Assembly: GCA_018970725.1 (NCBI GenBank)
Contig: JAGWVU010000023.1
Span: 1 to 64,000, forward strand
From: Verrucomicrobiota bacterium
Lineage (GTDB): Bacteria > Verrucomicrobiota > Verrucomicrobiia > Verrucomicrobiales > DEV007
Reading direction: 5' to 3'
DNA: 64,000 nt
The notes beneath the pieces were generated by a model. It searched no databases, was not told where the DNA came from, and was given only the letters and a program-made list of their open reading frames with translations. The position numbers were made by a program, and so were the translations under genes. Each line of letters begins with the position of its first letter. Position 1 is the first letter of the stretch. Positions 1 to 64,000 of the stretch are shown here, in pieces.

Positions 1-114
1 CTGTTCACATGAAACAATCTACACCGTCGCGCAACAGGAAGTTCGAAGCTTCGCATCAACTGAACATCTGGAATCATGGTGTTCTTACGTGCAAATTACC
101 TGACCCCATCATCT

Positions 115-1143
115 TCAACTCAGCACGGCACAGAGTTCGCTCGCGAGCTGATTCCAAACAGGTCGTGAAGAAGCGACCTCAGGGATGAGGGGCGTCGGCA
201 CGGCGTCGGGGAGTGCATCGAGTGCGCGCCTCAGCCCAATGCTCCGAGAGGCTTGGGAGGCATTCTCGTAGTCCGAACCATGAGCGAGCAGATGTGCCGT
301 CTTGACCACGGCATAGATTCCTGCCCATGGCTCCCACACGGGATAGCGGACTGCTCCCGACGCTCTGTCAACAAAGAGGAATTCCCACTCCTCGCTGCGC
401 AGTTGGAATCGCTTTTCCCGTCCGGTTCGGTGAACGACGATATGGCCGGAGAGCGCCATCTCATTGAGGACTCCTTGTACCGTCTTGGAGAAATAACCCA
501 GTTCGCGGGCAAGAGATGCGGGACTGGCAGGTCCATTGAGGAGGAGCCAGGCGATGATCTCTGCTCGGGAATTGGTTCCGAAAAGGCTGCGCAGTTTGAA
601 GAGAAGGTTCTCCGGGTGGGATGGAGAAGGGGCCTGGCTCATCTCCCGGGCGGTCCACTGGGACCGCGCCAAGTTCCACCTCACGAATCGAGGGTCGAGG
701 TTGTCGTTCGGGGGCGGCATTGGATTTCCTGCCGCGTCGAGGAAAAACGGATCTAGGGCGACGTTCTGAATGGCAGGCCACAGCGCTGTGCCAAGCTTGC
801 GCCACTTGGACAACGTGCTCCGATGTCCGGCCAGAACCTCGGCAACCGCGCCGAACACCCGAGGATCTGCCAAATGCCAAGTGGCCTCAAGGTTTTGGAG
901 GCGTTGCAGGTTGATTCGTTCTCCGTTGTGGACCAACCAATCCAAAGCCTCGTCGAAGAGTCTCGCATCGTGGCGGCCAAACACAGTGGTGGTCAGCACC
1001 AGCGCCTCGGGGTCGATCAATCGTGGTGGACCTAGCCTGCTTCCCGATGCAGAGGAGCCAGCCACACCGAGGAAGGTCCACTGGCTCCAAAGATGGGCCA
1101 GCATCGCTTCCAAGAGCGTCCCTGTCTGTGTGGGGGCACTCAT
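115..1143 (-). CDS. Winged-helix DNA-binding protein, partner of the upstream nucleotidyltransferase
   Basis: The product is 342 residues. I see an N-terminal largely helical region of about 190 residues and then a winged-helix segment (about 195-255) in which 'SRAEIIAWLLL', 'SLARELGYFSKTVQGVLNEM' and 'GHIVVHRTGREKRFQL' give a helix-turn-helix with a basic wing. The chosen ATG lies inside an ATGA overlap with the stop of the upstream gene (1140-1143), so the two genes should be translationally coupled; an earlier in-frame start would add nine residues. The pairing of a nucleotidyltransferase with a wHTH protein recalls AbiE-type modules, where the wHTH protein is antitoxin and repressor, but here the gene order is reversed and this protein is longer. 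The domain reading is fairly secure; antitoxin or repressor function is inference. Confidence 0.6.
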   Translation of the reverse strand: MSAPTQTGTLLEAMLAHLWSQWTFLGVAGSSASGSRLGPPRLIDPEALVLTTTVFGRHDARLFDEALDWLVHNGERINLQRLQNLEATWHLADPRVFGAVAEVLAGHRSTLSKWRKLGTALWPAIQNVALDPFFLDAAGNPMPPPNDNLDPRFVRWNLARSQWTAREMSQAPSPSHPENLLFKLRSLFGTNSRAEIIAWLLLNGPASPASLARELGYFSKTVQGVLNEMALSGHIVVHRTGREKRFQLRSEEWEFLFVDRASGAVRYPVWEPWAGIYAVVKTAHLLAHGSDYENASQASRSIGLRRALDALPDAVPTPLIPEVASSRPVWNQLASELCAVLS

Positions 1144-1742
1144 GAAGATTGAGCGTCGCTCTCCACCCAAAGAGCCTGAAAGCCGAGGTTACGGAAGGTC
1201 GCCTGGAGGCGTTCCAGCGATGCAAGTCCGTCCACATGTTTGAGAATCCATTGAGCGGCTGAGATTGCCTCGGATTCGGTCGGGGCCAGTGCCTGGAGAT
1301 CTGCCCAGTCACGCATCTCCTCCCTCCCGCAAACTGCGTAGAGTTTCAGTAGGATCTGGCCTGTCCGACCGACAAAGCTGACCTCCAGTGAATCGCCGAA
1401 CTCATGGTCGTGCAGAACGGTCCAGAACGATGACGGGAGAGTTGCCAAGTCGGGAAAAAACAGCGAGGTGCTCGCATTGAGCCAGTCTGCGCTCAAGCCC
1501 AGTTGTCGGGCGACATCCGATGCTGCCTCCTTCCGGGCGTCTGGCAGGGGGTAAGAAGGGCTCACCTCTCCCTCCAACTCGCGCCGGGCAAGGACATCGA
1601 CATCCCGGGTGGAACGAGAGATGATGCCGCTGATCTGAAGCGCAGAGCCTCCGCACACGACTAGCCAAGCCGGGGCAATGCGGCGGATCTGCATCAACTC
1701 GGCGAGCAACTCAAGGGCTTGGAGGCCGGGAGAGGAATTCAC
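1140..1742 (-). CDS. Nucleotidyltransferase-fold protein (DUF6036/AbiEii-like)
   Basis: The product is 200 residues, starting at GTG. Residues about 29-52 carry the nucleotidyltransferase signature: 'CGGSALQISG' followed by 'RSTRDVDVL', i.e. a glycine-rich turn and the DxD metal-binding aspartates. 'GQILLKLYA' and 'RDWADLQAL' resemble the downstream KxxA and R-D-xxDL motifs of DUF6036/AbiEii-like proteins. Such proteins transfer nucleotides to RNA or protein targets, and several are toxins. The gene is first in a two-gene operon with a wHTH protein (ATGA overlap), and a palindrome sits in the spacer of its predicted promoter. I call the fold with good confidence; toxin activity is inference. 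The GTG is preferred because it lies about 7 nt after the -10 box and the next ATG would remove the first helix. Confidence 0.65.
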   Translation of the reverse strand: MNSSPGLQALELLAELMQIRRIAPAWLVVCGGSALQISGIISRSTRDVDVLARRELEGEVSPSYPLPDARKEAASDVARQLGLSADWLNASTSLFFPDLATLPSSFWTVLHDHEFGDSLEVSFVGRTGQILLKLYAVCGREEMRDWADLQALAPTESEAISAAQWILKHVDGLASLERLQATFRNLGFQALWVESDAQSS

Positions 1743-1748
1743 TCGGAT

Positions 1749-1777
1749 AATTTATACATCCGAAACGGATGAATCAA
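1749..1777 (-). promoter_or_regulatory. Promoter with palindromic operator for the nucleotidyltransferase/wHTH operon
   Basis: On the minus strand a -35-like TTGATT (1777-1772) and a -10-like TAAATT (1754-1749) are separated by exactly 17 nt. The spacer contains the perfect palindrome CATCCG-aaa-CGGATG (1757-1771). The GTG start of the nucleotidyltransferase lies only 6 nt after the -10 box, so the transcript would be nearly leaderless. A palindrome filling the spacer is a typical site for a repressor that blocks RNA polymerase, suggesting autoregulation by the wHTH partner. The boxes are visible in the sequence; their function is inferred. Confidence 0.5.
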
Positions 1778-2260
1778 ATATCTTTTAAGGTGCCGATTTT
1801 CGAAGTCACCCTCTTTTGAAGGCAAGGGTGTTTTCACTCTCAGCACTCATTCCGTCCTCGGCTTGCCGAGTTCGATCCAGGTGCCTTGACTGAACCCCCA
1901 CCATCCCACGCCGACCGGTGACTCGTGGGCGGGCGGGCTCGAAAAGGAAAACCCTTTCAGTAGGACGTTGGAAGTGAACCATCATTCCGCTTGTTTCCCT
2001 CTGTGCTCCCGTTGTCCTCTGTGGTGAATCCAACCCTATGCCCCCCCTCCCCCTCTCCGGCCCGCACCTTCCCCTGCAGTAGACAGGCGGGTGGCCAGGC
2101 GGGAGGAGGATGGTTTTGCAGCCGGGACGGCTGTGTTCCGACCACAGCCTTGAAGCTTACGAACGCAGGAGCCCCGCCCTGAAAGGTGCGGTATCACCGG
2201 GTGAAAACCCCGTGGTTCCTGTTGCCAACTTGCGGGGTAAAGCCAGCCTCGACCCCGCCC
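1778..2260. other. Intergenic region without a supported gene
   Basis: About 480 bp between the nucleotidyltransferase promoter and the 3' end of the large secreted protein gene. The open frames here have no recognisable product. One clear structure is a perfect 7-bp hairpin, GGCTGTG-ttccgac-CACAGCC (2129-2149), which overlaps a second inverted repeat CAGCC/GGCTG (2119-2133). There is no T-tract, so it is not a convincing intrinsic terminator. The polypyrimidine stretch at 2040-2080 is only base composition. Confidence 0.5.
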
Positions 2261-5200
2261 TCACGGCACCAGCGGATCCGTCCCGGCCCGGACCTCATCT
2301 CCGTCCGGAATCGTGTCCCCGTCGGTATCGGCCAGAATTGGACTCGTCAACAGCCAGCCCGCCTCCACGAGATCGCACAAGCCATCGCCGTCCCGATCCA
2401 GCAGGGCGGTGTCCGCCAACAAGGCATCGATTCCATCCGGCCTGCCATTCGCATTGCCATCAGCCCTCCCGTTTCGCGGATCCAGCGGCAACGGATCGAC
2501 TCCGTCCCGGAGAAAATCGCCATCCGAATCCCAAGTCAGTGGATTCGTCTTGGCGAGCCGCTCCGCCCGGTCCGTGAGCGAGTCCCCATCCGTATCCGGG
2601 GCGACCGGGTCCGTGCCCCAGGTCTGCTCCTCCAAGTTGTTCAGGAGATCGCCATCCAAATCGCCACGGGCGTTTTCCGAGGGGTTGCCGATGAAGGATC
2701 GTTCCCACCAGTCCCGCAGCCCGTCCCGGTCCCGATCGGTCAAAGAAACCCCGCGGTAAAATGCCGCCAGAACCTCTTCGACCGTCCTCCGATCCTCGTC
2801 GCTCAGGTCGCGGTCGTAGAACAAAAGATCGCCGATCCGGCCCTGGTAGCCGTTCGCCTCCCCCTCCCATCCTCCCAAAAAGCGGGGCCCCTGCACCACC
2901 GGACTCTTCGACAGCGCAGCGGTTCCCGCCGCACGCCGCACACCCCCGGTTTCCACCACCGGGATCCGGTTTTGCAGACGCACCGTGGCCAGAACCGCGG
3001 ACTTCGGCATCGCTCCACCCGAATCTGACCGCGGAGCGGGGGCGCACACGGCCGGCTTCCAGAATTCCGCCAATTCGAAAACCCCGGCGGTCTCAGCCCC
3101 CAGGGAAAGACCGAAGCCGGAATTCCCCACCTTGGTGTAATCCATCCGGGGAACTCCTCCAAACGCGGGACTCGACGAATTCCCGCGCCAAGTGGTCGCG
3201 CTCACCCGATAGAATCGCTCCCGGGCAACAACCCGCCCGAACAACGTCGTCTCCGAGGTGGTGGTCGGCTCATAGTCCGTGCGGTAATTCGCGAAGTGTC
3301 TCCCCAAACCCGCCACGAAACGCCCGGCGACGGTTCCGGTCGATTCACCGCGCCGGATACCCGACGGCAGCGGACTGAAACGGAATCCGCTGGTGATGTC
3401 GTAACGCGAAGCCGCCACCGGGAAATCATAGGGACGCGTCCAACGCCAGTATTCCTCCCCGGACGGAGCGGCGAGGTAACCCGGGTGATAGCGAAAATCC
3501 GTCTGTTCCCATGTGGAAAAGACCCGGCTCGATGGCTTGGCCGGCGCATCATGGAGCAAGACCCGTTCCCCGGGAACGGTCGGCCCCGCCAGAAGATAAC
3601 ATTGCCCTTGCGCCCCTGCCGCCACTCCCGTCGTTCCCACCGTGGCAGGAGCCGGCGTCCGAACCCCGGTCGGCACGGCTACGAAACAGACACTGAACGT
3701 GTTGTCCGGCAGCACCGCACCCAACTCCATCTTCTCTTTTCCGCTGAACCGGATCCAGGTCCACCCGTTCTCAGTCACCCGCCGCGGCGCGGTCTCGGTC
3801 GGCGCCGTGGCTCCCGGGCCACCCGTCACCGGCAACCAACGGGTCACACCGCCGCCGGTTCCTCCCGTGGTCACTCCTTGATCCGGGCGGAACCAACGCA
3901 CCAATCCGGTCGATGGCACGGAAAGATTCCCACTGACATGAACCGTCCAGACTCCATGGTAAAGCTGGATCAGCCCCCCGGTGCCTTTCACCCGCGCCGT
4001 CACACTTCCCTCGATCCGTCCCGTGTCCGCTCCGGCTTTGACATGGATCCGGGCCACTCCGGAAGAGTCGGTTCGCATCGCCAACGTCCGGCCCGCCCCG
4101 CTCTCGTCCCCCGCTACCGGGGACAACCAGCCATCCCCACGCGTGATCGCAAAGGTCACCGGCGCATCGGCGAGGGATCGGTTGCCCGCCAAGGCCCGCA
4201 CCGCAATGGCCTGCCGCACCCACTGCCCGGGCGGCGTCACCGGACCATCGGTCAACGGATCCACGACAAAACGCACCGCCCGCCCATCGTAGTAATCCAG
4301 CGGATCCCGTCCGCTCGCCCGCAACTCGGCCCCGTCCGTCGTGCCGTCCCGGTCCGTGTCCCCCTTGGCCGGATCGGTATGGTAGACGAACTCTTCCTCC
4401 CAATCCGAGACCAGATCGCCGTCGCCATCCAGCGGCGTCAGCGCCACGGTCCGGTAAAACCGGGGCAATCTTTCCGCCGGATTCAGCGGCACCGGATCCT
4501 TCACCTCCCGGGCCGCCCCATCCCCGGTGACCGTCCCGCCGAGCTGCGTCCAGGCGGAAGCCCCGGCCATCCTCCGCTCCAACCGATACCGCGCCCCCTT
4601 CACCGTGCCCACCGTGAGCCATACCTCGCGGGCGCCCCCGGTTCCGGGCCGCACCTCCAACGAGGGCCGCCCCGGAGCATCAAAGAGCCGCGGATTCCCG
4701 CCCAACAGGCTTTCCGCCAGATTGCCCAGCCCATCCCCGTCCGGGTCCGCCCCCGGCAGCATCGAGAGATCCGCGCTCCCGTTCGCCCGCTCCCACCCGT
4801 CCGCCAACCGGTCCCGGTCCCGGTCGATGATCTGCCGGAATAACTTTCCGTCCGAGCGCACGGCCGAAGACATCGTCGGCAACTTCAACTCCATCCGCGG
4901 CAGCGCGGCCGGCCGGATCACGAAAAACGGAGCCCCGGGCGGCACCTTCACCGCCGCCGGATTCACCGGCCGCCCCAACCCGGATTTCCACCCCGCAGGC
5001 CGTGCCGTCTGGTAATGAAAGGACTCCCATGCCTGAATGTCCGGCGACCAAATCACCAGCCGGTCCGCCGTCGCCACACTCCGCCCGGACCTCAGCCCGG
5101 TGGCCGCCGAACGCCCGAAAATCCCCAGCGTCGATGCCAACGTAAAGCCACGCCCGTCCGGCCGGAACACCGGATTCCAGATCTCCTCCGTCGCTCCCGC

Positions 5201-5941
5201 CGGCGTCGGCTCAATCGGAAAAACCCCGCTGCCCAGCCGGGCCGAGCCAATGAAGGTCAACTGCCGCGGCGTGCCCGCCAAGGCACTGCGCCGATAAACC
5301 ACGGGACGATTGACGTCCTGCACCACGGCCCCGCCGGCATCCCCCGCGTCCGGAGCTGATTCCGTGGAGACCACCCAACGGGCAGCCGCCCCGTCCGGCT
5401 TTGCCGCCCAAACCGATCCCCCGGGAAAACTCACTCCGTCGGCATCCCCTGGGGAAAGAGCCGTCTGTATGCCCTCCGCGTCCGCCCCCCCCACCAACTC
5501 GACGAGAGTCCACAGCGGAATCACGGCCAGCGAATCGCCCGCCTTCAATACCGAAGCCGCCGCCTCGCCGGCGAAGGGAGCCCCGCCGAACAACGCGGCG
5601 TAAGTCCAATCCCCGGAACCCGCCACCGGCCTGCCAAAAAACGTCCGGCCCGCCCCGAGCCCGCCCCGCGGCCACCAAACGGCTGTTTCCACCGGATCTG
5701 GAAACAGTCCGAACCATTCCGGTGTGATCCTTCCGGCATCGATCACCGTCCCAACCCTGCCTCCGCCGGTGGCCGATGGCAACAGCAACGGGACCAAGGG
5801 CTCGCTCTTCCCGGGGCTGACCTGAGCCTCCCAGAGGCCCACGATCTCACCAGAAACCTCTTGGGCGCGAAGCCGGGGTCCGTCGCTCAGGGCAACGGCG
5901 AGAAAGACAAACAACGCGGTGGGAGCCGGGAGGAGCCGCAT
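2261..5941 (-). CDS. Large secreted multidomain protein with calcium-type repeats, Ig-like and LamG-like domains
   Basis: A protein of about 1,226 residues with a signal peptide (hydrophobic 'TALFVFLAVALS', then cleavage near 'RLRAQ'). After a ~350-residue N-terminal region without a clear family come two Asp-rich segments of the thrombospondin type-3/dockerin-like kind (about 373-415 and 505-550), an Ig/invasin-like stretch (about 575-675, 'APVTFAITRGDGWLSP'), a LamG/lectin-like region beginning 'GLVRWFRPDQGVT' (about 680-1065), and a C-terminal array of at least five DxDGDxxxD calcium motifs (about 1085-1226). It probably works outside the cytoplasm, at the surface or in the medium, with calcium stabilising the repeats; the ligand is unknown. 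I chose the ATG directly before the signal peptide; an upstream ATG adds 21 residues. No sorting domain was recognised at the C-terminus. Confidence 0.75.
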   Translation of the reverse strand: MRLLPAPTALFVFLAVALSDGPRLRAQEVSGEIVGLWEAQVSPGKSEPLVPLLLPSATGGGRVGTVIDAGRITPEWFGLFPDPVETAVWWPRGGLGAGRTFFGRPVAGSGDWTYAALFGGAPFAGEAAASVLKAGDSLAVIPLWTLVELVGGADAEGIQTALSPGDADGVSFPGGSVWAAKPDGAAARWVVSTESAPDAGDAGGAVVQDVNRPVVYRRSALAGTPRQLTFIGSARLGSGVFPIEPTPAGATEEIWNPVFRPDGRGFTLASTLGIFGRSAATGLRSGRSVATADRLVIWSPDIQAWESFHYQTARPAGWKSGLGRPVNPAAVKVPPGAPFFVIRPAALPRMELKLPTMSSAVRSDGKLFRQIIDRDRDRLADGWERANGSADLSMLPGADPDGDGLGNLAESLLGGNPRLFDAPGRPSLEVRPGTGGAREVWLTVGTVKGARYRLERRMAGASAWTQLGGTVTGDGAAREVKDPVPLNPAERLPRFYRTVALTPLDGDGDLVSDWEEEFVYHTDPAKGDTDRDGTTDGAELRASGRDPLDYYDGRAVRFVVDPLTDGPVTPPGQWVRQAIAVRALAGNRSLADAPVTFAITRGDGWLSPVAGDESGAGRTLAMRTDSSGVARIHVKAGADTGRIEGSVTARVKGTGGLIQLYHGVWTVHVSGNLSVPSTGLVRWFRPDQGVTTGGTGGGVTRWLPVTGGPGATAPTETAPRRVTENGWTWIRFSGKEKMELGAVLPDNTFSVCFVAVPTGVRTPAPATVGTTGVAAGAQGQCYLLAGPTVPGERVLLHDAPAKPSSRVFSTWEQTDFRYHPGYLAAPSGEEYWRWTRPYDFPVAASRYDITSGFRFSPLPSGIRRGESTGTVAGRFVAGLGRHFANYRTDYEPTTTSETTLFGRVVARERFYRVSATTWRGNSSSPAFGGVPRMDYTKVGNSGFGLSLGAETAGVFELAEFWKPAVCAPAPRSDSGGAMPKSAVLATVRLQNRIPVVETGGVRRAAGTAALSKSPVVQGPRFLGGWEGEANGYQGRIGDLLFYDRDLSDEDRRTVEEVLAAFYRGVSLTDRDRDGLRDWWERSFIGNPSENARGDLDGDLLNNLEEQTWGTDPVAPDTDGDSLTDRAERLAKTNPLTWDSDGDFLRDGVDPLPLDPRNGRADGNANGRPDGIDALLADTALLDRDGDGLCDLVEAGWLLTSPILADTDGDTIPDGDEVRAGTDPLVP

Positions 5942-6046
5942 CGGAACATGTCGGAACGCGCCGACACGCTTCCCGGCTTTATCTGGAATCCGTCGCGCTG
6001 GCAATCGAAAAAGCTACCACCGGGCAAGAATCCCCCTTTCCGCCGC

Positions 6047-8356
6047 TCAAGGATCGATCCGCCCGAGAAATTCACGGGCCAGATCCTCACGCCCCGCTTC
6101 CCGGCAGATCGCGGCGGCGCCCCCGGCGTATTCCCGGTTGCCCGGGTCCAACTCCAGCGCCTTCCGCAGAAAAGGGAGAGCCTCGTCAAAGGATCCGAGG
6201 GAATGGAAGCCGACCCCGATGAAGTAGTGCAGGTCCGCCCGTTCCGGCATCAGTTCCACCGCTTTGCGCAATGCCGCCACCCCTTCCTGATAACGCTTCG
6301 CCCGCACCAGAAACCGGCCCCACGCCTCGTGGGCATACCCGTCCTGCGGCTGCAAGGCGACCGCTTCCCGCAAAATCGGTTCCGCTTCGCTCAAGCGTCC
6401 GTTGGCATAAAGAAACTCCGCAAAATTTACCCGGGCCGGAACGAAGAGCGGATCCAGCGCCATCGCTTCACGGTAATTGGACTCCGCCTTGCCTCGGTCC
6501 CCTTTGGCCAGAAAGAACTCCGCCAGGGCCAGATGGGATTCCGGCACATCGGCGACCGCCTCCTGCATCTCGAGATACTCCGCCTCCGCACTCTCCAAAG
6601 CCCGCAACTCCACCTCGCCCAATCCTGCCCGGGAGCCCCCGGCCAGCACCCGCGCCGCCTCCACCCGCACCGCCCGCACCGGATCCGCCAACCTCCCGGA
6701 CAAGACTTCCCAACGGCTTTCCATCGGCAGATGACCGAGGAATTTCACCGCCTGACGCCGCACCATTGGATCCGGGTCCCCCAACTTCTCCCGCGCCAAG
6801 GCCATCGACCGCTCCGTCGGAGCCTCTTCCAGCAACTCCAAAACACTGGCCCGCGCGATCGCCGGTGTCGCCCCGGCCCGCGCCAGCGCCGCCAATTCCT
6901 TCTCCCAAACCCGCACGTCGCGCCTCCCCTTGGCCAAAACCTCGCCGTAGACGGGGCGCGGCTTCTCCCCCCACCATTTCACAAACGCCTCCGCCGCCCA
7001 CCCGGAGTCCTTGTCCTTATGGCAGTTGTTGCAGGCATTGGGCGTGCCATACTGAAGAGTCAAATCCGGCCGCGGAATCCGGAGGCTGTGATCGTGCCGC
7101 TTGTCCACCACCATGTAATACTTCGACGGCATGTGGCACTCCACACACGACGCCCCGGCCGACCCGGTCCCGTGGAAATGGTGCGCCGTGGCATCATACC
7201 GGGCCGCCTGATGACAACGCACACAAAGAAGATTCCCTTCGGCCAGCGGCCGCATCGTGTGGGGATGATGGCAGTCGGTGCATCGTACGTTGTTGTGATG
7301 CATCTTGCTTTGGATGAAGGAACCATACTCGTAAACCTCCTCATGGATCTGGCCGTCCCCGTGATAGTGCACCCTCGTCAACGGTGTCGGCACATAACTG
7401 TCAAGATACCCCTGCCCCGCCAGCTTCCGGGTCTGCAACGGCTGCCGGTGCGAGTGACAGGGCGCACAGGTTTCCAGTTGTGCTTGGGAGGTCAGGGCCG
7501 GAAAGCGCTTCGGTTGGCCGGTTTCCGCGTTCATCCCCCACGCCCCCGGTTGCGGCTCTTTCAAACGCACCAACAAACCCATCGCGGCCTCGTCCTTGGC
7601 CGGTTGCCCCGTCTGTTTTCCCGCCCACTCGATATGCCGTGACCCGGGACCATGACAGGCCTCGCAGGCCACATTCATGTCGGACCAGGTGGTCCGGTAG
7701 CCCCCAGCTTTGCCATCGTAATTCTTTGCCAGGTTGGTCGAATGGCAGTCCGCGCACATATAGTTCCAGTTGAAATGCCTCCGCGTCCAATGCAGGGCAT
7801 CCCCGGGCGGCACTTCCTCGCCGGGATATAAATGAAACCACCTCTGCCCTCCCTCCCCGGCCGGGCGCGTGTCCCAACAAATCTGCAGCGCCTGCAACCG
7901 GCCACCGGGAAACTCAATCAGATACTGCTGCAATGGATCGATCCCGAACGTGTAAGCCACGCGGAAATCCTCCCTCACCCCCTCCCCATTCTCGGTGTTG
8001 ACCCAAAAACCGCCGTCCTTTTGAAAGAACCGGGACTTGTGCCCGAAGTGCTCGAACTCCACTCCGCTGAAGTCCCCGAGCACGGTCTCCGGCGTCGCGT
8101 GCCCCATCGCCGCAAAATGGGTTGACTGGCGCCACTCGTCGTAGGCTTTCTCATGGCAGCTCCGGCAGGATTCCGCCCCGGCGTAAGCATAACCTTCGGA
8201 CGGATCCCGCACCGGTTGCCGGAAAAGTTCCGCCACCAACGCCTGCTGGGAAAGTTCCGGCCCACTCGTGTTCTCCTTCTTCTCCTCCCGACAGGAGGTG
8301 AAAACCGAGATTGCGAGAAGGGGGAAAACCCAGTTCCGAAACGCCGTGGCAGCCAT
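6047..8356 (-). CDS. Octaheme c-type cytochrome with HEAT and TPR repeats
   Basis: The product is 769 residues. The N-terminus has a hydrophobic segment ending in 'FTSC', a possible lipoprotein signal. Eight CxxCH haem-binding motifs follow at about residues 64, 201, 231, 297, 359, 378, 404 and 442 (CRSCH, CADCH, CEACH, CAPCH, CTDCH, CVRCH, CVECH, CNNCH), in the style of cytochrome c554/multihaem proteins. The C-terminal third has HEAT-like helices (about 480-590) and TPR repeats ('NYREAMALDP', 'LREAVALQPQ', 'LRKAVELMPE', 'LRKALELDPG'). It is predicted to be periplasmic or membrane-anchored and to move electrons; the TPRs may dock partners. Such cytochrome-TPR fusions are known in PVC bacteria, but the substrate is unknown. 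I chose the ATG just before the signal sequence. Confidence 0.85.
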   Translation of the reverse strand: MAATAFRNWVFPLLAISVFTSCREEKKENTSGPELSQQALVAELFRQPVRDPSEGYAYAGAESCRSCHEKAYDEWRQSTHFAAMGHATPETVLGDFSGVEFEHFGHKSRFFQKDGGFWVNTENGEGVREDFRVAYTFGIDPLQQYLIEFPGGRLQALQICWDTRPAGEGGQRWFHLYPGEEVPPGDALHWTRRHFNWNYMCADCHSTNLAKNYDGKAGGYRTTWSDMNVACEACHGPGSRHIEWAGKQTGQPAKDEAAMGLLVRLKEPQPGAWGMNAETGQPKRFPALTSQAQLETCAPCHSHRQPLQTRKLAGQGYLDSYVPTPLTRVHYHGDGQIHEEVYEYGSFIQSKMHHNNVRCTDCHHPHTMRPLAEGNLLCVRCHQAARYDATAHHFHGTGSAGASCVECHMPSKYYMVVDKRHDHSLRIPRPDLTLQYGTPNACNNCHKDKDSGWAAEAFVKWWGEKPRPVYGEVLAKGRRDVRVWEKELAALARAGATPAIARASVLELLEEAPTERSMALAREKLGDPDPMVRRQAVKFLGHLPMESRWEVLSGRLADPVRAVRVEAARVLAGGSRAGLGEVELRALESAEAEYLEMQEAVADVPESHLALAEFFLAKGDRGKAESNYREAMALDPLFVPARVNFAEFLYANGRLSEAEPILREAVALQPQDGYAHEAWGRFLVRAKRYQEGVAALRKAVELMPERADLHYFIGVGFHSLGSFDEALPFLRKALELDPGNREYAGGAAAICREAGREDLAREFLGRIDP

Positions 8357-8461
8357 CACCGGACATTCTACGCCGCTCTCCGACGGACGCCAACCAAAGT
8401 CGGGTTTCCGCACGTCCTGCAGCCGTCCTTCATGCGATGAGTTGCCCGGGCAACCCCGGAT

Positions 8462-8959
8462 TCAACCCTGCGAGACGTCCCGACGGTCTTCAAGGGATTG
8501 GTAGGATGTCTCGAACAGCGTCTGATCCACCACCCAGATATCCCCGGGAAACTCCACCTCACGGTCTCCCAGTTTCTTCAGCAGATAATCCCCCGGTTTT
8601 CCGGAAAGGACTCCCCAACTGGTGTGGACCACGAAATCATGATGCACCCGGGCCGCCATCACTCCGGCCCCTTCCGGCAGCGGAACAAACTCGGTCCATT
8701 CCACCCCGCGTTCATCCAGGGAACTCCGCCCGCTCTCCCCATACTTGGCGCGCAATGTCGCCTCAGTCTGAACCCAATGTTCTCCGGCCACCCCGAGGCA
8801 CACAAAATCGCCCGGCTTCGCCAGCAACTCTCCCTCCAAGCTCGAGACCGTTTCCGGCACCACGACCCGGCGGACCCAAACCGGCACGACCTTGTGCGCG
8901 GCAAACCAAGCCCCGGAGCCATTGACCTCCTGCAGAATGGAAAGGTTATTGGGATGCAT
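8462..8959 (-). CDS. Hypothetical protein with duplicated PGDYG-like modules
   Basis: The product is 165 residues, with no signal peptide or membrane segment. Two related stretches are visible: 'KPGDFVCLGVAGEHWV' (about 48-63) and 'KPGDYLLKKLGDREVEFPGD' (about 120-140), each followed by an aromatic/acidic tail ('TLRAKYG', 'LFETSYQ'). This matches the short PGDYG-type module found in phage and bacterial proteins ('KPGDW.. G..GE.YP....F...Y'), here apparently in two copies. No catalytic function can be assigned. The ATG at 8959 is preferred over an upstream TTG. The gene is convergent with none of its neighbours and lies about 50 nt downstream of the TMEM43 gene on the same strand. Confidence 0.5.
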   Translation of the reverse strand: MHPNNLSILQEVNGSGAWFAAHKVVPVWVRRVVVPETVSSLEGELLAKPGDFVCLGVAGEHWVQTEATLRAKYGESGRSSLDERGVEWTEFVPLPEGAGVMAARVHHDFVVHTSWGVLSGKPGDYLLKKLGDREVEFPGDIWVVDQTLFETSYQSLEDRRDVSQG

Positions 8960-9010
8960 GCTCCTGGAAGTCTGCAAGGGGAATGACGAGAGGGCAAGAC
9001 AAAACGACCC

Positions 9011-10159
9011 TCAGGCCGACTTGGCAGTCCGTCCCATGCGGCGTCCGATCAGCACGAAGCAGCCGACCGTCACCACCAACAACGGCACCCCGATCAACGG
9101 GCGGAAGGCCAGCCAGGCCAAGGCGATGGTGGCGCTGGAAAGCGCGCCGGCCAGCAGCAAGGCAATCATACCCGTCCCGGCCCCCACCAGATTCCCGGCC
9201 AGCGGAATCACACTGGCCAGCACCTTCAGCGGATTGAAAATCAGACTCAACCCAATCGCCATCACCACGAAAAAAACCAAACGCAGAATCCAAGTCCAAA
9301 ACCGGTTCTCGTCATGCGCCATCTGGAACATGACCGGGGCGCTGTAAACCCCGTCTTCAATCAACTCCACCGACTTGTTCCTCGCAAGGACCGGCGCCAA
9401 GGTCCCTCCAATTTGCTGGGATACGACCGATACCTCATGCGGCCGCACCACCTCAAAGCCCACCCGATGATCCCCGATGGCCGGTTGCGCCGGGTCCGCC
9501 CCGAAATAGAGACGGTCTCCCGAAAGTTTCGCCTGCCCGCGCAAACCTTCCGGCAATGACTCCAACGCCGGGACCGGAAACGCCTCCCAGCCTCCGATCC
9601 CCGACACCAGACCGGGCGACAACCTGAACGCCCCGGCCGTGATGTCCGGCGCCACATGGGTTTCCGAGGGAAACCTCATCTCCCCCGGGTTCTCGTGCCC
9701 TGCCGCCTGTTTGAAATCGGACGAGTCGTTCACCCCGCTCTTCCACTCCTTGCTGTAGCGGTAAGTCGTCGTCGTGGTCGTTCCTCCACCCACCTTCTCC
9801 TGTGTCTTGCTCTCCCGCTTTTCCTCCCACTGATACATCTCCACCGTGCGCTTCAACTTCAACGCCCCCTCCGTGATCCCGAACATCTCGTCCCGCACCC
9901 CGGCCTTGGTCTCCGCCTTCGCACTGAAATGAATCGCCTTCCCCTCATTCGCCGGATCCAAGGTCCTCCCATCCACCGAAACCGTTTTTCCCGCCACCTC
10001 CTGCAAATCACGCGTCCGGTCGATCGATCGCTTCTCATTCCACGTCAACGCCGGAAACGCCCCGATGAACAGGACCAACCCGAACACAATGCCGCCAAAC
10101 GCATTCCGGATGCGGGAAAACCAAGATTCTTCAGTAACTTCGGTGACCACGTCGCTCAT
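9011..10159 (-). CDS. TMEM43-family membrane protein
   Basis: The product is 382 residues. One transmembrane helix lies near the N-terminus ('GGIVFGLVLFIGAFPALTWNE', about 22-42) and a hydrophobic cluster of three or four helices at the C-terminus (about 290-375), with a long soluble region between. The sequence 'LTWNEKRSIDRTRDLQE' after the first helix is characteristic of the TMEM43/LUMA family (DUF1625), whose bacterial members are common but functionally poorly understood; the human protein is an inner nuclear membrane/ER protein. Length and topology fit the family. The start ATG is followed by an acidic, plausible N-terminus. The gene is divergent from trpS, sharing a ~107-nt intergenic region. 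Confidence 0.8.
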   Translation of the reverse strand: MSDVVTEVTEESWFSRIRNAFGGIVFGLVLFIGAFPALTWNEKRSIDRTRDLQEVAGKTVSVDGRTLDPANEGKAIHFSAKAETKAGVRDEMFGITEGALKLKRTVEMYQWEEKRESKTQEKVGGGTTTTTTYRYSKEWKSGVNDSSDFKQAAGHENPGEMRFPSETHVAPDITAGAFRLSPGLVSGIGGWEAFPVPALESLPEGLRGQAKLSGDRLYFGADPAQPAIGDHRVGFEVVRPHEVSVVSQQIGGTLAPVLARNKSVELIEDGVYSAPVMFQMAHDENRFWTWILRLVFFVVMAIGLSLIFNPLKVLASVIPLAGNLVGAGTGMIALLLAGALSSATIALAWLAFRPLIGVPLLVVTVGCFVLIGRRMGRTAKSA

Positions 10160-10266
10160 ATGAGAAGCCTAACATACCCTCAAAAAAACAAAAGCAAGGC
10201 AAAATATCCTGCCGCAGTTCCGGCCACCTTGCCTTGACAGGACCTGTTCCGGAGAAAGATTCAGGC

Positions 10267-11229
10267 ATGCGCATCCTCAGCGGCATCCAACCCTCCGGCA
10301 GACTCCATCTCGGCAATTATTTCGGCATGATGCAGCCGGCCATCCACCTCCAGGACGAGGGTGAGGCTTTCTATTTCATCGCCGATTATCACTCCCTCAC
10401 TTCCGTCACCAACCCCGCCGAACTCCGTCAAAACGTTCGCGAGGTCGCCATCGACTTCCTCGCCTGCGGACTCGATCCCGCCAAGGCCGTCTTCTTCCGC
10501 CAGTCCGACGTCCCCGAGGTCACCGAATTGAGCTGGATCCTCAGCTGCGTCTGCCCCATGGGCCTCCTCGAACGCTGCCATTCCTACAAGGACAAAACCG
10601 CCCGCGGTCTTGAGGCCAACCACGGCCTTTTCGCCTACCCCGTTCTCATGGCCGCGGATATCCTGATCTACGACAGCGACGTCGTCCCCGTCGGCAAGGA
10701 CCAGAAGCAACACGTCGAGGTGACTCGCGATCTCGCCCTCAAGATGAATCATCTTTACGGCGAGGGCCTCCTCCGCATCCCCCAGCCCCGGATCCGCGAG
10801 ACTTCCGCCACCGTTCCCGGCACCGACGGCGCCAAAATGAGCAAGAGCTACGACAACACCATCCCCCTCTTCGAGAGCGCCAAGGCCACCGAAAAACGGA
10901 TCAAAGGCATCAAGACCGATTCCACCCCTGTCGAAGCCCCCAAAAATCCCGAGGGCTCCATCATCGTCGATCTCTACCGGCTCGTCGCCTCACCCGCCGA
11001 TGTCGAGCTCATGGAAAACGATTTCCGCCGGGGCGGCATCGGCTATGGCGATTTCAAGAAACGCCTCTTCAGCGCCGTCTGGGAACACTTCGCCCCCATG
11101 CGCGAGCGCCGCGCCGAACTCGAGGCCAACCCCGATCAGGTCGAGGCCATCCTCCGTGCCGGGGCGGAAAAAGCCCGTTCCCAAGCCACCAGAGTCCTCT
11201 CACGGGTCCGCCAAGCCGTCGGCTTGTGA
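10267..11229 (+). CDS. trpS: Tryptophanyl-tRNA synthetase
   Basis: The product is 320 residues, normal for bacterial TrpRS. It charges tRNA-Trp with tryptophan using ATP. The class I signatures are clear: the HIGH-type motif 'PSGRLHLGNYFG' at the N-terminus and the KMSKS loop 'GAKMSKSYDN' near residue 190. Other family hallmarks are 'YHSLTS' and 'MAADILIYDSDVVPVGKDQ'. The chosen ATG gives the canonical 'MRILSGIQPSGRLH' start; the frame also opens at an upstream TTG. A TTGACA hexamer 33 nt before the ATG could be a -35 box, leaving little or no leader. No T-box leader is apparent. Confidence 0.95.
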   Translation: MRILSGIQPSGRLHLGNYFGMMQPAIHLQDEGEAFYFIADYHSLTSVTNPAELRQNVREVAIDFLACGLDPAKAVFFRQSDVPEVTELSWILSCVCPMGLLERCHSYKDKTARGLEANHGLFAYPVLMAADILIYDSDVVPVGKDQKQHVEVTRDLALKMNHLYGEGLLRIPQPRIRETSATVPGTDGAKMSKSYDNTIPLFESAKATEKRIKGIKTDSTPVEAPKNPEGSIIVDLYRLVASPADVELMENDFRRGGIGYGDFKKRLFSAVWEHFAPMRERRAELEANPDQVEAILRAGAEKARSQATRVLSRVRQAVGL

Positions 11230-11308
11230 GCAAATCGCTTGCATCCCTTGACGCACGATTGCATATCGAACTCATCCAATTCCGTCCGGAAGAACCAGAC
11301 CTCAGCCC

Positions 11309-11545
11309 ATGTTCGGGAATCGTGACCACCAATCCTCGTCGGAGGAGCCGCTGCACACCGAGAAAATCATCACGGATCGCAAGATTTTTTTCCTCGATCT
11401 CAAAGAAAACGACCGGGGACGCTTCGTGAAAATCACCGAAGACGTCCGCGGTCGCCGTGACACCATCATGGTGCCCATGGAAAATCTCGACGAGTTCCTC
11501 GATGCCCTGAACAACATCCGGGATATCGAACAGGACCTCGGTTAA
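11309..11545 (+). CDS. PUR-alpha-like DNA/RNA-binding protein (DUF3276 family)
   Basis: The product is 78 residues. 'KIFFLDLKENDRGRFVKITEDVRGRRDTIMVP' has the strand pattern of a single PUR repeat, the nucleic-acid-binding fold of bacterial PUR-alpha proteins (DUF3276), followed by a helix 'LDEFLDALNNI'. One repeat per chain is usual in bacteria, which dimerise to form the PUR domain. It probably binds single-stranded nucleic acid; the cellular role is not settled. It follows trpS by 79 nt and its stop overlaps the stop of the convergent PDZ gene by 4 nt (TTAA). Confidence 0.75.
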   Translation: MFGNRDHQSSSEEPLHTEKIITDRKIFFLDLKENDRGRFVKITEDVRGRRDTIMVPMENLDEFLDALNNIRDIEQDLG

Positions 11546-12564
11546 AACACCTGCGGTTTCGGGGCCGGACCTCCCTCAGGACTTCCCCCGGAATCCGGCC
11601 GGTTCTGCGGCTTGAGTTGCGCTTCCAACTTTTTGAAACCCTCGCGATAGGCCTCCGGGATCCGGGCCCGTTCGTCCTCGGTGTTCACCGGGCCGCTGAA
11701 GACTTCCTTGCCGTTGTCCGTCACCGTGAGGTGACGATGCTCCCCGTTTTCCACCAGGTTCAACGTGAGCTGGTTTTCCACCCAGGTCGCGTGACGCACC
11801 GTGACCCCGGGCGGACGCATCTCCCGTCCCGGCCCCCGGCCCTCGACCTCCCCGGGCAGACGCCCCCGGTCACGCCCGCCTTCTGCCGGGCCCTCGAACC
11901 GCCGGCGCATTTCCCTCGCCTCGTTCTCCATCCTCTCACGGGTCTCCTCCATCCGTTGCCGCGCCTCGCGGAACTGCTGCTCCCCCCGCTCGATGGCTTC
12001 ACGCCAGGACGGATTGGGCGCCATCCAGGGCTGTCCTCCCATGTGCGGAAAACCCGGCCCCCTCACCGGCACCTCATGCTCTGCCAAAATCACCGCCGCG
12101 GTCTGCTCCTTGCCCCCGCGCAGGAAGGTGAGGTTTACGCTTTCCCCGGGTTTGGCATTTTCCACCAGAACCGCCAGCTGATCGTGGGAAACCAGAATCT
12201 GGTCGTTGAACTTGGTCAGGATGTCGTGCTCCTGCAAGGCTTTCCCCGCCGGACTTTCCTTCTCGACGTGCGCGATGTTCAGCCCCGTCCCCCGGGCGAT
12301 CCCGAGTTGGGTGCGCACCGTGGGATCGAGCGGCGCGGTGGCCACCCCCAAAAACGTGCGCTTTTCCATCGGAGGTTTCGGGTCCCGCCGCCCCTCCTTG
12401 GGCCCGCCCTCCTTGGGAGCCCCATCCGGAACCGCCGCCTTCGGCACTGAGGGCGGTTGGGGAGGCGGTGGAGGTTGGGGCGCTTCAGGATTCTGGGCCA
12501 GACCCAGTTCCAATCCGGCAAGGGCTGTCAGGCCCCAGATCACGGTCTTTTTCATCGTCTGCAT
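11542..12564 (-). CDS. Exported PDZ-domain protein
   Basis: About 340 residues. A signal peptide ('KKTVIWGLTALAGLELGLAQ') is followed by a proline-rich linker, one PDZ domain (about 60-160; 'TFLGVATAPLDPTVRTQLGI', 'GLNIAHVEKESPAGKA', 'DILTKFNDQ'), a Glu/Arg-rich probable coiled coil (about 185-240) and a C-terminal domain ending Pro-rich. There is no trypsin-like protease domain, so it is not a DegP/HtrA protease. It is the third gene after the ECF sigma and anti-sigma genes on the same strand, 34 nt downstream, so it may sense or relay an envelope signal. An ATG three codons further in is an equally good start. Confidence 0.7.
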   Translation of the reverse strand: MQTMKKTVIWGLTALAGLELGLAQNPEAPQPPPPPQPPSVPKAAVPDGAPKEGGPKEGRRDPKPPMEKRTFLGVATAPLDPTVRTQLGIARGTGLNIAHVEKESPAGKALQEHDILTKFNDQILVSHDQLAVLVENAKPGESVNLTFLRGGKEQTAAVILAEHEVPVRGPGFPHMGGQPWMAPNPSWREAIERGEQQFREARQRMEETRERMENEAREMRRRFEGPAEGGRDRGRLPGEVEGRGPGREMRPPGVTVRHATWVENQLTLNLVENGEHRHLTVTDNGKEVFSGPVNTEDERARIPEAYREGFKKLEAQLKPQNRPDSGGSPEGGPAPKPQVF

Positions 12565-12598
12565 GGTTTTTTGTCTTGTAGGTTGGTTCGCAAATCCT

Positions 12599-13099
12599 TC
12601 AATTGTAGCTGACCGGTACGAAGATGATCCGTTCCTCGGGCTCGAAAAGCAGCCGGCTCGCCCCCTCCCCGTCCGACCACGCGGTCCGGCGGATGGTCTC
12701 GTAGCGCAGCTTCCACATCGGCCGGCCGTCACCGGAATCGACAATCCCCGCGACCTCACCCGCCCCCCACAAGGTTTCTTCCTCGACCTCGCCCGCCTCC
12801 GGCCTTTCGACCAAACTCACCGGAGCCCCCTCTTCCCGCACGGGAAGAGGGCCTGACCCCTGCCGCAGGGACCAGGCGAACGTGGCGAGGGCGACAGCAG
12901 CAGCCGCCCACGCGCCGATCCGGCTCGCCGGGCCCCACCACGGCGCGGTCCCGATGATGGCGCGTCCGCCCGGTTCCGCGACAGAAGCCGCAGAACGGAT
13001 CCGTTCTTTGAGGCTTTCTCCGGGTTGGACCGGGCGGAGGCCGGCGAGTTCCCCTGCCAAGTTCTCCGAGCCTCGTGATGCATGGGAATCTGTTTTCAA
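12599..13099 (-). CDS. Probable anti-sigma factor, single-pass membrane protein
   Basis: About 166 residues. No ATG is available near the expected start; a TTG overlaps the sigma gene's stop as TTGA (13096-13099) and gives a product starting MKTDSHAS. The N-terminal ~60 residues are polar, followed by one membrane helix ('IGAWAAAAVALATFAWSL', about 63-80) and an extracytoplasmic tail of about 85 residues. That topology, and position directly after an ECF sigma gene, are typical of anti-sigma factors, although no zinc-binding HxxxCxxC motif is present. Longer readings of the frame run back into the sigma gene and are rejected. Function rests mainly on context. Confidence 0.6.
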   Translation of the reverse strand: MKTDSHASRGSENLAGELAGLRPVQPGESLKERIRSAASVAEPGGRAIIGTAPWWGPASRIGAWAAAAVALATFAWSLRQGSGPLPVREEGAPVSLVERPEAGEVEEETLWGAGEVAGIVDSGDGRPMWKLRYETIRRTAWSDGEGASRLLFEPEERIIFVPVSYN

Positions 13100-13611
13100 G
13101 CGATCAATTCTTGTTTGTTCAGGATGGCTCCCAGGTTTTTGAGAGCGTAACGGTAACGGCTCGCTGCGGTGTTTTGGGAGATTCCCAGGGTGAGGCCGAT
13201 CTCCCGGAAACTCAGGTTCCCCCAAATGTGCAAGACCAGCACCTCGCGCTGGTCCGCCGCCAGCCCGTGGAGCGCTCCCTCGATCTGCTCCCGGCGTTCC
13301 GCGCCCTCCAACGAGCACTCGAAAAGCGTCTCCGCAGGCCCAAAACAAGCCGCCGTCTCCTCCCGCCGCCCCACCCGCTCACGCTGGCGGACCTTGTCGA
13401 GCGCCGCCCACTTCACCGCCTGATAAAGAATCGGCACCGGCCGGTCCCCGAACGTCCGCGCGGACTTCAGAAGCCGCACGAAGGCGTCCTGCACCGCATC
13501 CTCGGCATCGCTGACCGACGTCACCCACTGCCGGGCATAAAGCACCAGCGCGGCGGCATGTTCGTCATAGAGCTGCTCCCAATTCGCTTGCACCATCTCC
13601 TCCCTCATCAT
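13096..13611 (-). CDS. ECF-family RNA polymerase sigma factor
   Basis: The product is 171 residues. Region 2 is seen at about 10-75 ('LYDEHAAALVLYARQWV', 'DAEDAVQDAFVRLLKS') and region 4 at about 112-162 ('LAADQREVLVLHIWGNLSFREIGLTLGISQNTAASRYRYAL'), giving -10 and -35 recognition. There is no region 3, as expected for group 4 sigma factors. The gene is coupled to a downstream membrane anti-sigma gene through a TTGA overlap and then to a PDZ protein gene, so it should respond to an envelope signal. Several starts are possible: ATG at 13611, 13608 or 13596; a purine-rich GAGGGAGG lies just before the last. A perfect inverted repeat lies 18-35 nt upstream of the first ATG. Confidence 0.9.
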   Translation of the reverse strand: MMREEMVQANWEQLYDEHAAALVLYARQWVTSVSDAEDAVQDAFVRLLKSARTFGDRPVPILYQAVKWAALDKVRQRERVGRREETAACFGPAETLFECSLEGAERREQIEGALHGLAADQREVLVLHIWGNLSFREIGLTLGISQNTAASRYRYALKNLGAILNKQELIA

Positions 13612-13628
13612 CGTCGCCCGAACCCGCT

Positions 13629-13646
13629 TTTGTCTACGCAGACAAA
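13629..13646. repeat. Inverted repeat upstream of the ECF sigma gene
   Basis: TTTGTCT-acgc-AGACAAA is a perfect 7-bp inverted repeat with a 4-nt centre, 18 nt upstream of the first ATG of the sigma gene. It is the right distance for an operator or an autoregulatory promoter element, but could also form a hairpin in the leader. I could not match it to a known sigma or regulator consensus. Confidence 0.4.
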
Positions 13647-13812
13647 CTTTTCATCCCCTCCTCCGCGCCAAAGCCGCCAACCCGGGCGACTGCCCGGATT
13701 GCGGTCAGGAAGAGATTTTTACGAACCACGGAAGGAAATCTGCAACCGGCACCGCGATTCCCCCATCATTCTCCGCAGAATCCGCCCCGCCCTGCCCGCC
13801 CGGCATTAGCTT

Positions 13813-13853
13813 TTTGCTGCAAATTTGCCTTGCTTTTGCAGCAAATTTATGCA
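13813..13853 (+). promoter_or_regulatory. vapBC promoter with two tandem palindromic operators
   Basis: Two copies of TTTGC-W-GCAAA occur at 13813-13823 and 13835-13845. Each is itself a palindrome, and together they form an 11-bp inverted repeat; the centres are 22 bp apart, about two helical turns. They overlap a predicted promoter, TTGCCT (13825-13830), 17 nt, TATGCA (13848-13853). The VapB start ATG is at 13866, so the leader is very short. Tandem operators spanning -35 and spacer fit repression by a VapB-VapC complex, as known for other vapBC loci. Confidence 0.55.
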
Positions 13854-13865
13854 GTTTGGGAAGGT

Positions 13866-14096
13866 ATGCGAATCAGCGTGGACATTGATGAATCGATTTT
13901 GGCGGAGGTCATGGCCCTGACTGGTGAAAGCCAGAAGAGTCCTGCCTTGTCCAAAGCCATCGTGGAATTCGTCTATCGCCGCCGGGCCCAGGAATTCGGG
14001 CGGTTGATTCGGGAGGGTGCCTTTGATTATCCTTCCCCGTCGCTCGTGGCGGAAGAGGATCCCGCAAATCCCGTCCCACCCCTGACAGAGGATTGA
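13866..14096 (+). CDS. vapB: VapB-type antitoxin
   Basis: The product is 76 residues. The N-terminus 'MRISVDIDESILAEVMALTGESQKSPALSKAIVEFVYRR' has the ribbon-helix-helix-like pattern of small antitoxins of the VapB/DUF2191 type: a short strand and two helices that bind operator DNA. The acidic, proline-rich C-terminal tail ('EEDPANPVPPLTED') would bind and mask the toxin. The ATG at 13866 gives this canonical start and has a purine-rich stretch (GGGAAGG) before it; an upstream in-frame start runs through the operator. vapC follows after 3 nt. The VapB-VapC complex probably binds the tandem operators upstream. Confidence 0.8.
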   Translation: MRISVDIDESILAEVMALTGESQKSPALSKAIVEFVYRRRAQEFGRLIREGAFDYPSPSLVAEEDPANPVPPLTED

Positions 14097-14099
14097 GCT

Positions 14100-14519
14100 G
14101 TGGTCTTGGTTGATTCTTCCGCCTGGATCGAGGGTTTGCGCCGTCGCGGTGACCTCAATGTCAAACTTGCGCTCGAAGGGCTGCTGGAAGTTTATGAGGC
14201 CCAGTGGTGCAGCCCCGTGCGCCTCGAAGTGCTGGGCGGAGCGCGTCAGGAAGAACGGGCGCGGCTCGGTCATCACTTTTCGATCATCCCATACCGGCCC
14301 GCCCGGGAAGACGATTACGAACGCGCCATCGCACTCGCTTGGCGCCTCCGTGACCGGGGATTGACCGTGCCGTGGCTCGACGTGCTCATCGCGGCCATTG
14401 CGATTCAGGATGATGTCAGGCTCTACGCCGTCGATGCCCATTTCCAGAAGATCGCCCAGTGGTCTGGATTGCGCCTATACCAGCCCGGTTATGGAGGGGT
14501 CTTCCATCCGGACCGCTGA
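14100..14519 (+). CDS. vapC: VapC-type PIN-domain toxin ribonuclease
   Basis: The product is 139 residues, beginning at GTG 3 nt after the vapB stop. The PIN-domain acidic residues are visible: the first Asp in 'VLVDSSAWIEGLR', a conserved Glu in 'RLEVLGGA', Asp in 'VPWLDVLIAAIAI' and Asp in 'LYAVDAHFQKIA'. VapC toxins cleave specific tRNAs or rRNA in a metal-dependent way when not bound by VapB. All catalytic positions seem present, so an active enzyme is expected. Length is typical. A perfect 8-bp stem-loop follows 33 nt after the stop. Confidence 0.88.
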   Translation: MVLVDSSAWIEGLRRRGDLNVKLALEGLLEVYEAQWCSPVRLEVLGGARQEERARLGHHFSIIPYRPAREDDYERAIALAWRLRDRGLTVPWLDVLIAAIAIQDDVRLYAVDAHFQKIAQWSGLRLYQPGYGGVFHPDR

Positions 14520-14552
14520 GGCAGCCCGGGCGGATTCAGTCCAATGGGGGGC

Positions 14553-14572
14553 GCCGCTTCAGGGGAAGCGGC
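14553..14572. terminator. Strong stem-loop between convergent vapC and DUF4058 genes
   Basis: GCCGCTTC-aggg-GAAGCGGC is a perfect 8-bp stem with a 4-nt loop, between two convergent gene ends, so it could serve both directions. No T-tract follows on either strand, so classical intrinsic termination is uncertain; it may stop 3' exonucleases instead. Confidence 0.4.
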
Positions 14573-14607
14573 CCTGACACCGATGCAATCTTTGGAGGGA
14601 TGGCGGG

Positions 14608-15189
14608 TCACTTGCACCGGGCTGCATTCACCAGGGCTGCGGCCCAAGCAGCATCTTCGGTGGAAAGAGGAGGCAGGGGCGGCAGGGAGTAGTCAATGTC
14701 ATCGTAGCGCCCCGCAGTGGAAACCTTCGCAACCAGTTCTTGCAGGTCGAGCGGCACAGGGGCATCGCCGCGGCGCAAGGGAATGCTCAGGACGGGAAGG
14801 GGTTCCCGGAGAGGCATGGGATAAAGATCGATGCGTCTGTTATCCCAAGCGACGGATACGCAAGTGAGATAATCATCCCACACAGCGGCCGGGATCTGCA
14901 ACTTCGGCAGCGCCAACACGCGTTCGCCGGCGCGCACGAGATCAATCTCCACCAGATTCGCCGTGGACGTGCGCACTTCGCGCTGTTTCTTGAGATAAAG
15001 TTCGTGGCTCGTTCCCCCGGACTTGTTTGCTGGACTGAGAAACTCGATCACGGTCACCACGGAATGTCCGCTCCGGTCGCTGATCTCGATCCAGCTCTCG
15101 GTGATGGGATCATTGGGTTTCTCAGGAATTCCCGGGAACAGTCGATTCCCATCCGGACAACCATCATCCCGCTTGCATGTTTGGTTGTC
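14608..15189 (-). pseudogene. N-terminally truncated DUF4058 family gene
   Basis: From about 15130 down to 14608 the frame reads like the C-terminal half of DUF4058 proteins: 'ITESWIEISDRSGHSVVTVIEFLSPANK', 'LVEIDLVRAGER', 'RIDLYPMPLREPLPVLSIPLRRGD' and 'VPLDLQELVAKV'. The usual N-terminal part ('MPSPFPGMDPYLE'-like, roughly the first 120 residues) is missing; a TGA closes the frame at 15190-15192 and nothing similar is seen beyond. There is no ATG before the conserved block; a GTG inside it could produce a 150-residue fragment. DUF4058 function is unknown. I take it as a remnant, in line with the decayed gene next to it. Confidence 0.6.
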
Positions 15190-15268
15190 TCACTCAATTG
15201 GGCAGGACTACGCCGCTTGAGCCGCGATCATTGCCGCAGAACCATGGCGACGTAGGCTCCAAAGACGA

Positions 15269-15516
15269 GAGGCCGTTGAACAGGATGGTCCCGAGACCAA
15301 TGTCACGCCGACCGCTCAGCTGGGCGATGACCGTGGTCACCAACTCCGGAACCGAAGTGCCCCCGGCCATGAGGCATCCCATCCCCCCAGACTAGCGGCA
15401 ACCATGACGCCCCCGAACGACTCCTCCTCGAGCGGGGGCGAGGTCCGCCGCTGTTCGCGCGCCTCGATCAGGACGGAGACAGGCCAACCGACGAACACAA
15501 GCAGCAGCATGGATCC
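15269..15516 (-). pseudogene. Decayed Na+/Ca2+ exchanger (CaxA/YrbG-like) fragment
   Basis: Two pieces in different frames resemble one calcium/sodium antiporter. The first (15516-15382) reads 'SMLLLVFVGWPVSVLIEARE', a membrane helix plus loop. The second (15382-15269) reads 'AGGTSVPELVTTVIAQLSGR', then 'RDIGLGTILFNGL', matching the conserved alpha-repeat of these exchangers (GTSxPEL ... G..xIxxGN..GSNIxN), but the GSNI part is missing. The change of frame and a stop codon just before the second piece show decay. Flanking parts of the exchanger are absent. It lies between the truncated DUF4058 gene and the DUF1549 gene. Confidence 0.5.
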
Positions 15517-15690
15517 ATCAACCTGACGGGTGACGCATTCCGGGTATGAGCGGGCGTCGATTCGGTGCTTGATCGAATCGTGCGGTTCCGTAAACTCCTC
15601 CCTTGATTTGCCTTTGCGTGGTGGTGCGGAAGTGGGTTCCAGCCCCGGCGCGCCAACCATGCCCTCTTGCCGTTCGTCGGATCGCCCTCC

Positions 15691-18042
15691 ATGAAACGTC
15701 CCGCGAAGCAACTGCTGCAAGCCGCCGCGTTCGGTTTTTGCGCCTTGCCGCTTCATGGGGCGGACGACAAGGGAAAAGCCGCGATCGCCTTCTTCGAGTC
15801 GAAGATCCGCCCGGCCCTTGTCAAGCACTGTTACGAATGCCATTCCGAGGACTCGAAGAAGCTCGGAGGCAAGCTGCGCCTCGACACGAAGGAGCAAACG
15901 CTCAAGGGCGGTGAATCCGGCCCGGCACTCGTGGCTGGCAAGCCGGAGGAATCGCTCCTCATCTTCGCCCTGAAATGGGAGGACAATCTCGAGATGCCGC
16001 CGGACGAACCGCTCCCGCCCGCGGTCATCGCCGACTTCGAAAAATGGATCGCGATGGGCGCGCCCGATCCGCGCGTCGGACCGCCCGTGCCGGTCGCCCG
16101 GTTCGTCGAAACGAAGACGACCCACTGGTCCTTCCAACCCGTCAAAAACCCACCCGTGCCCCCGGTGAAAAACGCGGAGTGGCCGAAGTCGGAAGTGGAC
16201 CGCTTTCTCCTGGCCGAAATCGAGAGGGCGGGTCTCAAACCCACCGGTGACGCCGCGCCGGAGGTGCTCATACGCCGTCTGAGCTTTGACCTGACCGGGT
16301 TGGCGCCGTCCTACGAACGGGTCCGCTCCTTCGTTGCCGATCACCGGGGCCGCGTGGATGAAGCGGTCGCCGCGCTCGTCGATGAACTGCTCGACTCGCC
16401 GCACTTCGGCGAACGCTGGGGGCGCCACTGGCTCGACGTCGCCCGCTACGGCGAGTCCAACGGGAACGACGGACTCAGCCGCAACGCAACCTTTCCCCAT
16501 GCCTGGCGTTACCGCGACCACGTCATCGCCGCTTACAACGCGGACCAGCGGTTTGATGACTTCGTCAGGGAACAGGTCGCCGGCGACCTCATGACCGCGG
16601 CGGATGACGCCGGTCGCGACCGCCAGCTCGTCGCGACCGGATTTCTTGCCCTCGGCGCGAAGCCCGCCAAGGCGATGAACGAGAATTTCGAGATGGATGT
16701 CGTCGACGACCAGATCGCCGTGGTCGGTTCCGGCCTGCTCGGTCTCAGCATCGCCTGCGCGCGCTGCCACGATCACAAGCACGATCCCATCCCGGCCCGG
16801 GACTACTACGCCCTCGCCGGTATCTTCAAGAGCACCGAGACGATGTGGGGCATGGCCGCTTATGAGGGGCTCACCGCGCCTTCGACCGACCTGCATGTGC
16901 TCAGGGCCGCGCCGAAGTGGTCGCCTCCGGCTGGCTTCGTCGAGACCGTCGTGCCAATCCAATCGGACACGGGCAAACCCCGGGCGATTCCGAAATCGAA
17001 ATGGCCCGATGGAACTCCGCTTGCGATGGGCGCGCGCGACCGCCCCGCGCCGGAGGACGCCCGCATCAACCTGAAGGGCGAATCGGGGAAACCCGGCGAC
17101 CGCGTCCCGCGAGGCTTCCTCAGCGCCTGCGTCATGCCCGGTGGGAAGGTCGTGGAAAAGAAGAGCGACAGCGGACGCCTCGAGCTCGCGGAGTGGATCA
17201 CGCGACCCGATCACCCGCTCACCGCGCGGGTTTACGTGAACCGCGTCTGGCAACATCTCTTCGGCGAGGGGATCGTCGCCACGCCGGATGATTTCGGGAT
17301 CTACGGAGCGAAGCCGAGCCACCCCGACCTGCTCGATTTCCTCGCGGCGCGTTTTGTGAAGGAACTCCGCTGGTCGACGAAGGCTCTGATCCGCGAGCTC
17401 GTTCTGACCCGTGCCTACCAACTCGACAGCGCGGCGGGTCCGGAATTGGTCGAGGCCGACCCCGAGAACCGGCTCCTCACCCGCCATTTGCGCCGGCGCC
17501 TCGATGCCGAGGCGATCCGTGACCGTCTCCTCACCGCCACGGGCGAACTCGACCTGACGCCTCCGCACGGTTCCGTCATCCGCCACCGTGATATCATGGT
17601 GCAACTCGCGGGGAATCTGCACGAGCCGAGCCGGCACCGCAGTGTTTACCTCTGTTACCTCCGCAACTCGCCGCCGCCCGAACTCGCGCCGTTCGACCTC
17701 CCGGATTCCCTCGCCGTGGCCGGCAAACGCGAGTCGAGCGCCTCGCCCGCCCAGTCACTCTTTTTCCTCAACAGCCCCTTTGTCGTCGCGCGGTCGCGTC
17801 TCCTCGCCCGCAAGCTCGCCGGCCCGGACCGGAGCGACGAGGCCATCGCGACCGACGCGATCCGCAGGACCCTGGCCCGCGACGCCCGGGACGGCGAGGT
17901 CGCCCGGGCCGTCAGCCTGGTCCGGGACGCGGACGCGCAATTTTCCCAGCTCCAGCCCGATGCGACAACACGTCGTGAATGGGCCTGGGCCACCGCCTGC
18001 CAAGCGCTTCTGGCCACCAACGAGTTCCGTTATGTCGACTAA
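15691..18042 (+). CDS. Planctomycete-type cytochrome c with DUF1549 and DUF1553 domains
   Basis: The product is 783 residues. A signal peptide ('[19 protein letters not shown]') precedes a planctomycete cytochrome domain with one haem motif CYECH (about residue 47). The DUF1549 region follows ('[16 protein letters not shown]', '[16 protein letters not shown]') and DUF1553 ('[17 protein letters not shown]', '[11 protein letters not shown]', '[12 protein letters not shown]'). An additional '[12 protein letters not shown]' motif lies near residue 360. These proteins are exported and abundant in Planctomycetota and Verrucomicrobiota; their role is thought to be in polymer catabolism or redox but is unproven. 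The chosen ATG precedes the signal peptide; an upstream TTG is less likely. The 3' end overlaps the DUF1501 gene by 11 nt. Confidence 0.92.
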
Positions 18043-19387
18043 TCCGCCCTTCTCCCGCCGCTCGCTCCTCCGTCAGGCCTCCTGCGGATTCGGCTACCTC
18101 GCCTTTTCGGCATTGTGTCAGGAACGGGTCCTTGCCGCCTCTTCCGACCTGTCCGCCAAGCCCACCCGTTTTCCAGCCCGGGCGAAACGGGTCATCTTCC
18201 TCTGCATGAGCGGCGGCCCCGCCCAGCTCGACACCTTCGACTACAAACCGCAGACCGGACACAAGAAGCATCCCGGTTCCGTCTTCCCGTTCTCCCGGCA
18301 CGGCCGGAGCGGGCTCTGGATCTCCGAACTGATGCCCGAGACCGCGAAGCACGCCGACAAGCTCTGCCTCCTCAACGGCATGCACGCCGACACCGGGAAC
18401 CACGCCCAGAGCTTTCACCAACTCCATACCGGCGACCGGCTCCGCAAGCGCCCCAGCCTTGGGGCTTGGATCAGCTACGGACTCGGCACGGAAAACCAGG
18501 ACCTGCCCGGCTTCGTCAGTCTCAACACCGCGAAACCCCAAGTCTATTCGAGCGCCTTCCTGCCCACCGTCCACTCGGGGACCCCGCTCGGGATCAATGG
18601 TGAGAACATGAGCCGGGCGACGATCCCGAACATCTCCGGCGATCACCTGCCCGCCGCTCTCAAACGCCGCCAGCTCGACCTCGTCCAAGCGATGAACCGC
18701 GAGCATGCTTCACTCCGCGCCGGGGATGAAGCCCTTGAATCCGTGATCGCCTCGATGGAACTCGGTTTCCGCATGCAGACCGAGGCCCCCGGCCTCCTTG
18801 ACACCCGAACCGAGCCTGCCGGGGTGCTGGCCCGATACCGGGTCGGCCACAGCGTTTCCGAAGGCACCTGCAAACCTTCCGATTTCGGACGGCAATGCCT
18901 TCTGGCACGCCGTTTCATCGAGGCCGGAGTCCGTTTCGTGGAGGTGAACCACGGCAGTTGGGACCAACACCAGAACCACCGCCGCGATCTCAAGGCAAAC
19001 TGCGAGGCGACCGACGCGCCCATCGCCGCCCTGCTCGAGGACCTCGACCAGCGCGGACTTCTCGAGGACACCCTCGTGGTCTGGGGCGGTGAATTCGGAC
19101 GCCCCGGCCTGACCCCCGGCGATGGCAAGAACGAGACCGGCCACAACGCCAATGGTTTCACCTTCTGGCTCGCCGGCGGCGGCGTGAAGGGCGGCCACGT
19201 CCACGGTCGGACCGACGAGACCGGAGCGCGCGCGGTCGAGGGCAAGGTCCATTTCCGCGATCTTCATGCCACGATCCTCCACCTCATGGGCCTTGCACCG
19301 AACGAACTGACCTATCGCCATGAAGGCCGCGCCCATCGGCTGACCGGGCCGGAGGGCGGCCAAGTGGTGAAGGAAATTCTGGCGTGA
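18032..19387 (+). CDS. DUF1501 domain-containing exported protein
   Basis: The product is 451 residues. The N-terminus '[22 protein letters not shown]' is a twin-arginine-type signal. DUF1501 hallmarks are '[23 protein letters not shown]', '[20 protein letters not shown]', '[18 protein letters not shown]' and '[14 protein letters not shown]' followed by '[15 protein letters not shown]', giving an alkaline-phosphatase/sulfatase-like fold. The gene overlaps the DUF1549/DUF1553 gene by 11 nt, the usual genomic pairing of these two families, so the products very likely act together in the periplasm. No substrate is known. The start lies inside the overlap and is the only one giving the Tat-like signal. 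Confidence 0.92.
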
Positions 19388-19493
19388 GAAAAGAGAGCCC
19401 CCAGCTTGTCGGTTCCCTTCTCCGAACCTCATACCTCCCGCAACCCGGCGGCAAAGAGGAAGATCGCGGTGCGCCGCAAATGCCGGGCCCCAT

Positions 19494-19937
19494 TTATTGC
19501 ACCAAGCCGGCGGCGGTGTCCACGACGGCAGGTTGCGGCAATCCCTGCGGTTCCGCCGTGACGGGAGCGGGCTTTCCGGGGGCGCTCGGAGCCACGCCCT
19601 CGGCCAAGCCCGACGGCACGCGGATGGTGTTCCCCGCCACGATGAAGTCGCTGGTGAGTTGGTTCGCCGCCTTGATCTCCTTGACCGAAGTCTTGTAGGC
19701 CCGGGCGATGGTCCAGAGGGAATCTCCCTCCTGAATCTTGTAATCGACCAGCGGTTTATCGGAAGGCACGGCAGCGGGTGCCGCCCCCTGAACCCCGGGA
19801 CCGGCAGACGGAGCCGGCATCGCGGCGGCCCCTTGCGGCGGCAATTTCCCGCCTCCCCCGCACGCGCAGAGGGCCAGGGCGGTGATCAGCGAAAGACCGA
19901 TTGAAACGGTGGTCGGGAAGGGAGGCAGGCTGGACAT
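19494..19937 (-). CDS. LysM-domain lipoprotein
   Basis: The product is 147 residues. A hydrophobic N-terminus ends in 'LALCAC', a likely lipobox, followed by Gly/Pro/Ala-rich linker. One LysM domain lies at about 65-110: 'YKIQEGDSLWTIARAYKTSVKEIKAAN' then 'FIVAGNTIRVP'. LysM binds peptidoglycan or other N-acetylglucosamine polymers, so the protein probably tethers the outer membrane to the wall. No catalytic domain is attached. The start is the ATG preceding the signal sequence. It is convergent with the DUF1501 gene and divergent from the following hydrolase. Confidence 0.85.
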   Translation of the reverse strand: MSSLPPFPTTVSIGLSLITALALCACGGGGKLPPQGAAAMPAPSAGPGVQGAAPAAVPSDKPLVDYKIQEGDSLWTIARAYKTSVKEIKAANQLTSDFIVAGNTIRVPSGLAEGVAPSAPGKPAPVTAEPQGLPQPAVVDTAAGLVQ

Positions 19938-20035
19938 GGCAGTTTCATAGCACAAACTCCATGCATCGGGAAAATTTTTCCTGACACTTCGTGCCTTGAC
20001 TTCCCGTGATGGGGAGGGTTAACCCGATCTCCGCC

Positions 20036-22198
20036 ATGCCCGCGCCCCGCTTGTCCAGCCTTTTCCTGTTCTGCAGCCTGCTCACCCTCCAGGCCGCCGA
20101 TGTCCGGCACGCCGCGCCCCGCACCCTGAACGGCGAGTTCCCCTTCCACCCGGTGGCCTCCGCGGAAGCCTGGGAAGCCCGTCGCGACGATATCGCTTCC
20201 CGCATCCAAGTCGCCGCCGGACTCTGGCCGATGCCCTCGAAGGCTTCGCTGAACGCGGTGATCCATGGCACGGTTGACCGGGGCGACCACCAGGTGGATC
20301 GCGTCTTCTTCGAATCGCTTCCGGGCCATTTCGTCTCCGGCTCCCTCTACCGGCCGGCCGGGGCCTCCCTCGCTCATGGTCTCAAGGAGGGCAAAAGGGC
20401 CGCGGTCCTTTGCCCGCACGGCCATTGGAACAACGGACGCTTTTATGACGCCGGCGACGCCAGGGGACAGGAGGAGATCCGGGTCGGGGCCGAGGTTCTC
20501 ATCAACCCCGCCCGCTTCCCGGTGCAAGCCCGCTGCGTGCAACTGGCCCGGATGGGCTGCGTCGTCTTTCTTTATGACATGATCGGTTACGCCGATTCCC
20601 TTCAGTTCCCGGAGCATCGCAACGGTCCCCGCCCGGAGATGACGTCGCCCGCGCCCGGCCAGTGGGGCTTCGTCAGTCCTCAGGCGACCGCCCGGCTCCA
20701 GACGAACTTCGGCCTCCAGACGTGGAACAGCGTGCGGGCGCTCGACTTCCTCCTCGGATTGCCGGGGATCGACACGGACCGGGTGCTGGTCACCGGCGCC
20801 AGCGGTGGGGCCACCCAAACGATGATGCTGGGCGCGATCGACCACCGGGTCCGCTCCGCCTTTCCCTGCGTCATGGTCTCGACCGCGATGCAAGGCGGTT
20901 GCACCTGTGAGAATGGTCTCCTCCTGCGGATCGGTCAGGGCAACATCGACATTGCTGCCGCCCTCGCCCCACGCCCTCTCGGCCTGACTGCGGCCGATGA
21001 CTGGACGATCGACCTGGAGCGGAAAGGCCACCCCGACCTCCTCCATCTTTATCAGATGCTCGGGGCCGCGGACCGCTATGAGGCCCACTTCGACATCCAG
21101 TTCAAGCACAACTACAACCACGTCGCGCGCACGCACCTCTACCAGTTCGCGAACCGGCACCTTGCCCTCGGCCTGGCATCGCCGGTGAGCGAGAGTGATT
21201 TCCAACCTCTTTCCAAGGAGGAACTCACGGTTTGGACCGCGGCCCACCCGGCCCCGTCCGGCGACAAGGTCGGACCGACGCATGAAAAAGCGGTCTGCCT
21301 CTGGTGGGAGCAAGACTCCGCCCGGCAAATCGACCCTCTGCTGCGTCCATCGGATGCGGACAGCCTGCGCCGTGCCCGGGAAGTGCTCGGGACCGCCACC
21401 CGCGTCATGATCGGTCGGGACTTGCCCGCGGCGGCAAGCTGTGAGTTCGAGATCACCGGGAAACGCCAACAGGCGGACCACACCCGGCTCGCCGGGCTCA
21501 TCAGGCTCCCTTCCCGCGGCGAGGAAGTTCCCGCCGTCTTCCTCCACCCCTCCGGTTGGAATGGCACGGTGGTTCTTTGGATGACCCCGCGTGGCACCGC
21601 CGCCCTGGAAGCCGACCCCTCCGTGACCCGGTTGCTGAATGAAGGATACTGCGTGGCCGGCATCGATCTCTTCGGCACCACAGACCCCAAGGTCACCGAA
21701 AATCCCAACACCCCTTATTCGGCCAACGCGAACAAGCCCGGGGAGGGTTGGCAACTTTCTCCAGTCTACTACTACGGCTACAACGACTCCCTCTTCGCCC
21801 GCCGGGTGCACGATCTCCTCACCACGATCTCTTTCGTGCGCCATCATCCCGATTGGAAAGTCCAATCGGTCGCCGTGGCCGGAATGGAGGGGGCCGGTCA
21901 CTGGGTGGCCGCAGCCCGCGCCATCGCCGGTCCGGCCATCGATCGCTGCGCCGTCGACACCGGAACTTTCCGCTTTGCCGATCTTCCTGATTTCTGGCAC
22001 GCGGATTTCCTGCCCGGCTCCGTCAAGTATGGCGACGTGGAAGGACTGCTCGTTCAGTCTGCGCCGCATCCGCTCTGGGTGCGCAACCCGGCCGGGAAAA
22101 CCAGTGCGGCTCTCCGGGCGACCTACGGTGTGACCAACAGCGAAGGATCACTCCACTTCGGAGACTCCGATGTGGTCGACTTCCTGACCGCCAAATGA
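20036..22198 (+). CDS. Secreted alpha/beta hydrolase, acetylxylan-esterase-like
   Basis: About 720 residues. A signal peptide ('SSLFLFCSLLTLQA') precedes an alpha/beta-hydrolase domain with 'AAVLCPHGHWNNGRF', 'VFLYDMIGYADS' and the nucleophile elbow 'VTGASGGATQTM' (Ser near residue 270). 'HNYNHVARTHLYQFANRHL' may supply the catalytic His. A second part (about 460-720) repeats a hydrolase-like architecture ('EEVPAVFLHPSG', 'YCVAGIDLFGTTD', 'VAVAGMEGAGHWVAAARAI') in which the elbow reads GMEGAG, with Glu in place of Ser, so that half is probably non-catalytic. Family resemblance is to acetyl-xylan esterases/dienelactone-type hydrolases, suggesting removal of acyl groups from polysaccharides. 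The ATG at 20036 is chosen for its signal peptide; a GTG at 20006 is also in frame. Confidence 0.78.
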   Translation: MPAPRLSSLFLFCSLLTLQAADVRHAAPRTLNGEFPFHPVASAEAWEARRDDIASRIQVAAGLWPMPSKASLNAVIHGTVDRGDHQVDRVFFESLPGHFVSGSLYRPAGASLAHGLKEGKRAAVLCPHGHWNNGRFYDAGDARGQEEIRVGAEVLINPARFPVQARCVQLARMGCVVFLYDMIGYADSLQFPEHRNGPRPEMTSPAPGQWGFVSPQATARLQTNFGLQTWNSVRALDFLLGLPGIDTDRVLVTGASGGATQTMMLGAIDHRVRSAFPCVMVSTAMQGGCTCENGLLLRIGQGNIDIAAALAPRPLGLTAADDWTIDLERKGHPDLLHLYQMLGAADRYEAHFDIQFKHNYNHVARTHLYQFANRHLALGLASPVSESDFQPLSKEELTVWTAAHPAPSGDKVGPTHEKAVCLWWEQDSARQIDPLLRPSDADSLRRAREVLGTATRVMIGRDLPAAASCEFEITGKRQQADHTRLAGLIRLPSRGEEVPAVFLHPSGWNGTVVLWMTPRGTAALEADPSVTRLLNEGYCVAGIDLFGTTDPKVTENPNTPYSANANKPGEGWQLSPVYYYGYNDSLFARRVHDLLTTISFVRHHPDWKVQSVAVAGMEGAGHWVAAARAIAGPAIDRCAVDTGTFRFADLPDFWHADFLPGSVKYGDVEGLLVQSAPHPLWVRNPAGKTSAALRATYGVTNSEGSLHFGDSDVVDFLTAK

Positions 22199-22204
22199 TT
22201 CCGG

Positions 22205-23035
22205 TTAACCGCCGGGCTTGGTCAGCAAGATCTGCACCGTGGCCCCGCTGCGCAGGGTCAGCTTGGGGTTGTCGATGACGAGTTGGATCCGGACCGTGGC
22301 GGTGGCCGGATCAATGACCGGGGAAACGAACTCCACGGACCCGCGCACCACCACCGGCGCACCGTCCTCGACCCGCAGGTTGAGGGAATCACCCTTCTTG
22401 AGGCCCCGGGCGAAAGCGGCCGGCACATGCCCGATGCACTTGAGCCGGTCGATCTCGACCACCCGGACGAGGTAGTCATCCGGGCGCGCGGAAGCGAGGG
22501 AGACCGATTCTGCGATGTCCTTGGAAATATCCACGACGATGCCATCGATCGGGGAGGTCAACACCCTTCGCTTCAGTTCCGCCTCGATCTGGCGCACCTC
22601 AAGCCGGAAACTTTTCTGCTCTTCCTCGGCGATAATCTGGTTTCCCTTGGCTTGAACCAAGAGCGCCTTTTGGCGGGCCAGCTCCGCGGAGTTGGACGTG
22701 CCACTGGTCACCAAACGTTCCAGTTGATCGTGCCGTTGCTGTTGCAAGTCGACCTCGGCCTGGGTCGCCATCAATTTGCCAACTCCCTCCGCATTGATCC
22801 GGGCAATGGCGAGCCGGGACTCCGTGATCTCGTTGTCGAGAAGGAGCAGGACATCCCCGGGAGCCACGTGATCCCCTTCCTTGACCCGGATTTCCGAAAT
22901 GATGCCAGTCTCGATCGACGAAATCTCGATGGATCGGTAGGGCTCGAGATAGGAGAGGACCTCGTCCTCCGCCCGGGCCGGCCCGAGGAAGAGATGGAGG
23001 CAGAGGGCGCAGAGGAAAAACCGGCGTTGCATCAT
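22205..23035 (-). CDS. HlyD/RND-type periplasmic adaptor protein
   Basis: The product is 276 residues. A signal peptide ('RRFFLCALCLHLFLGPARA') is followed by a lipoyl/barrel-sandwich half ('IETGIISEIRVKEGDHVAPGDVLLLLDN'), a helical hairpin (about 75-150) and the second lipoyl half ('LTSPIDGIVVDI'), then a beta-barrel region. This is the membrane-fusion adaptor fold used by RND, ABC (HlyD) and similar exporters. No transporter gene (RND, ABC, MFS) is next to it; instead a SecA paralogue lies immediately upstream, whose stop overlaps a GTG at 23062 as GTGA. I use the ATG at 23035 because it gives a standard signal peptide; the GTG start would couple translation to the SecA gene. Confidence 0.85.
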   Translation of the reverse strand: MMQRRFFLCALCLHLFLGPARAEDEVLSYLEPYRSIEISSIETGIISEIRVKEGDHVAPGDVLLLLDNEITESRLAIARINAEGVGKLMATQAEVDLQQQRHDQLERLVTSGTSNSAELARQKALLVQAKGNQIIAEEEQKSFRLEVRQIEAELKRRVLTSPIDGIVVDISKDIAESVSLASARPDDYLVRVVEIDRLKCIGHVPAAFARGLKKGDSLNLRVEDGAPVVVRGSVEFVSPVIDPATATVRIQLVIDNPKLTLRSGATVQILLTKPGG

Positions 23036-23058
23036 GGGAAGTTCGGGGGCGGAAAAGG

Positions 23059-25014
23059 TCACGCGAGGTTGGATTTGATTTCGTCAAGCCACTTGTCCCG
23101 TTGCGCCAAGGCGAGGCGGGAATCATAACGCAGGCGTTCGACGGCCTGCTGCAGTCCATCGATCATTTCGCTGAATTTTCCAGAGACTTCGCCGGAACCA
23201 TCCGCCCGGGCCTTGCGGATCTTTTCGGATAGCCGGGGGGCATAGTGCTCCAGAAGATAGTCATCCGCGCTCACAAAAACCTGGGCGCTCCCGGGTTGCC
23301 CCTGACGCGCCCCCCGGCCGATCAACTGCCGGTCGATCCGAACCGATTCATTCCGCTCCACCGCGATCACATGCAGACCGCCGGCCGCGAGGGAGGCCGG
23401 GTCCAAGTCGATATGCGTTCCCCGTCCCGCCATGTTGGTGGCCAGCAAGACATGGCCGGGATCCCCCGCCCGGGCCACGATCTCGCTTTCCTCCGCATCT
23501 TGCTTGGCGGTGAGCAGGGTGAACGGCAGGCCCGCCTGCGAGAACACCTCCGCCAACGCCTCGCTGGCCCGGATGGTCCGCGTGCCCACCAAAACCGGCT
23601 GCCCGCGCCGATGCCGCGTCATCACTTCCCCGAGCACCGCCCGATACGCGGCTTCACGGGAGCTGAAGATCCGCTCCGGGAGCATCACCCGTTGGCCGGG
23701 CTTGTGCAAAGGCACCGTCTCCACCCCCATCCCGAAGAAATGCCAGAATTCCCCGGCGCTCTCGGCCGCCGTGCCCGTCAACCCGCAGATGGTGTCGTAG
23801 AGCCCGAAGTAACGCTGCCTCGTCACCGTCGCGGCGGAATCGTTCTCCGCCCGGATTTCCACGCATTCCTTGGCCTCAACCGCCTGATGCAAACCGTCAC
23901 GCCAGGTCCGTTCACTGAATCGCCGCCCCGTGAACTCGTCGATGATGCAGACTTTTTCCTCTTCATCGATCACGTAGCTGCCGTCACGCAAAAAGAAGTG
24001 CTCGGCGCGGAGCGCATTCAACACATAGGTCTGCCAAGGACGTCGCAACAGGTCCCAGGGAATGCCGGGGGCCTGATGGATGAGTTCAAAGCCTTCCCGG
24101 GTCAACGTCACGCCCCGCCGCGAGAGATCCAGGACAAAGTGCTCCTCCTCCCGCAGGTCCGCCGCCAGATCGCGGGCCGCATGATACGCCGCCTCACCTT
24201 CATTGCGTCCCGGCCCGGCCTCGCTGATGACCAGCGGGGAGCCGGCCTCATCGATCAACACGGAATCAACCTCGTCAATGATCGCGAAGTGCAAGCCGCG
24301 CTGGACGATTGCCGGTTCAGGATTTTCCAGGCCCATCAGCGCGTTGCGCAACCGCTCCCGGGGACCGGAACGCGGCGAGCGAAGCAACACGAGATGATCC
24401 CGCAGGTAATCAAACCCGAACTCATAACCTACACCGTAGGTCACATCGGCCGCGTAGGCCGCGCGTTTGGCTTCCGGCGTCCCGTCCTTGCCCTCGGGCA
24501 AATGGCGCACCGTCAACCCGAGATATTCAAAGATCGGAGTGGAGAATTCACAATCGCGCTTCGCCAAGTAACTGTTCACGGTCACGCAATGCACTCCCTT
24601 TCCAAAGAGCGAAAACGCGAAGGCCGGCAGCGACACCGCCAAAGTCTTCCCCTCCCCGGTCGCCATCTCCGCCACGGCCCCGCGCACCAGAATCAAACCT
24701 CCGATCAACTGCTCCGGGTAATGATACAAACCGGTCGTCCGCCGGGATGCCTCGCGAACCATCGCGAAGACTTCTTCCACCGTCTCTTCCAGATCCAGTT
24801 TCCCCGCCTTGGCCAGGGAACGCCAATGCCCGACCCGGGCCAGCATGTCCTCCCGGGACCGCCGGGCCATCGGCGCGGCCAAGGCCTCGATCCCTTGCAA
24901 CCGCTCCGCATCGGTCTTGTTCTTCTTCGCATCGGTGAACCGCTCCCAGCCACGCTTGAACTTCGCGCCGAGGAAAGCGCGCTTGTCATACTGGGAACCC
25001 AAACGGACGGCCAT
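23059..25014 (-). CDS. SecA-like preprotein translocase ATPase (accessory paralogue)
   Basis: About 651 residues, against about 800-900 for housekeeping SecA. The motor motifs are present: Walker A 'MATGEGKT' (near 105), DEAD-type 'DEVDSVLIDEAG', 'VGTRTIRASEALAE', motif V 'TNMAGRGTHIDL' and motif VI 'IGRGARQGQPGSAQVFVS'. The usual motif V 'TDMAGRGTDI' and motif VI 'GRQGDPG' are changed at D to H and D to Q. A preprotein cross-linking-type insertion is seen, but the C-terminal part is short and has no CxCxxxxxCH zinc motif for SecB. It follows a POTRA porin gene and precedes an HlyD adaptor on the same strand, which suggests a dedicated export job. The ATG at 25014 is preferred over an upstream TTG (25119). 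Confidence 0.82.
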   Translation of the reverse strand: MAVRLGSQYDKRAFLGAKFKRGWERFTDAKKNKTDAERLQGIEALAAPMARRSREDMLARVGHWRSLAKAGKLDLEETVEEVFAMVREASRRTTGLYHYPEQLIGGLILVRGAVAEMATGEGKTLAVSLPAFAFSLFGKGVHCVTVNSYLAKRDCEFSTPIFEYLGLTVRHLPEGKDGTPEAKRAAYAADVTYGVGYEFGFDYLRDHLVLLRSPRSGPRERLRNALMGLENPEPAIVQRGLHFAIIDEVDSVLIDEAGSPLVISEAGPGRNEGEAAYHAARDLAADLREEEHFVLDLSRRGVTLTREGFELIHQAPGIPWDLLRRPWQTYVLNALRAEHFFLRDGSYVIDEEEKVCIIDEFTGRRFSERTWRDGLHQAVEAKECVEIRAENDSAATVTRQRYFGLYDTICGLTGTAAESAGEFWHFFGMGVETVPLHKPGQRVMLPERIFSSREAAYRAVLGEVMTRHRRGQPVLVGTRTIRASEALAEVFSQAGLPFTLLTAKQDAEESEIVARAGDPGHVLLATNMAGRGTHIDLDPASLAAGGLHVIAVERNESVRIDRQLIGRGARQGQPGSAQVFVSADDYLLEHYAPRLSEKIRKARADGSGEVSGKFSEMIDGLQQAVERLRYDSRLALAQRDKWLDEIKSNLA

Positions 25015-25181
25015 ACGATTCAGTCGGGGGCGAGTTGCCCCCCCCAACTTTGCAACCTTGACCTTTTCTTGGACGTGAGTCGAGCGCGCATTGCTCAAGG
25101 TCGTGGTTCTCCGAGACAAAGAAACCCGCCCCCTTCCAATTGCGGACGTCAGAAGCTGGATCTGAGGAAGACCGGAGGTCC

Positions 25182-27026
25182 TCAGAAGGTAGCGGTCACG
25201 CCGGCATTAAGCCGGAAATCCTCGACCGGTGTGCCGACGGGCAAATCCTCGTCGATCGGGAATCCGAGATCGAGACGCAGCCGGAGCCATTCGTTGTAGG
25301 TCCACCGCAAACCGACACCCAGGCTGAAGAGGCTGGTGGAGTCCATGGCCCCGGGCAGGAGGTTGGTGGCTCCGACCGTGCCATAATCCGCGAAAACGAG
25401 GAACTGAAGCTCGTCATTCGTGGAGCGCCAGTCGAACCAATCGCCCAAGGAATAGGTGGGGCTGTAAATTTCTCCGCTGAGGAGAAAGCCATGGTCCCCC
25501 CGGGTCACGCTGGTCGCGTAACCGCGGACGGTGGATGGCCCCCCGATCCCCAGCTGTTCACTGGCCAGAAGGTTTTCATTGGCCATCTGGCCTTGGGTCC
25601 GCAGCCGGAAACTGAATTCCCGGGGCAGCCGCTGGGTGTGTTCGACCCCGGCGGTGAGATACCCGTATTTCGAATTGGCCCCGAAATTGGTGGCATCAAA
25701 GGTCAGATCCTGATTGTGGGAGTCCACGCCTCCGGGGCTAAGATATCCGGTGAGATCGAGCCGGGTGGCGGCGTTTTTCCACTGGCGCAGGGCGTTGTAG
25801 CCCATGCTCCATTGGTAGATGTGGGTCGTCACATCAAAGAACCCCTGTCCTCCGAAGGCGAGGTCGTTGTTGCTCGACTTGAAATCAAAACCGAATTCAA
25901 TCTCGTGGTTCATTCCTTCCGGCGCCCGGCGCAAGGGAATGGTGTAGCGAGGGCTGAGTTGCCAGGAGGTTCCGCCCGTCTCCAGGGGAACGCCGCCGGC
26001 ATCGATCGTGGCCGCCGTGTCCACGTAGGCCCCGAGGAGCGTCATATAGTGCCGCCATGGCAGGGGCGCACTGTAAACCAACGTATGGCTCACCAAGCGA
26101 TCGAATCGGAAGTCGGTCGTGAGTTGATAGTTCAGGTTCCGGTCAGGCCCGAAGGCCTCGGTCCAGTTTAAGCCCATCAGAAACCGCTCCTCGCCCAGCA
26201 ACCTGTTCCCCGAGTTTTCCGCACCGATGTAAAACTCGATCGGGTCCACCTGATTGGTCTTCAAGATGATGTCCGTCTCGCCGAATTTGTAACCAGGGGC
26301 ATACACCATGTCGACACGGCGGTTCGGACTGCGGTTCATCCACGACAGATCGCCCATCACTTCGCTCGAATAGAGCACCTCGCCCTTTTCAGTTTTGATC
26401 TGGCTGCGCAAATACTCCTCATCCCCACGCTTCGCCCCCTGGACCCGGACGGCACCCAACCGGCCCTCGACGACCACCAATTGCACCACCCCGGAGGTGA
26501 TGTCCTGCTCCGGCACCAACACGTCCACCACCGGGCGGTCACTCGCGCGGTAGGCCCGGATCGTGTCCTTCACCATCGCATCCAGCGAAGCGAGGGAAAC
26601 CGGCTGGCCGATGTAGGCGTTGATCGCGTTCCCGGCGCGAGGAGGGAAATCCTCAAGGTCATGCCACACGCCCTCCACCCCCGGAATCCCGCTCAGGACC
26701 ACATCACCGGGAGTCGGCACCAATACCACGCCCCGGAGCCGCCCGACCAAGGACTCCTGGCTCAGCCCGGTCTGCTGTGGAGCCAGATAGGAGCCGGACT
26801 TGGAACGCGGTGCCGCGGAAGGCACCGAGGCACTGGCGGTGCCCGAGGGCGGCGAAACCTTCGGCGCGGACGGCTTTCTGGCACTCGATCCAATGGATTT
26901 CACCAGTTCCGGGGCATACTCGGTTCCGAACTGGTCCACCACCACGTCCTGAGCGTGCAACGAAGCCGCCCCGAGGAGAATGGCCGCTCCGAAGGTCGTG
27001 AGGAGGGAATAAGATGGGTTCGTCAT
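25182..27026 (-). CDS. ShlB/FhaC/HecB-type outer-membrane POTRA transporter
   Basis: The product is 614 residues. A signal peptide ('SYSLLTTFGAAILLGAASLHAQ') precedes a Pro/Ser-rich linker (about 30-85), a POTRA_2-like region (about 90-215; 'GIPGVEGVWHDLEDFPPRAGNAINAYIGQPVSLASLDAMV', 'ASDRPVVDVLVPEQDITSGVVQLVVVEGRLGAVRVQG') and a beta-barrel (about 250-614) that ends in Phe as BAM substrates do. 'GPSTVRGYATSVTRGDHGFLLSGEI' fits the conserved VRGY motif at the barrel tip in FhaC/Omp85 proteins. These transporters secrete large exoproteins (TpsA). No TpsA partner is next to it; the neighbours are a small secreted protein upstream and the SecA paralogue downstream. Confidence 0.88.
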   Translation of the reverse strand: MTNPSYSLLTTFGAAILLGAASLHAQDVVVDQFGTEYAPELVKSIGSSARKPSAPKVSPPSGTASASVPSAAPRSKSGSYLAPQQTGLSQESLVGRLRGVVLVPTPGDVVLSGIPGVEGVWHDLEDFPPRAGNAINAYIGQPVSLASLDAMVKDTIRAYRASDRPVVDVLVPEQDITSGVVQLVVVEGRLGAVRVQGAKRGDEEYLRSQIKTEKGEVLYSSEVMGDLSWMNRSPNRRVDMVYAPGYKFGETDIILKTNQVDPIEFYIGAENSGNRLLGEERFLMGLNWTEAFGPDRNLNYQLTTDFRFDRLVSHTLVYSAPLPWRHYMTLLGAYVDTAATIDAGGVPLETGGTSWQLSPRYTIPLRRAPEGMNHEIEFGFDFKSSNNDLAFGGQGFFDVTTHIYQWSMGYNALRQWKNAATRLDLTGYLSPGGVDSHNQDLTFDATNFGANSKYGYLTAGVEHTQRLPREFSFRLRTQGQMANENLLASEQLGIGGPSTVRGYATSVTRGDHGFLLSGEIYSPTYSLGDWFDWRSTNDELQFLVFADYGTVGATNLLPGAMDSTSLFSLGVGLRWTYNEWLRLRLDLGFPIDEDLPVGTPVEDFRLNAGVTATF

Positions 27027-27033
27027 TGCGCTT

Positions 27034-27062
27034 CCTAAAGTCACCGATCCAAGCCGAAACAA
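27034..27062 (-). promoter_or_regulatory. Predicted promoter of the ShlB/FhaC-type gene
   Basis: On the minus strand TTGTTT (27062-27057) and TTTAGG (27039-27034) are 17 nt apart, and the start ATG follows 7 nt after the -10 box. The transcript would have little or no leader, as for several other genes in this window. The match to a sigma-70 type consensus is moderate. Confidence 0.35.
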
Positions 27063-27142
27063 CTAGCGAAAGGCCCCGGGTCCGTCCAGACAATTGCGAG
27101 TTTTTTTAAATTTCGTTAATTTCCGTCAGCTATCACGTTGTC

Positions 27143-27847
27143 TTAACGAACCGGCCCCTTGCCTTTCCCTGCGGGAACATATTGCTTCAAGACCCGCTCC
27201 CCCACGTTCCGCGTCGCCACCGGATTCCCGTCCGGACCAAGCGGCACCCGTTCCCGGGTCGACTCGAAGGTGAGCGGCGGGTGGGGCGACTTCGCCATGT
27301 AGATCTCGTCGAACAAATCCTTTTTCCGGTCCGCGGCGGACTTGAGTTCTTCCGGCGTCGGTTCGACTTGGGCGGGTTCTTGGGGTTTCCGCCGGTCCTC
27401 GCGGATTTCCACCGGAGTGAACTGCTTCAATTCCTCCCCGCGGGCCGTGGCCAAGCTGCCCTTCGACATCGCGGCGCGGCTGTATTGATCCTCCGGAACG
27501 AACTCCGGCATCCCGAATTTGGGGTTATACGGGGACCGGGCATCGAGCACCGGCGGGGCGACCTTGGAGGTCCGGTTGGCATTCGACGGAATGCGCACCT
27601 CCGCCTGTCCGCCACCAGCCTGCCCGCCGGTTCCAAAGGGATTGCCCTCTCCCGGCCGCGCACCACGAGGCGGCATCACCGGAGCGGAGACCACTTCCCC
27701 CGGAGGTGTCTCCTGAGCCCGGCCGCCCTTCAGCAAACCCTTCAGCCCGTTCCGTCCGCCGCCCTCCTGAGCCTCCACCGGAGCCGCCAGAATCGAACAG
27801 AAGAGAAAGCCGACGCCAAAAAAACAGAGATGGTTCGAGAATCCCAT
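27143..27847 (-). CDS. Small secreted proline-rich protein of unknown function
   Basis: The product is 234 residues. A signal peptide ('NHLCFFGVGFLFCSILAAPVEAQ') is followed by a Gly/Pro-rich, low-complexity mature part with no cysteines. The C-terminal half is charged ('EIREDRRKPQEPAQVEPTPEELKSAADRKKDLFDEIYMAKS'). I recognise no domain. It lies upstream of the ShlB/FhaC-type porin on the same strand (116 nt away), so it may be a periplasmic helper of that locus or a cargo. The start is the ATG in front of the signal peptide; the open frame begins earlier but overlaps the helicase gene. Confidence 0.6.
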   Translation of the reverse strand: MGFSNHLCFFGVGFLFCSILAAPVEAQEGGGRNGLKGLLKGGRAQETPPGEVVSAPVMPPRGARPGEGNPFGTGGQAGGGQAEVRIPSNANRTSKVAPPVLDARSPYNPKFGMPEFVPEDQYSRAAMSKGSLATARGEELKQFTPVEIREDRRKPQEPAQVEPTPEELKSAADRKKDLFDEIYMAKSPHPPLTFESTRERVPLGPDGNPVATRNVGERVLKQYVPAGKGKGPVR

Positions 27848-27930
27848 GGCCAATTTTTTCTTATAGCGCGTGCGAGGCGGATTCGTCCACTTCTTTCTCC
27901 ACTGCTCTGGCTTGAATTCCGCGCGGCCGG

Positions 27931-30582
27931 TCAATCCACCCGTTCGCCCTCGTCGATCGCCAAGAATGCCAGCAATCGGTCGTCGTCAAGCTCCCACCAA
28001 TCCGCCGCCATCCCGTCGGATGTCCCCAAGCAATCCGCCAGCCGCTGCTTTTCCGCGAGCATCGCGTCGATCCGGTCCTCCAAGGTTCCCGGACAAACGA
28101 ATTTGTGGACCAGCACGGCGCGTTTTTGTCCGATGCGATAGGCCCGGTCCGTGGCCTGGTTCTCCACCGCCGGATTCCACCAACGGTCGAAGTGGACGAC
28201 GTGTGAGGCGGCGGTCAGGTTGAGGCCGGTCCCGCCCGCGCGCAGGGAGATGACGAAAAAGGGAGGGCCGAGGGCCGACTGGAATCCGTCGACCAAAGCC
28301 GCCCGGCGCCCGACCGGGGTTCCCCCGTGCAAGACGAGGCCGGGCCGTTTGAAAACGGATTGCAAGGATCCGGCGATGGCGGTGGTCATCTCGCGGAATT
28401 GGGTGAACACGATGAGTTTTTCGCCCCGGGCGGCGATCTCGGCGGAGAGGGTTCGCAGCCGCATCAGCTTGCCACTGGAACCGGGGTCGAAGTTTCCGCT
28501 CCCGGTGAGGAGCGCGGGATGGTCACAAATCCGTTTCAGTCGGGTCAAGGTCTGCAGGACCAAGGCCTTCCGCTCTTGATCCGACTCCACCGGTTGCGCG
28601 AGACGGGCGGCGAGATGGCGCACTTCCGTCTCATACAAGGCGGCCTGCCCCTTGGTCAGGGCACACCCCGTCCTCATTTCGATCTTGGGCGGCAAATCCC
28701 CCGCCACCGCCGGATCCGTCTTGAGGCGACGCAGCAGGAATGGCCCCAGCAAGGTGCGGAGCGCCTGGAATCCTTCGCCCCCCATCCCCTCCATGGTTTG
28801 CTGGAAACGCTCCCGCCCGCCGAGCAAGCCCGGATTGAGAAAATCGAAAATCGACCACAGGTCCCCCAGTCCGTTTTCAATCGGCGTTCCGGTCAGAGCA
28901 ATCCGTCCCCGGGCCGGTACCGCTTTGGCCGCGAGGGTCTGGCGGGCGGCCGGATTCTTGATGGCCTGGGCTTCGTCGAGAACGAGCAAGTCCCAGGTCC
29001 GGCTGGCGAATACCTCCAGACGGCTCAGCATGGTGTAGGTCGTCAACACGACATCCACCCCGTCCAGACTGGCGGACAAGCCGGCAAATCCGTCCCGACC
29101 CATCGCGGAGCGGTGGGCACAAAGCATCCGGAGCCCCGGCGCGAAGCGAGCCAATTCGGCACGCCAGTTCCCGAGGAGCGAGGCCGGAGCGACGACGAGG
29201 CTCCGATGCCCCGACCCCTGCCGCGCCACGAGCAGGGCGATGATCTGCAAGGTCTTGCCCAGCCCCATGTCATCCGCCAGACAGGCCCCCAGCCCCGCCT
29301 CCTGCAAGCGGTGCAACCAATTCAGCCCGGTCTGCTGGTAGTCGCGCAAGGTCGCCCGCAAACCCGGACCGGGATCGATGAATGGCGCGGAGCGCACGTC
29401 CCGCAAGGCCCCGATCCAGTTCCGCAACTCCCCCACCGCCCGGACCTCGGACCAACCGGCTGGATCTCCGGCTCCGGGCGCATCCCCGGCGGTTCTTTCC
29501 CTCATCCCGGCCATCCAGCGCATCCCCTCCACGAATCCAATCCGCCCTTCCTCCGCCGCGGTCTCCACCTTGCGCCAGTGCCGCAGGGCCTGCTCCAGCT
29601 TCCGGGCATCGACCTCCACCCATTTCCCGCGGATCGAGACCAAACCCGCCCCGGCCTCGACCAACCGGAGCCATTCTTCCTCGGTGAGTTCCTCCCCGGC
29701 CATCGCCACCTTGGCCCGGAACCGCAGCAGGCAGCCCGCCCCCACCGCGGATGGTTTGCCTGCCTGCACTTCCACGACCACCTGGGGACGCGAGGGACGC
29801 CCCCGATCCCACCAATCCGGCACCTTGACCACGACCCCGGCCCTTTGCAGGGAGGGAATGGCCTGCAAAAACGCGTGAGCTTGGGAGGGCGTCCAAGGCA
29901 ACGGCTGGTAAACGCGGCCGCCTTCCACCAAATCCCGGATAAAGGGATCCGCTTCGGACGCGAGGCGCACCGGTTCAAGGAGCCCGCGCAACGCCTCCTG
30001 ATCCCCCCGCGCTGAAACCTCCTTCAACACCCGGCCCAGCGGAGCATGCTGCAACTGCTGGCCGTCGGAAAGACGCGTCGTGTAGGTCGCCAAAAACGCG
30101 AACGGATGCGTTGCCGACCGCGGATTCTCCGCCAGATGAAAAGTGACCCGCCCGAGGAGGCGCCAGGACGGCCCGAGACTCTGCAACCAAGCCGCCGGGT
30201 CTCCGCCCGCCCCGGCGATCCCCCGCCGGGCAGCCTCCTCCATCTGTTCCCAAAGCGCCGCGAAGGCGCCTTCGTTCCAGTATTCCATCCCCGGTCCCGC
30301 AGGGGCCCCGGCCAAAAAGGAGCGGAGGAATTCCGCGTCCGGCAGCGGCACGGGACGCCCCTCGACGGCGCCACTCCGGCAGAAGCGGGTGAGATACTCC
30401 CGGCCGAGTCGCCACCAGTGGGACGTGAGCGGGGAAACCACCCACTCCGGGGCCAGGTTGGCCAGCGCGATCAACCCGTCCCCGCTCCCCGACGCGAAGG
30501 CGGCGGAGACTTTCCCCGGCAAACCGGCGGACGCGGCATCGAGAGTCACGCCATCCGCAAGCAACCTGACGCCCTCGATCAC
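27931..30582 (-). CDS. SNF2-family DEAD-like helicase
   Basis: The product is 883 residues, starting at GTG. The C-terminal half is a complete SNF2 motor: 'CLADDMGLGKTLQIIALL' (Walker A, about residue 440), 'LVVAPASLLGNW', 'DVVLTTYTML', 'LLVLDEAQAIKNP', 'IALTGTPIENGLGDLWSIFDFLNPG', then the helicase C part with 'KLIVFTQFREMT', 'LRAGGTGLNLTAASHVVHFDRWWNPAVENQATDRAYRIGQ'. The ~400-residue N-terminal region resembles that of bacterial SNF2 proteins but no SWIM zinc motif is seen. It should be a dsDNA translocase that remodels protein-DNA complexes. The gene begins 6 nt after the stop of the kinase/FGE gene, so they form one operon. GTG is supported by this spacing. Confidence 0.9.
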   Translation of the reverse strand: MIEGVRLLADGVTLDAASAGLPGKVSAAFASGSGDGLIALANLAPEWVVSPLTSHWWRLGREYLTRFCRSGAVEGRPVPLPDAEFLRSFLAGAPAGPGMEYWNEGAFAALWEQMEEAARRGIAGAGGDPAAWLQSLGPSWRLLGRVTFHLAENPRSATHPFAFLATYTTRLSDGQQLQHAPLGRVLKEVSARGDQEALRGLLEPVRLASEADPFIRDLVEGGRVYQPLPWTPSQAHAFLQAIPSLQRAGVVVKVPDWWDRGRPSRPQVVVEVQAGKPSAVGAGCLLRFRAKVAMAGEELTEEEWLRLVEAGAGLVSIRGKWVEVDARKLEQALRHWRKVETAAEEGRIGFVEGMRWMAGMRERTAGDAPGAGDPAGWSEVRAVGELRNWIGALRDVRSAPFIDPGPGLRATLRDYQQTGLNWLHRLQEAGLGACLADDMGLGKTLQIIALLVARQGSGHRSLVVAPASLLGNWRAELARFAPGLRMLCAHRSAMGRDGFAGLSASLDGVDVVLTTYTMLSRLEVFASRTWDLLVLDEAQAIKNPAARQTLAAKAVPARGRIALTGTPIENGLGDLWSIFDFLNPGLLGGRERFQQTMEGMGGEGFQALRTLLGPFLLRRLKTDPAVAGDLPPKIEMRTGCALTKGQAALYETEVRHLAARLAQPVESDQERKALVLQTLTRLKRICDHPALLTGSGNFDPGSSGKLMRLRTLSAEIAARGEKLIVFTQFREMTTAIAGSLQSVFKRPGLVLHGGTPVGRRAALVDGFQSALGPPFFVISLRAGGTGLNLTAASHVVHFDRWWNPAVENQATDRAYRIGQKRAVLVHKFVCPGTLEDRIDAMLAEKQRLADCLGTSDGMAADWWELDDDRLLAFLAIDEGERVD

Positions 30583-30588
30583 GCCGGT

Positions 30589-33084
30589 TCAGTTCGGGGT
30601 CACGGCCCGGGCAAGCACATAGCGGAAGCCGACGCCGTCCTCACGGGCATTGCTGGCGAGGGAACGGCGGTAAGTCGAGAGCAGCTCCCGTTCGGAAGAG
30701 GTGGTGTATCCCCCGCCCCGGATGGTCCCGGACGTGCCGGTGCCAACCCCGCCAAGAAAGTTGTCGCTGACCCACTCCCAGACATTTCCGGGGATGTGAT
30801 ACAAACCGTTGCGGTTGGGTTGCAATTCATTGACCCAGGCCAACCCGGGAAAGGTATCGTCGTATCCCGGAATCACAGAGGGTCCGGGAATCACAGGATC
30901 GCTCACCCCGTTCCTCGCCTCGTAGTCCCGGCGCAAGCTGAGGTCGGCCAGATTGGCCGCCCCTTCCGGCGGAGGCCAGTCGTAGCCCCACGGAAACACC
31001 CCGCCGATGGAGGCGTTCCGGGCTGCAGGAGTCGTCCCCCGCTCGCCCGGCAAGCCCGCGGCGAGACTCCATTCCACATCACTGGGCAATCGATATTCGT
31101 AGCGGGCCGTCAAGTCCCCGGAACCCCTCTCCAACGTGGTCAACCATTGGCAAAAGGCCTCGGCGTCCTCCCGGGAAATCCGGTGGACCGGATGCATGTC
31201 CGGGGTGGGATAGAGGGGCTCCATCGGCTCATCATGCCCGGTCTCCTTGCAGAACCTGGCGTAATCGATTCTCGGCGTCTCCGTGGTGGCCATGAGAAAG
31301 TCCCCCACCGGAGCAAGGTCGCGCCCGAGGGAATTCTGCCATGGCTTGCCCATCTCCACCGCCACCCCGGGCTCCAACCGCGCGAACAACTCGAGCAACC
31401 CGTTCGGCTCCACCGCATTGGACAAATAGACGGTGCGATGGTCGTTCATGCGGATTTCGAAAGTCACCGACCCGCTGCGAATCCGGGAAACCTCGAAGGG
31501 CGTGGTCCCCAAATAGTCGCCCTTGCCATCAAAAACCTCCGCCCCGGTCGGTTCGGAGCGGATCACAAGGCTGCCGTAGCTGGGCCGGTCCACGTAGACC
31601 AGAAAGGGACTGATGGCCACCTTGGACCGATCGTAATCCAAGGCCCGGTTCGGCCAATGCAAGGTCTCATCCTGGAGCGTCTCCGCCCGGTAAGTGGACT
31701 CGGTCCCGATGAATCCCGCCGCCTGATCCCTCGCCTGCAGCCACTCGGCGAAAGCCTTCGCCTCACGCGCCGAAACGATCGGGATCGGATACGGTTTGCC
31801 CCGGATCGTCTGCATGACGATCTCCCCCTCGAACTGGCGCTTCGCCTCGATCGAGAACGCCATGAAAAGATCCGCGTGGACCGGTAGATCGAGCCGGTGC
31901 CCCGTCATGGTCGGCTTGAATTCCAGCCCGAGGCTGTCCACCCACGTGGCTCCGGGTTGCGGAAACCGGGTATCCTCCAACTTGAGGTGGATCGTCCGGC
32001 GCGGATCTGATTTGCCCGCGTAGTCGATCACCTCGTTGCGGAATCCGCTCAGCATCACCTCGTAGGTGACGCCCTCGGTCGGTCTCTTGTCCAGAAGCAA
32101 CGGAGTCGTTCCCAAGCGCAACTCCCCCGCAAAGACCTCCGCCCCGGCCGGTTCGGTGGTGATCGAAAGATTGTCCAACACCGCCTGCCGCCGCGCCCCG
32201 AGAATGCCCGCGAGAATCAGACCCGCCACCGCCGCGCTCCCCGCCCAGACCGGCCATCGGGATCTGGCCGGAACCTCTTGTCCCCGCAGCGCCACCGCCA
32301 TGTCCCGGGCGCAGGCATAGCGGCTTTCCGCCCTCCGGGAACAGGCCCGGCAAACCACCCGGTTGATCCGCCGCCAGATTTCACGCTGGCTGTTCTCCCG
32401 CAAGCTCGAGGGAACGTCGGGAAAATCGAGCCGGTCCTTGCCGGTCGCCAGCTCGTAAAGGACCATTCCCAAGCTGAAAATGTCCGCGGCCGGCGTTCCC
32501 GCCCCCTCCGGCGGCACATAGCCTTCCGTGCCGACGAAGCTCCGGTCCCCCAACGCCGCGACCAACCCGATGTCGGCCAGTTTGGCCCGACCGTGAACCA
32601 CGATGGCGTTGGAAAGTTTGACGTCCCGGTGAATCAGGTTGCGCTCATGCAGGTGTTGCAGGGCTTCCGCCAACTGGGCCCCCTGTTCCGCCACGGTATC
32701 GAGCCGCACCTTGCACCCCTCCTGAAGCGCCGAACGGAAGGTGTGGGCCACGTAGGTCTCCGGCTCGATGGTCTGCCCGTGATAAAGATCGTCGGCGACC
32801 TCCATCACATAGTAATAGAAGGCGGCCTTCTGATCCCGCCCGACCTGGAGGACATTGACCAAACCCGGGTGTTGCCGGGAGATTGGTTCGTAGCGCCGGA
32901 TCGCCTCGAATTCGCGTTCGAAATCCCGTTCGTTGTCGAAATCCTCCCTCCGGATGACCTTCACGGCCCGGTAGACCCCCGTCACGGTGCGGGCCAGCCA
33001 GACCTCACCGAAGGCACCGCGACCAATCATTCGCAATACCTCGTGGTCCGGGATGATGGGGGGTTCGCATCCTCGCTTCGCCAT
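30589..33084 (-). CDS. Membrane Ser/Thr protein kinase with PEGA and FGE-fold sensor domains
   Basis: The product is 831 residues. The kinase domain (about 15-265) has the P-loop 'IGRGAFGEVW', the ATP Lys in 'RAVKVI', the catalytic loop 'LIHRDVKLSN', 'ADIG' in place of DFG, and 'GTEGYVPPEG'; all essential residues are present. One membrane helix follows ('AVAGLILAGILGA', about 283-303). The extracytoplasmic part has a PEGA domain (about 308-375), a partial FGE-like piece (about 380-500), a second PEGA domain (about 505-575) and a full FGE-sulfatase/C-type-lectin-like domain (about 590-825; 'YRLPSDVEWSLAAGL', 'FPWGYDWPPPEG', 'HIPGNVWEWVSDN', 'GTIRGGGY'). The FGE part lacks the catalytic cysteine pair, so it is more likely a ligand binder. 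The SNF2 helicase gene follows 6 nt later. Confidence 0.9.
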   Translation of the reverse strand: MAKRGCEPPIIPDHEVLRMIGRGAFGEVWLARTVTGVYRAVKVIRREDFDNERDFEREFEAIRRYEPISRQHPGLVNVLQVGRDQKAAFYYYVMEVADDLYHGQTIEPETYVAHTFRSALQEGCKVRLDTVAEQGAQLAEALQHLHERNLIHRDVKLSNAIVVHGRAKLADIGLVAALGDRSFVGTEGYVPPEGAGTPAADIFSLGMVLYELATGKDRLDFPDVPSSLRENSQREIWRRINRVVCRACSRRAESRYACARDMAVALRGQEVPARSRWPVWAGSAAVAGLILAGILGARRQAVLDNLSITTEPAGAEVFAGELRLGTTPLLLDKRPTEGVTYEVMLSGFRNEVIDYAGKSDPRRTIHLKLEDTRFPQPGATWVDSLGLEFKPTMTGHRLDLPVHADLFMAFSIEAKRQFEGEIVMQTIRGKPYPIPIVSAREAKAFAEWLQARDQAAGFIGTESTYRAETLQDETLHWPNRALDYDRSKVAISPFLVYVDRPSYGSLVIRSEPTGAEVFDGKGDYLGTTPFEVSRIRSGSVTFEIRMNDHRTVYLSNAVEPNGLLELFARLEPGVAVEMGKPWQNSLGRDLAPVGDFLMATTETPRIDYARFCKETGHDEPMEPLYPTPDMHPVHRISREDAEAFCQWLTTLERGSGDLTARYEYRLPSDVEWSLAAGLPGERGTTPAARNASIGGVFPWGYDWPPPEGAANLADLSLRRDYEARNGVSDPVIPGPSVIPGYDDTFPGLAWVNELQPNRNGLYHIPGNVWEWVSDNFLGGVGTGTSGTIRGGGYTTSSERELLSTYRRSLASNAREDGVGFRYVLARAVTPN

Positions 33085-33196
33085 GATGTCAGGCTTTAAG
33101 TCCCTCCGCGGCCGGAAACGCTCAAACTACGAGCGGACCCGGTCCGCCTCCGGGGTCCCGCCACCCGCCTGCCGCGGGAAATGAAGGAGCCCGCAT

Positions 33197-33742
33197 TCAG
33201 ATCAGCCCCAGCTTCATGCGACCTTCCTCCGTGATCATGTCCTGGCTCCACGGAGGATCCCAGACCAACTCGACCTTGGCATCGTCCACCACGCCGATCG
33301 CCATGATCTTGGCCTGGGCATCGGCCGCGATCGCCGGTCCCATCCCACACCCCGGAGCCGTCAGGGTCATCTTCACGTTGACGAATTGACGTCCCTCGAC
33401 CTCTTGCACCTGGCAGTCGTAGACCAGCCCGAGATTTACGATGTCCACCGGGATCTCCGGATCGAAAACGGTCTTCAGGGATTCCCAAACCGCCCCTTCC
33501 AGATCCCCGGCGGCCACTTTCTCGGCCAAGGCCCGGGCCGCCTCGCTCCCCTTCGCCTCAATTCCCAAGGCATCCGCGTCCTTCTCCCGGATGCGGGCCA
33601 ACCCGAAGTCCGTCGCGACGGTGTAGGATCCACCCAACGACTGGGTGATCATGACCCTCGTGCCGATCGGCAGGATGATCTCATCCCCCCGGGGAATCTG
33701 GATGGCTTCAACTTCGCGGCTCAGGAAGATTTCTTGGTGCAT
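33197..33742 (-). CDS. sufT: SufT-like Fe-S assembly protein (MIP18/DUF59 family)
   Basis: The product is 181 residues. The C-terminal part (about 75-181) is a DUF59/MIP18 domain: 'LKTVFDPEIPVDIVNLGLVYD', 'KMTLTAPGCGMGPAIAADAQAKI' and 'VELVWDPPWSQDMITEEGRMKLGLI', with the conserved Asp-Pro-Glu-Ile and Cys. The N-terminal ~70 residues ('REVEAIQIPRGDEIILPIGTRVMITQSLGGSYTV') are the SufT-specific extension. SufT supports Fe-S cluster maturation in bacteria with SUF systems. The gene lies 10 nt after the NifU-like scaffold gene, agreeing with that function. The start ATG ('MHQEIFLSR') gives the normal SufT N-terminus; the frame runs further upstream into the NifU gene. Confidence 0.88.
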   Translation of the reverse strand: MHQEIFLSREVEAIQIPRGDEIILPIGTRVMITQSLGGSYTVATDFGLARIREKDADALGIEAKGSEAARALAEKVAAGDLEGAVWESLKTVFDPEIPVDIVNLGLVYDCQVQEVEGRQFVNVKMTLTAPGCGMGPAIAADAQAKIMAIGVVDDAKVELVWDPPWSQDMITEEGRMKLGLI

Positions 33743-33752
33743 GGGACGGAGT

Positions 33753-34250
33753 TCAATCGAGCTTGACGATGCGCAACTTCTGCCCTGCAGAAACGCCGGA
33801 AGTCGCGAGACTGTCAAGCAGCGTCGCCGCGGCGGGTCCCCCGGGACCTTCGATTGCGCCCCCGGCGGGCTCCCCGGCTTCCGCGCGCAGCGCTTCCCGG
33901 AGCGCTCCCTCGACCATCTGGCCGCAATGCATTTTCATCGGAGGCAATGGCCCAAGGGGCTCGCTCAGGTCTCCGGCTCCAAGGCTCCGCGCCTCCTCCA
34001 CCGTTTTGCCGGCCAACAACTCGGTCGCCAACGAGGCCACCGCGATGGCAGTCTGACAGCCGAAACTTTGGAAACTGGCCCGGTCGATGACCTTCCTGCC
34101 GTCCTTCTCCGAAAACTTCAGCCACATCCGCACCATGTCCCCGCAATCCGCGCTCCCCACCGTGCCCACCGCATCCGCGTCGCTCATCTCCCCCATGTTC
34201 TTCGGGTTGGCGATGGCGTCGCGGACCTTTTCCTCAAACGAATCGGACAT
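33753..34250 (-). CDS. NifU-like/IscU-type Fe-S scaffold protein
   Basis: The product is 165 residues. The three conserved cysteines of IscU/NifU N-terminal scaffolds are visible in context: 'GSADCGDMVRMWLKF' (about 36), 'SFQSFGCQTAIAVASLATELLAGKTVEEA' (about 65) and 'LPPMKMHCGQMVEGALREAL' (about 108). These hold a transient [2Fe-2S] cluster for delivery to apoproteins. A Gly/Ala/Pro-rich C-terminal tail of about 45 residues follows and is unusual. sufT is directly downstream; clpB is 71 nt upstream on the same strand. No cysteine desulfurase gene is in the window. Confidence 0.85.
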   Translation of the reverse strand: MSDSFEEKVRDAIANPKNMGEMSDADAVGTVGSADCGDMVRMWLKFSEKDGRKVIDRASFQSFGCQTAIAVASLATELLAGKTVEEARSLGAGDLSEPLGPLPPMKMHCGQMVEGALREALRAEAGEPAGGAIEGPGGPAAATLLDSLATSGVSAGQKLRIVKLD

Positions 34251-34321
34251 GACCCATCCTAAAACAGGGTGGACGGGTTCGCGAATGATTTCGCGCCCCC
34301 GCCACCCCGGACCGGGGCCGG

Positions 34322-36895
34322 TCAGCGGCGGAAGACGAGCCGGTCCCCTTCAAGCTTGCCGTGGACCGTGTCCCCCTCCTTGAACTTGCCCTCCAGCACT
34401 TCAAGGCTCAAGGGATCGAGCACCAGCCTCTGGATGGTCCGCTTCAAGGGCCTTGCCCCATAAACCGGGTCGTAGCCCTCGCGAGCCAGGAAATCGAGCT
34501 CGGCATCGCTCAGTTCCAGGCCGATTCCCTGGCCGGCGAGACGCTGCCGCACCCGCTGCAACTGGATCCTCACGATGTGCCGCAAGTCCTCCTCCGTGAG
34601 GCGATCGAAGATCACGGTTTCATCCAAGCGGTTGAGAAACTCCGGCCGGAAGAACTCGCGCAGGGCGTTCTGGACCAATTTTTCCCTGCGGACCGGGTCC
34701 TCTTCGCGGATGATGGCCTCGCTGCCCATGTTGCTCGTCATGATGATCACCGTGTTGCGGAAGTCCACCGTGCGGCCCTGCCCATCCGTGATCCGTCCGT
34801 CATCCAGCACCTGGAGCAGCACGTTGAATACATCCGGATGCGCTTTTTCCACTTCGTCGAAGAGGACCACGCTGTAGGGACGCCGGCGAACCGTCTCGCT
34901 GAGCTGACCGCCTTCCTCGTATCCGACGTATCCGGGCGGCGCCCCGATGAGCCGGGCCACCGAATGTTTCTCCATGTATTCGCTCATGTCGATCCGGACC
35001 ATGGCGTTCTCGTCGTCGAACAGGAATTCCGCCAGGGCGCGGGCCAGTTCCGTCTTGCCGACCCCGGTCGGTCCGAGAAAGAGGAAGGAGCCCAGCGGAC
35101 GGTTTTCATCCTGCAGCCCCGCCCGGGCGCGGCGCACCGCGTTGGCCACCGCCACGATGGCCTTGCGCTGGCCGATCACCCGTTCCCCAAGACGCCCTTC
35201 CATCTTGACGAGCTTCGCCCGCTCTCCTTCCTGGAGACGACTCACCGGAATCCCCGTCCATGACGCCACCACCTGAGCCACGTCCTCCTCCGTGACTTCT
35301 TCCTTGAGAATCCGACTCGTCTTCTGGACCTCGGAAAGGCGTGCGTTCTCCGCGGCCAGACGCTTCTGCAGATCCGGCAGAACCCCATACTGGATCTGGC
35401 TGGCCTGCCCCAGATCCCCACGGCGCTGCGCCTGCTCCAACTCGGTCTTGCGCGCCTCGATCTCTTCCTGGATCTTGCGCACTTCGTCGATCACCCCCTT
35501 CTCGTTCTGCCAACGGGCCCGCAGTTCCGAGGACTGCTCGCGGACATCGGCCAACTCCCGCACCACCTTTTCCAGGCGTTGCTTCGAAGCGTCGTCCTTC
35601 TCCTTGGCCAGAGCCTGCCGCTCCATCTCAAGCTGCATCGCCTGCCGCTCGAATTGGTCAATCTCCGTCGGCAGGGAGTCGAGCTCGATCTTCAAACGGG
35701 ACGCCGCCTCATCCACCAGATCGACGGCCTTGTCCGGAAGGAACCGATCGGAGATGTAGCGGTTGGAAAGCGTCGCGGCGGCCACTAAGGCCGCATCCTG
35801 GATGCGCACGCCGTGATGCACCTCATACTTCTCCTTGATGCCGCGGAGAATCGCGATGGTGTCTTCGACGCTCGGTTCGCCCACCGTCACCGGTTGGAAA
35901 CGCCGCTCCAACGCAGCGTCCTTTTCGATGTATTTCCGGTATTCGTCGAGCGTGGTCGCGCCGATGGTGCGCAGTTCGCCCCGGGCCAGCTGCGGTTTCA
36001 GCAGATTGGAGGCGTCCACCGCCCCCTCGCTGGCCCCGGCCCCGACGAGGGTGTGCAACTCATCGATGAACAGAATGATCTGCCCCTCGCTGGAGGTCAC
36101 CTCCTTGAGGAAGGCCTTGAGCCGTTCCTCAAACTCCCCCCGATACTTCGCCCCGGCGATCATCCCTCCGAGATCCATGGCCACCAAACGCTTGTTCTTG
36201 AGGCTCTCCGGAACGTCTCCGCTCACGATCCGCCGCGCCAGCCCCTCCGCGATCGCGGTCTTGCCCACCCCGGGTTCCCCGATCAGCACCGGATTGTTCT
36301 TGGTCCGCCGGGACAGAATCTGCATGACCCGGCGGATCTCCTCATCCCGCCCGATGATCGGATCGATCTTTCCGCGGCGCGCCAAAGCGGTCAGGTCCGT
36401 TCCATACTTTTCCAGAGCCTGATATTTGCCCTCCGGATCCTGATCCACCACGCGCTGGCTCCCGCGGACTTCCTTGAGCGCCTTTTCCAGCTGGGAGCGA
36501 TCGGCCCCGGCCTTCCGCAGGAGATCACCAGCGGCGGAGCGCCCCTCCGCCAAGGCGAGGAGGACGTGCTCCACGCTGAGAAACTCGTCCTGCATGGTTT
36601 CCCGACGCTGGTCCGCCGCCCGCAAGGTATCGCTCAACTCCCGCCCGACCTGCGGTTGTCCCGTGGCCCCGTGAACCCGGGGCAAGCGCGTCAGCTGCGC
36701 CCGGGCCTGATCGCGCAGACCGGGCAGATCGACCCCGGCCTTTTCGAAAAGCGGCCGGGCCAAGCCGCCCTCTTGATCAAGCAGGGCGACCAGAAGATGA
36801 ACGGGCCCGACCTCGGGTTGACCGGAAGTGCTGGCAAGCTCGAGCGCTTCCTGAACGGCTTCCTGAAGCTTGGCGGTGAATTTTTGGGGTGACAT
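34322..36895 (-). CDS. clpB: ATP-dependent disaggregase ClpB
   Basis: The product is 857 residues, the same length as E. coli ClpB. The N-terminal Clp repeats ('[22 protein letters not shown]', about 1-140) are followed by AAA-1 with Walker A '[15 protein letters not shown]' and Walker B '[14 protein letters not shown]', the ClpB-specific coiled-coil middle domain (about 400-520; '[24 protein letters not shown]'), and AAA-2 with '[15 protein letters not shown]' and '[15 protein letters not shown]'. It extracts polypeptides from aggregates with DnaK. The start ATG gives the standard family N-terminus. No CIRCE element is found; a spaced GCACTC/GAGTGC pair lies 80-130 nt upstream. Confidence 0.97.
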
Positions 36896-37110
36896 GGGTT
36901 TTTGGGGTTGATGGGGTTTCCCAGAAGAGGAGCAAGAGCCATTCCAAGGTTTTTTCCCCGTCCCGAACGCCCCGAAGGCACTCCATTGCGCCAAATTGAC
37001 CCAAAAAGAAGATCCTCAATGAGTGCCAATTTGACTCTTTCGAAAATGTTCACAAAACTCTGCTTCCACGATCGTGACATTTTCGTAACAGTGGCCCCTC
37101 CTTCTTTCCC

Positions 37111-38100
37111 ATGAGCGACGGTTCCAAATACTTCATTGGCTTTGATCTCGGTGGCACCAAGATGATGGCCTGCCTTTTCGATGACAAATTTAAGGTGATG
37201 GCGCGCCGCCGCCGGCCGTCCAAAGGACAGGAGGGTGCGGATCAAGGGCTCGAACGGATGATGGAGGCGATGCAGGGGATTCTGGATGAAACCAAGGTCT
37301 CCCCGGAGCAGGTCGCCGCCATCGGGGTGGCCTGCCCCGGGGTGGTCAACCTCTCCAATGGAGTTCTTCGCCATGCTCCCAACCTCGGTTGGACCGAGGT
37401 GCCGGTCGGCCAGGTGATCCGCAACCGCTTCGGGGCCCCGACCAGGGTGCTCAACGACGTCGACGCAGGAGCTTACGGCGAATACAAACTAGGGGCCGGA
37501 AAAGGAGCGTCCACCTTGGTCGCCGTCTTCCCGGGAACCGGCGTCGGAGCCGGTTGCGTCATCGAGGGCCGTCTCCTCACCGGGAAAAACGCCTCCTGCA
37601 TGGAGCTCGGCCATACCCGGGTCCACGTCGCGCATCTCGGGACCGAACGCGGGGATCCCCCCGTGATGGAAAGCATCTGCGGTCGCCTCGGGATCGCCAG
37701 CGCGGCCATCGCCGAGGCCTATCGGGGAAACGCCCCGTTCCTGTTGAAGGAAGCCGGCACCGACCTTGAGAACGTGAAGAGCGGTGCCCTCGCCCGCTCC
37801 ATCGAGGCGGGCGATCCCGCCACCCGGCGCATCATGGAAAACTCGATCCACTACCTCGGAGTCGCCGTTTCCAATGTCGTCGACCTCCTCGGACCGGATG
37901 TGGTGGTGTTGGGCGGCGGGTTGGTGGAGCGATTTCCCAAGCTCTACCTGAGGGGGGTGACCGCGGCGATCCAGAAATATGCCAGCGCCGCCCTCGCCCA
38001 GGAAGTGGAGGTCCGTCAGGCCAAGCTGGGAGACGACGCCGTGGCGGCGGGTGCCGCGGCCTTTGCCATGAGCCAAACGCTGGAAGCCGCGCCCAAGTGA
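37111..38100 (+). CDS. ROK-family sugar kinase, possibly a polyphosphate-dependent glucokinase
   Basis: The product is 329 residues. 'YFIGFDLGGTKMMACLFD' is the N-terminal phosphate-binding motif, 'GVACPGVVN' and 'LNDVDAGAYGEYKLGAGKG' (catalytic Asp) follow, then 'VFPGTGVGAGCVIEGRLLTG' and 'VVVLGGGLVERFP'. The ROK zinc motif (CxCGxxGCxE) is absent: the corresponding region reads 'MELGHTRVHVAHLGTERGD'. Known polyphosphate glucokinases of Actinobacteria are ROK-family proteins without that motif, and here polyphosphate kinase follows with a GTGA overlap. I therefore suggest, as inference, a polyphosphate- and/or ATP-dependent glucose kinase. A plain ATP glucokinase or other hexose kinase remains possible. 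Confidence 0.82.
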   Translation: MSDGSKYFIGFDLGGTKMMACLFDDKFKVMARRRRPSKGQEGADQGLERMMEAMQGILDETKVSPEQVAAIGVACPGVVNLSNGVLRHAPNLGWTEVPVGQVIRNRFGAPTRVLNDVDAGAYGEYKLGAGKGASTLVAVFPGTGVGAGCVIEGRLLTGKNASCMELGHTRVHVAHLGTERGDPPVMESICGRLGIASAAIAEAYRGNAPFLLKEAGTDLENVKSGALARSIEAGDPATRRIMENSIHYLGVAVSNVVDLLGPDVVVLGGGLVERFPKLYLRGVTAAIQKYASAALAQEVEVRQAKLGDDAVAAGAAAFAMSQTLEAAPK

Positions 38101-40175
38101 TCGACATCCCTTTCCGCAGCAAGGAGGTCAGTTGGCTCTCCTTCAATTCCCGGGTGCTTCAAGAGGCCCGCCTTCCCGGGACGCCTCTCCTCGAGCGGGT
38201 GAAATTCCTCGGCATTTATTCATCTAACCTCGACGAATTCTTCCGGATCCGGATCGCCACCTTGCGGCGTCTCGCCCGGCTCGGATTGCCCCCGGAGAAA
38301 CTGGGCATCCCGGATCCCTCGGAGACGCTCCAGAGGGTCAATCAAACGCTCAAGGCGGAGTCACGCCTTTTCAACGAAGTTTACGAGCAGGTCTTCCAGT
38401 CCCTCCGGGAGGAACGGATCCGGGTGATCACGGACAAGGAGGTGCCTCCCGCGCTGGAAGAACATCTTCGCAGGTATTTTTCCCGCGAGGTGCTCCCCCG
38501 CCTCATGCCGATCGTCATCAAGAGCACCTCGGTGCTCCGGGACCTTCAGGATCAACCCATGTATCTGGCGGTCAAACTCGGTCGCCGGGTCGGGAGCGGA
38601 CGCCCCCTCCACGCCCTGATCGAGATCCCGACCGACATCCCCCGCTTCCATGTTCTCCCCAAGATCGGCGAGGAGCAGCTGGTGATGTATCTGGACGACG
38701 TGATCCGCTTCGGTCTCCCCATGGTTTTCGAACCGACGCACTACGATTCGTTCGAGGCCTACGCCGTGAAGTTCACCCGCGACGCCGAGATGGAGTTCGA
38801 CAACGACTTCATGGACAGCCTCTACGAGCAACTCAGCGAGGGGCTCAAGGCGCGGCAGGAGGGAGATCCGGTCCGGATCAACTACGATGCCAACATGCCG
38901 AAACCCTTTCTCCGGCTTGTCATGCACGCCCTCGACGTCGTCGGGGACGAGGACTCCAAATTCCCCGGAGCCCGCTACCACAACCGCAAGGATCTGATGA
39001 AGTTCCCCACCCTGGGTCGCGGGGATTTGCAGTATCCTCCCCTGCAGCCGGTTCTCCCGCCCCGTGTCGATGCGGAGGACAACAACCTCTTCCGCTCGAT
39101 CCGGGCGCGCGACATCCTGCTGCACATCCCGTATCACAGTTTCCACCACTTCCTCGATCTGCTGCGTCAGGCCAGCATCGATCCGCTGGTGAAAACCATC
39201 CGCATGACGCAATACCGTCTGGCCAAGGATTCCTTCGTCGCCCGCGCCTTGATCAACGCCGTGCGCAATGGCAAGGAAGTGACCGTCCTCGTGGAACCCA
39301 CCGCCAGATTCGACGAGCAGAACAACATGACCTGGGCCAGCCGGTATCGCGACGCCGGGATCCGGGTCATTTGGGGGGTTCCCGGCCTCAAGGTGCACGC
39401 CAAGCTCTGCCTCATCGAACGCATCGAATTGGGCATCCTCCGCAGTTACAGCGTCGTCGGATCGGGAAACTTCAATGAGGCCACGGCCAAGGTCTACACG
39501 GACCACATGCTCTTCACCGCCAACCCGGAGTTTGGAGAAGATCTGCTCCAAATCTTCCGGTTCTTCGATCGCAACTACGAAACGCCGAAACTCCGGCACC
39601 TCGTTTGCGCCCCGTTCACCCTCCGCTCCACGATCTACGAAGCCATCGACCGGGAAATCGCCGCCGCCCAAGCCGGCGAGACCGCCCAGATCTGGATCAA
39701 GATCAACAATCTTTCCGATGTCGAGGTGGTCCGCCGCCTCTACCGCGCCGCTGCCGCCGGGGTCGATATCCGGCTCATCGTCCGCGGCATGTTCTCCCTG
39801 AACACCGGGGAACCGGATTGCGCCAATCACCTCGCCGCCATCGGAATCGTCGACCAGTTGCTCGAGCACGCCCGCATCCTGATCTTCTACAATCGCGGCA
39901 AACGCCGCTTTTACCTCAGTTCCGCAGACTTTCTTCCGCGCAACTTCGACAGCCGTTGTGAAGTGCTCTGCCCGATCCTCGATCCCTGGCTTCAGGAACA
40001 GCTTGCTCGTTATGTCGAAATCCAGTGGTCGGATACCGTGAAAGCCCGGGTTCTCGACTCCAGCCTCAGCAACCAACTCCGCGAACCTTCCGGCTCCGCT
40101 CCACCGATCCGCGCTCAAGCCGCCATTCGGGAGTATCTTTCAAAACTGGATTCTCTGGATCCCCAGGGCTCATGA
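38097..40175 (+). CDS. ppk1: Polyphosphate kinase PPK1
   Basis: The product is 692 residues, typical for PPK1. It reversibly polymerises the gamma-phosphate of ATP into polyphosphate. The N-terminal domain starts 'SKEVSWLSFNSRVLQEA', then 'SSNLDEFFRIRIATLRR'. The catalytic part has 'FHHFLDLLRQASIDPLVKTIRMTQYRLA' and 'TVLVEPTARFDEQNN', the phospholipase-D-like 'GLKVHAKLCLIER' with the phosphorylated His, and 'VVGSGNFNEATAKVYTDHMLFT'. Start is GTG inside a GTGA overlap with the ROK kinase gene; a PfkB kinase gene overlaps its stop as ATGA, so three enzymes are translated as one coupled unit. Confidence 0.96.
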   Translation: MIDIPFRSKEVSWLSFNSRVLQEARLPGTPLLERVKFLGIYSSNLDEFFRIRIATLRRLARLGLPPEKLGIPDPSETLQRVNQTLKAESRLFNEVYEQVFQSLREERIRVITDKEVPPALEEHLRRYFSREVLPRLMPIVIKSTSVLRDLQDQPMYLAVKLGRRVGSGRPLHALIEIPTDIPRFHVLPKIGEEQLVMYLDDVIRFGLPMVFEPTHYDSFEAYAVKFTRDAEMEFDNDFMDSLYEQLSEGLKARQEGDPVRINYDANMPKPFLRLVMHALDVVGDEDSKFPGARYHNRKDLMKFPTLGRGDLQYPPLQPVLPPRVDAEDNNLFRSIRARDILLHIPYHSFHHFLDLLRQASIDPLVKTIRMTQYRLAKDSFVARALINAVRNGKEVTVLVEPTARFDEQNNMTWASRYRDAGIRVIWGVPGLKVHAKLCLIERIELGILRSYSVVGSGNFNEATAKVYTDHMLFTANPEFGEDLLQIFRFFDRNYETPKLRHLVCAPFTLRSTIYEAIDREIAAAQAGETAQIWIKINNLSDVEVVRRLYRAAAAGVDIRLIVRGMFSLNTGEPDCANHLAAIGIVDQLLEHARILIFYNRGKRRFYLSSADFLPRNFDSRCEVLCPILDPWLQEQLARYVEIQWSDTVKARVLDSSLSNQLREPSGSAPPIRAQAAIREYLSKLDSLDPQGS

Positions 40176-41020
40176 CCCCACCGCTCCCCGGACGCCACGG
40201 CATCCTCTGCGTCGTCGGCCCGCTCAGGATCGACCACTTCGCCCGGCTGGAAACCTTGCCTCTTCCGGGCGGGACCGCGCCCGCCTCGGATCTTCTCTAC
40301 CGGCGGACCGGCAAAGGTGCGGACCAAGCGTTGGCAGCGGTTCGTCAAGGTGCCTCGGTCTCCCTCATCGGCGCCGTCGGCGGGGATCCCCACGGCGGGG
40401 CCATCCGGGCCGATCTTCTGGCCGGGGGCGTTACCCTCACCCACCTCCTCAGCCTCCCCGGACCGACCGCCGCCAGATTCGTCCAGTGCCCGTCGTCCGG
40501 CGATCCAACGACCGTCGTTTTTCCCGGAGCCAACCAGGCCTTGACCCCGGAACACATTCGCCAAGCCTCCGGCACCATCGAGGCGGCAGCCATCCTCTTG
40601 ATCCAACTCGACCTTCCCCTCCGGACCGCCCTGACCGCGATCCAACTCGCCAACCGCGCGGAGACCCGGGTGGTTTTCAATCCGTCCCCCTTCTCCCCGG
40701 AGTTCCCTTGGGAGGAAGTCTTCGTTGATGTCTTGATCGTGAACGAGGTCGAGGCGGAACAACTCGATGCCAATGTCCCCCCGGGAACCGATCTCCCCGT
40801 CGGGTGCCTCATCATCACCCACGCCTGCGGAACGGTCGAAGTCATCGCGCCGGAGGGGGATTTTCAACTCCCGCCGTCCCCCACCGCCGCAGGAGACCGG
40901 CCCGGACTGTTCTCCGAAGACACCTTCGCGGGCACGCTCGCCGCCCGGCTGGCCCTTGGCACCCCCTTGCGGGAGGCCGTCACCCTCGCGAGGTCTCTGG
41001 CAGGAAATCAAGAGGGATAG
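40172..41020 (+). CDS. PfkB-family carbohydrate kinase with altered GAGD motif
   Basis: The product is 282 residues. The N-terminus reads 'VVGPLRIDHFARLETLPLPGGT' and 'GGKGADQALAA'-like 'RTGKGADQALAAVRQGASVSLIGAVGGDPHG' (ribokinase PfkB signature 1). 'VVFNPSPFSPEFPWEEVFVDVLIVNEVEAEQL' matches the NP.P and NE.E motifs. At signature 2, where ribokinases have D-T/x-GAGD-xF, the sequence is 'GLFSEDTFAGTLAARLALG': the catalytic Asp is kept but the GAG anion hole is FSE. Activity may be lowered or changed. It is coupled to ppk1 by an ATGA overlap. Ribokinase-like function is likely; substrate unknown. Confidence 0.8.
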   Translation: MTPPLPGRHGILCVVGPLRIDHFARLETLPLPGGTAPASDLLYRRTGKGADQALAAVRQGASVSLIGAVGGDPHGGAIRADLLAGGVTLTHLLSLPGPTAARFVQCPSSGDPTTVVFPGANQALTPEHIRQASGTIEAAAILLIQLDLPLRTALTAIQLANRAETRVVFNPSPFSPEFPWEEVFVDVLIVNEVEAEQLDANVPPGTDLPVGCLIITHACGTVEVIAPEGDFQLPPSPTAAGDRPGLFSEDTFAGTLAARLALGTPLREAVTLARSLAGNQEG

Positions 41021-41138
41021 CCGGAGCACGGCGTTCTTGCCATCCGGCCAAAAGGGGCCATACTACCTCTCCGACGGCCTGCCCGGGGCGCGGGCACCGA
41101 AGCAGCCGGGCCAAAACATCGGCCGCGCCCATCTTTCG

Positions 41139-41212
41139 CTCCCTTAGCTCAGCTGGATAGAGCAACGGATTTCTAATCCGTGGGTCACAGGTTCGAGTCC
41201 TGTAGGGAGTGT
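41139..41212 (+). tRNA. tRNA-Arg (anticodon UCU)
   Basis: A complete 74-nt cloverleaf: acceptor GCTCCCT/AGGGAGT (closing pair G-U), D-arm GCTC..GAGC, anticodon stem ACGGA/TCCGT with loop TTTCTAA (anticodon TCT at 41173-41175), T-arm with GGTTCGAGTCC. CCA is not encoded. It reads AGA codons. It lies 118 nt after the ROK-ppk1-PfkB operon, and no integrase or attachment repeat is seen next to it. Confidence 0.95.
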
Positions 41213-41241
41213 CAAAACCGGAAAACTCAGAGGGCTCAGAG

Positions 41242-41511
41242 TCAGCTTCCCTGACCCTTGTCCCTGTTCCCGAAGATCCGCTTGCGGAGCGGTTGCCGTT
41301 CTTTGGCCGGTGCCGGCTTCTCTTCCACCTTTGGGGCCTTGGAAAAGCGGGGCCGCGCTGCGGGACCGTTGACGTGAAGGTTCTGATGGGCGACGGCGGC
41401 AGCGTGGTGAAAGGGGCCGGTGGAAACGGAACCGGGAGTTTCGATCCGAGCCTCCGCGATGCCTCCCAAAAGAACAAAAAGGCCAAGTGTGGTGGGAAGG
41501 GAGGTTTTCAT
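41242..41511 (-). CDS. Small secreted protein of unknown function
   Basis: The product is 89 residues. A signal peptide ('TSLPTTLGLFVLLGGIAEA') is followed by a mature part of about 65 residues: first His/Ala-rich ('FHHAAAVAHQNLHVNG'), then Lys/Arg-rich with 'KAPKVEEKPAPAKERQPLRKRIF'. There are no cysteines and no recognised domain. The clean signal peptide and coding-like composition support a real gene. It is convergent with the tRNA-Arg and divergent from the TIR-FGE gene (194 nt apart). Confidence 0.5.
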   Translation of the reverse strand: MKTSLPTTLGLFVLLGGIAEARIETPGSVSTGPFHHAAAVAHQNLHVNGPAARPRFSKAPKVEEKPAPAKERQPLRKRIFGNRDKGQGS

Positions 41512-41705
41512 GGTGTGACGATCTTGGCGATCTCCTTGACAGGATGCGGTGCGTCATTGGCAAAGTCAATCCGAAAGCAGGTTCCCCGGGTTTCGGCCGG
41601 GGCATGCCAACCGCCTGCCCGATTCTTTCGGGACGCATCAGCGAAAGGTGCGTCTGGCCGAAAGACGCCTCTTGCCGCCCGCACCGCTCTCTGCTAAGGA
41701 CTCCC

Positions 41706-43862
41706 GTGAAGGTATTTCTTTGCTATCGGGCCGCGGACATGAGCGGTCAGGCACCGCCTTTCGCCGGGAAAATCGTGCAACGGCTCAAGGCCGCTTATGG
41801 TCCAAACGCGGTGGTTCTGGACCCAGGCCTGCTGCCGCCCGGTGGGGATGCCGCCACTTTCCTGAGTGGTTTTGTGCGTCAGGCGGATGTTTTCGTCATC
41901 CTGATCGGGCCGCAGTGGGCCGAACTGATGCGCCGGCATGCCAACGATCCGCAGGATCTGGTGCGGTTGCAAATCGAAGCGGCCCTGCGGCTCGCCATGC
42001 CCGTGATGCCGGTGGTGGTTGACACCACGCCGATGCCCGGTCCGGAAGAGTTGCCGGCTTCGGTCGCCAAACTCGTGGAGGCCCCCCGTTTTCGTTTGGC
42101 TTCCGAGGCCAACTTCGGCGCCCAGATGGGCCAACTGATGCAGCACATGGAGTCGGCCGCCCCCAAGGCGACGGTTCCGGTGGTTCACCCGGCGGAGGCG
42201 AAGCAGGTTGTGCGGACCGACCGGCCGGTGAAGAGCAAACCGGGTTGGCTGGGAATGATGGGCTGGTTGTTGGTCCTGCCCTTCGCCGCCTTCCTCTACC
42301 TCGCCGCTTTCAAGGCGTTCCAAGGGAAAGAGCAACTGCCGCCCCGCGACACGAAGAACGATTTCCTGAACTCGATCGGGGACAAAATGGTCTGGTGTGC
42401 CCCGGGCAAGTTTCAGATGGGAAGCCCGGCCTCTGAACCAGGGCGCTCGGACGACGAGACGCTCCATGAGGTGACCCTGACCCGCGGTTTTTGGATTGGC
42501 GCCCATGAGATCACCCAAGCCCAGTGGAAACTGGTGATGGGCTCGCCGCACCCGAGTTTCCGCAAGCAGTTCGGAAAAGATTGCCCGGTGACCCATGTCA
42601 GCTGGCAGGAGGCTTTGGACTTCTGTGAGAAACTTTCCGCCAACGAAGGCGGCGTCTACCAACTCCCCACGGAAGCCCAGTGGGAGTATGCTTGCCGGGC
42701 AGGCCGCACCGAGCCTTACAGCAACGGCCGGGGCGATATCGGGGCCTTTGCCTGGCACGCCGGCAACAGTCAGGGCCAGCCGCACCTCGTCGGGGAAAAG
42801 GACCGGAACCCCTGGGGCTTGCAAGATAATCACGGGAACGTCTTCGAGTGGTGTGCCGACTGGTATGCCTCTTACCCGACGGAACCGGCAACCGATCCCG
42901 TCGGACCGACCACCGGGGCCGCCAAGGTTTACCGTTCCGGGGCGTTCGATGTCCCGGCTTCCTCCCATCGCTCCGCTTTCCGCGGCTCGCTCGACCCCGC
43001 GCGGAACGCCTCCAACCTCGGGTTCAGGGTCGCCTGCGTGACCAAACCCGCCACCGTGGCCAGAGGAAAGCGTGAGAACAGGGACGAGCGGACTTCCGAC
43101 CCGTCCATGACCGCCAGCATCCGGGAAGAAGAAATCGCTCCCGACATCAAGGTCCGCTTCATCCAGTGCCCGCCCGGAAAGTTCACCATGGGCGAGGGAT
43201 CCAACGCCCGGGAGATCACCTTAACCCAAAGTTTCTGGCTCGGCGAAGCGGAGATCACCCGGGCCCAGTGGATCGGAGTGATGGGCAGGAAGGGAACGCC
43301 GCCGGGACCGAATCGCGGCAACCGGGTGCCGATCGATCAGGTCGGCTGGGATGACATTCAAGGCCGGGGGGGATTCCTCGAGAAAATCCAGCCCCGGGCA
43401 CCGGCCGGATTCGCCTTCGCCCTGCCCACCGAGGCCCAGTGGGAATACGCGTGTCGCGCAGGAACCACAAGCCAGTATTGGTGGGGGGACGGCTTTGTCT
43501 CCGGAGGTGCCAACGTGGCCAACGCGCCCGGCACACCGGAGGCGGGGCAAGTGGCCTTCTTCGAAGCCAAGGGACTGCCCACCGGCGGGAGCATGACGAT
43601 CAAGTCGCTCAAGGCAAATCCGTGGGGATTTTACGACATGACCGGCAACCTTTGGGAATGGTGTCAGGATTGGTATGAGGAGTCCCCCACCGGACCGTTG
43701 GTCGATCCGCAAGGCCCGGCCGGGGGCGATCTCAAGGTCCTCAAGGGCGGAGCATGGAGCGACCCTGAAACCGAGACTCGCTCGGCGGCGCGGCTCCGGT
43801 ATTTCCCCGCTTTCCGTGGCGCGAGCTTCGGGTTCCGGCTGGCCCTCATTCCGAAACCTTGA
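41706..43862 (+). CDS. TIR-domain membrane protein with two FGE-fold domains
   Basis: About 718 residues, starting at GTG. An N-terminal TIR_2-type domain (about 1-150): 'KVFLCYRAADMSGQA', 'VVLDPGLLPPGGDA', 'ADVFVILIGPQWAE', 'DLVRLQIEAALRLAMPVMPVVVD'. At the position of the catalytic Glu of NAD-cleaving TIRs (SARM1 '..VHKEIV') a Gln occurs ('VRLQIE'), so NADase activity is doubtful. One membrane helix follows (about 180-205), then two FGE-sulfatase-fold domains (about 225-446, 481-718) with 'MVWCAPGKFQMGSP', 'TQAQWKLVMG', 'LPTEAQWEYACRAG' (twice) and 'GNVFEWCADWYAS'/'GNLWEWCQDWYEE'. Neither keeps the cysteine pair of true FGE near 'RSGAF'/'KGGAW'. Probably a sensor or signalling protein; role unknown. 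Confidence 0.85.
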   Translation: MKVFLCYRAADMSGQAPPFAGKIVQRLKAAYGPNAVVLDPGLLPPGGDAATFLSGFVRQADVFVILIGPQWAELMRRHANDPQDLVRLQIEAALRLAMPVMPVVVDTTPMPGPEELPASVAKLVEAPRFRLASEANFGAQMGQLMQHMESAAPKATVPVVHPAEAKQVVRTDRPVKSKPGWLGMMGWLLVLPFAAFLYLAAFKAFQGKEQLPPRDTKNDFLNSIGDKMVWCAPGKFQMGSPASEPGRSDDETLHEVTLTRGFWIGAHEITQAQWKLVMGSPHPSFRKQFGKDCPVTHVSWQEALDFCEKLSANEGGVYQLPTEAQWEYACRAGRTEPYSNGRGDIGAFAWHAGNSQGQPHLVGEKDRNPWGLQDNHGNVFEWCADWYASYPTEPATDPVGPTTGAAKVYRSGAFDVPASSHRSAFRGSLDPARNASNLGFRVACVTKPATVARGKRENRDERTSDPSMTASIREEEIAPDIKVRFIQCPPGKFTMGEGSNAREITLTQSFWLGEAEITRAQWIGVMGRKGTPPGPNRGNRVPIDQVGWDDIQGRGGFLEKIQPRAPAGFAFALPTEAQWEYACRAGTTSQYWWGDGFVSGGANVANAPGTPEAGQVAFFEAKGLPTGGSMTIKSLKANPWGFYDMTGNLWEWCQDWYEESPTGPLVDPQGPAGGDLKVLKGGAWSDPETETRSAARLRYFPAFRGASFGFRLALIPKP

Positions 43863-46203
43863 TGGGCCGCACCCGGGCGGGATCGCGCCCGCCCGGCCTG
43901 GGAACCCTGGCCCGAGCGGATGCATCAAGGTGAGGACCGATGCGCCGCCGCAACGCGGTCAGGGCTCGGTGGGTCTCCGCAGCGAAAAGAGAGTTCCCGG
44001 CATCCGCCTCCGAAGTCTTGTGCAGGGTGGCGCGGAGTCCCGGTTCGGCCAGAATGGCCCGCGCAAGTTCGCCCCTGTTTCCCCAGCTGAAGTGATTGAG
44101 ATATTCCACGAGCTGTTGGCCGGCGCGGAAGGATTTAAGGCGCAAACTGGGGACCGGTCCCCCGGAGGTGGGGTAGAACAGGGAAAGGGTGTCCGGCTCC
44201 GTCCATGACTTGTCGTTGCCGACCGTTTGCCAAGGAACCACCCCGTCCGCGCCCAGCGCCCACGTTTCGACACACCAAGCCGCTGGCACGGCATTCGACG
44301 TTCCGATCGGGTTGGAGGAACCATACATGTAAACCAGATTGCCAAACTGATCCGCGCGCCCGATCACCCGGTCCCGGTAAGCCCGGAGAGCCCCGCTGAC
44401 GACTTCCACGCTGGTGACTCCGTCGAGGAGATCGCGTTGCCATTCCGGACGGGAAATGTCCACCCGGAACTCGAAACAACCGCGCGACGCATGGGGCGCC
44501 ACCCCTTTCCAAAACTCCAGTCCAAAGCGACGCAGGGCCCAGAAGTCCTGGGTGTGCATCGGTTCATCGAAAATCCAAGGGGCGGAACACGCGTTCCATC
44601 GGTTGCCCCGGTCACGTTTGAAGTAGATTTTGTTGTTGAGATAGAACTCGAACATGGTGCCGGACCAACGCTTCTCCTCCACATGCCGGGCGAACCTGCC
44701 CGCGGACTCCCGGAAACGAGTCCAATACTCGTCCGGGTAGGCCGCCTCCACCCAGTAACCGCCCTTGAAAAGCGATTCATGGTCCATCGGCCAGTTCTCA
44801 TTCAGCGGGAGGTAGAAGGCCTCGATCGGCACCGGTCCCCTGGGCAGGTCCGCAAAGGCCGAGCCGTCGAAGAGCGGACCGTAGGTCGCGTCCCACTTTG
44901 ACCAATCCCATTCCCCACCGGGCCGGATTTCCGGAGCGGACCGCACTTTGCCGGTCCATCCGTAGGGCAGACAATTCAACACCGCGCGGTGCTCCTGAGC
45001 TAGGCGGTAGTAAGCCAATTCCCGCCCCTCAGGCAGTCCGTAACAGTTCATCTGCGGGAGAAACGAGAGACGGTCCGGCATGACAAACTCCCCGACGGTC
45101 ACGACCACCGGCGCCTCGGTTTTCCCGACCTTGAGGATTCCCTCGATCCGACCCGGACGCGACGTTTTGGGAATCCGGAGATCGACGAAGGTCCCTCCAT
45201 TCTCCAAGCCGGTCGGACCTCCAACCCAACCGACGGGAATCAGGGGATCCAGCTTGCCTCCCACTTTCGGCATGGCGTAGAGCGTGGCAAAGGTTCCGGG
45301 GAGTTCCATCCGAACATCCGCCGGATTGGCACCGGTCACGGAGAAACCAATCGTCTCGCCGCGGGTCGCGAAAAATTCCAACGCCCCGAGGGGCTCGCCA
45401 AACTCGTCCCGACACTCGAACGGAGGCCGCCCGGGCTCCTGACGGGGCAGCGCTTCCGGATCGGGCCACTTGAATTCCCCGGAAATTCCCGGGGGCCCGG
45501 TCCGGTCCGAAGCCGGGGCGGGCACCGGCCCGGTCTTCCCGCGCTCGAGCCACAGGGTGAAGTAGGGCCTGAAATTCTTCGCCCCCTCCCGGCTTGCCAC
45601 ATAACGGTTCGGGAATTGCTTGTAATCGATGAAATCGCCCTTGCGGCTGTATTCGCTCCCCACATCGTCCATCACAAAGAAACCGTGGCTCCGCCCCTCG
45701 ATCCTCTCTTGGATGACCTTGGGGTCGATCGGAACCACCTGCCATCCGGACGCATCCGGCGGGGAGGGATCGCCGAAGCTCCAGATGGTTCCCGCCTGCC
45801 CGAGGATCGATCCCGTCACATCGACATCACGCCACCGTTGTTCCCCGAGACGCAACCAGAGGAAGGAAGTGGCCCCGGGAATCCTGGCATAACCGGTGCC
45901 CGGGCCTTCGACCCAGTTTTCCGCCACGGTGGAGACGGTGAGCCGTCCGAGAATGGCGGCGTCTTCCGGATGAAGATGCAGCCGGGCCTTCACACAACGC
46001 CAGCCCTGCAACGGAGCGGGATCGAAATCCAGCAGGAAGAACTCCTGGATGCCCTTGAGTTTGAGCCTCGGCGACCCGCCGTTGTTGCCCTCGCGCTCGC
46101 TGTCATAGGCGGAGATCCAGAGATCACGCGAAACTTCGATCCGGCGCGCTTCCTGGGCGTGGAGGGTCAAAGCAAGCAGAAGGGAGATAAACCAACGATG
46201 CAT
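43846..46203 (-). CDS. Exported glycoside-hydrolase-like protein with N-terminal carbohydrate-binding-like domain
   Basis: About 785 residues with a signal peptide ('RWFISLLLALTLHAQ'). The N-terminal ~190 residues ('GWRCVKARLHLHPEDAAILGRLTVSTVAENWVEGPG', 'GSILGQAGTIWSFGDPS', 'FFVMDDVGSEYSRKGDF') look like a CBM96/DNRLRE-type beta-sandwich. A middle Ig-like part leads into a probable TIM-barrel region (about 400-700) of the DUF4091 kind: 'DRLSFLPQMNCYGLPEG', 'EAFYLPLNENWPMDHESLF', 'FEFYLNNKIYFKRD', 'PWIFDEPMHTQDF'. Catalytic residues cannot be named. It is divergent from a sulfatase gene, fitting polysaccharide breakdown. The 3' end overlaps the TIR-FGE gene by 17 nt on the opposite strand. 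Start is the ATG at the signal peptide. Confidence 0.6.
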   Translation of the reverse strand: MHRWFISLLLALTLHAQEARRIEVSRDLWISAYDSEREGNNGGSPRLKLKGIQEFFLLDFDPAPLQGWRCVKARLHLHPEDAAILGRLTVSTVAENWVEGPGTGYARIPGATSFLWLRLGEQRWRDVDVTGSILGQAGTIWSFGDPSPPDASGWQVVPIDPKVIQERIEGRSHGFFVMDDVGSEYSRKGDFIDYKQFPNRYVASREGAKNFRPYFTLWLERGKTGPVPAPASDRTGPPGISGEFKWPDPEALPRQEPGRPPFECRDEFGEPLGALEFFATRGETIGFSVTGANPADVRMELPGTFATLYAMPKVGGKLDPLIPVGWVGGPTGLENGGTFVDLRIPKTSRPGRIEGILKVGKTEAPVVVTVGEFVMPDRLSFLPQMNCYGLPEGRELAYYRLAQEHRAVLNCLPYGWTGKVRSAPEIRPGGEWDWSKWDATYGPLFDGSAFADLPRGPVPIEAFYLPLNENWPMDHESLFKGGYWVEAAYPDEYWTRFRESAGRFARHVEEKRWSGTMFEFYLNNKIYFKRDRGNRWNACSAPWIFDEPMHTQDFWALRRFGLEFWKGVAPHASRGCFEFRVDISRPEWQRDLLDGVTSVEVVSGALRAYRDRVIGRADQFGNLVYMYGSSNPIGTSNAVPAAWCVETWALGADGVVPWQTVGNDKSWTEPDTLSLFYPTSGGPVPSLRLKSFRAGQQLVEYLNHFSWGNRGELARAILAEPGLRATLHKTSEADAGNSLFAAETHRALTALRRRIGPHLDASARARVPRPGGRDPARVRPIKVSE

Positions 46204-46212
46204 TTTCCCGGC

Positions 46213-46241
46213 TTGGCACGTCGCCACAAGCCCGCTTTATT
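46213..46241 (+). promoter_or_regulatory. Predicted promoter of the sulfatase gene
   Basis: TTGGCA (46213-46218), a 17-nt spacer and TTTATT (46236-46241) form a good sigma-70-type promoter. The start ATG is at 46249, 7 nt after the -10 box, predicting a leaderless transcript. No Shine-Dalgarno sequence precedes the ATG. Confidence 0.5.
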
Positions 46242-46248
46242 CAAACCA

Positions 46249-47844
46249 ATGATCAGAATCGGCTTCCTTCTCCTCGTCCTCTGCGTGCCAACCCGGGGCG
46301 CCGAGCGGCTCAATGTGCTGTTCGTTTTCGCGGACGACTGGGGCCGCTACGCCAGCGCCTACGCGAAGATCGATGGCCGCCCTTCGCCAAACGACGTCAT
46401 TTCCACGCCGAACGTCGACCGTCTCGCCCGGGAAGGCCTGCTTTTCCGCCGGGCCTTTGTCAATTCCCCCAGTTGCACCCCCTGCCGATCCTCGCTGCTC
46501 TCCGGGCGCTACTTTTTCAACACCGGCCGGGGAGCCATCCTCAACGGCGCGGCATGGGATCCCGCGATTCCCTCTTACCCGCTCCTGATGCGGGACGCAG
46601 GCTATCACATCGGCAAGAGTTACAAGATCTGGAGCCCCGGCACCCCCGCGGACGCGCCGTTCGGCGAACAACGCCATGCCTACGAAGCCTCCGGCCGCGC
46701 GCCGAACAACTTCTCCGAAGAGACCGGGAAACTCCTGGCGCAAGGCCTGACCGTTCCCCAAGCCCGCGAACGCATCCTCGATCAGGTCCGCGGGAACTTC
46801 GAAGCCTTCCTGGCCGACCGTCGGCCGGATCAGCCGTGGCTCTATCAATTCGGCACCACAACCACCCACCGCGCTTGGATCAAGGGCTCGGGCAAGGCGC
46901 ATTGGGGGATCGAACCCGACAGCCTCAAGGGAAAAATGCCGGGATTCCTGCCCGATGTCCCGGAGGTCCGTGAGGACGTGGCCGATTATCTGGGCGAATG
47001 TCAGGCGGTCGATGCCTGCATCGGCGTCTTCCTCGCCAAGCTGGAGGCCATCGGCGAGTTGGACCGCACCGTCATCGTGGCCAGCGGAGACCATGGCATG
47101 CCCGGTGTGCCCCAAGGCAAATGCAACCTCTACGACCACGGCTCCTCCGTCACCCTGGCCATCCGTTTTCCCGGCGGAAAACCCGGGCGGGTGATCGACG
47201 ACGTGGTCAGAATCCCCGACCTCTGTCCCACCTTCCTCGAACTCGCCGGCGTTGCACCGCCTCCGGGACTTTATGGACGCTCGCTCCTTCCACTCCTGCG
47301 GTCCGACGAGCAAGGACAGGTCGATCCTTCCCGCGACTGGGCGATTCTCGGCCGTGAACGCCACGTGGCCAGTGCGAGGGAGGGCAACCTCCCCTACCCG
47401 ATGCGCGCCCTGCGGAAGACCAACTTTCTCTATGTCCGCAATTTTGAGCCGGATCGTTGGCCGATGGGCACGCCGCCGGATGGGGAGACCGCAGATTTGG
47501 GGGCGGACACGCGCGCCGGTTTTGCCGACATGGACGCCAGCCCGACCAAGGCATGGGTCATTGCCCATCAAAAGGATCCGCATTGGGCCTCAACCTTCGA
47601 GCGCGCCTTCGGCAAGCGTCCGGCGGAAGAACTCTACGATCTCGCGAAAGACCCCGATCAACTGCACAATCTGGTCGACAACCCGGAGTATTCGGAAACG
47701 AAGAAAGCGCTGGCCGCGGAACTGCTCGGCAAACTCGAGGCGGCCGGGGATCCCCGCCTCACGGCGGATCCGGTCTTCGAACACCCTCCCTTCACCCTGA
47801 CGGAACCGGAGGGACCGGGCAAGGCGCGGGGCAAAAAGAAATAA
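46249..47844 (+). CDS. Exported arylsulfatase (N-sulphoglucosamine-sulphohydrolase-like)
   Basis: The product is 531 residues. A signal peptide ('RIGFLLLVLCVPTRGA') is followed by the sulfatase fold: 'LNVLFVFADDWGRY' (metal-binding Asp pair), the active-site 'PSCTPCRSSLLSGRYF', in which Cys would become formylglycine (C-T-P-C-R; most sulfatases have C-x-P-S-R), 'TVIVASGDHGMPG' and 'EELYDLAKDPDQLHNLVDNP' near the C-terminus. It should hydrolyse sulfate esters on polysaccharide or glycosaminoglycan in the periplasm or outside. A formylglycine-generating or anSME enzyme is required; none with intact catalytic residues is in the window. It is divergent from the CAZyme-like gene. Confidence 0.9.
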   Translation: MIRIGFLLLVLCVPTRGAERLNVLFVFADDWGRYASAYAKIDGRPSPNDVISTPNVDRLAREGLLFRRAFVNSPSCTPCRSSLLSGRYFFNTGRGAILNGAAWDPAIPSYPLLMRDAGYHIGKSYKIWSPGTPADAPFGEQRHAYEASGRAPNNFSEETGKLLAQGLTVPQARERILDQVRGNFEAFLADRRPDQPWLYQFGTTTTHRAWIKGSGKAHWGIEPDSLKGKMPGFLPDVPEVREDVADYLGECQAVDACIGVFLAKLEAIGELDRTVIVASGDHGMPGVPQGKCNLYDHGSSVTLAIRFPGGKPGRVIDDVVRIPDLCPTFLELAGVAPPPGLYGRSLLPLLRSDEQGQVDPSRDWAILGRERHVASAREGNLPYPMRALRKTNFLYVRNFEPDRWPMGTPPDGETADLGADTRAGFADMDASPTKAWVIAHQKDPHWASTFERAFGKRPAEELYDLAKDPDQLHNLVDNPEYSETKKALAAELLGKLEAAGDPRLTADPVFEHPPFTLTEPEGPGKARGKKK

Positions 47845-47857
47845 AGCCGGCGCAGGC

Positions 47858-48646
47858 TCACAAACCGCCCAAAAACAAACCGAGTTTTTCCGGCCAGTCC
47901 TGAACGCTGGCCGGGCGGTCCGGCTTCAATCCGAACCCGTGTCCTCCCTGCGCGGGATGGGAAAACTCATGGCGGATTCCGCCCTCCTGACAAGCCTTCG
48001 CGTAGGCAAAGGAGGCCGGGGCATGCTTGTCATCCCCAGCCACATAGAGAAACACCGGACCGGACCGGGGCCACACGTCTTCCCGGCATTTTCCTTGGTC
48101 GTCAAGGTAGGCGGGATAGATCAGGGCCACAAAGGCCAGCTCACCGGGGGCGGTTTCGTGCGCCAGTCGCGCGCAAAGATGCCCGCCCGCCGAGAAACCG
48201 ATCAAGCCGACCCGGGTGGCCTCAAGCCCGAAATCCGCCCCTTTCGTCCGCACCAAGCGGAGCGCCGCCCGGGCATCCGCAAGGGCCAGTTCACGAGTGG
48301 GTTCGCCAGCCCCCACATGATACAACAGGACCACCGCGTCCCATCCGGCCGAGTTGAACCAGCGGGCCACTTCCCGACCTTCGTGAGCCACCGCCAGAAT
48401 CGAATAGCCGCCCCCGGGCGCGATGATCACCGTGCCCTTCCCTCCCTGGGCTGCCGCCGGATACAATTCCAAGACCGGTTCCGCCAACTTCCGGATCCGG
48501 ACAATTCCGTCCTTGCCCGTCTCTTCCCCGGGACCCTGGGTCCGGGCACTGCCGTCGAGGGCGATTCGCCGGATTTCATCGGCCGGCGCCACGCGGATCA
48601 GAAGAACGCCCACAAGGGAAAGCAGCAGACAGAAGCTCAATTTCAT
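47858..48646 (-). CDS. Secreted alpha/beta hydrolase (BD-FAE/esterase-lipase-like)
   Basis: The product is 262 residues with a signal peptide ('LSFCLLLSLVGVLLIRVAPA'). The oxyanion motif 'TVIIAPGGGYSILAVAHEG' and the nucleophile elbow 'VGLIGFSAGGHLCARLA' (Ser) are clear; 'FLYVAGDDKHAPA' supplies the Asp and 'HPAQGGHGFGL' the His. The family includes bifunctional feruloyl/acetyl-xylan esterases and carboxylesterases, so de-acylation of plant- or algal-type polysaccharide is likely. It is convergent with the sulfatase gene, 13 nt apart. The start gives the signal peptide; the open frame upstream overlaps aguA. Confidence 0.85.
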   Translation of the reverse strand: MKLSFCLLLSLVGVLLIRVAPADEIRRIALDGSARTQGPGEETGKDGIVRIRKLAEPVLELYPAAAQGGKGTVIIAPGGGYSILAVAHEGREVARWFNSAGWDAVVLLYHVGAGEPTRELALADARAALRLVRTKGADFGLEATRVGLIGFSAGGHLCARLAHETAPGELAFVALIYPAYLDDQGKCREDVWPRSGPVFLYVAGDDKHAPASFAYAKACQEGGIRHEFSHPAQGGHGFGLKPDRPASVQDWPEKLGLFLGGL

Positions 48647-48723
48647 CCCCTCCCTTGACCGTTCCCCCCCGGGGTTGGACATCCAAAAAGGGGGGAACCG
48701 AACCGGGCATGGGGCGATTCCTC

Positions 48724-49773
48724 CTAGGACCCTGTTTCTTTCGGGTGCCCCGACACCGGTTGCTGCTGGGTCAGGCAATGCACCGCCCCGCCCTCGTAGA
48801 CGAAATCCCGGGCGTCGATGCCCTCGATCACCCGGCCGGGAAAGCATTCCCGCAGGATGCCCAGGGCACGATCGTCGTTCACCGGTTGCCCGAAGACGGG
48901 TACGATCACGGCGCCGTTGGTGATCAGGAAATTCGCATAGCTCGCGGGCAGACGGTCCAACCGCCAGTCGCCACCGGCCACCTCGAGCCGGTCGGGCATC
49001 GGCAGATCGCGGACTTCCACCCGGAGGTCACGGAGTCGCTCGCGGTTTTCCTCGAGGATGGCATGATTGGGATCCTCCGGATGCGATTCCACCGCGAGCA
49101 GCACTTTGTCCGGGGCGTGGAAGCGGCAGAAATCGTCCACATGGCCGTCGGTGTCATCGCCCTCAATGCCCCGGGCCAGCCAAAAGACGCGTTCCACGCC
49201 GAGGAGCCGCCGCAGTTCGTTTTCGATTTCCTCCCGCGTCCAGCCGGGATTGCGGTTGGGATTGAGAAGGACGGCCTCGGTGGTGAGGAGCAGCCCGGCC
49301 CCGTTGCCCTCGATGCCGCCGCCTTCGAGGACCAGGCGGCTGGTCTCGCGCGGCAACGCGAGCGATTCCGCCACCCGCGCCGGAACGGCATCGTCGAGAT
49401 CCCAAGGGGGAAACTTCCCTCCCCAGGCATTGTAAGTCCAGTCGGTGACGGTCAGGCCGGAGCCGTCCCGCGCGTTGACAAAAATCGGTCCATGATCGCG
49501 GCACCAGACGTCGTTGGTGGGATGGTCAAAGAGCTCGACACCCGCCGGATCGACGCGGGCATGGTGCAAGCATTTCCGAATCGAGGCATGAGCCGCTCCC
49601 GCGGCATTGATCCTCACGGGCACATGCCGGGAGATGAGGGCGGCCAGCTCGCCGAAACGCGCCTGCAAATGCCTCAGGCGCCCGGGCCAAGTCGCCGGAT
49701 TGAGCGGCCATGAAATCCAAACCGCCTCCTGTTCTTCCCATTCGGCCGGGAAACGCCATGGCGAGGGCTTCAT
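48724..49773 (-). CDS. aguA: Agmatine deiminase
   Basis: The product is 349 residues. It hydrolyses agmatine to N-carbamoylputrescine and ammonia. Guanidine-modifying (PPADAC) hallmarks: 'FPAEWEEQEAVWISWP', 'TNDVWCRDHGPIFV', 'LEGGGIEGNGAG', 'TDGHVDDFCRFHAPDKV' and the catalytic Cys in 'YEGGAVHCLTQQQP' at the C-terminus. Length is normal. Its start overlaps the stop of aguB as ATGA (49770-49773), forming a two-step putrescine pathway operon. Confidence 0.96.
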   Translation of the reverse strand: MKPSPWRFPAEWEEQEAVWISWPLNPATWPGRLRHLQARFGELAALISRHVPVRINAAGAAHASIRKCLHHARVDPAGVELFDHPTNDVWCRDHGPIFVNARDGSGLTVTDWTYNAWGGKFPPWDLDDAVPARVAESLALPRETSRLVLEGGGIEGNGAGLLLTTEAVLLNPNRNPGWTREEIENELRRLLGVERVFWLARGIEGDDTDGHVDDFCRFHAPDKVLLAVESHPEDPNHAILEENRERLRDLRVEVRDLPMPDRLEVAGGDWRLDRLPASYANFLITNGAVIVPVFGQPVNDDRALGILRECFPGRVIEGIDARDFVYEGGAVHCLTQQQPVSGHPKETGS

Positions 49774-50657
49774 GAGGGCTCGGGCAGGTCGAGGAAACGG
49801 CTCGTGAGAGGTCCGTAGGTTTCAATCCGGCGATCGCGGAAAAAGGGCCAGATCCGGCGAAAGTCTTCCACCTGCCCGAGATCACACTCCACCAGCAAAT
49901 TGGTTTCGGTATCGACCGGGGCCTTGGCGAGGATTTGTCCGTAAGGATCCGCTACGAAGGATTGTCCCCAGAACTCCGTTTCCCCCTCGATCCCGACGCG
50001 ATTGACGGCCGCCACATAACAGCCGTTGGCCACGGCATGGCCGCATTGGACGGTTTGCCAGGCGTGATGCTGCGCGGTTCCCAGGGCTGCCTTTTCTGAA
50101 GGCAACCAGCCGATGGCCGTGGGGTAGATCAGAATATCGGCCCCGGTCAACGCGGTGAGACGCGCCGCCTCGGGATACCATTGATCCCAGCAAATCAAAA
50201 CACCAATCCGGCCATAACGCGTCTGCCAACTCCGGTAAGGCAAGTCTCCCGGGGTGAAATAGAACTTCTCGTGGAATCCCGGATCCTCGGGAATATGCAT
50301 CTTGCGATATTTGCCGAGGTAACGGCCATCGGCGTCGATGACCGCGGCCGTATTGTGATAGAGCCCGGCGGCACGCCGCTCGAACAAGGATACCACCAGC
50401 ACCACTCCCAGTTCACCGGCCAGTTTTCCCAGCTCTTCGGTGGTCGGACCGGGGACGGGTTCCGCCGCATCGAACCATCGCGGATCCTCACTCCGGCAAA
50501 AATACGGGGTCAGGAAAAGTTCCTGGAGCACGATCACCCGGGCCCCGTCTGACGCGGCGGCGCGGATCCGGTCGATGTGCCAAGCAAGTGATTCGGCGGA
50601 AGAAGCAAAGCCTCTCCCCTGAATCAGACCCAACGTGATGCGGCGGCTCAATCCCAT
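49770..50657 (-). CDS. aguB: N-carbamoylputrescine amidase
   Basis: About 295 residues of the nitrilase superfamily. The Glu-Lys-Cys triad is seen: Glu in 'VIVLQELFLTPYF', Lys in 'GKYRKMHIPEDPGFHEKFYFTPGD', Cys in 'IGVLICWDQWYPEAARL'. It converts N-carbamoylputrescine to putrescine, CO2 and ammonia; assignment is strengthened by the directly overlapping agmatine deiminase gene. I chose the ATG giving 'MGLSRRITLGLIQ'; an alternative start adds six residues. Confidence 0.95.
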   Translation of the reverse strand: MGLSRRITLGLIQGRGFASSAESLAWHIDRIRAAASDGARVIVLQELFLTPYFCRSEDPRWFDAAEPVPGPTTEELGKLAGELGVVLVVSLFERRAAGLYHNTAAVIDADGRYLGKYRKMHIPEDPGFHEKFYFTPGDLPYRSWQTRYGRIGVLICWDQWYPEAARLTALTGADILIYPTAIGWLPSEKAALGTAQHHAWQTVQCGHAVANGCYVAAVNRVGIEGETEFWGQSFVADPYGQILAKAPVDTETNLLVECDLGQVEDFRRIWPFFRDRRIETYGPLTSRFLDLPEPS

Positions 50658-50738
50658 TTCGCCCCCACCATGCACCCGCCTTCCAAGGAGGCAAGGCGCT
50701 TCCCATCCCGGCGCTCATAACAAGCGACCGGGGAGCGC

Positions 50739-51176
50739 TCAGAAAGAACCCGAGGCCGGATTCCCCTGACACCACGCCTCCACCCGGGACCGGATCCGGT
50801 CCCGGATTTGGCGCGTCCCGGCGAGCCGCTCCTCCGCCGTGCCCGTCAGAGCGGAGGGATCCGGAAATCCCCAGTGCAACCGTTCCACCGATCCCGGGAC
50901 ATAAGGACAACGCTCGGCACTGGCTTCGTCGCAAACCGTGATCACGGTGTCGAACCGCTCTCCGGAGGCGATGATTGCGTCCACGCTTTTGGTGGCATTT
51001 CCCGAGATATCGATCCCCACCTCCTCCATGGCCTGGACCACCACCGGATTCAGGCGCCCCGGCTCGATGCCGGCGCTGAAAGCGCGGTGGGAGCCGGGGC
51101 AGCACTCGGCCAGGAAGGCCTCGGCCATCTGGCTCCGGGCGCTGTTGTGGATGCAAACGAAGAGAACGTGCTTCAT
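50739..51176 (-). CDS. arsC: Thioredoxin-coupled arsenate reductase (LMW-PTP fold)
   Basis: The product is 145 residues. The CX5R loop 'FVCIHNSARSQMAEAF' gives the nucleophilic Cys and phosphate-type anion site; 'VITVCDEASAERCPYVPG' gives the second and third redox Cys typical of thioredoxin-dependent ArsC (pI258 type). 'LHWGFPDPS' is the general-acid loop. It reduces arsenate to arsenite. The start overlaps the stop of the aquaporin gene (ATGA, 51173-51176), so product arsenite could leave through that channel. No ArsR regulator is adjacent. Confidence 0.93.
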   Translation of the reverse strand: MKHVLFVCIHNSARSQMAEAFLAECCPGSHRAFSAGIEPGRLNPVVVQAMEEVGIDISGNATKSVDAIIASGERFDTVITVCDEASAERCPYVPGSVERLHWGFPDPSALTGTAEERLAGTRQIRDRIRSRVEAWCQGNPASGSF

Positions 51177-51886
51177 CGGCGGCGCGGGCGGTTCTTCGGG
51201 GCCGGAGCGGAGGGCGCGGCGGCTGCGGGAGCAGTCTCCGGAGAGCGGATGAGATGGCAGGCGGCCACCCCGAGGGCCGCACCGGCGAAGGTGGCGGTGA
51301 GATAAATCCAGAGATGCTCCAACTTCCCGGAAACCACCGCAGGCCCAAGGGAGCGCGCCGGGTTCATCGAGGCCCCGGAGACGGGACCTCCGAGGAGAAC
51401 TTCCCAGGTGATGACGGCTCCGATGACCACCCCGGCGGTGATCCCCCTATCCCTGCCCCCCTGGGTCACGTTGAGGACGACAAACACCAGAAACGCGGTC
51501 AGGATCACCTCGATGGCGAAACTCTGCTGCGGGCTCCCGGAAGGCAAGGTGGCTCCGAGCGTTTCGTGCGCGGGGAAAAACCAGTGGAGGGCGGCGCTGG
51601 CCGCGAGCGCACCGAGGCACTGGGCGATGACATAGGGAGCGAGCGAGGACCAGGGGAAGCGTTTGGCGAGGCAGAGCCCGAAGCTCACGGCCGGATTGAT
51701 GTGGGCTCCCGACACATCACCAATCGCATAAATCATCGAAAGGACGATCAACCCAAAAGCGAGCGCGATCCCGACGAGGGTGACCACACCGTTGTTGGTG
51801 TCGTTGACAATGGCACTGCCGGTTCCGGCAAAGACGAGAGTGAAGGTGCCGAGAAACTCGGCCACGAGGGGTTTTCTACCTGGCAT
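51173..51886 (-). CDS. MIP-family aquaporin/aquaglyceroporin (probable arsenite channel)
   Basis: The product is 237 residues with six membrane helices and both NPA motifs: 'GAHINPAVSFG' and 'GASMNPARSLGP'. 'VAEFLGTFTLVFAGTGSA' is the usual first helix. The C-terminus is Pro/Ala/Arg-rich. In general it carries water or small neutral solutes; overlap with arsC suggests an AqpS-like arsenite efflux role, which is known from other bacteria; this is inference. A good Shine-Dalgarno site (GCAGGAGA) lies 6 nt before the ATG, which is rare in this window. Confidence 0.9.
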   Translation of the reverse strand: MPGRKPLVAEFLGTFTLVFAGTGSAIVNDTNNGVVTLVGIALAFGLIVLSMIYAIGDVSGAHINPAVSFGLCLAKRFPWSSLAPYVIAQCLGALAASAALHWFFPAHETLGATLPSGSPQQSFAIEVILTAFLVFVVLNVTQGGRDRGITAGVVIGAVITWEVLLGGPVSGASMNPARSLGPAVVSGKLEHLWIYLTATFAGAALGVAACHLIRSPETAPAAAAPSAPAPKNRPRRR

Positions 51887-51951
51887 GATTGTCTCCTGCC
51901 ACGAACGGCGGAAGATCTCAAGAAGGAAACGGCGAACCCTTGACCGGTAAT

Positions 51952-51980
51952 TTGCAAAGTTTAAGGAATCGCCCTATCCT
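51952..51980 (+). promoter_or_regulatory. Predicted promoter of the Nudix gene
   Basis: TTGCAA (51952-51957), 17 nt, TATCCT (51975-51980). The ATG at 51992 would be about 5 nt into the transcript or at its start. A second -35-like TTGACC (51940-51945) lies upstream with a poorer -10. Function predicted only from spacing. Confidence 0.4.
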
Positions 51981-51991
51981 AGAAGGCGCCG

Positions 51992-52561
51992 ATGACCACC
52001 GCCGCCAAGTCGAAACCAGTTCTCACCGTGGCCAGCGCGAGGGTCATCGCCTGGCACGGAGACCTCCTCAGCGTGGTGCTTCGCGAGGGCCGCAAACGTC
52101 TCCGTGACGGCGGCGTGCGGTGGGTGCTGCCCGGCGGCAAAATCGGCCGGCGCCAGACCTTCACGGAGGTCATCCGGGAGGAGATGCTCGAAGAACTCGG
52201 TCTGCCGCCCGCCGCCTCCTTGAACCCGGTCACCGTTCTACACATGGTCAACCGGGAAACCTGGTATTCCGCCCGCAAGTGGCGCAAACTCGGTTACGGT
52301 CTGCCGGGAAAGGTCGCCGGAAGCACCCGGATCCTTCTGGCCAACCCCGTGGCCCACATCTACGCTGCTCAAGTCGACACCCCGCCTCCGGAGTGCCATG
52401 CGGGACGCCAGTTGCGCCTCATCGATTTGCGCGACGAACGCACCTTGGATACGGTGAAACCGAGTCACGCCACGGTGCTGGCCCACTGGCGCGAATCCGT
52501 TCTCGCGGGCCGCTCCATGCCCCGGGAAGTCCACTGGACGGACTCCATCCTGGCCGGCTGA
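51992..52561 (+). CDS. Nudix-hydrolase-like protein
   Basis: The product is 189 residues. A Nudix box occurs at about 47-70: 'GGKIGRRQTFTEVIREEMLEELGL'-like residues spaced as G-x5-Q-x7-E-E-M-L-E-E-L-G-L. The consensus G-x5-E-x7-R-E-U-x-E-E-x-G-U is kept at the metal-binding EExxEE part, but the first Glu is Gln and the Arg is Glu. It probably hydrolyses a nucleoside-diphosphate derivative; the substrate cannot be named, and activity is less certain because of these changes. The gene is convergent with the downstream DUF1501 gene, 4 nt apart. Confidence 0.7.
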   Translation: MTTAAKSKPVLTVASARVIAWHGDLLSVVLREGRKRLRDGGVRWVLPGGKIGRRQTFTEVIREEMLEELGLPPAASLNPVTVLHMVNRETWYSARKWRKLGYGLPGKVAGSTRILLANPVAHIYAAQVDTPPPECHAGRQLRLIDLRDERTLDTVKPSHATVLAHWRESVLAGRSMPREVHWTDSILAG

Positions 52562-52565
52562 GAAA

Positions 52566-54008
52566 TCAGGCGATGATCGATTGCACCACCTCGCCGTGGA
52601 CATCGGTGAGGCGGAAGTCCCTCCCGGCGTACCGATAGGTCAGCTTGGTGTGGTCGAACCCCAACAAGTGGAGAATCGTGGCGTGCAAGTCGTGGACATG
52701 GACCGGTTGCTCGACCGCCTTGAACCCGAACTCGTCCGTGGCCCCGTGCACATGCCCGCCTTTCACCCCTCCCCCGGCCATCCACATGCTGAACCCGTAA
52801 TGATTGTGGTCCCGGCCCAAAGCCGTGTTGTTGTCGTTCAATCCCGGGGTCGGCAGTTCCACGGTCGGAGTCCGGCCGAATTCCCCGCCCCAGACCACCA
52901 GGGTCTCTTCGAGCAGGCCGGTCCGCTTCAGATCGCGCAGCAGGGCCCCGATCGCCTTGTCGCACTCGGCGGCCAACCGACCGTGATTCTTGCCGATCTC
53001 GGAGTGACTGTCCCAAGGTTGCCCGGCCCCATGCCAAACCTGGACGAAACGGACACCGCGCTCGACGAGACGGCGCGCGATCAGCATCTGCCGGCCTTGG
53101 ACATCGCGACCGTATTCGTCCTGGATCCAATCGGGTTCGGCCGCGGCGTTGAAAGCGTCGCTCGCCTCCATCTGCATGCGGTAAGCCAACTCGAAACTCT
53201 GCATGCGGGCCTCTAGCTTGGCGTCCCGGGCCCGTTCTTCCAAATGCTTGCGGTTCAGTTCCTGGACAAGATCGAGTTGCGCCCGCTGCCGGTTCATCGG
53301 AATCCGGGGGTTGCGGATGTTGCGGATCAATTCATCGATCGACTTGTATTTGGTGTCGATATGGGTCCCTTGGTAGGCACCGGGCAGAAAGGCGGAGCGC
53401 CAGTTCTGGGTCTCCACAATGGGAACTCCATTGGGACAAAGGGCCACGAAACCGGGCAGATTGTCGTTGAGGGTCCCCAGCCCGTAGGTGACCCAGGCTC
53501 CGAGGCTGGGCCTGGGCTGCAACGAATCCCCCGTGTTCATGAGCATCAGGGACGGCTCATGGTTGGGCACGTTGGCGTGCATCGACCGGATGACACAAAG
53601 CTCGTCCGCCGATTGCGCCACATGGGTGAAGAGATCGCTGACGGGAAGTCCGCTCTTGCCGTAACGTTTGAAGGCGAACGGGGACTTCATCGCTCCTCCG
53701 GTCTTGCGCTCCGTCTGCCGGTAATCCCCGGGCAGGGCTTTGCCGTCGTATTTGGTCAGGGCCTCCTTCGGGTCGAACGTGTCCACTTGGGAAGGTCCAC
53801 CGTTCATGAAGAGGTGGATCACATGCTTGGCCCGCGCCGGAAAATGCGGGGCCCGGGGAGCCAGCGGATTCAGCTCAAGGGAACTTCCTTCCCCGGCAAC
53901 CCCGGCCGAGGGAAAAAGGTGCGCCGCCGCGACCCCGGCCATCCCCATGCCGCAACGCCGCAGAATCTGCCGCCGGCTGATGCCTCTCCCGATTTCCTCG
54001 TAGTCCAT
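52566..54008 (-). CDS. DUF1501 domain-containing exported protein (no adjacent DUF1549 partner)
   Basis: The product is 480 residues. A Tat-type signal 'ISRRQILRRCGMGMAGVAAAHLFPSAG' precedes the DUF1501 body: 'AKHVIHLFMNGGPSQVDTFDPK', 'LGAWVTYGLGTLNDNLPGFVAL', 'GVRFVQVWHGAGQPWDSHSEIGKNH', '[15 protein letters not shown]' and '[20 protein letters not shown]'. It is a more typical family member than the first copy at 18.0-19.4 kb. DUF1501 genes normally follow a DUF1549/DUF1553 gene; here the upstream neighbour is the HTH-MBL gene, so the partner is elsewhere or has been lost. Confidence 0.92.
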   Translation of the reverse strand: MDYEEIGRGISRRQILRRCGMGMAGVAAAHLFPSAGVAGEGSSLELNPLAPRAPHFPARAKHVIHLFMNGGPSQVDTFDPKEALTKYDGKALPGDYRQTERKTGGAMKSPFAFKRYGKSGLPVSDLFTHVAQSADELCVIRSMHANVPNHEPSLMLMNTGDSLQPRPSLGAWVTYGLGTLNDNLPGFVALCPNGVPIVETQNWRSAFLPGAYQGTHIDTKYKSIDELIRNIRNPRIPMNRQRAQLDLVQELNRKHLEERARDAKLEARMQSFELAYRMQMEASDAFNAAAEPDWIQDEYGRDVQGRQMLIARRLVERGVRFVQVWHGAGQPWDSHSEIGKNHGRLAAECDKAIGALLRDLKRTGLLEETLVVWGGEFGRTPTVELPTPGLNDNNTALGRDHNHYGFSMWMAGGGVKGGHVHGATDEFGFKAVEQPVHVHDLHATILHLLGFDHTKLTYRYAGRDFRLTDVHGEVVQSIIA

Positions 54009-54066
54009 GATTACCTTCGATCGCCCAAAGCCACGAAGGGTTCAAACCGGATTCGAGAAAGGTCGC

Positions 54067-54906
54067 TCATTTGCCTTCCGGGAAGAAGGGATTGTGCCGC
54101 TTTTCCTCCGCCACGGTGGACATCGGCCCGTGCCCGGGACAGAGGACGGTCTCATCAGGCAGGCTGAGAATCGCCTCGCGATTGGTGCGCAAGGCGTCCG
54201 CATAAGAAACCATCCCTCCGCCCATCGAACCGGCGAAAAGGGCGTCCCCCACCACCGCCACCGGCACTTCAAGGCCGGTGATGACATACGTGGTGCCTCC
54301 CTTGGAATGTCCCCAGGTGGACCGCGCCTCCACCCGGAGGCTGCCGAGCGGAAAAACCGTCCCCGACTCGAAGGTAAGGCTGCCGGGGAGCGGCTCCTGG
54401 CTGGAGGAACGCACCTCCAGCCCCAAACGACGACGCAGGGCGTCGACCTCCGCAATGTGATCGGGATGGGTGTGGGTGACGAAAAGCGTTCCGACCTTGA
54501 GACCCAGTTCCACGCTCCGGTCCACGATGGGCAACGCATCGGTGCTGGTGTCGAACACCGCCGCCTCGCGCGTCACCGGATCGAACACGAGGAAGGCGTT
54601 CACCGTCATGGAGGCCCGGTAGACACTGGTGAACATTTCCAGCCCGGCGACCTCCACGGGCCGGGGCCGGTAGAGTTTCAAGGCGGATCGCAGCAGAGCC
54701 TGGGGATCGAGGTCCAGCGCCGGGGCAACGCGCGGCAGGGAGGTCTCGTCCAGTTGCCCCCGGCAAAGCGCGTGGATGATCTCCACGGACACGCCGGAGC
54801 GGCGGGACAATTCCTTGTCACTGAGACGAAGGCCGCTCATGGCCTTGTTCAAGATGTCGTTGAAATCGTCCTCGAGGGGAATCGGCTTCATCGGGGAATC
54901 GTTCAC
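54067..54906 (-). CDS. HTH-domain fused to metallo-beta-lactamase-fold hydrolase
   Basis: The product is up to 279 residues. The N-terminal ~70 residues are an XRE-like helix-turn-helix ('LSDKELSRRSGVSVEIIHALCRGQLDETSLPRVAPAL'). The rest is an MBL-fold hydrolase with 'VGTLFVTHTHPDHIAEVDALR' (HxHxDH), 'ARSTWGHSKGGTTYVI', 'VAVVGDALFAGSMGG' and 'VLCPGHGPMSTVAEE', i.e. all metal ligands of glyoxalase II-like enzymes. It may hydrolyse a thioester or similar metabolite; whether the HTH binds DNA is unknown. It starts either at a GTG overlapping the OmpH stop as GTGA or at an ATG five codons later. Confidence 0.82.
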   Translation of the reverse strand: MNDSPMKPIPLEDDFNDILNKAMSGLRLSDKELSRRSGVSVEIIHALCRGQLDETSLPRVAPALDLDPQALLRSALKLYRPRPVEVAGLEMFTSVYRASMTVNAFLVFDPVTREAAVFDTSTDALPIVDRSVELGLKVGTLFVTHTHPDHIAEVDALRRRLGLEVRSSSQEPLPGSLTFESGTVFPLGSLRVEARSTWGHSKGGTTYVITGLEVPVAVVGDALFAGSMGGGMVSYADALRTNREAILSLPDETVLCPGHGPMSTVAEEKRHNPFFPEGK

Positions 54907-55445
54907 TTCACAGGGAGAAGGGCGATCACCCGGTCGGTCAAATCAAACGCCCCCGGAGCCTCGATCACCTGGGGCAACCCGTCCCGCGACAAGGCGGAGG
55001 CATCGAGGACGACCGCATACTTCCCGTTGTTGGCCGTCGCGACCAGTTCCCGGACCTTGCTGGCCAATTCCGGCAGGACCGCCTCCTGCCGGTCCGCAAT
55101 GGTTTGGCGGGTGTTGGCCTGAACCTCGATCATGGATTGCCGGATTTCCATGCCACGCTCCTCAAGATCACGGAACGCCTGCCTATTCTCCTCGGTATCG
55201 CCCTCCTTGGTCTTGAGCGGCACGGAGGCCTTTTGCAGTTTGATTTGCAATTCACTCAACTCTCGCTGCTTCGCCTCGAACACCTTTCTGGCATTCTCCT
55301 GAGTGGCCCGCAGTTCCGCCTCCAGCTCCCTGGCCTTGGGATGGGAGGCGAGCGCCTTTTTGAAATCCACAACGGCGATCACGGGATCGGCCGCCTGCAC
55401 GGGGACGCACAGCCAAAGAAGGAGAACCGGGACGAGACGTAACAT
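54903..55445 (-). CDS. OmpH/Skp-family periplasmic chaperone
   Basis: The product is 180 residues with a signal peptide ('LRLVPVLLLWLCVPVQA'). 'PVIAVVDFKKALASHPKARELEAEL' is the N-terminal strand/helix of Skp, followed by a long charged coiled coil (about 40-120) and a C-terminal 'GKYAVVLDASALSRDGLPQVIEA'. Skp holds unfolded outer-membrane proteins in its coiled-coil arms for the BAM complex. A slightly upstream ATG is possible. The gene ends in a GTGA overlap with the HTH-MBL gene. Confidence 0.88.
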   Translation of the reverse strand: MLRLVPVLLLWLCVPVQAADPVIAVVDFKKALASHPKARELEAELRATQENARKVFEAKQRELSELQIKLQKASVPLKTKEGDTEENRQAFRDLEERGMEIRQSMIEVQANTRQTIADRQEAVLPELASKVRELVATANNGKYAVVLDASALSRDGLPQVIEAPGAFDLTDRVIALLPVK

Positions 55446-55520
55446 ATCGATACCAAGCATGATTCCCGCCCCGGGGTCAAGCTTGCTTCCTGCGCCAAAC
55501 GGGCGTTTGTTCTCCGGAAA

Positions 55521-57521
55521 ATGAGTTCCCCACGCATCCGGGCCGGAGCCGCCTGCCTCAACCAAACCCCGTTGGACTGGCCGGGAAACACCCGTCGCAT
55601 CCTGCAAGCCATCACCGGGGCCCGGGCCGCGGGAATCGACCTGCTTTGTCTCCCGGAACTCTGCATCACCGGCTACGGTTGCGAGGACGCGTTCCTCTCC
55701 CCGGCGGTGATCGAACGGGCTTGGCAGGCCTTGCAGGAGATCGCCCCACAAACCTCCGGCCTCGCCGTCGCCGTCGGCTTGCCCATTTTTCACCGGGGCG
55801 GGGTCTACAACGCGGCGGCCCTTCTGGTCGACGGTCGAATCACCGGTCTCGCCGCGAAACAGAACCTCGCGGGGGACGGTCTCCACTATGAACCACGCTG
55901 GTTCAAACCTTGGCCGAAGGGAACGACGGCCCGGATCGAACCCGGGGGCATTCCGCTGGGCGACCTCCTTTTCGACCTGGGCGGGGTCCGTCTCGGATTT
56001 GAAATCTGCGAGGACGCCTGGGTCCCGGATCCTCCAGGCATCGATCTGGCCCGGCGCGGCCTCGACATCATCCTCAACCCCAGCGCAAGCCATTTCGCCT
56101 TCGGGAAACAGCAGGTGAGGAAAGGCTTCGTGCTGGACAATTCCAGGGCGCTCGGAGCGGGCTACATCTACGCCAACCTCGTGGGCAACGAAGCGGGTCG
56201 TTCGGTCTATGACGGAGGGGCCATGATCGCCGCGGGGGGACGCCTCCTCGCCGAAGGTCCCCGGCTCTTTTTCCATGATTTTCATCTCACCTCCGCGGTC
56301 ATCGATCTCAGCCGGACACGATCCCTCCAATCCCGCATCGTCAGCCGCGATCTCGATCCCGGCCACGCCCCGGAGGTCGCAATCCCCTTTTCCTTCGCTC
56401 ACCCCGCCCCGCAGCCTTCCGCCCCGCTTCCCACCCCGGAGTGGACCAAGGAACGGGAGTTCACCCATGCCGTCGCCCTCGGACTGTTCGATTACCTTCG
56501 CAAGAGCCGCAGCCGCGGCTTCGTGCTCTCCCTCAGCGGCGGCGCGGACTCCGGCGCCATCGCCTGCCTTGTTTCACTCATGCAGCGGATCGGCACTGCG
56601 GAATTGGGCGAGGCCGGGTTCCGCGAAAAACTGGGCGGCTGGCTCGGTCCGGACCCCGCTTCTTGGATGAAAACTCTTCTCGTCTGCGTCTACCAAGCCT
56701 CTGAGAACAGCGGTCCGGTGACGGAAGAGGCGGCCCGGGGGCTCGCGGAAGCCATCGGCGCGGAGTTTCACCGCTGGGATATCGGGGATTTCGTGAGGGG
56801 TTACTCCGGTCTGGCCGCTTCCGCGCTGGGCCGTGAACTGTCCTGGGAACAGGACGATGTGGCCCTGCAAAACATCCAGGCCCGGGTCCGCGCCCCCGGC
56901 GTCTGGATGCTGGCCAACCTCCGCGGCGCTCTTCTGGTGTCCACCAGCAACCGTTCCGAGGCGGCGGTCGGTTATGCCACCATGGACGGTGACACCTGCG
57001 GCGGCCTGAGCCCGATCGCCGGCATCGACAAGGCGTTCCTCCGCCACTGGCTCCGTTGGCTCGAGCTGACCGGTTGCCCGGCCGACGGAATCGACCCCAT
57101 CCCGGTCCTGAGCCGGATCAACCAACAAGCGCCCACCGCCGAACTCCGCCCCTCTTCCCGGCATCAAACCGACGAGGACGACCTGATGCCCTACCCGGTC
57201 CTCGATGCCATCGAGCGGTTCGCGATCCGGGACAAACTCCCGCCCGCCGCCGTCTTCGAGGCCATCCAAGTCGACTGCCCCGGCCACGAGGCGCCCCGCT
57301 TGCTGGCCTGGGTGGTCCGCTTCTTCCGGCTCTGGTCCCGCAACCAATGGAAACGCGAGCGCTATGCCCCCTCCTTCCATCTCGACGATGAGAATCTCGA
57401 CCCCAAGACCTGGTGCCGTTTTCCGATTCTGTCCGGTGGATTCGAGGAAGAACTGCGGGATCTGGAGGGAAGCGGCCAACTTCACCAGTTGGCGCTTGAT
57501 CCAGCCCGCGATCTTGACTAG
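55521..57521 (+). CDS. nadE: Glutamine-dependent NAD+ synthetase
   Basis: The product is 666 residues, the two-domain form. The N-terminal nitrilase-type glutaminase has Glu in 'LLCLPELCITGYGCED', Lys in 'GLAAKQNLAGDG' and Cys in 'LGFEICEDAWVPD'. The C-terminal synthetase has the ATP pyrophosphatase P-loop 'VLSLSGGADSGAIACLVS' (near 340), 'LVSTSNRSEAAVGYATMDGDTCGGLSPIAG' and 'TDEDDLMPYPVLD'. It makes NAD+ from deamido-NAD, ATP and glutamine. The ATG gives a standard N-terminus. Confidence 0.97.
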   Translation: MSSPRIRAGAACLNQTPLDWPGNTRRILQAITGARAAGIDLLCLPELCITGYGCEDAFLSPAVIERAWQALQEIAPQTSGLAVAVGLPIFHRGGVYNAAALLVDGRITGLAAKQNLAGDGLHYEPRWFKPWPKGTTARIEPGGIPLGDLLFDLGGVRLGFEICEDAWVPDPPGIDLARRGLDIILNPSASHFAFGKQQVRKGFVLDNSRALGAGYIYANLVGNEAGRSVYDGGAMIAAGGRLLAEGPRLFFHDFHLTSAVIDLSRTRSLQSRIVSRDLDPGHAPEVAIPFSFAHPAPQPSAPLPTPEWTKEREFTHAVALGLFDYLRKSRSRGFVLSLSGGADSGAIACLVSLMQRIGTAELGEAGFREKLGGWLGPDPASWMKTLLVCVYQASENSGPVTEEAARGLAEAIGAEFHRWDIGDFVRGYSGLAASALGRELSWEQDDVALQNIQARVRAPGVWMLANLRGALLVSTSNRSEAAVGYATMDGDTCGGLSPIAGIDKAFLRHWLRWLELTGCPADGIDPIPVLSRINQQAPTAELRPSSRHQTDEDDLMPYPVLDAIERFAIRDKLPPAAVFEAIQVDCPGHEAPRLLAWVVRFFRLWSRNQWKRERYAPSFHLDDENLDPKTWCRFPILSGGFEEELRDLEGSGQLHQLALDPARDLD

Positions 57522-57556
57522 CCTGCGCCGCGCCCGGAGCCCGGGAGGAACCATCA

Positions 57557-58675
57557 ATGACACCCGCGGAAATCGCCAGACAATTCAATGTGAGGGGCCA
57601 ACTCGTGGCGGTCACCGCCCTCGGCTCCGGCAATGTGAACGACACCTACCGGGCTATTTTCCGAACCACCTCGGATGAACAGCAGTTCGTCCTGCAGCGG
57701 ATCAACCGCCACGTCTTCCCCCAACCCGAAAAGGTCATGGCCAACATGCGCGCCGTGACGGAATACGCCCATCGCCGGATCCGGGTCGAAGCGGAACACG
57801 CCGACCGCATTTGGCAGCTCCCCCGCGTCATCTCCACGCGCGGAGGGCAGGATTGTTTCAAGGATCCGGAAAGCGGCGATGTCTGGCGCGCCCTCAGCAT
57901 GATTGCCTCCGCCTACTCCCACGACAGGGTCGAGACCGTCGAACATGCGGTCGAAGCCGGTCAGGTTCTCGGACATTTCCAGCGGATCATCTCCGACTTT
58001 GCGGTCGACCAGATGGAGGATACCCTGCCCGGTTTCCACATCGCCCCGCGATACCTCGCGCATTTTGATGCGGTCGTCGCCACCGAAGCGGGCAAACGAC
58101 GTCGCGACGCCACCGCGGAATCGCGCCGGCTCGCCAAGTTCGTCGAGGAACGGCGTGCCTTTATCCCCGTGTTGGAGGACGCGTGGCGACGTGGCGAACT
58201 GAAACAGCGGCCGATCCACGGAGATCCCAAGATCACCAACATCATGATCGACGAGATCACCGGCAAGGGAACCGCCATCGTCGATCTCGATACCGTCAAG
58301 CCGGGGCTGATCCATTACGATTTTGGCGACGCCGCCCGGAGCGCCTGCAATCCCGCCGGAGAGGAGCCGGAGAATCTCGAGGATGTCTTTTTCGATACGG
58401 ATCTCTTCGAGGGGTTGGTGCGCGGTTACTTCCGGGAGGCGGCCCCGTTTCTCACGGCGGCGGACCGGGCTTATCTCTTCGACAGCGTGCGCCTCATCAC
58501 TTTGGAACTGGGGATGCGTTTTTACACGGATTACCTCGAGGGCAACCGCTATTTCAAAGTGAAACACGAGTTGCAAAACCTCGAGCGAGCCCGGGTGCAG
58601 CTGAAACTCTGCGAGAGTATCGAAGCCCGCGAGGGCGCCGTCCGACGAATTCTCGGCCGATACGACGCAGGTTGA
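57557..58675 (+). CDS. Phosphotransferase-family sugar kinase (NahK/N-acetylhexosamine-kinase-like)
   Basis: The product is 372 residues with an APH/choline-kinase fold. 'VTALGSGNVNDTYRAIF' is the nucleotide loop, 'QQFVLQRINRHVF' has a probable ATP-binding residue, 'RPIHGDPKITNIMID' is the catalytic Brenner motif and 'AIVDLDTVKPGLIHYDFGDAARSACNPAGE' contains the metal-binding Asp. The last motif is close to that of N-acetylhexosamine 1-kinase (NahK), so it may phosphorylate N-acetylglucosamine/galactosamine released from host-type glycans; other sugars or homoserine-like substrates cannot be excluded. A good Shine-Dalgarno sequence GGGAGGAA precedes the ATG. Its stop abuts that of the convergent sulfatase. 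Confidence 0.85.
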   Translation: MTPAEIARQFNVRGQLVAVTALGSGNVNDTYRAIFRTTSDEQQFVLQRINRHVFPQPEKVMANMRAVTEYAHRRIRVEAEHADRIWQLPRVISTRGGQDCFKDPESGDVWRALSMIASAYSHDRVETVEHAVEAGQVLGHFQRIISDFAVDQMEDTLPGFHIAPRYLAHFDAVVATEAGKRRRDATAESRRLAKFVEERRAFIPVLEDAWRRGELKQRPIHGDPKITNIMIDEITGKGTAIVDLDTVKPGLIHYDFGDAARSACNPAGEEPENLEDVFFDTDLFEGLVRGYFREAAPFLTAADRAYLFDSVRLITLELGMRFYTDYLEGNRYFKVKHELQNLERARVQLKLCESIEAREGAVRRILGRYDAG

Positions 58676-60241
58676 TCACTCCGATCCCGGGCGCTGCCCT
58701 CTCCCCGCCTTCTCCCGTGGACGCTTCTTCGGCTTGGGCGTGATCTCCGGGGGAGGAGTCATGCCGTCGTCCGGCTGGTTCCAAAGCCGGTAAGGATCCT
58801 CCCAATGACGCATTTCCACTAGCAACCTGTCCCGCATCTCCCTCAGTTTCCCTTCATATACCGGGTCTTCGGATAGGTCGCGCTGAGGCTCGGCGGGATC
58901 GATCCCGGTCGCCCGCCTGACCTCCGGCCGATGGTGGGCGGATACCCATTCGTTTGGATTTTCCTTGAGATTGAAGAGCTGGGACCGGCGCACCGTCCCG
59001 TCAAGCACATCGTATTCAATCAACTTCCAATCGCCCATGCGCAGACTGCGCATTCCAGGCTTGGTGCCGCCGTTGTATACGCCATAGACCACATCCCGCA
59101 CCATGGGCTCACCGCCTTGCAAAACCTTTCGGAAGCTGAGCCCCTCGTTGGTCTCCGGAGCCGGAATGCCTGCCAAATCACAAAATGTCGCAAGGATATC
59201 CAAAAGATAGATGTTTCCCTGGACTCTCGCCCCTGCCTGAATCCCCGGGCCCTTGACGATGAAGGGCACCCGCCAGGTATGCTCGTAAAGGTTCTGTTTG
59301 CCTTGAAACGCATGTCGACCAATCGCAATGCCATGGTCGGCAGTGTAGACAATATAGGTGTTCGCCAACTCCCCCATCGCCTCGAGCCGGGCGATCACCC
59401 TTCCCACCTGGGTGTCAATGTTTTCCGCGCAAGCGAATTGACGACCGAGTTCGTTGCGGATCGTCGCTTCATCCCGCCGATGCCAGACGCCGCTCACCGT
59501 GGTCTCATCACGCAATCCCGGGTGACCATCCGGAAAGGGCTTCTCCGGCAACCAATTCGGCGGCAACTTGGGCTGGGCCGGATTGATCGAGGGCAGCGAG
59601 TCTGGATCCGCATGATTGACCGCCCCGTAATGCGCCAGATACTCCGGTTTGCCGTCCCGGGTATCGTGCGGATGGGAAAATCCAAACTCGATCAGGAACG
59701 GTCGCTTCTCTCCGCTCTTCTCCCGCTCCTCAAGGTATTGCAGGACTTGTTCCGCATGCCACGCGCTCCCGGTCTCATCGGTCCCTCCCCGCTTATCGGC
59801 ATCACGCCGCACCGTGAAAAGACGGTTCGCGGCTTCGTAACTGTTGCCGGTTTTGCTGGTCCGCATCGTCTGGTAGCCGGCGCGATTGAAAACGGCCGGC
59901 AACGACTGGTTCTCAATCCCGGCCGGGCAGTTCTTCGCCGCCGTGGGCCCGATCGGCAAATGCCAGAGCGTCCGCCCGGTCATGATCATGTGACGCGAGG
60001 GCGTGCAGACAGCGCCGAGGAATGAGCCCATGTGATAGGCTCCTTCGAACACCATCCCTTCCGCCGCCAAACGATCCAGATTCGGCGAACGCAACTCGGA
60101 CGCCGGATTGTAAAACCCGAAGTCCCAGGGCGATTGGTCATCGACGAGGATCAAGAGAAAGTTCGGATGTCCGGCCTCGGCCGCGAGGGCCCGGCCACCC
60201 GCCACCCCCAACCAACAACAAAAGAGCACGAAGCGTTTCAT
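58676..60241 (-). CDS. Exported sulfatase (heparan N-sulfatase/arylsulfatase-like)
   Basis: The product is 521 residues with a signal peptide ('RFVLFCCWLGVAGGRALA'). 'PNFLLILVDDQSPWDFGFY' has the metal-binding Asp pair; the active-site 'GAVCTPSRHMIMTGR' is the canonical C-T-P-S-R, where Cys becomes formylglycine. 'NTYIVYTADHGIAIGRHAFQGKQNLYEHTWRVPFIVKGPG' supplies other metal and sulfate ligands. A basic C-terminus follows ('PKPKKRPREKAGRG'). It would remove sulfate from glycans outside the cytoplasm. A formylglycine-forming enzyme is needed. The gene is divergent from the beta-propeller gene. Confidence 0.92.
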   Translation of the reverse strand: MKRFVLFCCWLGVAGGRALAAEAGHPNFLLILVDDQSPWDFGFYNPASELRSPNLDRLAAEGMVFEGAYHMGSFLGAVCTPSRHMIMTGRTLWHLPIGPTAAKNCPAGIENQSLPAVFNRAGYQTMRTSKTGNSYEAANRLFTVRRDADKRGGTDETGSAWHAEQVLQYLEEREKSGEKRPFLIEFGFSHPHDTRDGKPEYLAHYGAVNHADPDSLPSINPAQPKLPPNWLPEKPFPDGHPGLRDETTVSGVWHRRDEATIRNELGRQFACAENIDTQVGRVIARLEAMGELANTYIVYTADHGIAIGRHAFQGKQNLYEHTWRVPFIVKGPGIQAGARVQGNIYLLDILATFCDLAGIPAPETNEGLSFRKVLQGGEPMVRDVVYGVYNGGTKPGMRSLRMGDWKLIEYDVLDGTVRRSQLFNLKENPNEWVSAHHRPEVRRATGIDPAEPQRDLSEDPVYEGKLREMRDRLLVEMRHWEDPYRLWNQPDDGMTPPPEITPKPKKRPREKAGRGQRPGSE

Positions 60242-60331
60242 GAGGATTCCCCCCGCTTTCCACGGCACCAGGGAAAGCGGACTTTCCGAACGCCAACACC
60301 CCGCCACCCGCTCAAAAAAGCGCGTGAAGAC

Positions 60332-60360
60332 TTGAGCAACTCCCCTCTCCGCCCTACAAA
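60332..60360 (+). promoter_or_regulatory. Predicted promoter of the beta-propeller protein gene
   Basis: TTGAGC (60332-60337), 17 nt, TACAAA (60355-60360), then 6 nt to the ATG at 60367. The expected start of transcription falls at or next to the ATG, giving a leaderless mRNA. No Shine-Dalgarno is present. It lies in the 125-bp divergent region with the sulfatase gene. Confidence 0.45.
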
Positions 60361-60366
60361 GGCTCC

Positions 60367-61305
60367 ATGAAGAATCCGACCGCTTTCTGGGTCCTCTCCC
60401 TCCTTGCTCTCCACGCCGCGGCCGAAGCCGCGGATCGCTTGGTTCTCTTGGGAGCCTCCTACGGGAAGAACGTCCTCGCGGTCTGCGAAGCCGACGGCAC
60501 CGTCCTCTGGAAGCAACAAACCGCCGGACCGGCAAAGGGCCATGCGGGACATCATGACATTCATCTCCTCCCCTCCGGAAACATCCTCTATCACGACTCG
60601 TGGACCCTCACGAGGGAAATCAATCTGGCCCGACAGGTGGTCTGGGAATACGACTCCGCCTCGCGCAACGGGAACACAGGAAAAGCCGTGGATGTCCACG
60701 CCTTCACCCGGCTCCCTGACGGTAGCACCATGATCGCGGAAAGCGGGGTGGGCCGAATCATTCAGGTCCATGCCTCGGGCGAATTGCAACACAGTCTTCC
60801 TCTGGCCGACGGCGGGCGCGCCCACACCCGTTTGGTGCGCCTCCTCGCGGATGGACATTATCTCGCTTGCGCCGAGAATCCCGGCGTCGTCACGGAATAT
60901 GACGCCACAGGCAAGGTGGTTTGGGAATACCCGACCGGCACCCGTGTCTACGGGGCCATCCGGTTGCGGAACGGGAACACCTTGATCGCGACCGGCAGTG
61001 GTCACGGGGTTCTCGAGGTGTCTCCCGCCAAGGAAACGGTCTGGGAGATCCGCGAGACTGTTCCCGGAACCCCGATCAAGCTGGCGTGGACCACCATGTT
61101 GCAGGAACTGCCCAACGGAAACCGGGTGATTGGCAACTGCCACGCCGGGGAAGGGCAACCCCAGATTTTCGAGATCACCCGGGACAAAAAGGTGGTCTGG
61201 CAGTTCGATGCCTGGGATCTCGTCGGCAACGGCCTCGCGTGTTGGGAGATCCTCGAAGGGGAAAAAGCGGCCCTGGTCCGCTCAAAATTGACCACCGCCC
61301 CCTGA
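60367..61305 (+). CDS. Exported PQQ/beta-propeller-type repeat protein
   Basis: The product is 312 residues with a signal peptide ('FWVLSLLALHAAAEA'). Repeats of the type 'ADGTVLWKQQT', 'LARQVVWEYDS', 'ATGKVVWEYPTG', 'AKETVWEIRET', 'DKKVVWQFDAW' mark a PQQ-like beta-propeller with about six or seven blades. The blade Trp residues are conserved but no enzymatic (dehydrogenase) motifs are seen, so it is more likely a binding or scaffolding protein. It is convergent with the following hydrolase gene, 14 nt apart. Confidence 0.8.
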   Translation: MKNPTAFWVLSLLALHAAAEAADRLVLLGASYGKNVLAVCEADGTVLWKQQTAGPAKGHAGHHDIHLLPSGNILYHDSWTLTREINLARQVVWEYDSASRNGNTGKAVDVHAFTRLPDGSTMIAESGVGRIIQVHASGELQHSLPLADGGRAHTRLVRLLADGHYLACAENPGVVTEYDATGKVVWEYPTGTRVYGAIRLRNGNTLIATGSGHGVLEVSPAKETVWEIRETVPGTPIKLAWTTMLQELPNGNRVIGNCHAGEGQPQIFEITRDKKVVWQFDAWDLVGNGLACWEILEGEKAALVRSKLTTAP

Positions 61306-61319
61306 CCACCGGCGGCCGG

Positions 61320-63176
61320 TCAAGGAAGACGCCACTCCACAAGGAGAAACTCCGGAGCCGGACCGTTCCAAGGTTTCGGTTCCTCGCCCGCCGCGTCAAC
61401 GTGCGCACAAAGCCCGAGTTGATCAAGCTCGCGCCAAGTCGACGGACTTCCTTCGCCGGAAGTGAAGTCGCTCAACCCGAATTCGAGCACCTGCGGCGTC
61501 TCCGCCCCAGGGATCAACCGATGACAGACGAACGTGCGCCGCGGTCCGCGGTAGCCACGCCACTCGTTTTGCTGGAGGACGATGCTGAGCCGGTTCTCCC
61601 GCGGCATCTTCAGGGTGACGACCAATCCGGCTCCATCGGGGCCGCGGTAAAGCGGATCCGTCACCTTCCTTGTCCACATTTGCCGATGAGTCGGATTCCC
61701 CTCGTTGAGCACATACCAATCCCGCGCCCCCGTAGAGAAATCGGCGATCCGCAAGGATGGAGCGGCCCGGAGCGCCGGGTTGGCAGAGCGCACTTCATCG
61801 GAGGAATGTGAATGAAGAAGGCTGCTGAGACAGACCTCGGTCACCGGCTTCGCATACCCCGGCAACACGGCAAGGGATTCCGGTCGCGGCAGGGTGTGAT
61901 AGACGTTCGCGAAGGCAAAGAGCGGCAGCCCGGGGTCATGGATCGGGAGCCGGCCCCGATAACCTTCCCGGGTGCCAATCACCTCCGCACTTCGCCAAAA
62001 CCGGGCCCGCGGATCGGGATCGACGCTGTAAAAAATCTCGACCCGCGCGATGGGAAGAGTCTTGCCATCCGGCCTGACAAGCAACTCCGGCTCCGGCGCC
62101 AGGGTCAGGGAGGTTTCTGGTGTGTCGGGCAGTGCGGGGCCGTTTTTCAGGAAGTGATCGAACCACAACGGCATCGTGACCGCGCTCTCGGGTTCCAACC
62201 GATGGTTCAGGTGGACGGACCAACTGGAACGCACGGGCTGATTCTTGATCCGGGCGTTCGTCCGGTAAACATCATCCATCCAACCGTGAAAATCGTTGGT
62301 GGCGCTGCGGTGCAACAACGGACAGCGGATCAAGGGAGCGTAATTCTCAAAACCCAAGGCATCGGCAAACCGGGCGGCGTCACCCCGGACCTGCTCGGGT
62401 TGGGCCGTGCCTCCAAGGAACGCATGCGGTTCCCCGCGCCATCCCGCTCCCCCCACGGCGGGAACCGCCGCCTTCACCCGGTCATCGCTGCCGGCCACAT
62501 ACAGGGTGAGGTTGCCCCCCATGGAAAACCCGTGGACACCCAAGCGTCCCGGATCGACCTCCTTCTGCCTCTCCAAAAACGTGAGCCCCCGGCGACACCC
62601 CAACGTGAGCAGATACCAATTGCAATTTTTCGGGTTCTCCCGGTCCTCATCAAACTGTTTCGGCCCCGGCAGGATGGAGTGATACCCGGGCACGTTGAGC
62701 TGCGAGGGATCGACCGCCCCCCAATCTGTGTTCGGATCCCCAGGCTCCGCCCCGTCCGGCGCATGGAACGGTGGTTTGCCATTGCCGCTCCCTCCCCAGT
62801 TCACCGACAACGCCGCATAGCCGCGACCGACGAGGAACTTCACTTCATGGAGAGAGGCCCGTTGCCCGCCGCCGTGAATGTGCATCACCGCCGGCAACTT
62901 CGCTCCGGCGCCCTCGGGAAATCCATAGATCGCCGCCATCCTCGCCGGGCGGCCCTTGAAGATGCCCACCAGAAAGCGCACCTGACGGAACACCGCGCCT
63001 TCCTCCCTCCACTCACGGATCACCTCTTCCTCCAAAGGATCCTTCCGCGGGTCGAAGTCCGCCCATAACTCCACCACCGCAGGGGAAACCGGCTCCTCCG
63101 GGAATCCGACCTCCGGAACCAAGGAGAAGCAGGCCAAGAACCCCAAGGCCGGAAAAACATCGCGTCCACGCATCAT
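61320..63176 (-). CDS. Exported alpha/beta-hydrolase-fold esterase with C-terminal beta-sandwich domain
   Basis: About 618 residues with a weak signal peptide ('VFPALGFLACFSLVPEVGF'). The hydrolase domain has 'LPAVMHIHGGGQRASLHE', 'AALSVNWGGSGNG' and the nucleophile elbow 'LGVHGFSMGGNLTLYVAGSD' (Ser near 225). 'CPLLHRSATNDFHGWMDDV' may carry the Asp and 'WSVHLNHRLEPES' the His. After about 390 residues comes a beta-rich part (about 450-618) reminiscent of carbohydrate-binding sandwiches. The family is close to acetyl-xylan esterase/dienelactone-type hydrolases. Start is uncertain between two adjacent ATGs (63176 or 63173). Confidence 0.78.
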   Translation of the reverse strand: MMRGRDVFPALGFLACFSLVPEVGFPEEPVSPAVVELWADFDPRKDPLEEEVIREWREEGAVFRQVRFLVGIFKGRPARMAAIYGFPEGAGAKLPAVMHIHGGGQRASLHEVKFLVGRGYAALSVNWGGSGNGKPPFHAPDGAEPGDPNTDWGAVDPSQLNVPGYHSILPGPKQFDEDRENPKNCNWYLLTLGCRRGLTFLERQKEVDPGRLGVHGFSMGGNLTLYVAGSDDRVKAAVPAVGGAGWRGEPHAFLGGTAQPEQVRGDAARFADALGFENYAPLIRCPLLHRSATNDFHGWMDDVYRTNARIKNQPVRSSWSVHLNHRLEPESAVTMPLWFDHFLKNGPALPDTPETSLTLAPEPELLVRPDGKTLPIARVEIFYSVDPDPRARFWRSAEVIGTREGYRGRLPIHDPGLPLFAFANVYHTLPRPESLAVLPGYAKPVTEVCLSSLLHSHSSDEVRSANPALRAAPSLRIADFSTGARDWYVLNEGNPTHRQMWTRKVTDPLYRGPDGAGLVVTLKMPRENRLSIVLQQNEWRGYRGPRRTFVCHRLIPGAETPQVLEFGLSDFTSGEGSPSTWRELDQLGLCAHVDAAGEEPKPWNGPAPEFLLVEWRLP

Positions 63177-63247
63177 GGCAAACCCATCGCCGCGGACCCA
63201 GTAAGTTCCAAGGGCCCCTTGGAAAGGGAACCCAAACCCGCGGAAAG

Positions 63248-63320
63248 TGGACAGGCTGGGACTCGAACCCAGGACCAATTGGTTAAAAGCCAACTGCTCT
63301 ACCGACTGAGCTACCTGTCC
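63248..63320 (-). tRNA. tRNA-Lys (anticodon UUU)
   Basis: A complete 73-nt cloverleaf on the minus strand: acceptor GGACAGG/CCTGTCC, D-arm GCTC..GAGC, anticodon stem GTTGG/CCAAT with loop CTTTTAA (anticodon TTT at 63285-63287), T-arm with GGTTCGAGTCC. CCA is not encoded. The gene stands between the esterase gene and the hypothetical gene at the window end, with no integrase nearby. Confidence 0.95.
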
Positions 63321-63420
63321 TTTAAGGGGCCGGATCCGGCCCGGTCAGGGAGGGGCGAACCAAAAGGCATTACGCCTTTTTATCAAGTGGAGATTTGAAT
63401 CTAAATTCAGAAACGACGGC

Positions 63421-64000
63421 TCACCCCCGGACCGCGACGATCGCCGCCAACCTGCTGAGGGTCCACTGCTCCATGAGAAAATCCGCCAGATGATCGAGCG
63501 AATTCGTGCCGCACCAATCCTCCAGCCCCGGAAAATCGTCGTCACTCAAGCCAATCGCCCAATCCCACCAATCCCGGACGACCGACGACGGCCCGGGCAC
63601 CTCCTCCTCGACCCCGCCGAGATCGGCGAAGTTGCGCAGATCACTGATCGCGGCGTCGCGGAGCGATTCAAGCTCCCCGCGCTTGCGCCGCAAGGGGTGG
63701 TTCACCGGGACCCGCCCGAGAAAATCAGCCAGTTGGCCCGCCCAGACCGCATGGACGTCAGGAATGGCCTCGATGGCTTCCCGCAAGGCCCCCGCACTCT
63801 GCCAGTTCCCCAACTCCGCACCATATTGATGGAGCCCCAGCGAGATCCGGCTGGCCCGATGCAACTTGCGCTCCAAGGCCCCCAGATCAATCGGGCCGGA
63901 CACGTCACGGAGGCGACGAATGTCCGAATCGACGCTTTCCATCAGCGCTTCCAATTCGTCCAGCTGGCCCAACGCGGCTCCCTTGTCACGGGGAACCGCC
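63421..64000 (-). CDS. Hypothetical protein, 5' end beyond the window
   Basis: At least 193 residues are seen in a frame that stays open to the window edge, so the true start lies beyond 64000. The visible part is charged and mostly helical: 'LDELEALMESVDSDIRRLRDVS' looks like a coiled coil, followed by 'WAGQLADFLGRV', 'RDWWDWAIGLSDDDFPGLEDWCG' and a final helix. No signal peptide or known domain is recognised. A TTG at 63972 could be a start but has no support. Confidence 0.45.
   Translation of the reverse strand, partial: AVPRDKGAALGQLDELEALMESVDSDIRRLRDVSGPIDLGALERKLHRASRISLGLHQYGAELGNWQSAGALREAIEAIPDVHAVWAGQLADFLGRVPVNHPLRRKRGELESLRDAAISDLRNFADLGGVEEEVPGPSSVVRDWWDWAIGLSDDDFPGLEDWCGTNSLDHLADFLMEQWTLSRLAAIVAVRG

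Follow-up and report, generated by a model that had tools for sequence, protein, structure and literature searches.

The window analysed here, a stretch of 64,000 nucleotides from a Verrucomicrobiota bacterium, carries a SecA paralogue in a row with genes for an HlyD-type adaptor, a porin and a small protein of 234 residues, and the locus raises the question whether these four genes encode one machine or, if not, with which proteins the SecA paralogue works and on what cargo. The initial annotation had read them as a single secretion route across the envelope. All four open reading frames are present on the minus strand, and the families named there were correct by profile match (HlyD_D23/HlyD_3 for the adaptor, SecA_DEAD with PP_bind and P-loop matches for SecA, ShlB with POTRA_2 for the porin); the small protein had no family match in the family search. 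The starts as first listed need trimming: that of SecA is most likely the ATG at 25014 (MAVRLGSQYDK, 651 amino acids), which is the start of its orthologues, and the sequence together with the relatives points to ATG 23035 for HlyD, ATG 27026 for the porin and ATG 27847 for the small protein. A promoter and terminator scan gave nothing above shuffled sequences. The features discussed below are as follows.

22205..23035, minus strand: HlyD/MexA-type periplasmic adaptor with an N-terminal signal peptide (PF16576/PF13437), directly downstream of SecA
23059..25014, minus strand: short SecA paralogue (secondary SecA_DEAD protein), 651 amino acids, NBD1-PPXD-NBD2 plus the start of the scaffold helix
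23065..23175, minus strand: long C-terminal helix of the short SecA, residues 614-650, in the AlphaFold2 model; the protein ends there
24262..24276, minus strand: Walker B of the short SecA, DEVDS, residues 247-251, with D247, E248 and D250 invariant
24643..24666, minus strand: Walker A of the short SecA, MATGEGKT, residues 117-124, with GEGKT invariant in 22 relatives
25015..25181, no strand: synteny breakpoint and upstream limit of the SecA-HlyD block, from collinearity with congeners
25182-27026, minus strand: ShlB/POTRA_2 porin (TpsB-type), by family match

The idea that SecA, HlyD, the TpsB-type porin and the small protein make up a single exporter across the envelope, in which the small protein is cargo or helper, draws on their adjacency on one strand, but the comparison with relatives makes it extremely improbable. 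From 19,498 to 25,023, the window is collinear with contigs on which two congeners have SecA-HlyD together with an esterase-like and a LysM gene, and positions 25,182-34,000 are collinear with other contigs of the same two congeners, where a kinase, SNF2, the small protein and the porin follow each other. In both sequenced congeners, synteny breaks at 25,023|25,182, exactly between the porin and SecA, and because each side is collinear but lies on a different contig, the porin block is best seen as an accidental neighbour. The gene upstream of SecA in one congener (G001) reads as rRNA methyltransferase-like, not as a porin, and in the other (G002), 617 bases past the porin have no match to the SecA region of the window. 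Porin orthologues are present across the family, with none beside SecA among the other family members that have both genes. Judging by gene order, the four genes thus appear to be two unrelated pairs, the porin and the small protein belonging to the kinase-SNF2-small-porin block, and the juxtaposition of SecA-HlyD with the porin appears specific to the genome of the window. What survives of the four-gene route is the SecA-HlyD pair, the order of which is conserved in Verrucomicrobiota and Planctomycetota as part of an envelope-spanning, type-I-like module; the order of porin and SecA is not conserved, the porin and the 234-residue protein fall outside the module, and the latter, located in a separate block on different contigs in both congeners, is very unlikely to be a helper or cargo of SecA-HlyD. 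As partners of SecA-HlyD, the two proteins are rejected on the synteny in both congeners. The resemblance of the locus to two-partner secretion (TpsB/ShlB/FhaC) amounts to the neighbouring porin gene, which is unlinked to SecA-HlyD in every relative examined.

Compared with B. subtilis SecA, the alignment of the short SecA stops at about residue 603. The zinc tail is missing, as had been noted, but this was an understatement given that the wing domain, the two-helix finger and the linker are missing too. The altered motifs V and VI are also real (GRGTHI and GRGARQGQPG vs GRGTDI and GRSARQGDPG); despite these changes, the ATPase motifs are intact, and 22 relatives show no variation in the arginines of motif VI, in Walker A or in the DE of Walker B. 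On another contig (C96), the same genome encodes a separate housekeeping SecA, which is 1082 amino acids long and has a zinc tail; the short paralogue is therefore not the housekeeping copy. Among 120 SecA rows, the short ones (600-699 amino acids) are cleanly apart from the long ones (754 and up), the single exception (L043) being a short row with a mistaken start. All 61 of the 61 short rows and this mis-started one fall into a single group of the 120-row grouping, and in a tree of 55 rows, a branch with SH-aLRT 100 sets the short SecAs apart from the others. This clade spans Verrucomicrobiota, Planctomycetota and Pseudomonadota and is separate from the housekeeping SecA. The AlphaFold2 model of the short SecA (pLDDT 86) has a single long helix at its end.

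In the three phyla, the short SecA neighbours genes for HlyD, GAF-HlyD and an M50-HlyD membrane protease, and OEP (TolC-type) is also found in many of the Verrucomicrobiota clusters and in some others. At least one of HlyD, GAF-HlyD, M50-HlyD and OEP lies within 12 kb of the short SecA in 59 of 63 loci, and HlyD is on the strand of SecA in all 49 short-SecA loci where it was found. The M50 gene is telling: M50 proteases had been put forward as possible associates of the SecA-HlyD pair, and the M50-HlyD protein in the clusters of relatives identifies the module as the one described by Kamneva, Poudel and Ward in 2015, a secondary SecA_DEAD, type-I-related module with a 'completely unknown' substrate, in which SecA was proposed to be the ATPase and M50 the pore, together replacing the ABC transporter, and some partners may be encoded at a distance from the others (PMC4452313). 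Methylobacterium extorquens AM1 is among the carriers of the module listed there. To call the route 'unrecognised' was accordingly too strong, although its role was left open in that publication. The likeness extends to the SecA clade devoid of the scaffold-wing domain, the partners (GAF-HlyD, M50-HlyD, HlyD and sometimes OEP) and the phyla, which are all the same; the difference is that in the genus of the window, the module is scattered, with SecA-HlyD standing alone.

With type I secretion (ABC transporter-HlyD-TolC), the module shares the HlyD adaptor (PF16576/PF13437) and the TolC-type outer-membrane factor (PF02321), both of which are present, as well as some giant RTX- or adhesin-like putative cargo. 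It differs in that a SecA-type ATPase and a multi-pass M50 protein take the place of the ABC transporter, of which there is none among the recurrent neighbours of the short SecA and none within the named Mesorhizobium and Alisedimentitalea modules, and in that the candidate tag is N-terminal whereas the type I tag is C-terminal. Judging by these neighbourhoods, the outer-membrane partner of the SecA-HlyD module is in all likelihood the TolC-type OEP, a conserved association that weighs further against the four-gene exporter. The porin was also considered as a TolC equivalent and rejected: in the relatives, that place is filled by OEP, not ShlB.

The genome of the window (108 contigs, 96.5% complete) contains all the HlyD-bearing partners, although not clustered: one M50-HlyD and GAF-HlyD are on contig C105, one OEP is on C14, and HlyD adjoins SecA. 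That these unlinked parts cooperate is suggested by the linkage in relatives. In the GAF-HlyD of this genome, one strong membrane segment separates the GAF and HlyD parts, and M50-HlyD has five to eight hydrophobic segments, with the M50 zinc-site motifs HExxH and NP....DG invariant. The M50 fold is absent from the best 50 Foldseek matches, all of which are HlyD-type, so that the M50 assignment rests on Pfam and the motifs. At the N-terminus of M50-HlyD, the best PDB match is PqqD (3g2b, E=0.004), and a PqqD (PF05402) match at E<=1 was found in 13 of 15 relatives (best 5e-8), with none listed for the protein of the window's genome. The PqqD fold is a leader-binding fold of RiPP systems. The invariant M50 catalytic residues and the helicase-like motor next to the protease also fit a role in processing or quality control, in which the short SecA would unfold membrane or LEPR-XLL proteins (see below) and pass them to M50, HlyD only organizing the complex and secretion following another route; this is improbable, considering that two or three HlyD adaptors and a co-encoded OEP suit export better and that the same clusters contain cargo-like giant genes.

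Within the stretches examined, many module clusters have ORFs of 1,200-3,000 residues beside them; the four examined first contain RTX, cadherin, Ig, PKD or RHS repeats, and several start with LEPR-XLL (NCBIfam NF012209), a recognized N-terminal domain of very long proteins. This domain, under the name LEPR-8K, has been described in a giant Vibrio protein of about 8000 amino acids with an RTX end (PMC10868602), and the open-licence literature found names no export machinery for LEPR-XLL proteins. The open frames of the LEPR-XLL giants reach about 20,000 codons. Across 42 sequences, the N-terminal motif is [FLY]x[LVF]E[AQ]-LEPR-[ILV]L[LYF]SA, and in none of the 42 is there a classical signal-peptide core, that is, a 15-residue stretch that is hydrophobic enough. 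By coordinates, the giant ORFs adjoining the Pseudomonas, Rubrivivax, Burkholderiales, Devosia and Amphritea clusters are LEPR-XLL genes. In 17 of 21 listed cases, which are pairs picked from tables because both members are on one contig, the LEPR motif lies within 500 nucleotides of the end of the SecA or M50 domain. In Mesorhizobium ciceri R30, a 31.6-kb LEPR gene, DUF3467, HlyD, GAF-HlyD, M50 and SecA stand in a row, and complete plasmids of Mesorhizobium (LEPRLLLS) and Pseudohalocynthiibacter (YEPRLLLS, an 11,582-amino-acid frame) combine a LEPR giant with the module. The window's genome has a single such start, MKPKKPGK...WEQLEPRILYSAAPV, at the end of contig C89 (G000:C89:1772-1828), which scores 27.5 bits against a cut-off of 17 for a model of only 24 positions; its counterpart in G001 is an 18,596-amino-acid open frame with PATR, Calx-beta and LapA matches.

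The association holds across genomes. LEPR-XLL is present in 32 of the 33 relatives with the short SecA and in three of the 63 without it; the 96 relatives divide into 32 with both, one with SecA only, three with LEPR-XLL only and 60 with neither (p=7e-21, kinship ignored), and the contrast repeats inside the mixed genera (g2, g4, g7, g10, g16, g24 and g25). Among the named genomes, LEPR-positive ones comprise 18 of 21 with the short SecA and one of 29 controls. With M50-HlyD as the marker, LEPR-XLL was found, among the 368 genomes sampled from the window's phylum, in 22 of 25 with a strong match vs six of 343 without (p=6e-27, kinship ignored), and among 378 from Pseudomonadota, in 34 of 38 vs 16 of 340 (p=1e-31, kinship ignored), where a strong match means E below about 1e-160, a limit set after the scores were seen to form two groups, plus one split gene. 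In the six LEPR-positive genomes of the window's phylum without a strong M50-HlyD match, the LEPR matches are weak and lie in ORFs of 138-636 amino acids. PMC4452313 contains none of the terms 'LEPR', 'PqqD', 'giant' and 'cargo', and the link between LEPR-XLL proteins and the SecA/M50-HlyD module is made in the present analysis.

These genome comparisons suggest that the LEPR-XLL giants are surface proteins and the cargo of the module. For the window's genome, it is reasonably probable that SecA-HlyD represents two parts of a type-I-like machine, the other parts of which are encoded elsewhere in the genome, and that this machine exports one or a few giant LEPR-XLL proteins. We also lean, if only slightly, toward the more specific proposal that the short SecA, M50-HlyD, HlyD and OEP form a dedicated exporter of LEPR-XLL giants in which the LEPR-XLL tag is read by the PqqD-like domain and a SecA-type motor replaces the ABC or RND pump. 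Under such a mechanism, the cargo would lack a cleavable hydrophobic signal, and recognition of the FxLEA-LEPR-ILLSA segment at its N-terminus would take place in the cytoplasm, with the PqqD-like domain of M50-HlyD as the most likely reader. Although devoid of the two-helix finger, the short SecA has a clamp and an ATPase core, with which it could couple ATP hydrolysis to export by threading the unfolded cargo into the multi-pass M50-HlyD; the latter would serve as the inner-membrane pore. Three HlyD adaptors would bridge to OEP, through which the giant would be secreted, and the M50 site, with its zinc ligands kept, may clip the tag.

The putative motor role of the short SecA is weakened by some clusters. 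In some Pseudomonadota (L256-L259, L263), a LEPR giant is found with HlyD-HlyD-M50 and no short SecA within the stretch examined, the M50 there belonging to a second subfamily. LEPR giants are thus accompanied more constantly by M50-HlyD than by SecA, which may be dispensable or may not act as the motor.

Such clusters would be served by the housekeeping SecA if LEPR-XLL proteins used SecYEG to cross the inner membrane, the short SecA acting as a specialized SecA2, and if M50-HlyD, HlyD and OEP only carried the cargo from the periplasm to the surface or processed its N-terminus. Such an accessory-Sec route is rather unlikely but deserves consideration, and SecYEG could still be the pore for LEPR-XLL cargo. 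The short SecA resembles SecA2 in being a second SecA with an altered C-terminal region, and the SecA2 models are its best curated match, although at 557.7 bits, far below the cut-off of 1085. The best structural match of its predicted model by TM-score (0.84) is SecA engaged with SecY, a shape that need not show the working state. However, all short SecAs are devoid of the wing domain and the two-helix finger, the LEPR N-termini have no signal-peptide core, and the short SecA sits with HlyD, M50 and OEP, not with SecY2, no secY having been seen as a recurrent neighbour in the homology-based survey. The dedicated exporter remains the preferred reading.

Taken as a four-gene unit, the locus was misread, and what it contains is ordinary, namely, part of a known, scattered module; yet it pointed the way to what is a strong candidate for the module's missing substrate. 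What is new is the likely cargo of a module known since 2015 without a substrate, keeping in mind that the literature compared consisted of open-licence papers and later work on the module may exist. Joining the module and the LEPR-XLL giants gives both a testable function, and the module also occurs in cultured rhizobia and roseobacters. If the connection is true, the module would be a tripartite exporter driven by SecA, and its cargo would include some of the longest proteins made by bacteria.

The kinase, SNF2 helicase, small secreted protein and TpsB-type porin genes form a four-gene block (window 25182-33084) that is kept within the genus, being found in both congeners (G001:C7 and G002:C8). 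The kinase of this block carries FGE-sulfatase and PEGA domains. Besides the porin of the window, the same genome encodes a further, divergent TpsB-type porin (G000:C89:96375-97385, locus L084).

In rhizobia and roseobacters, the module proposed to export the giant LEPR-XLL proteins is located, together with its giant gene, on plasmids (L249 and L250; Mesorhizobium ciceri and Pseudohalocynthiibacter), and in a 62-kb plasmid of this set, the giant frame alone takes up more than half of the record. SapC (PF07277) and DUF3467 (PF11950) proteins are repeated neighbors of the module in Pseudomonadota (L038, L047, L264, L265; L043, L063, L078, L249). Five other Pseudomonadota loci (L256-L259, L263) encode a second M50-HlyD subfamily adjoining two HlyD proteins, with LEPR-XLL giant genes alongside in several of these genomes; the short SecA is absent from the fetched stretches at these loci.

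The LEPR-XLL open frames of 18,000-20,466 codons (G109:C142, G556:C115, G112:C1 and G001:C8) rank among the longest bacterial genes.
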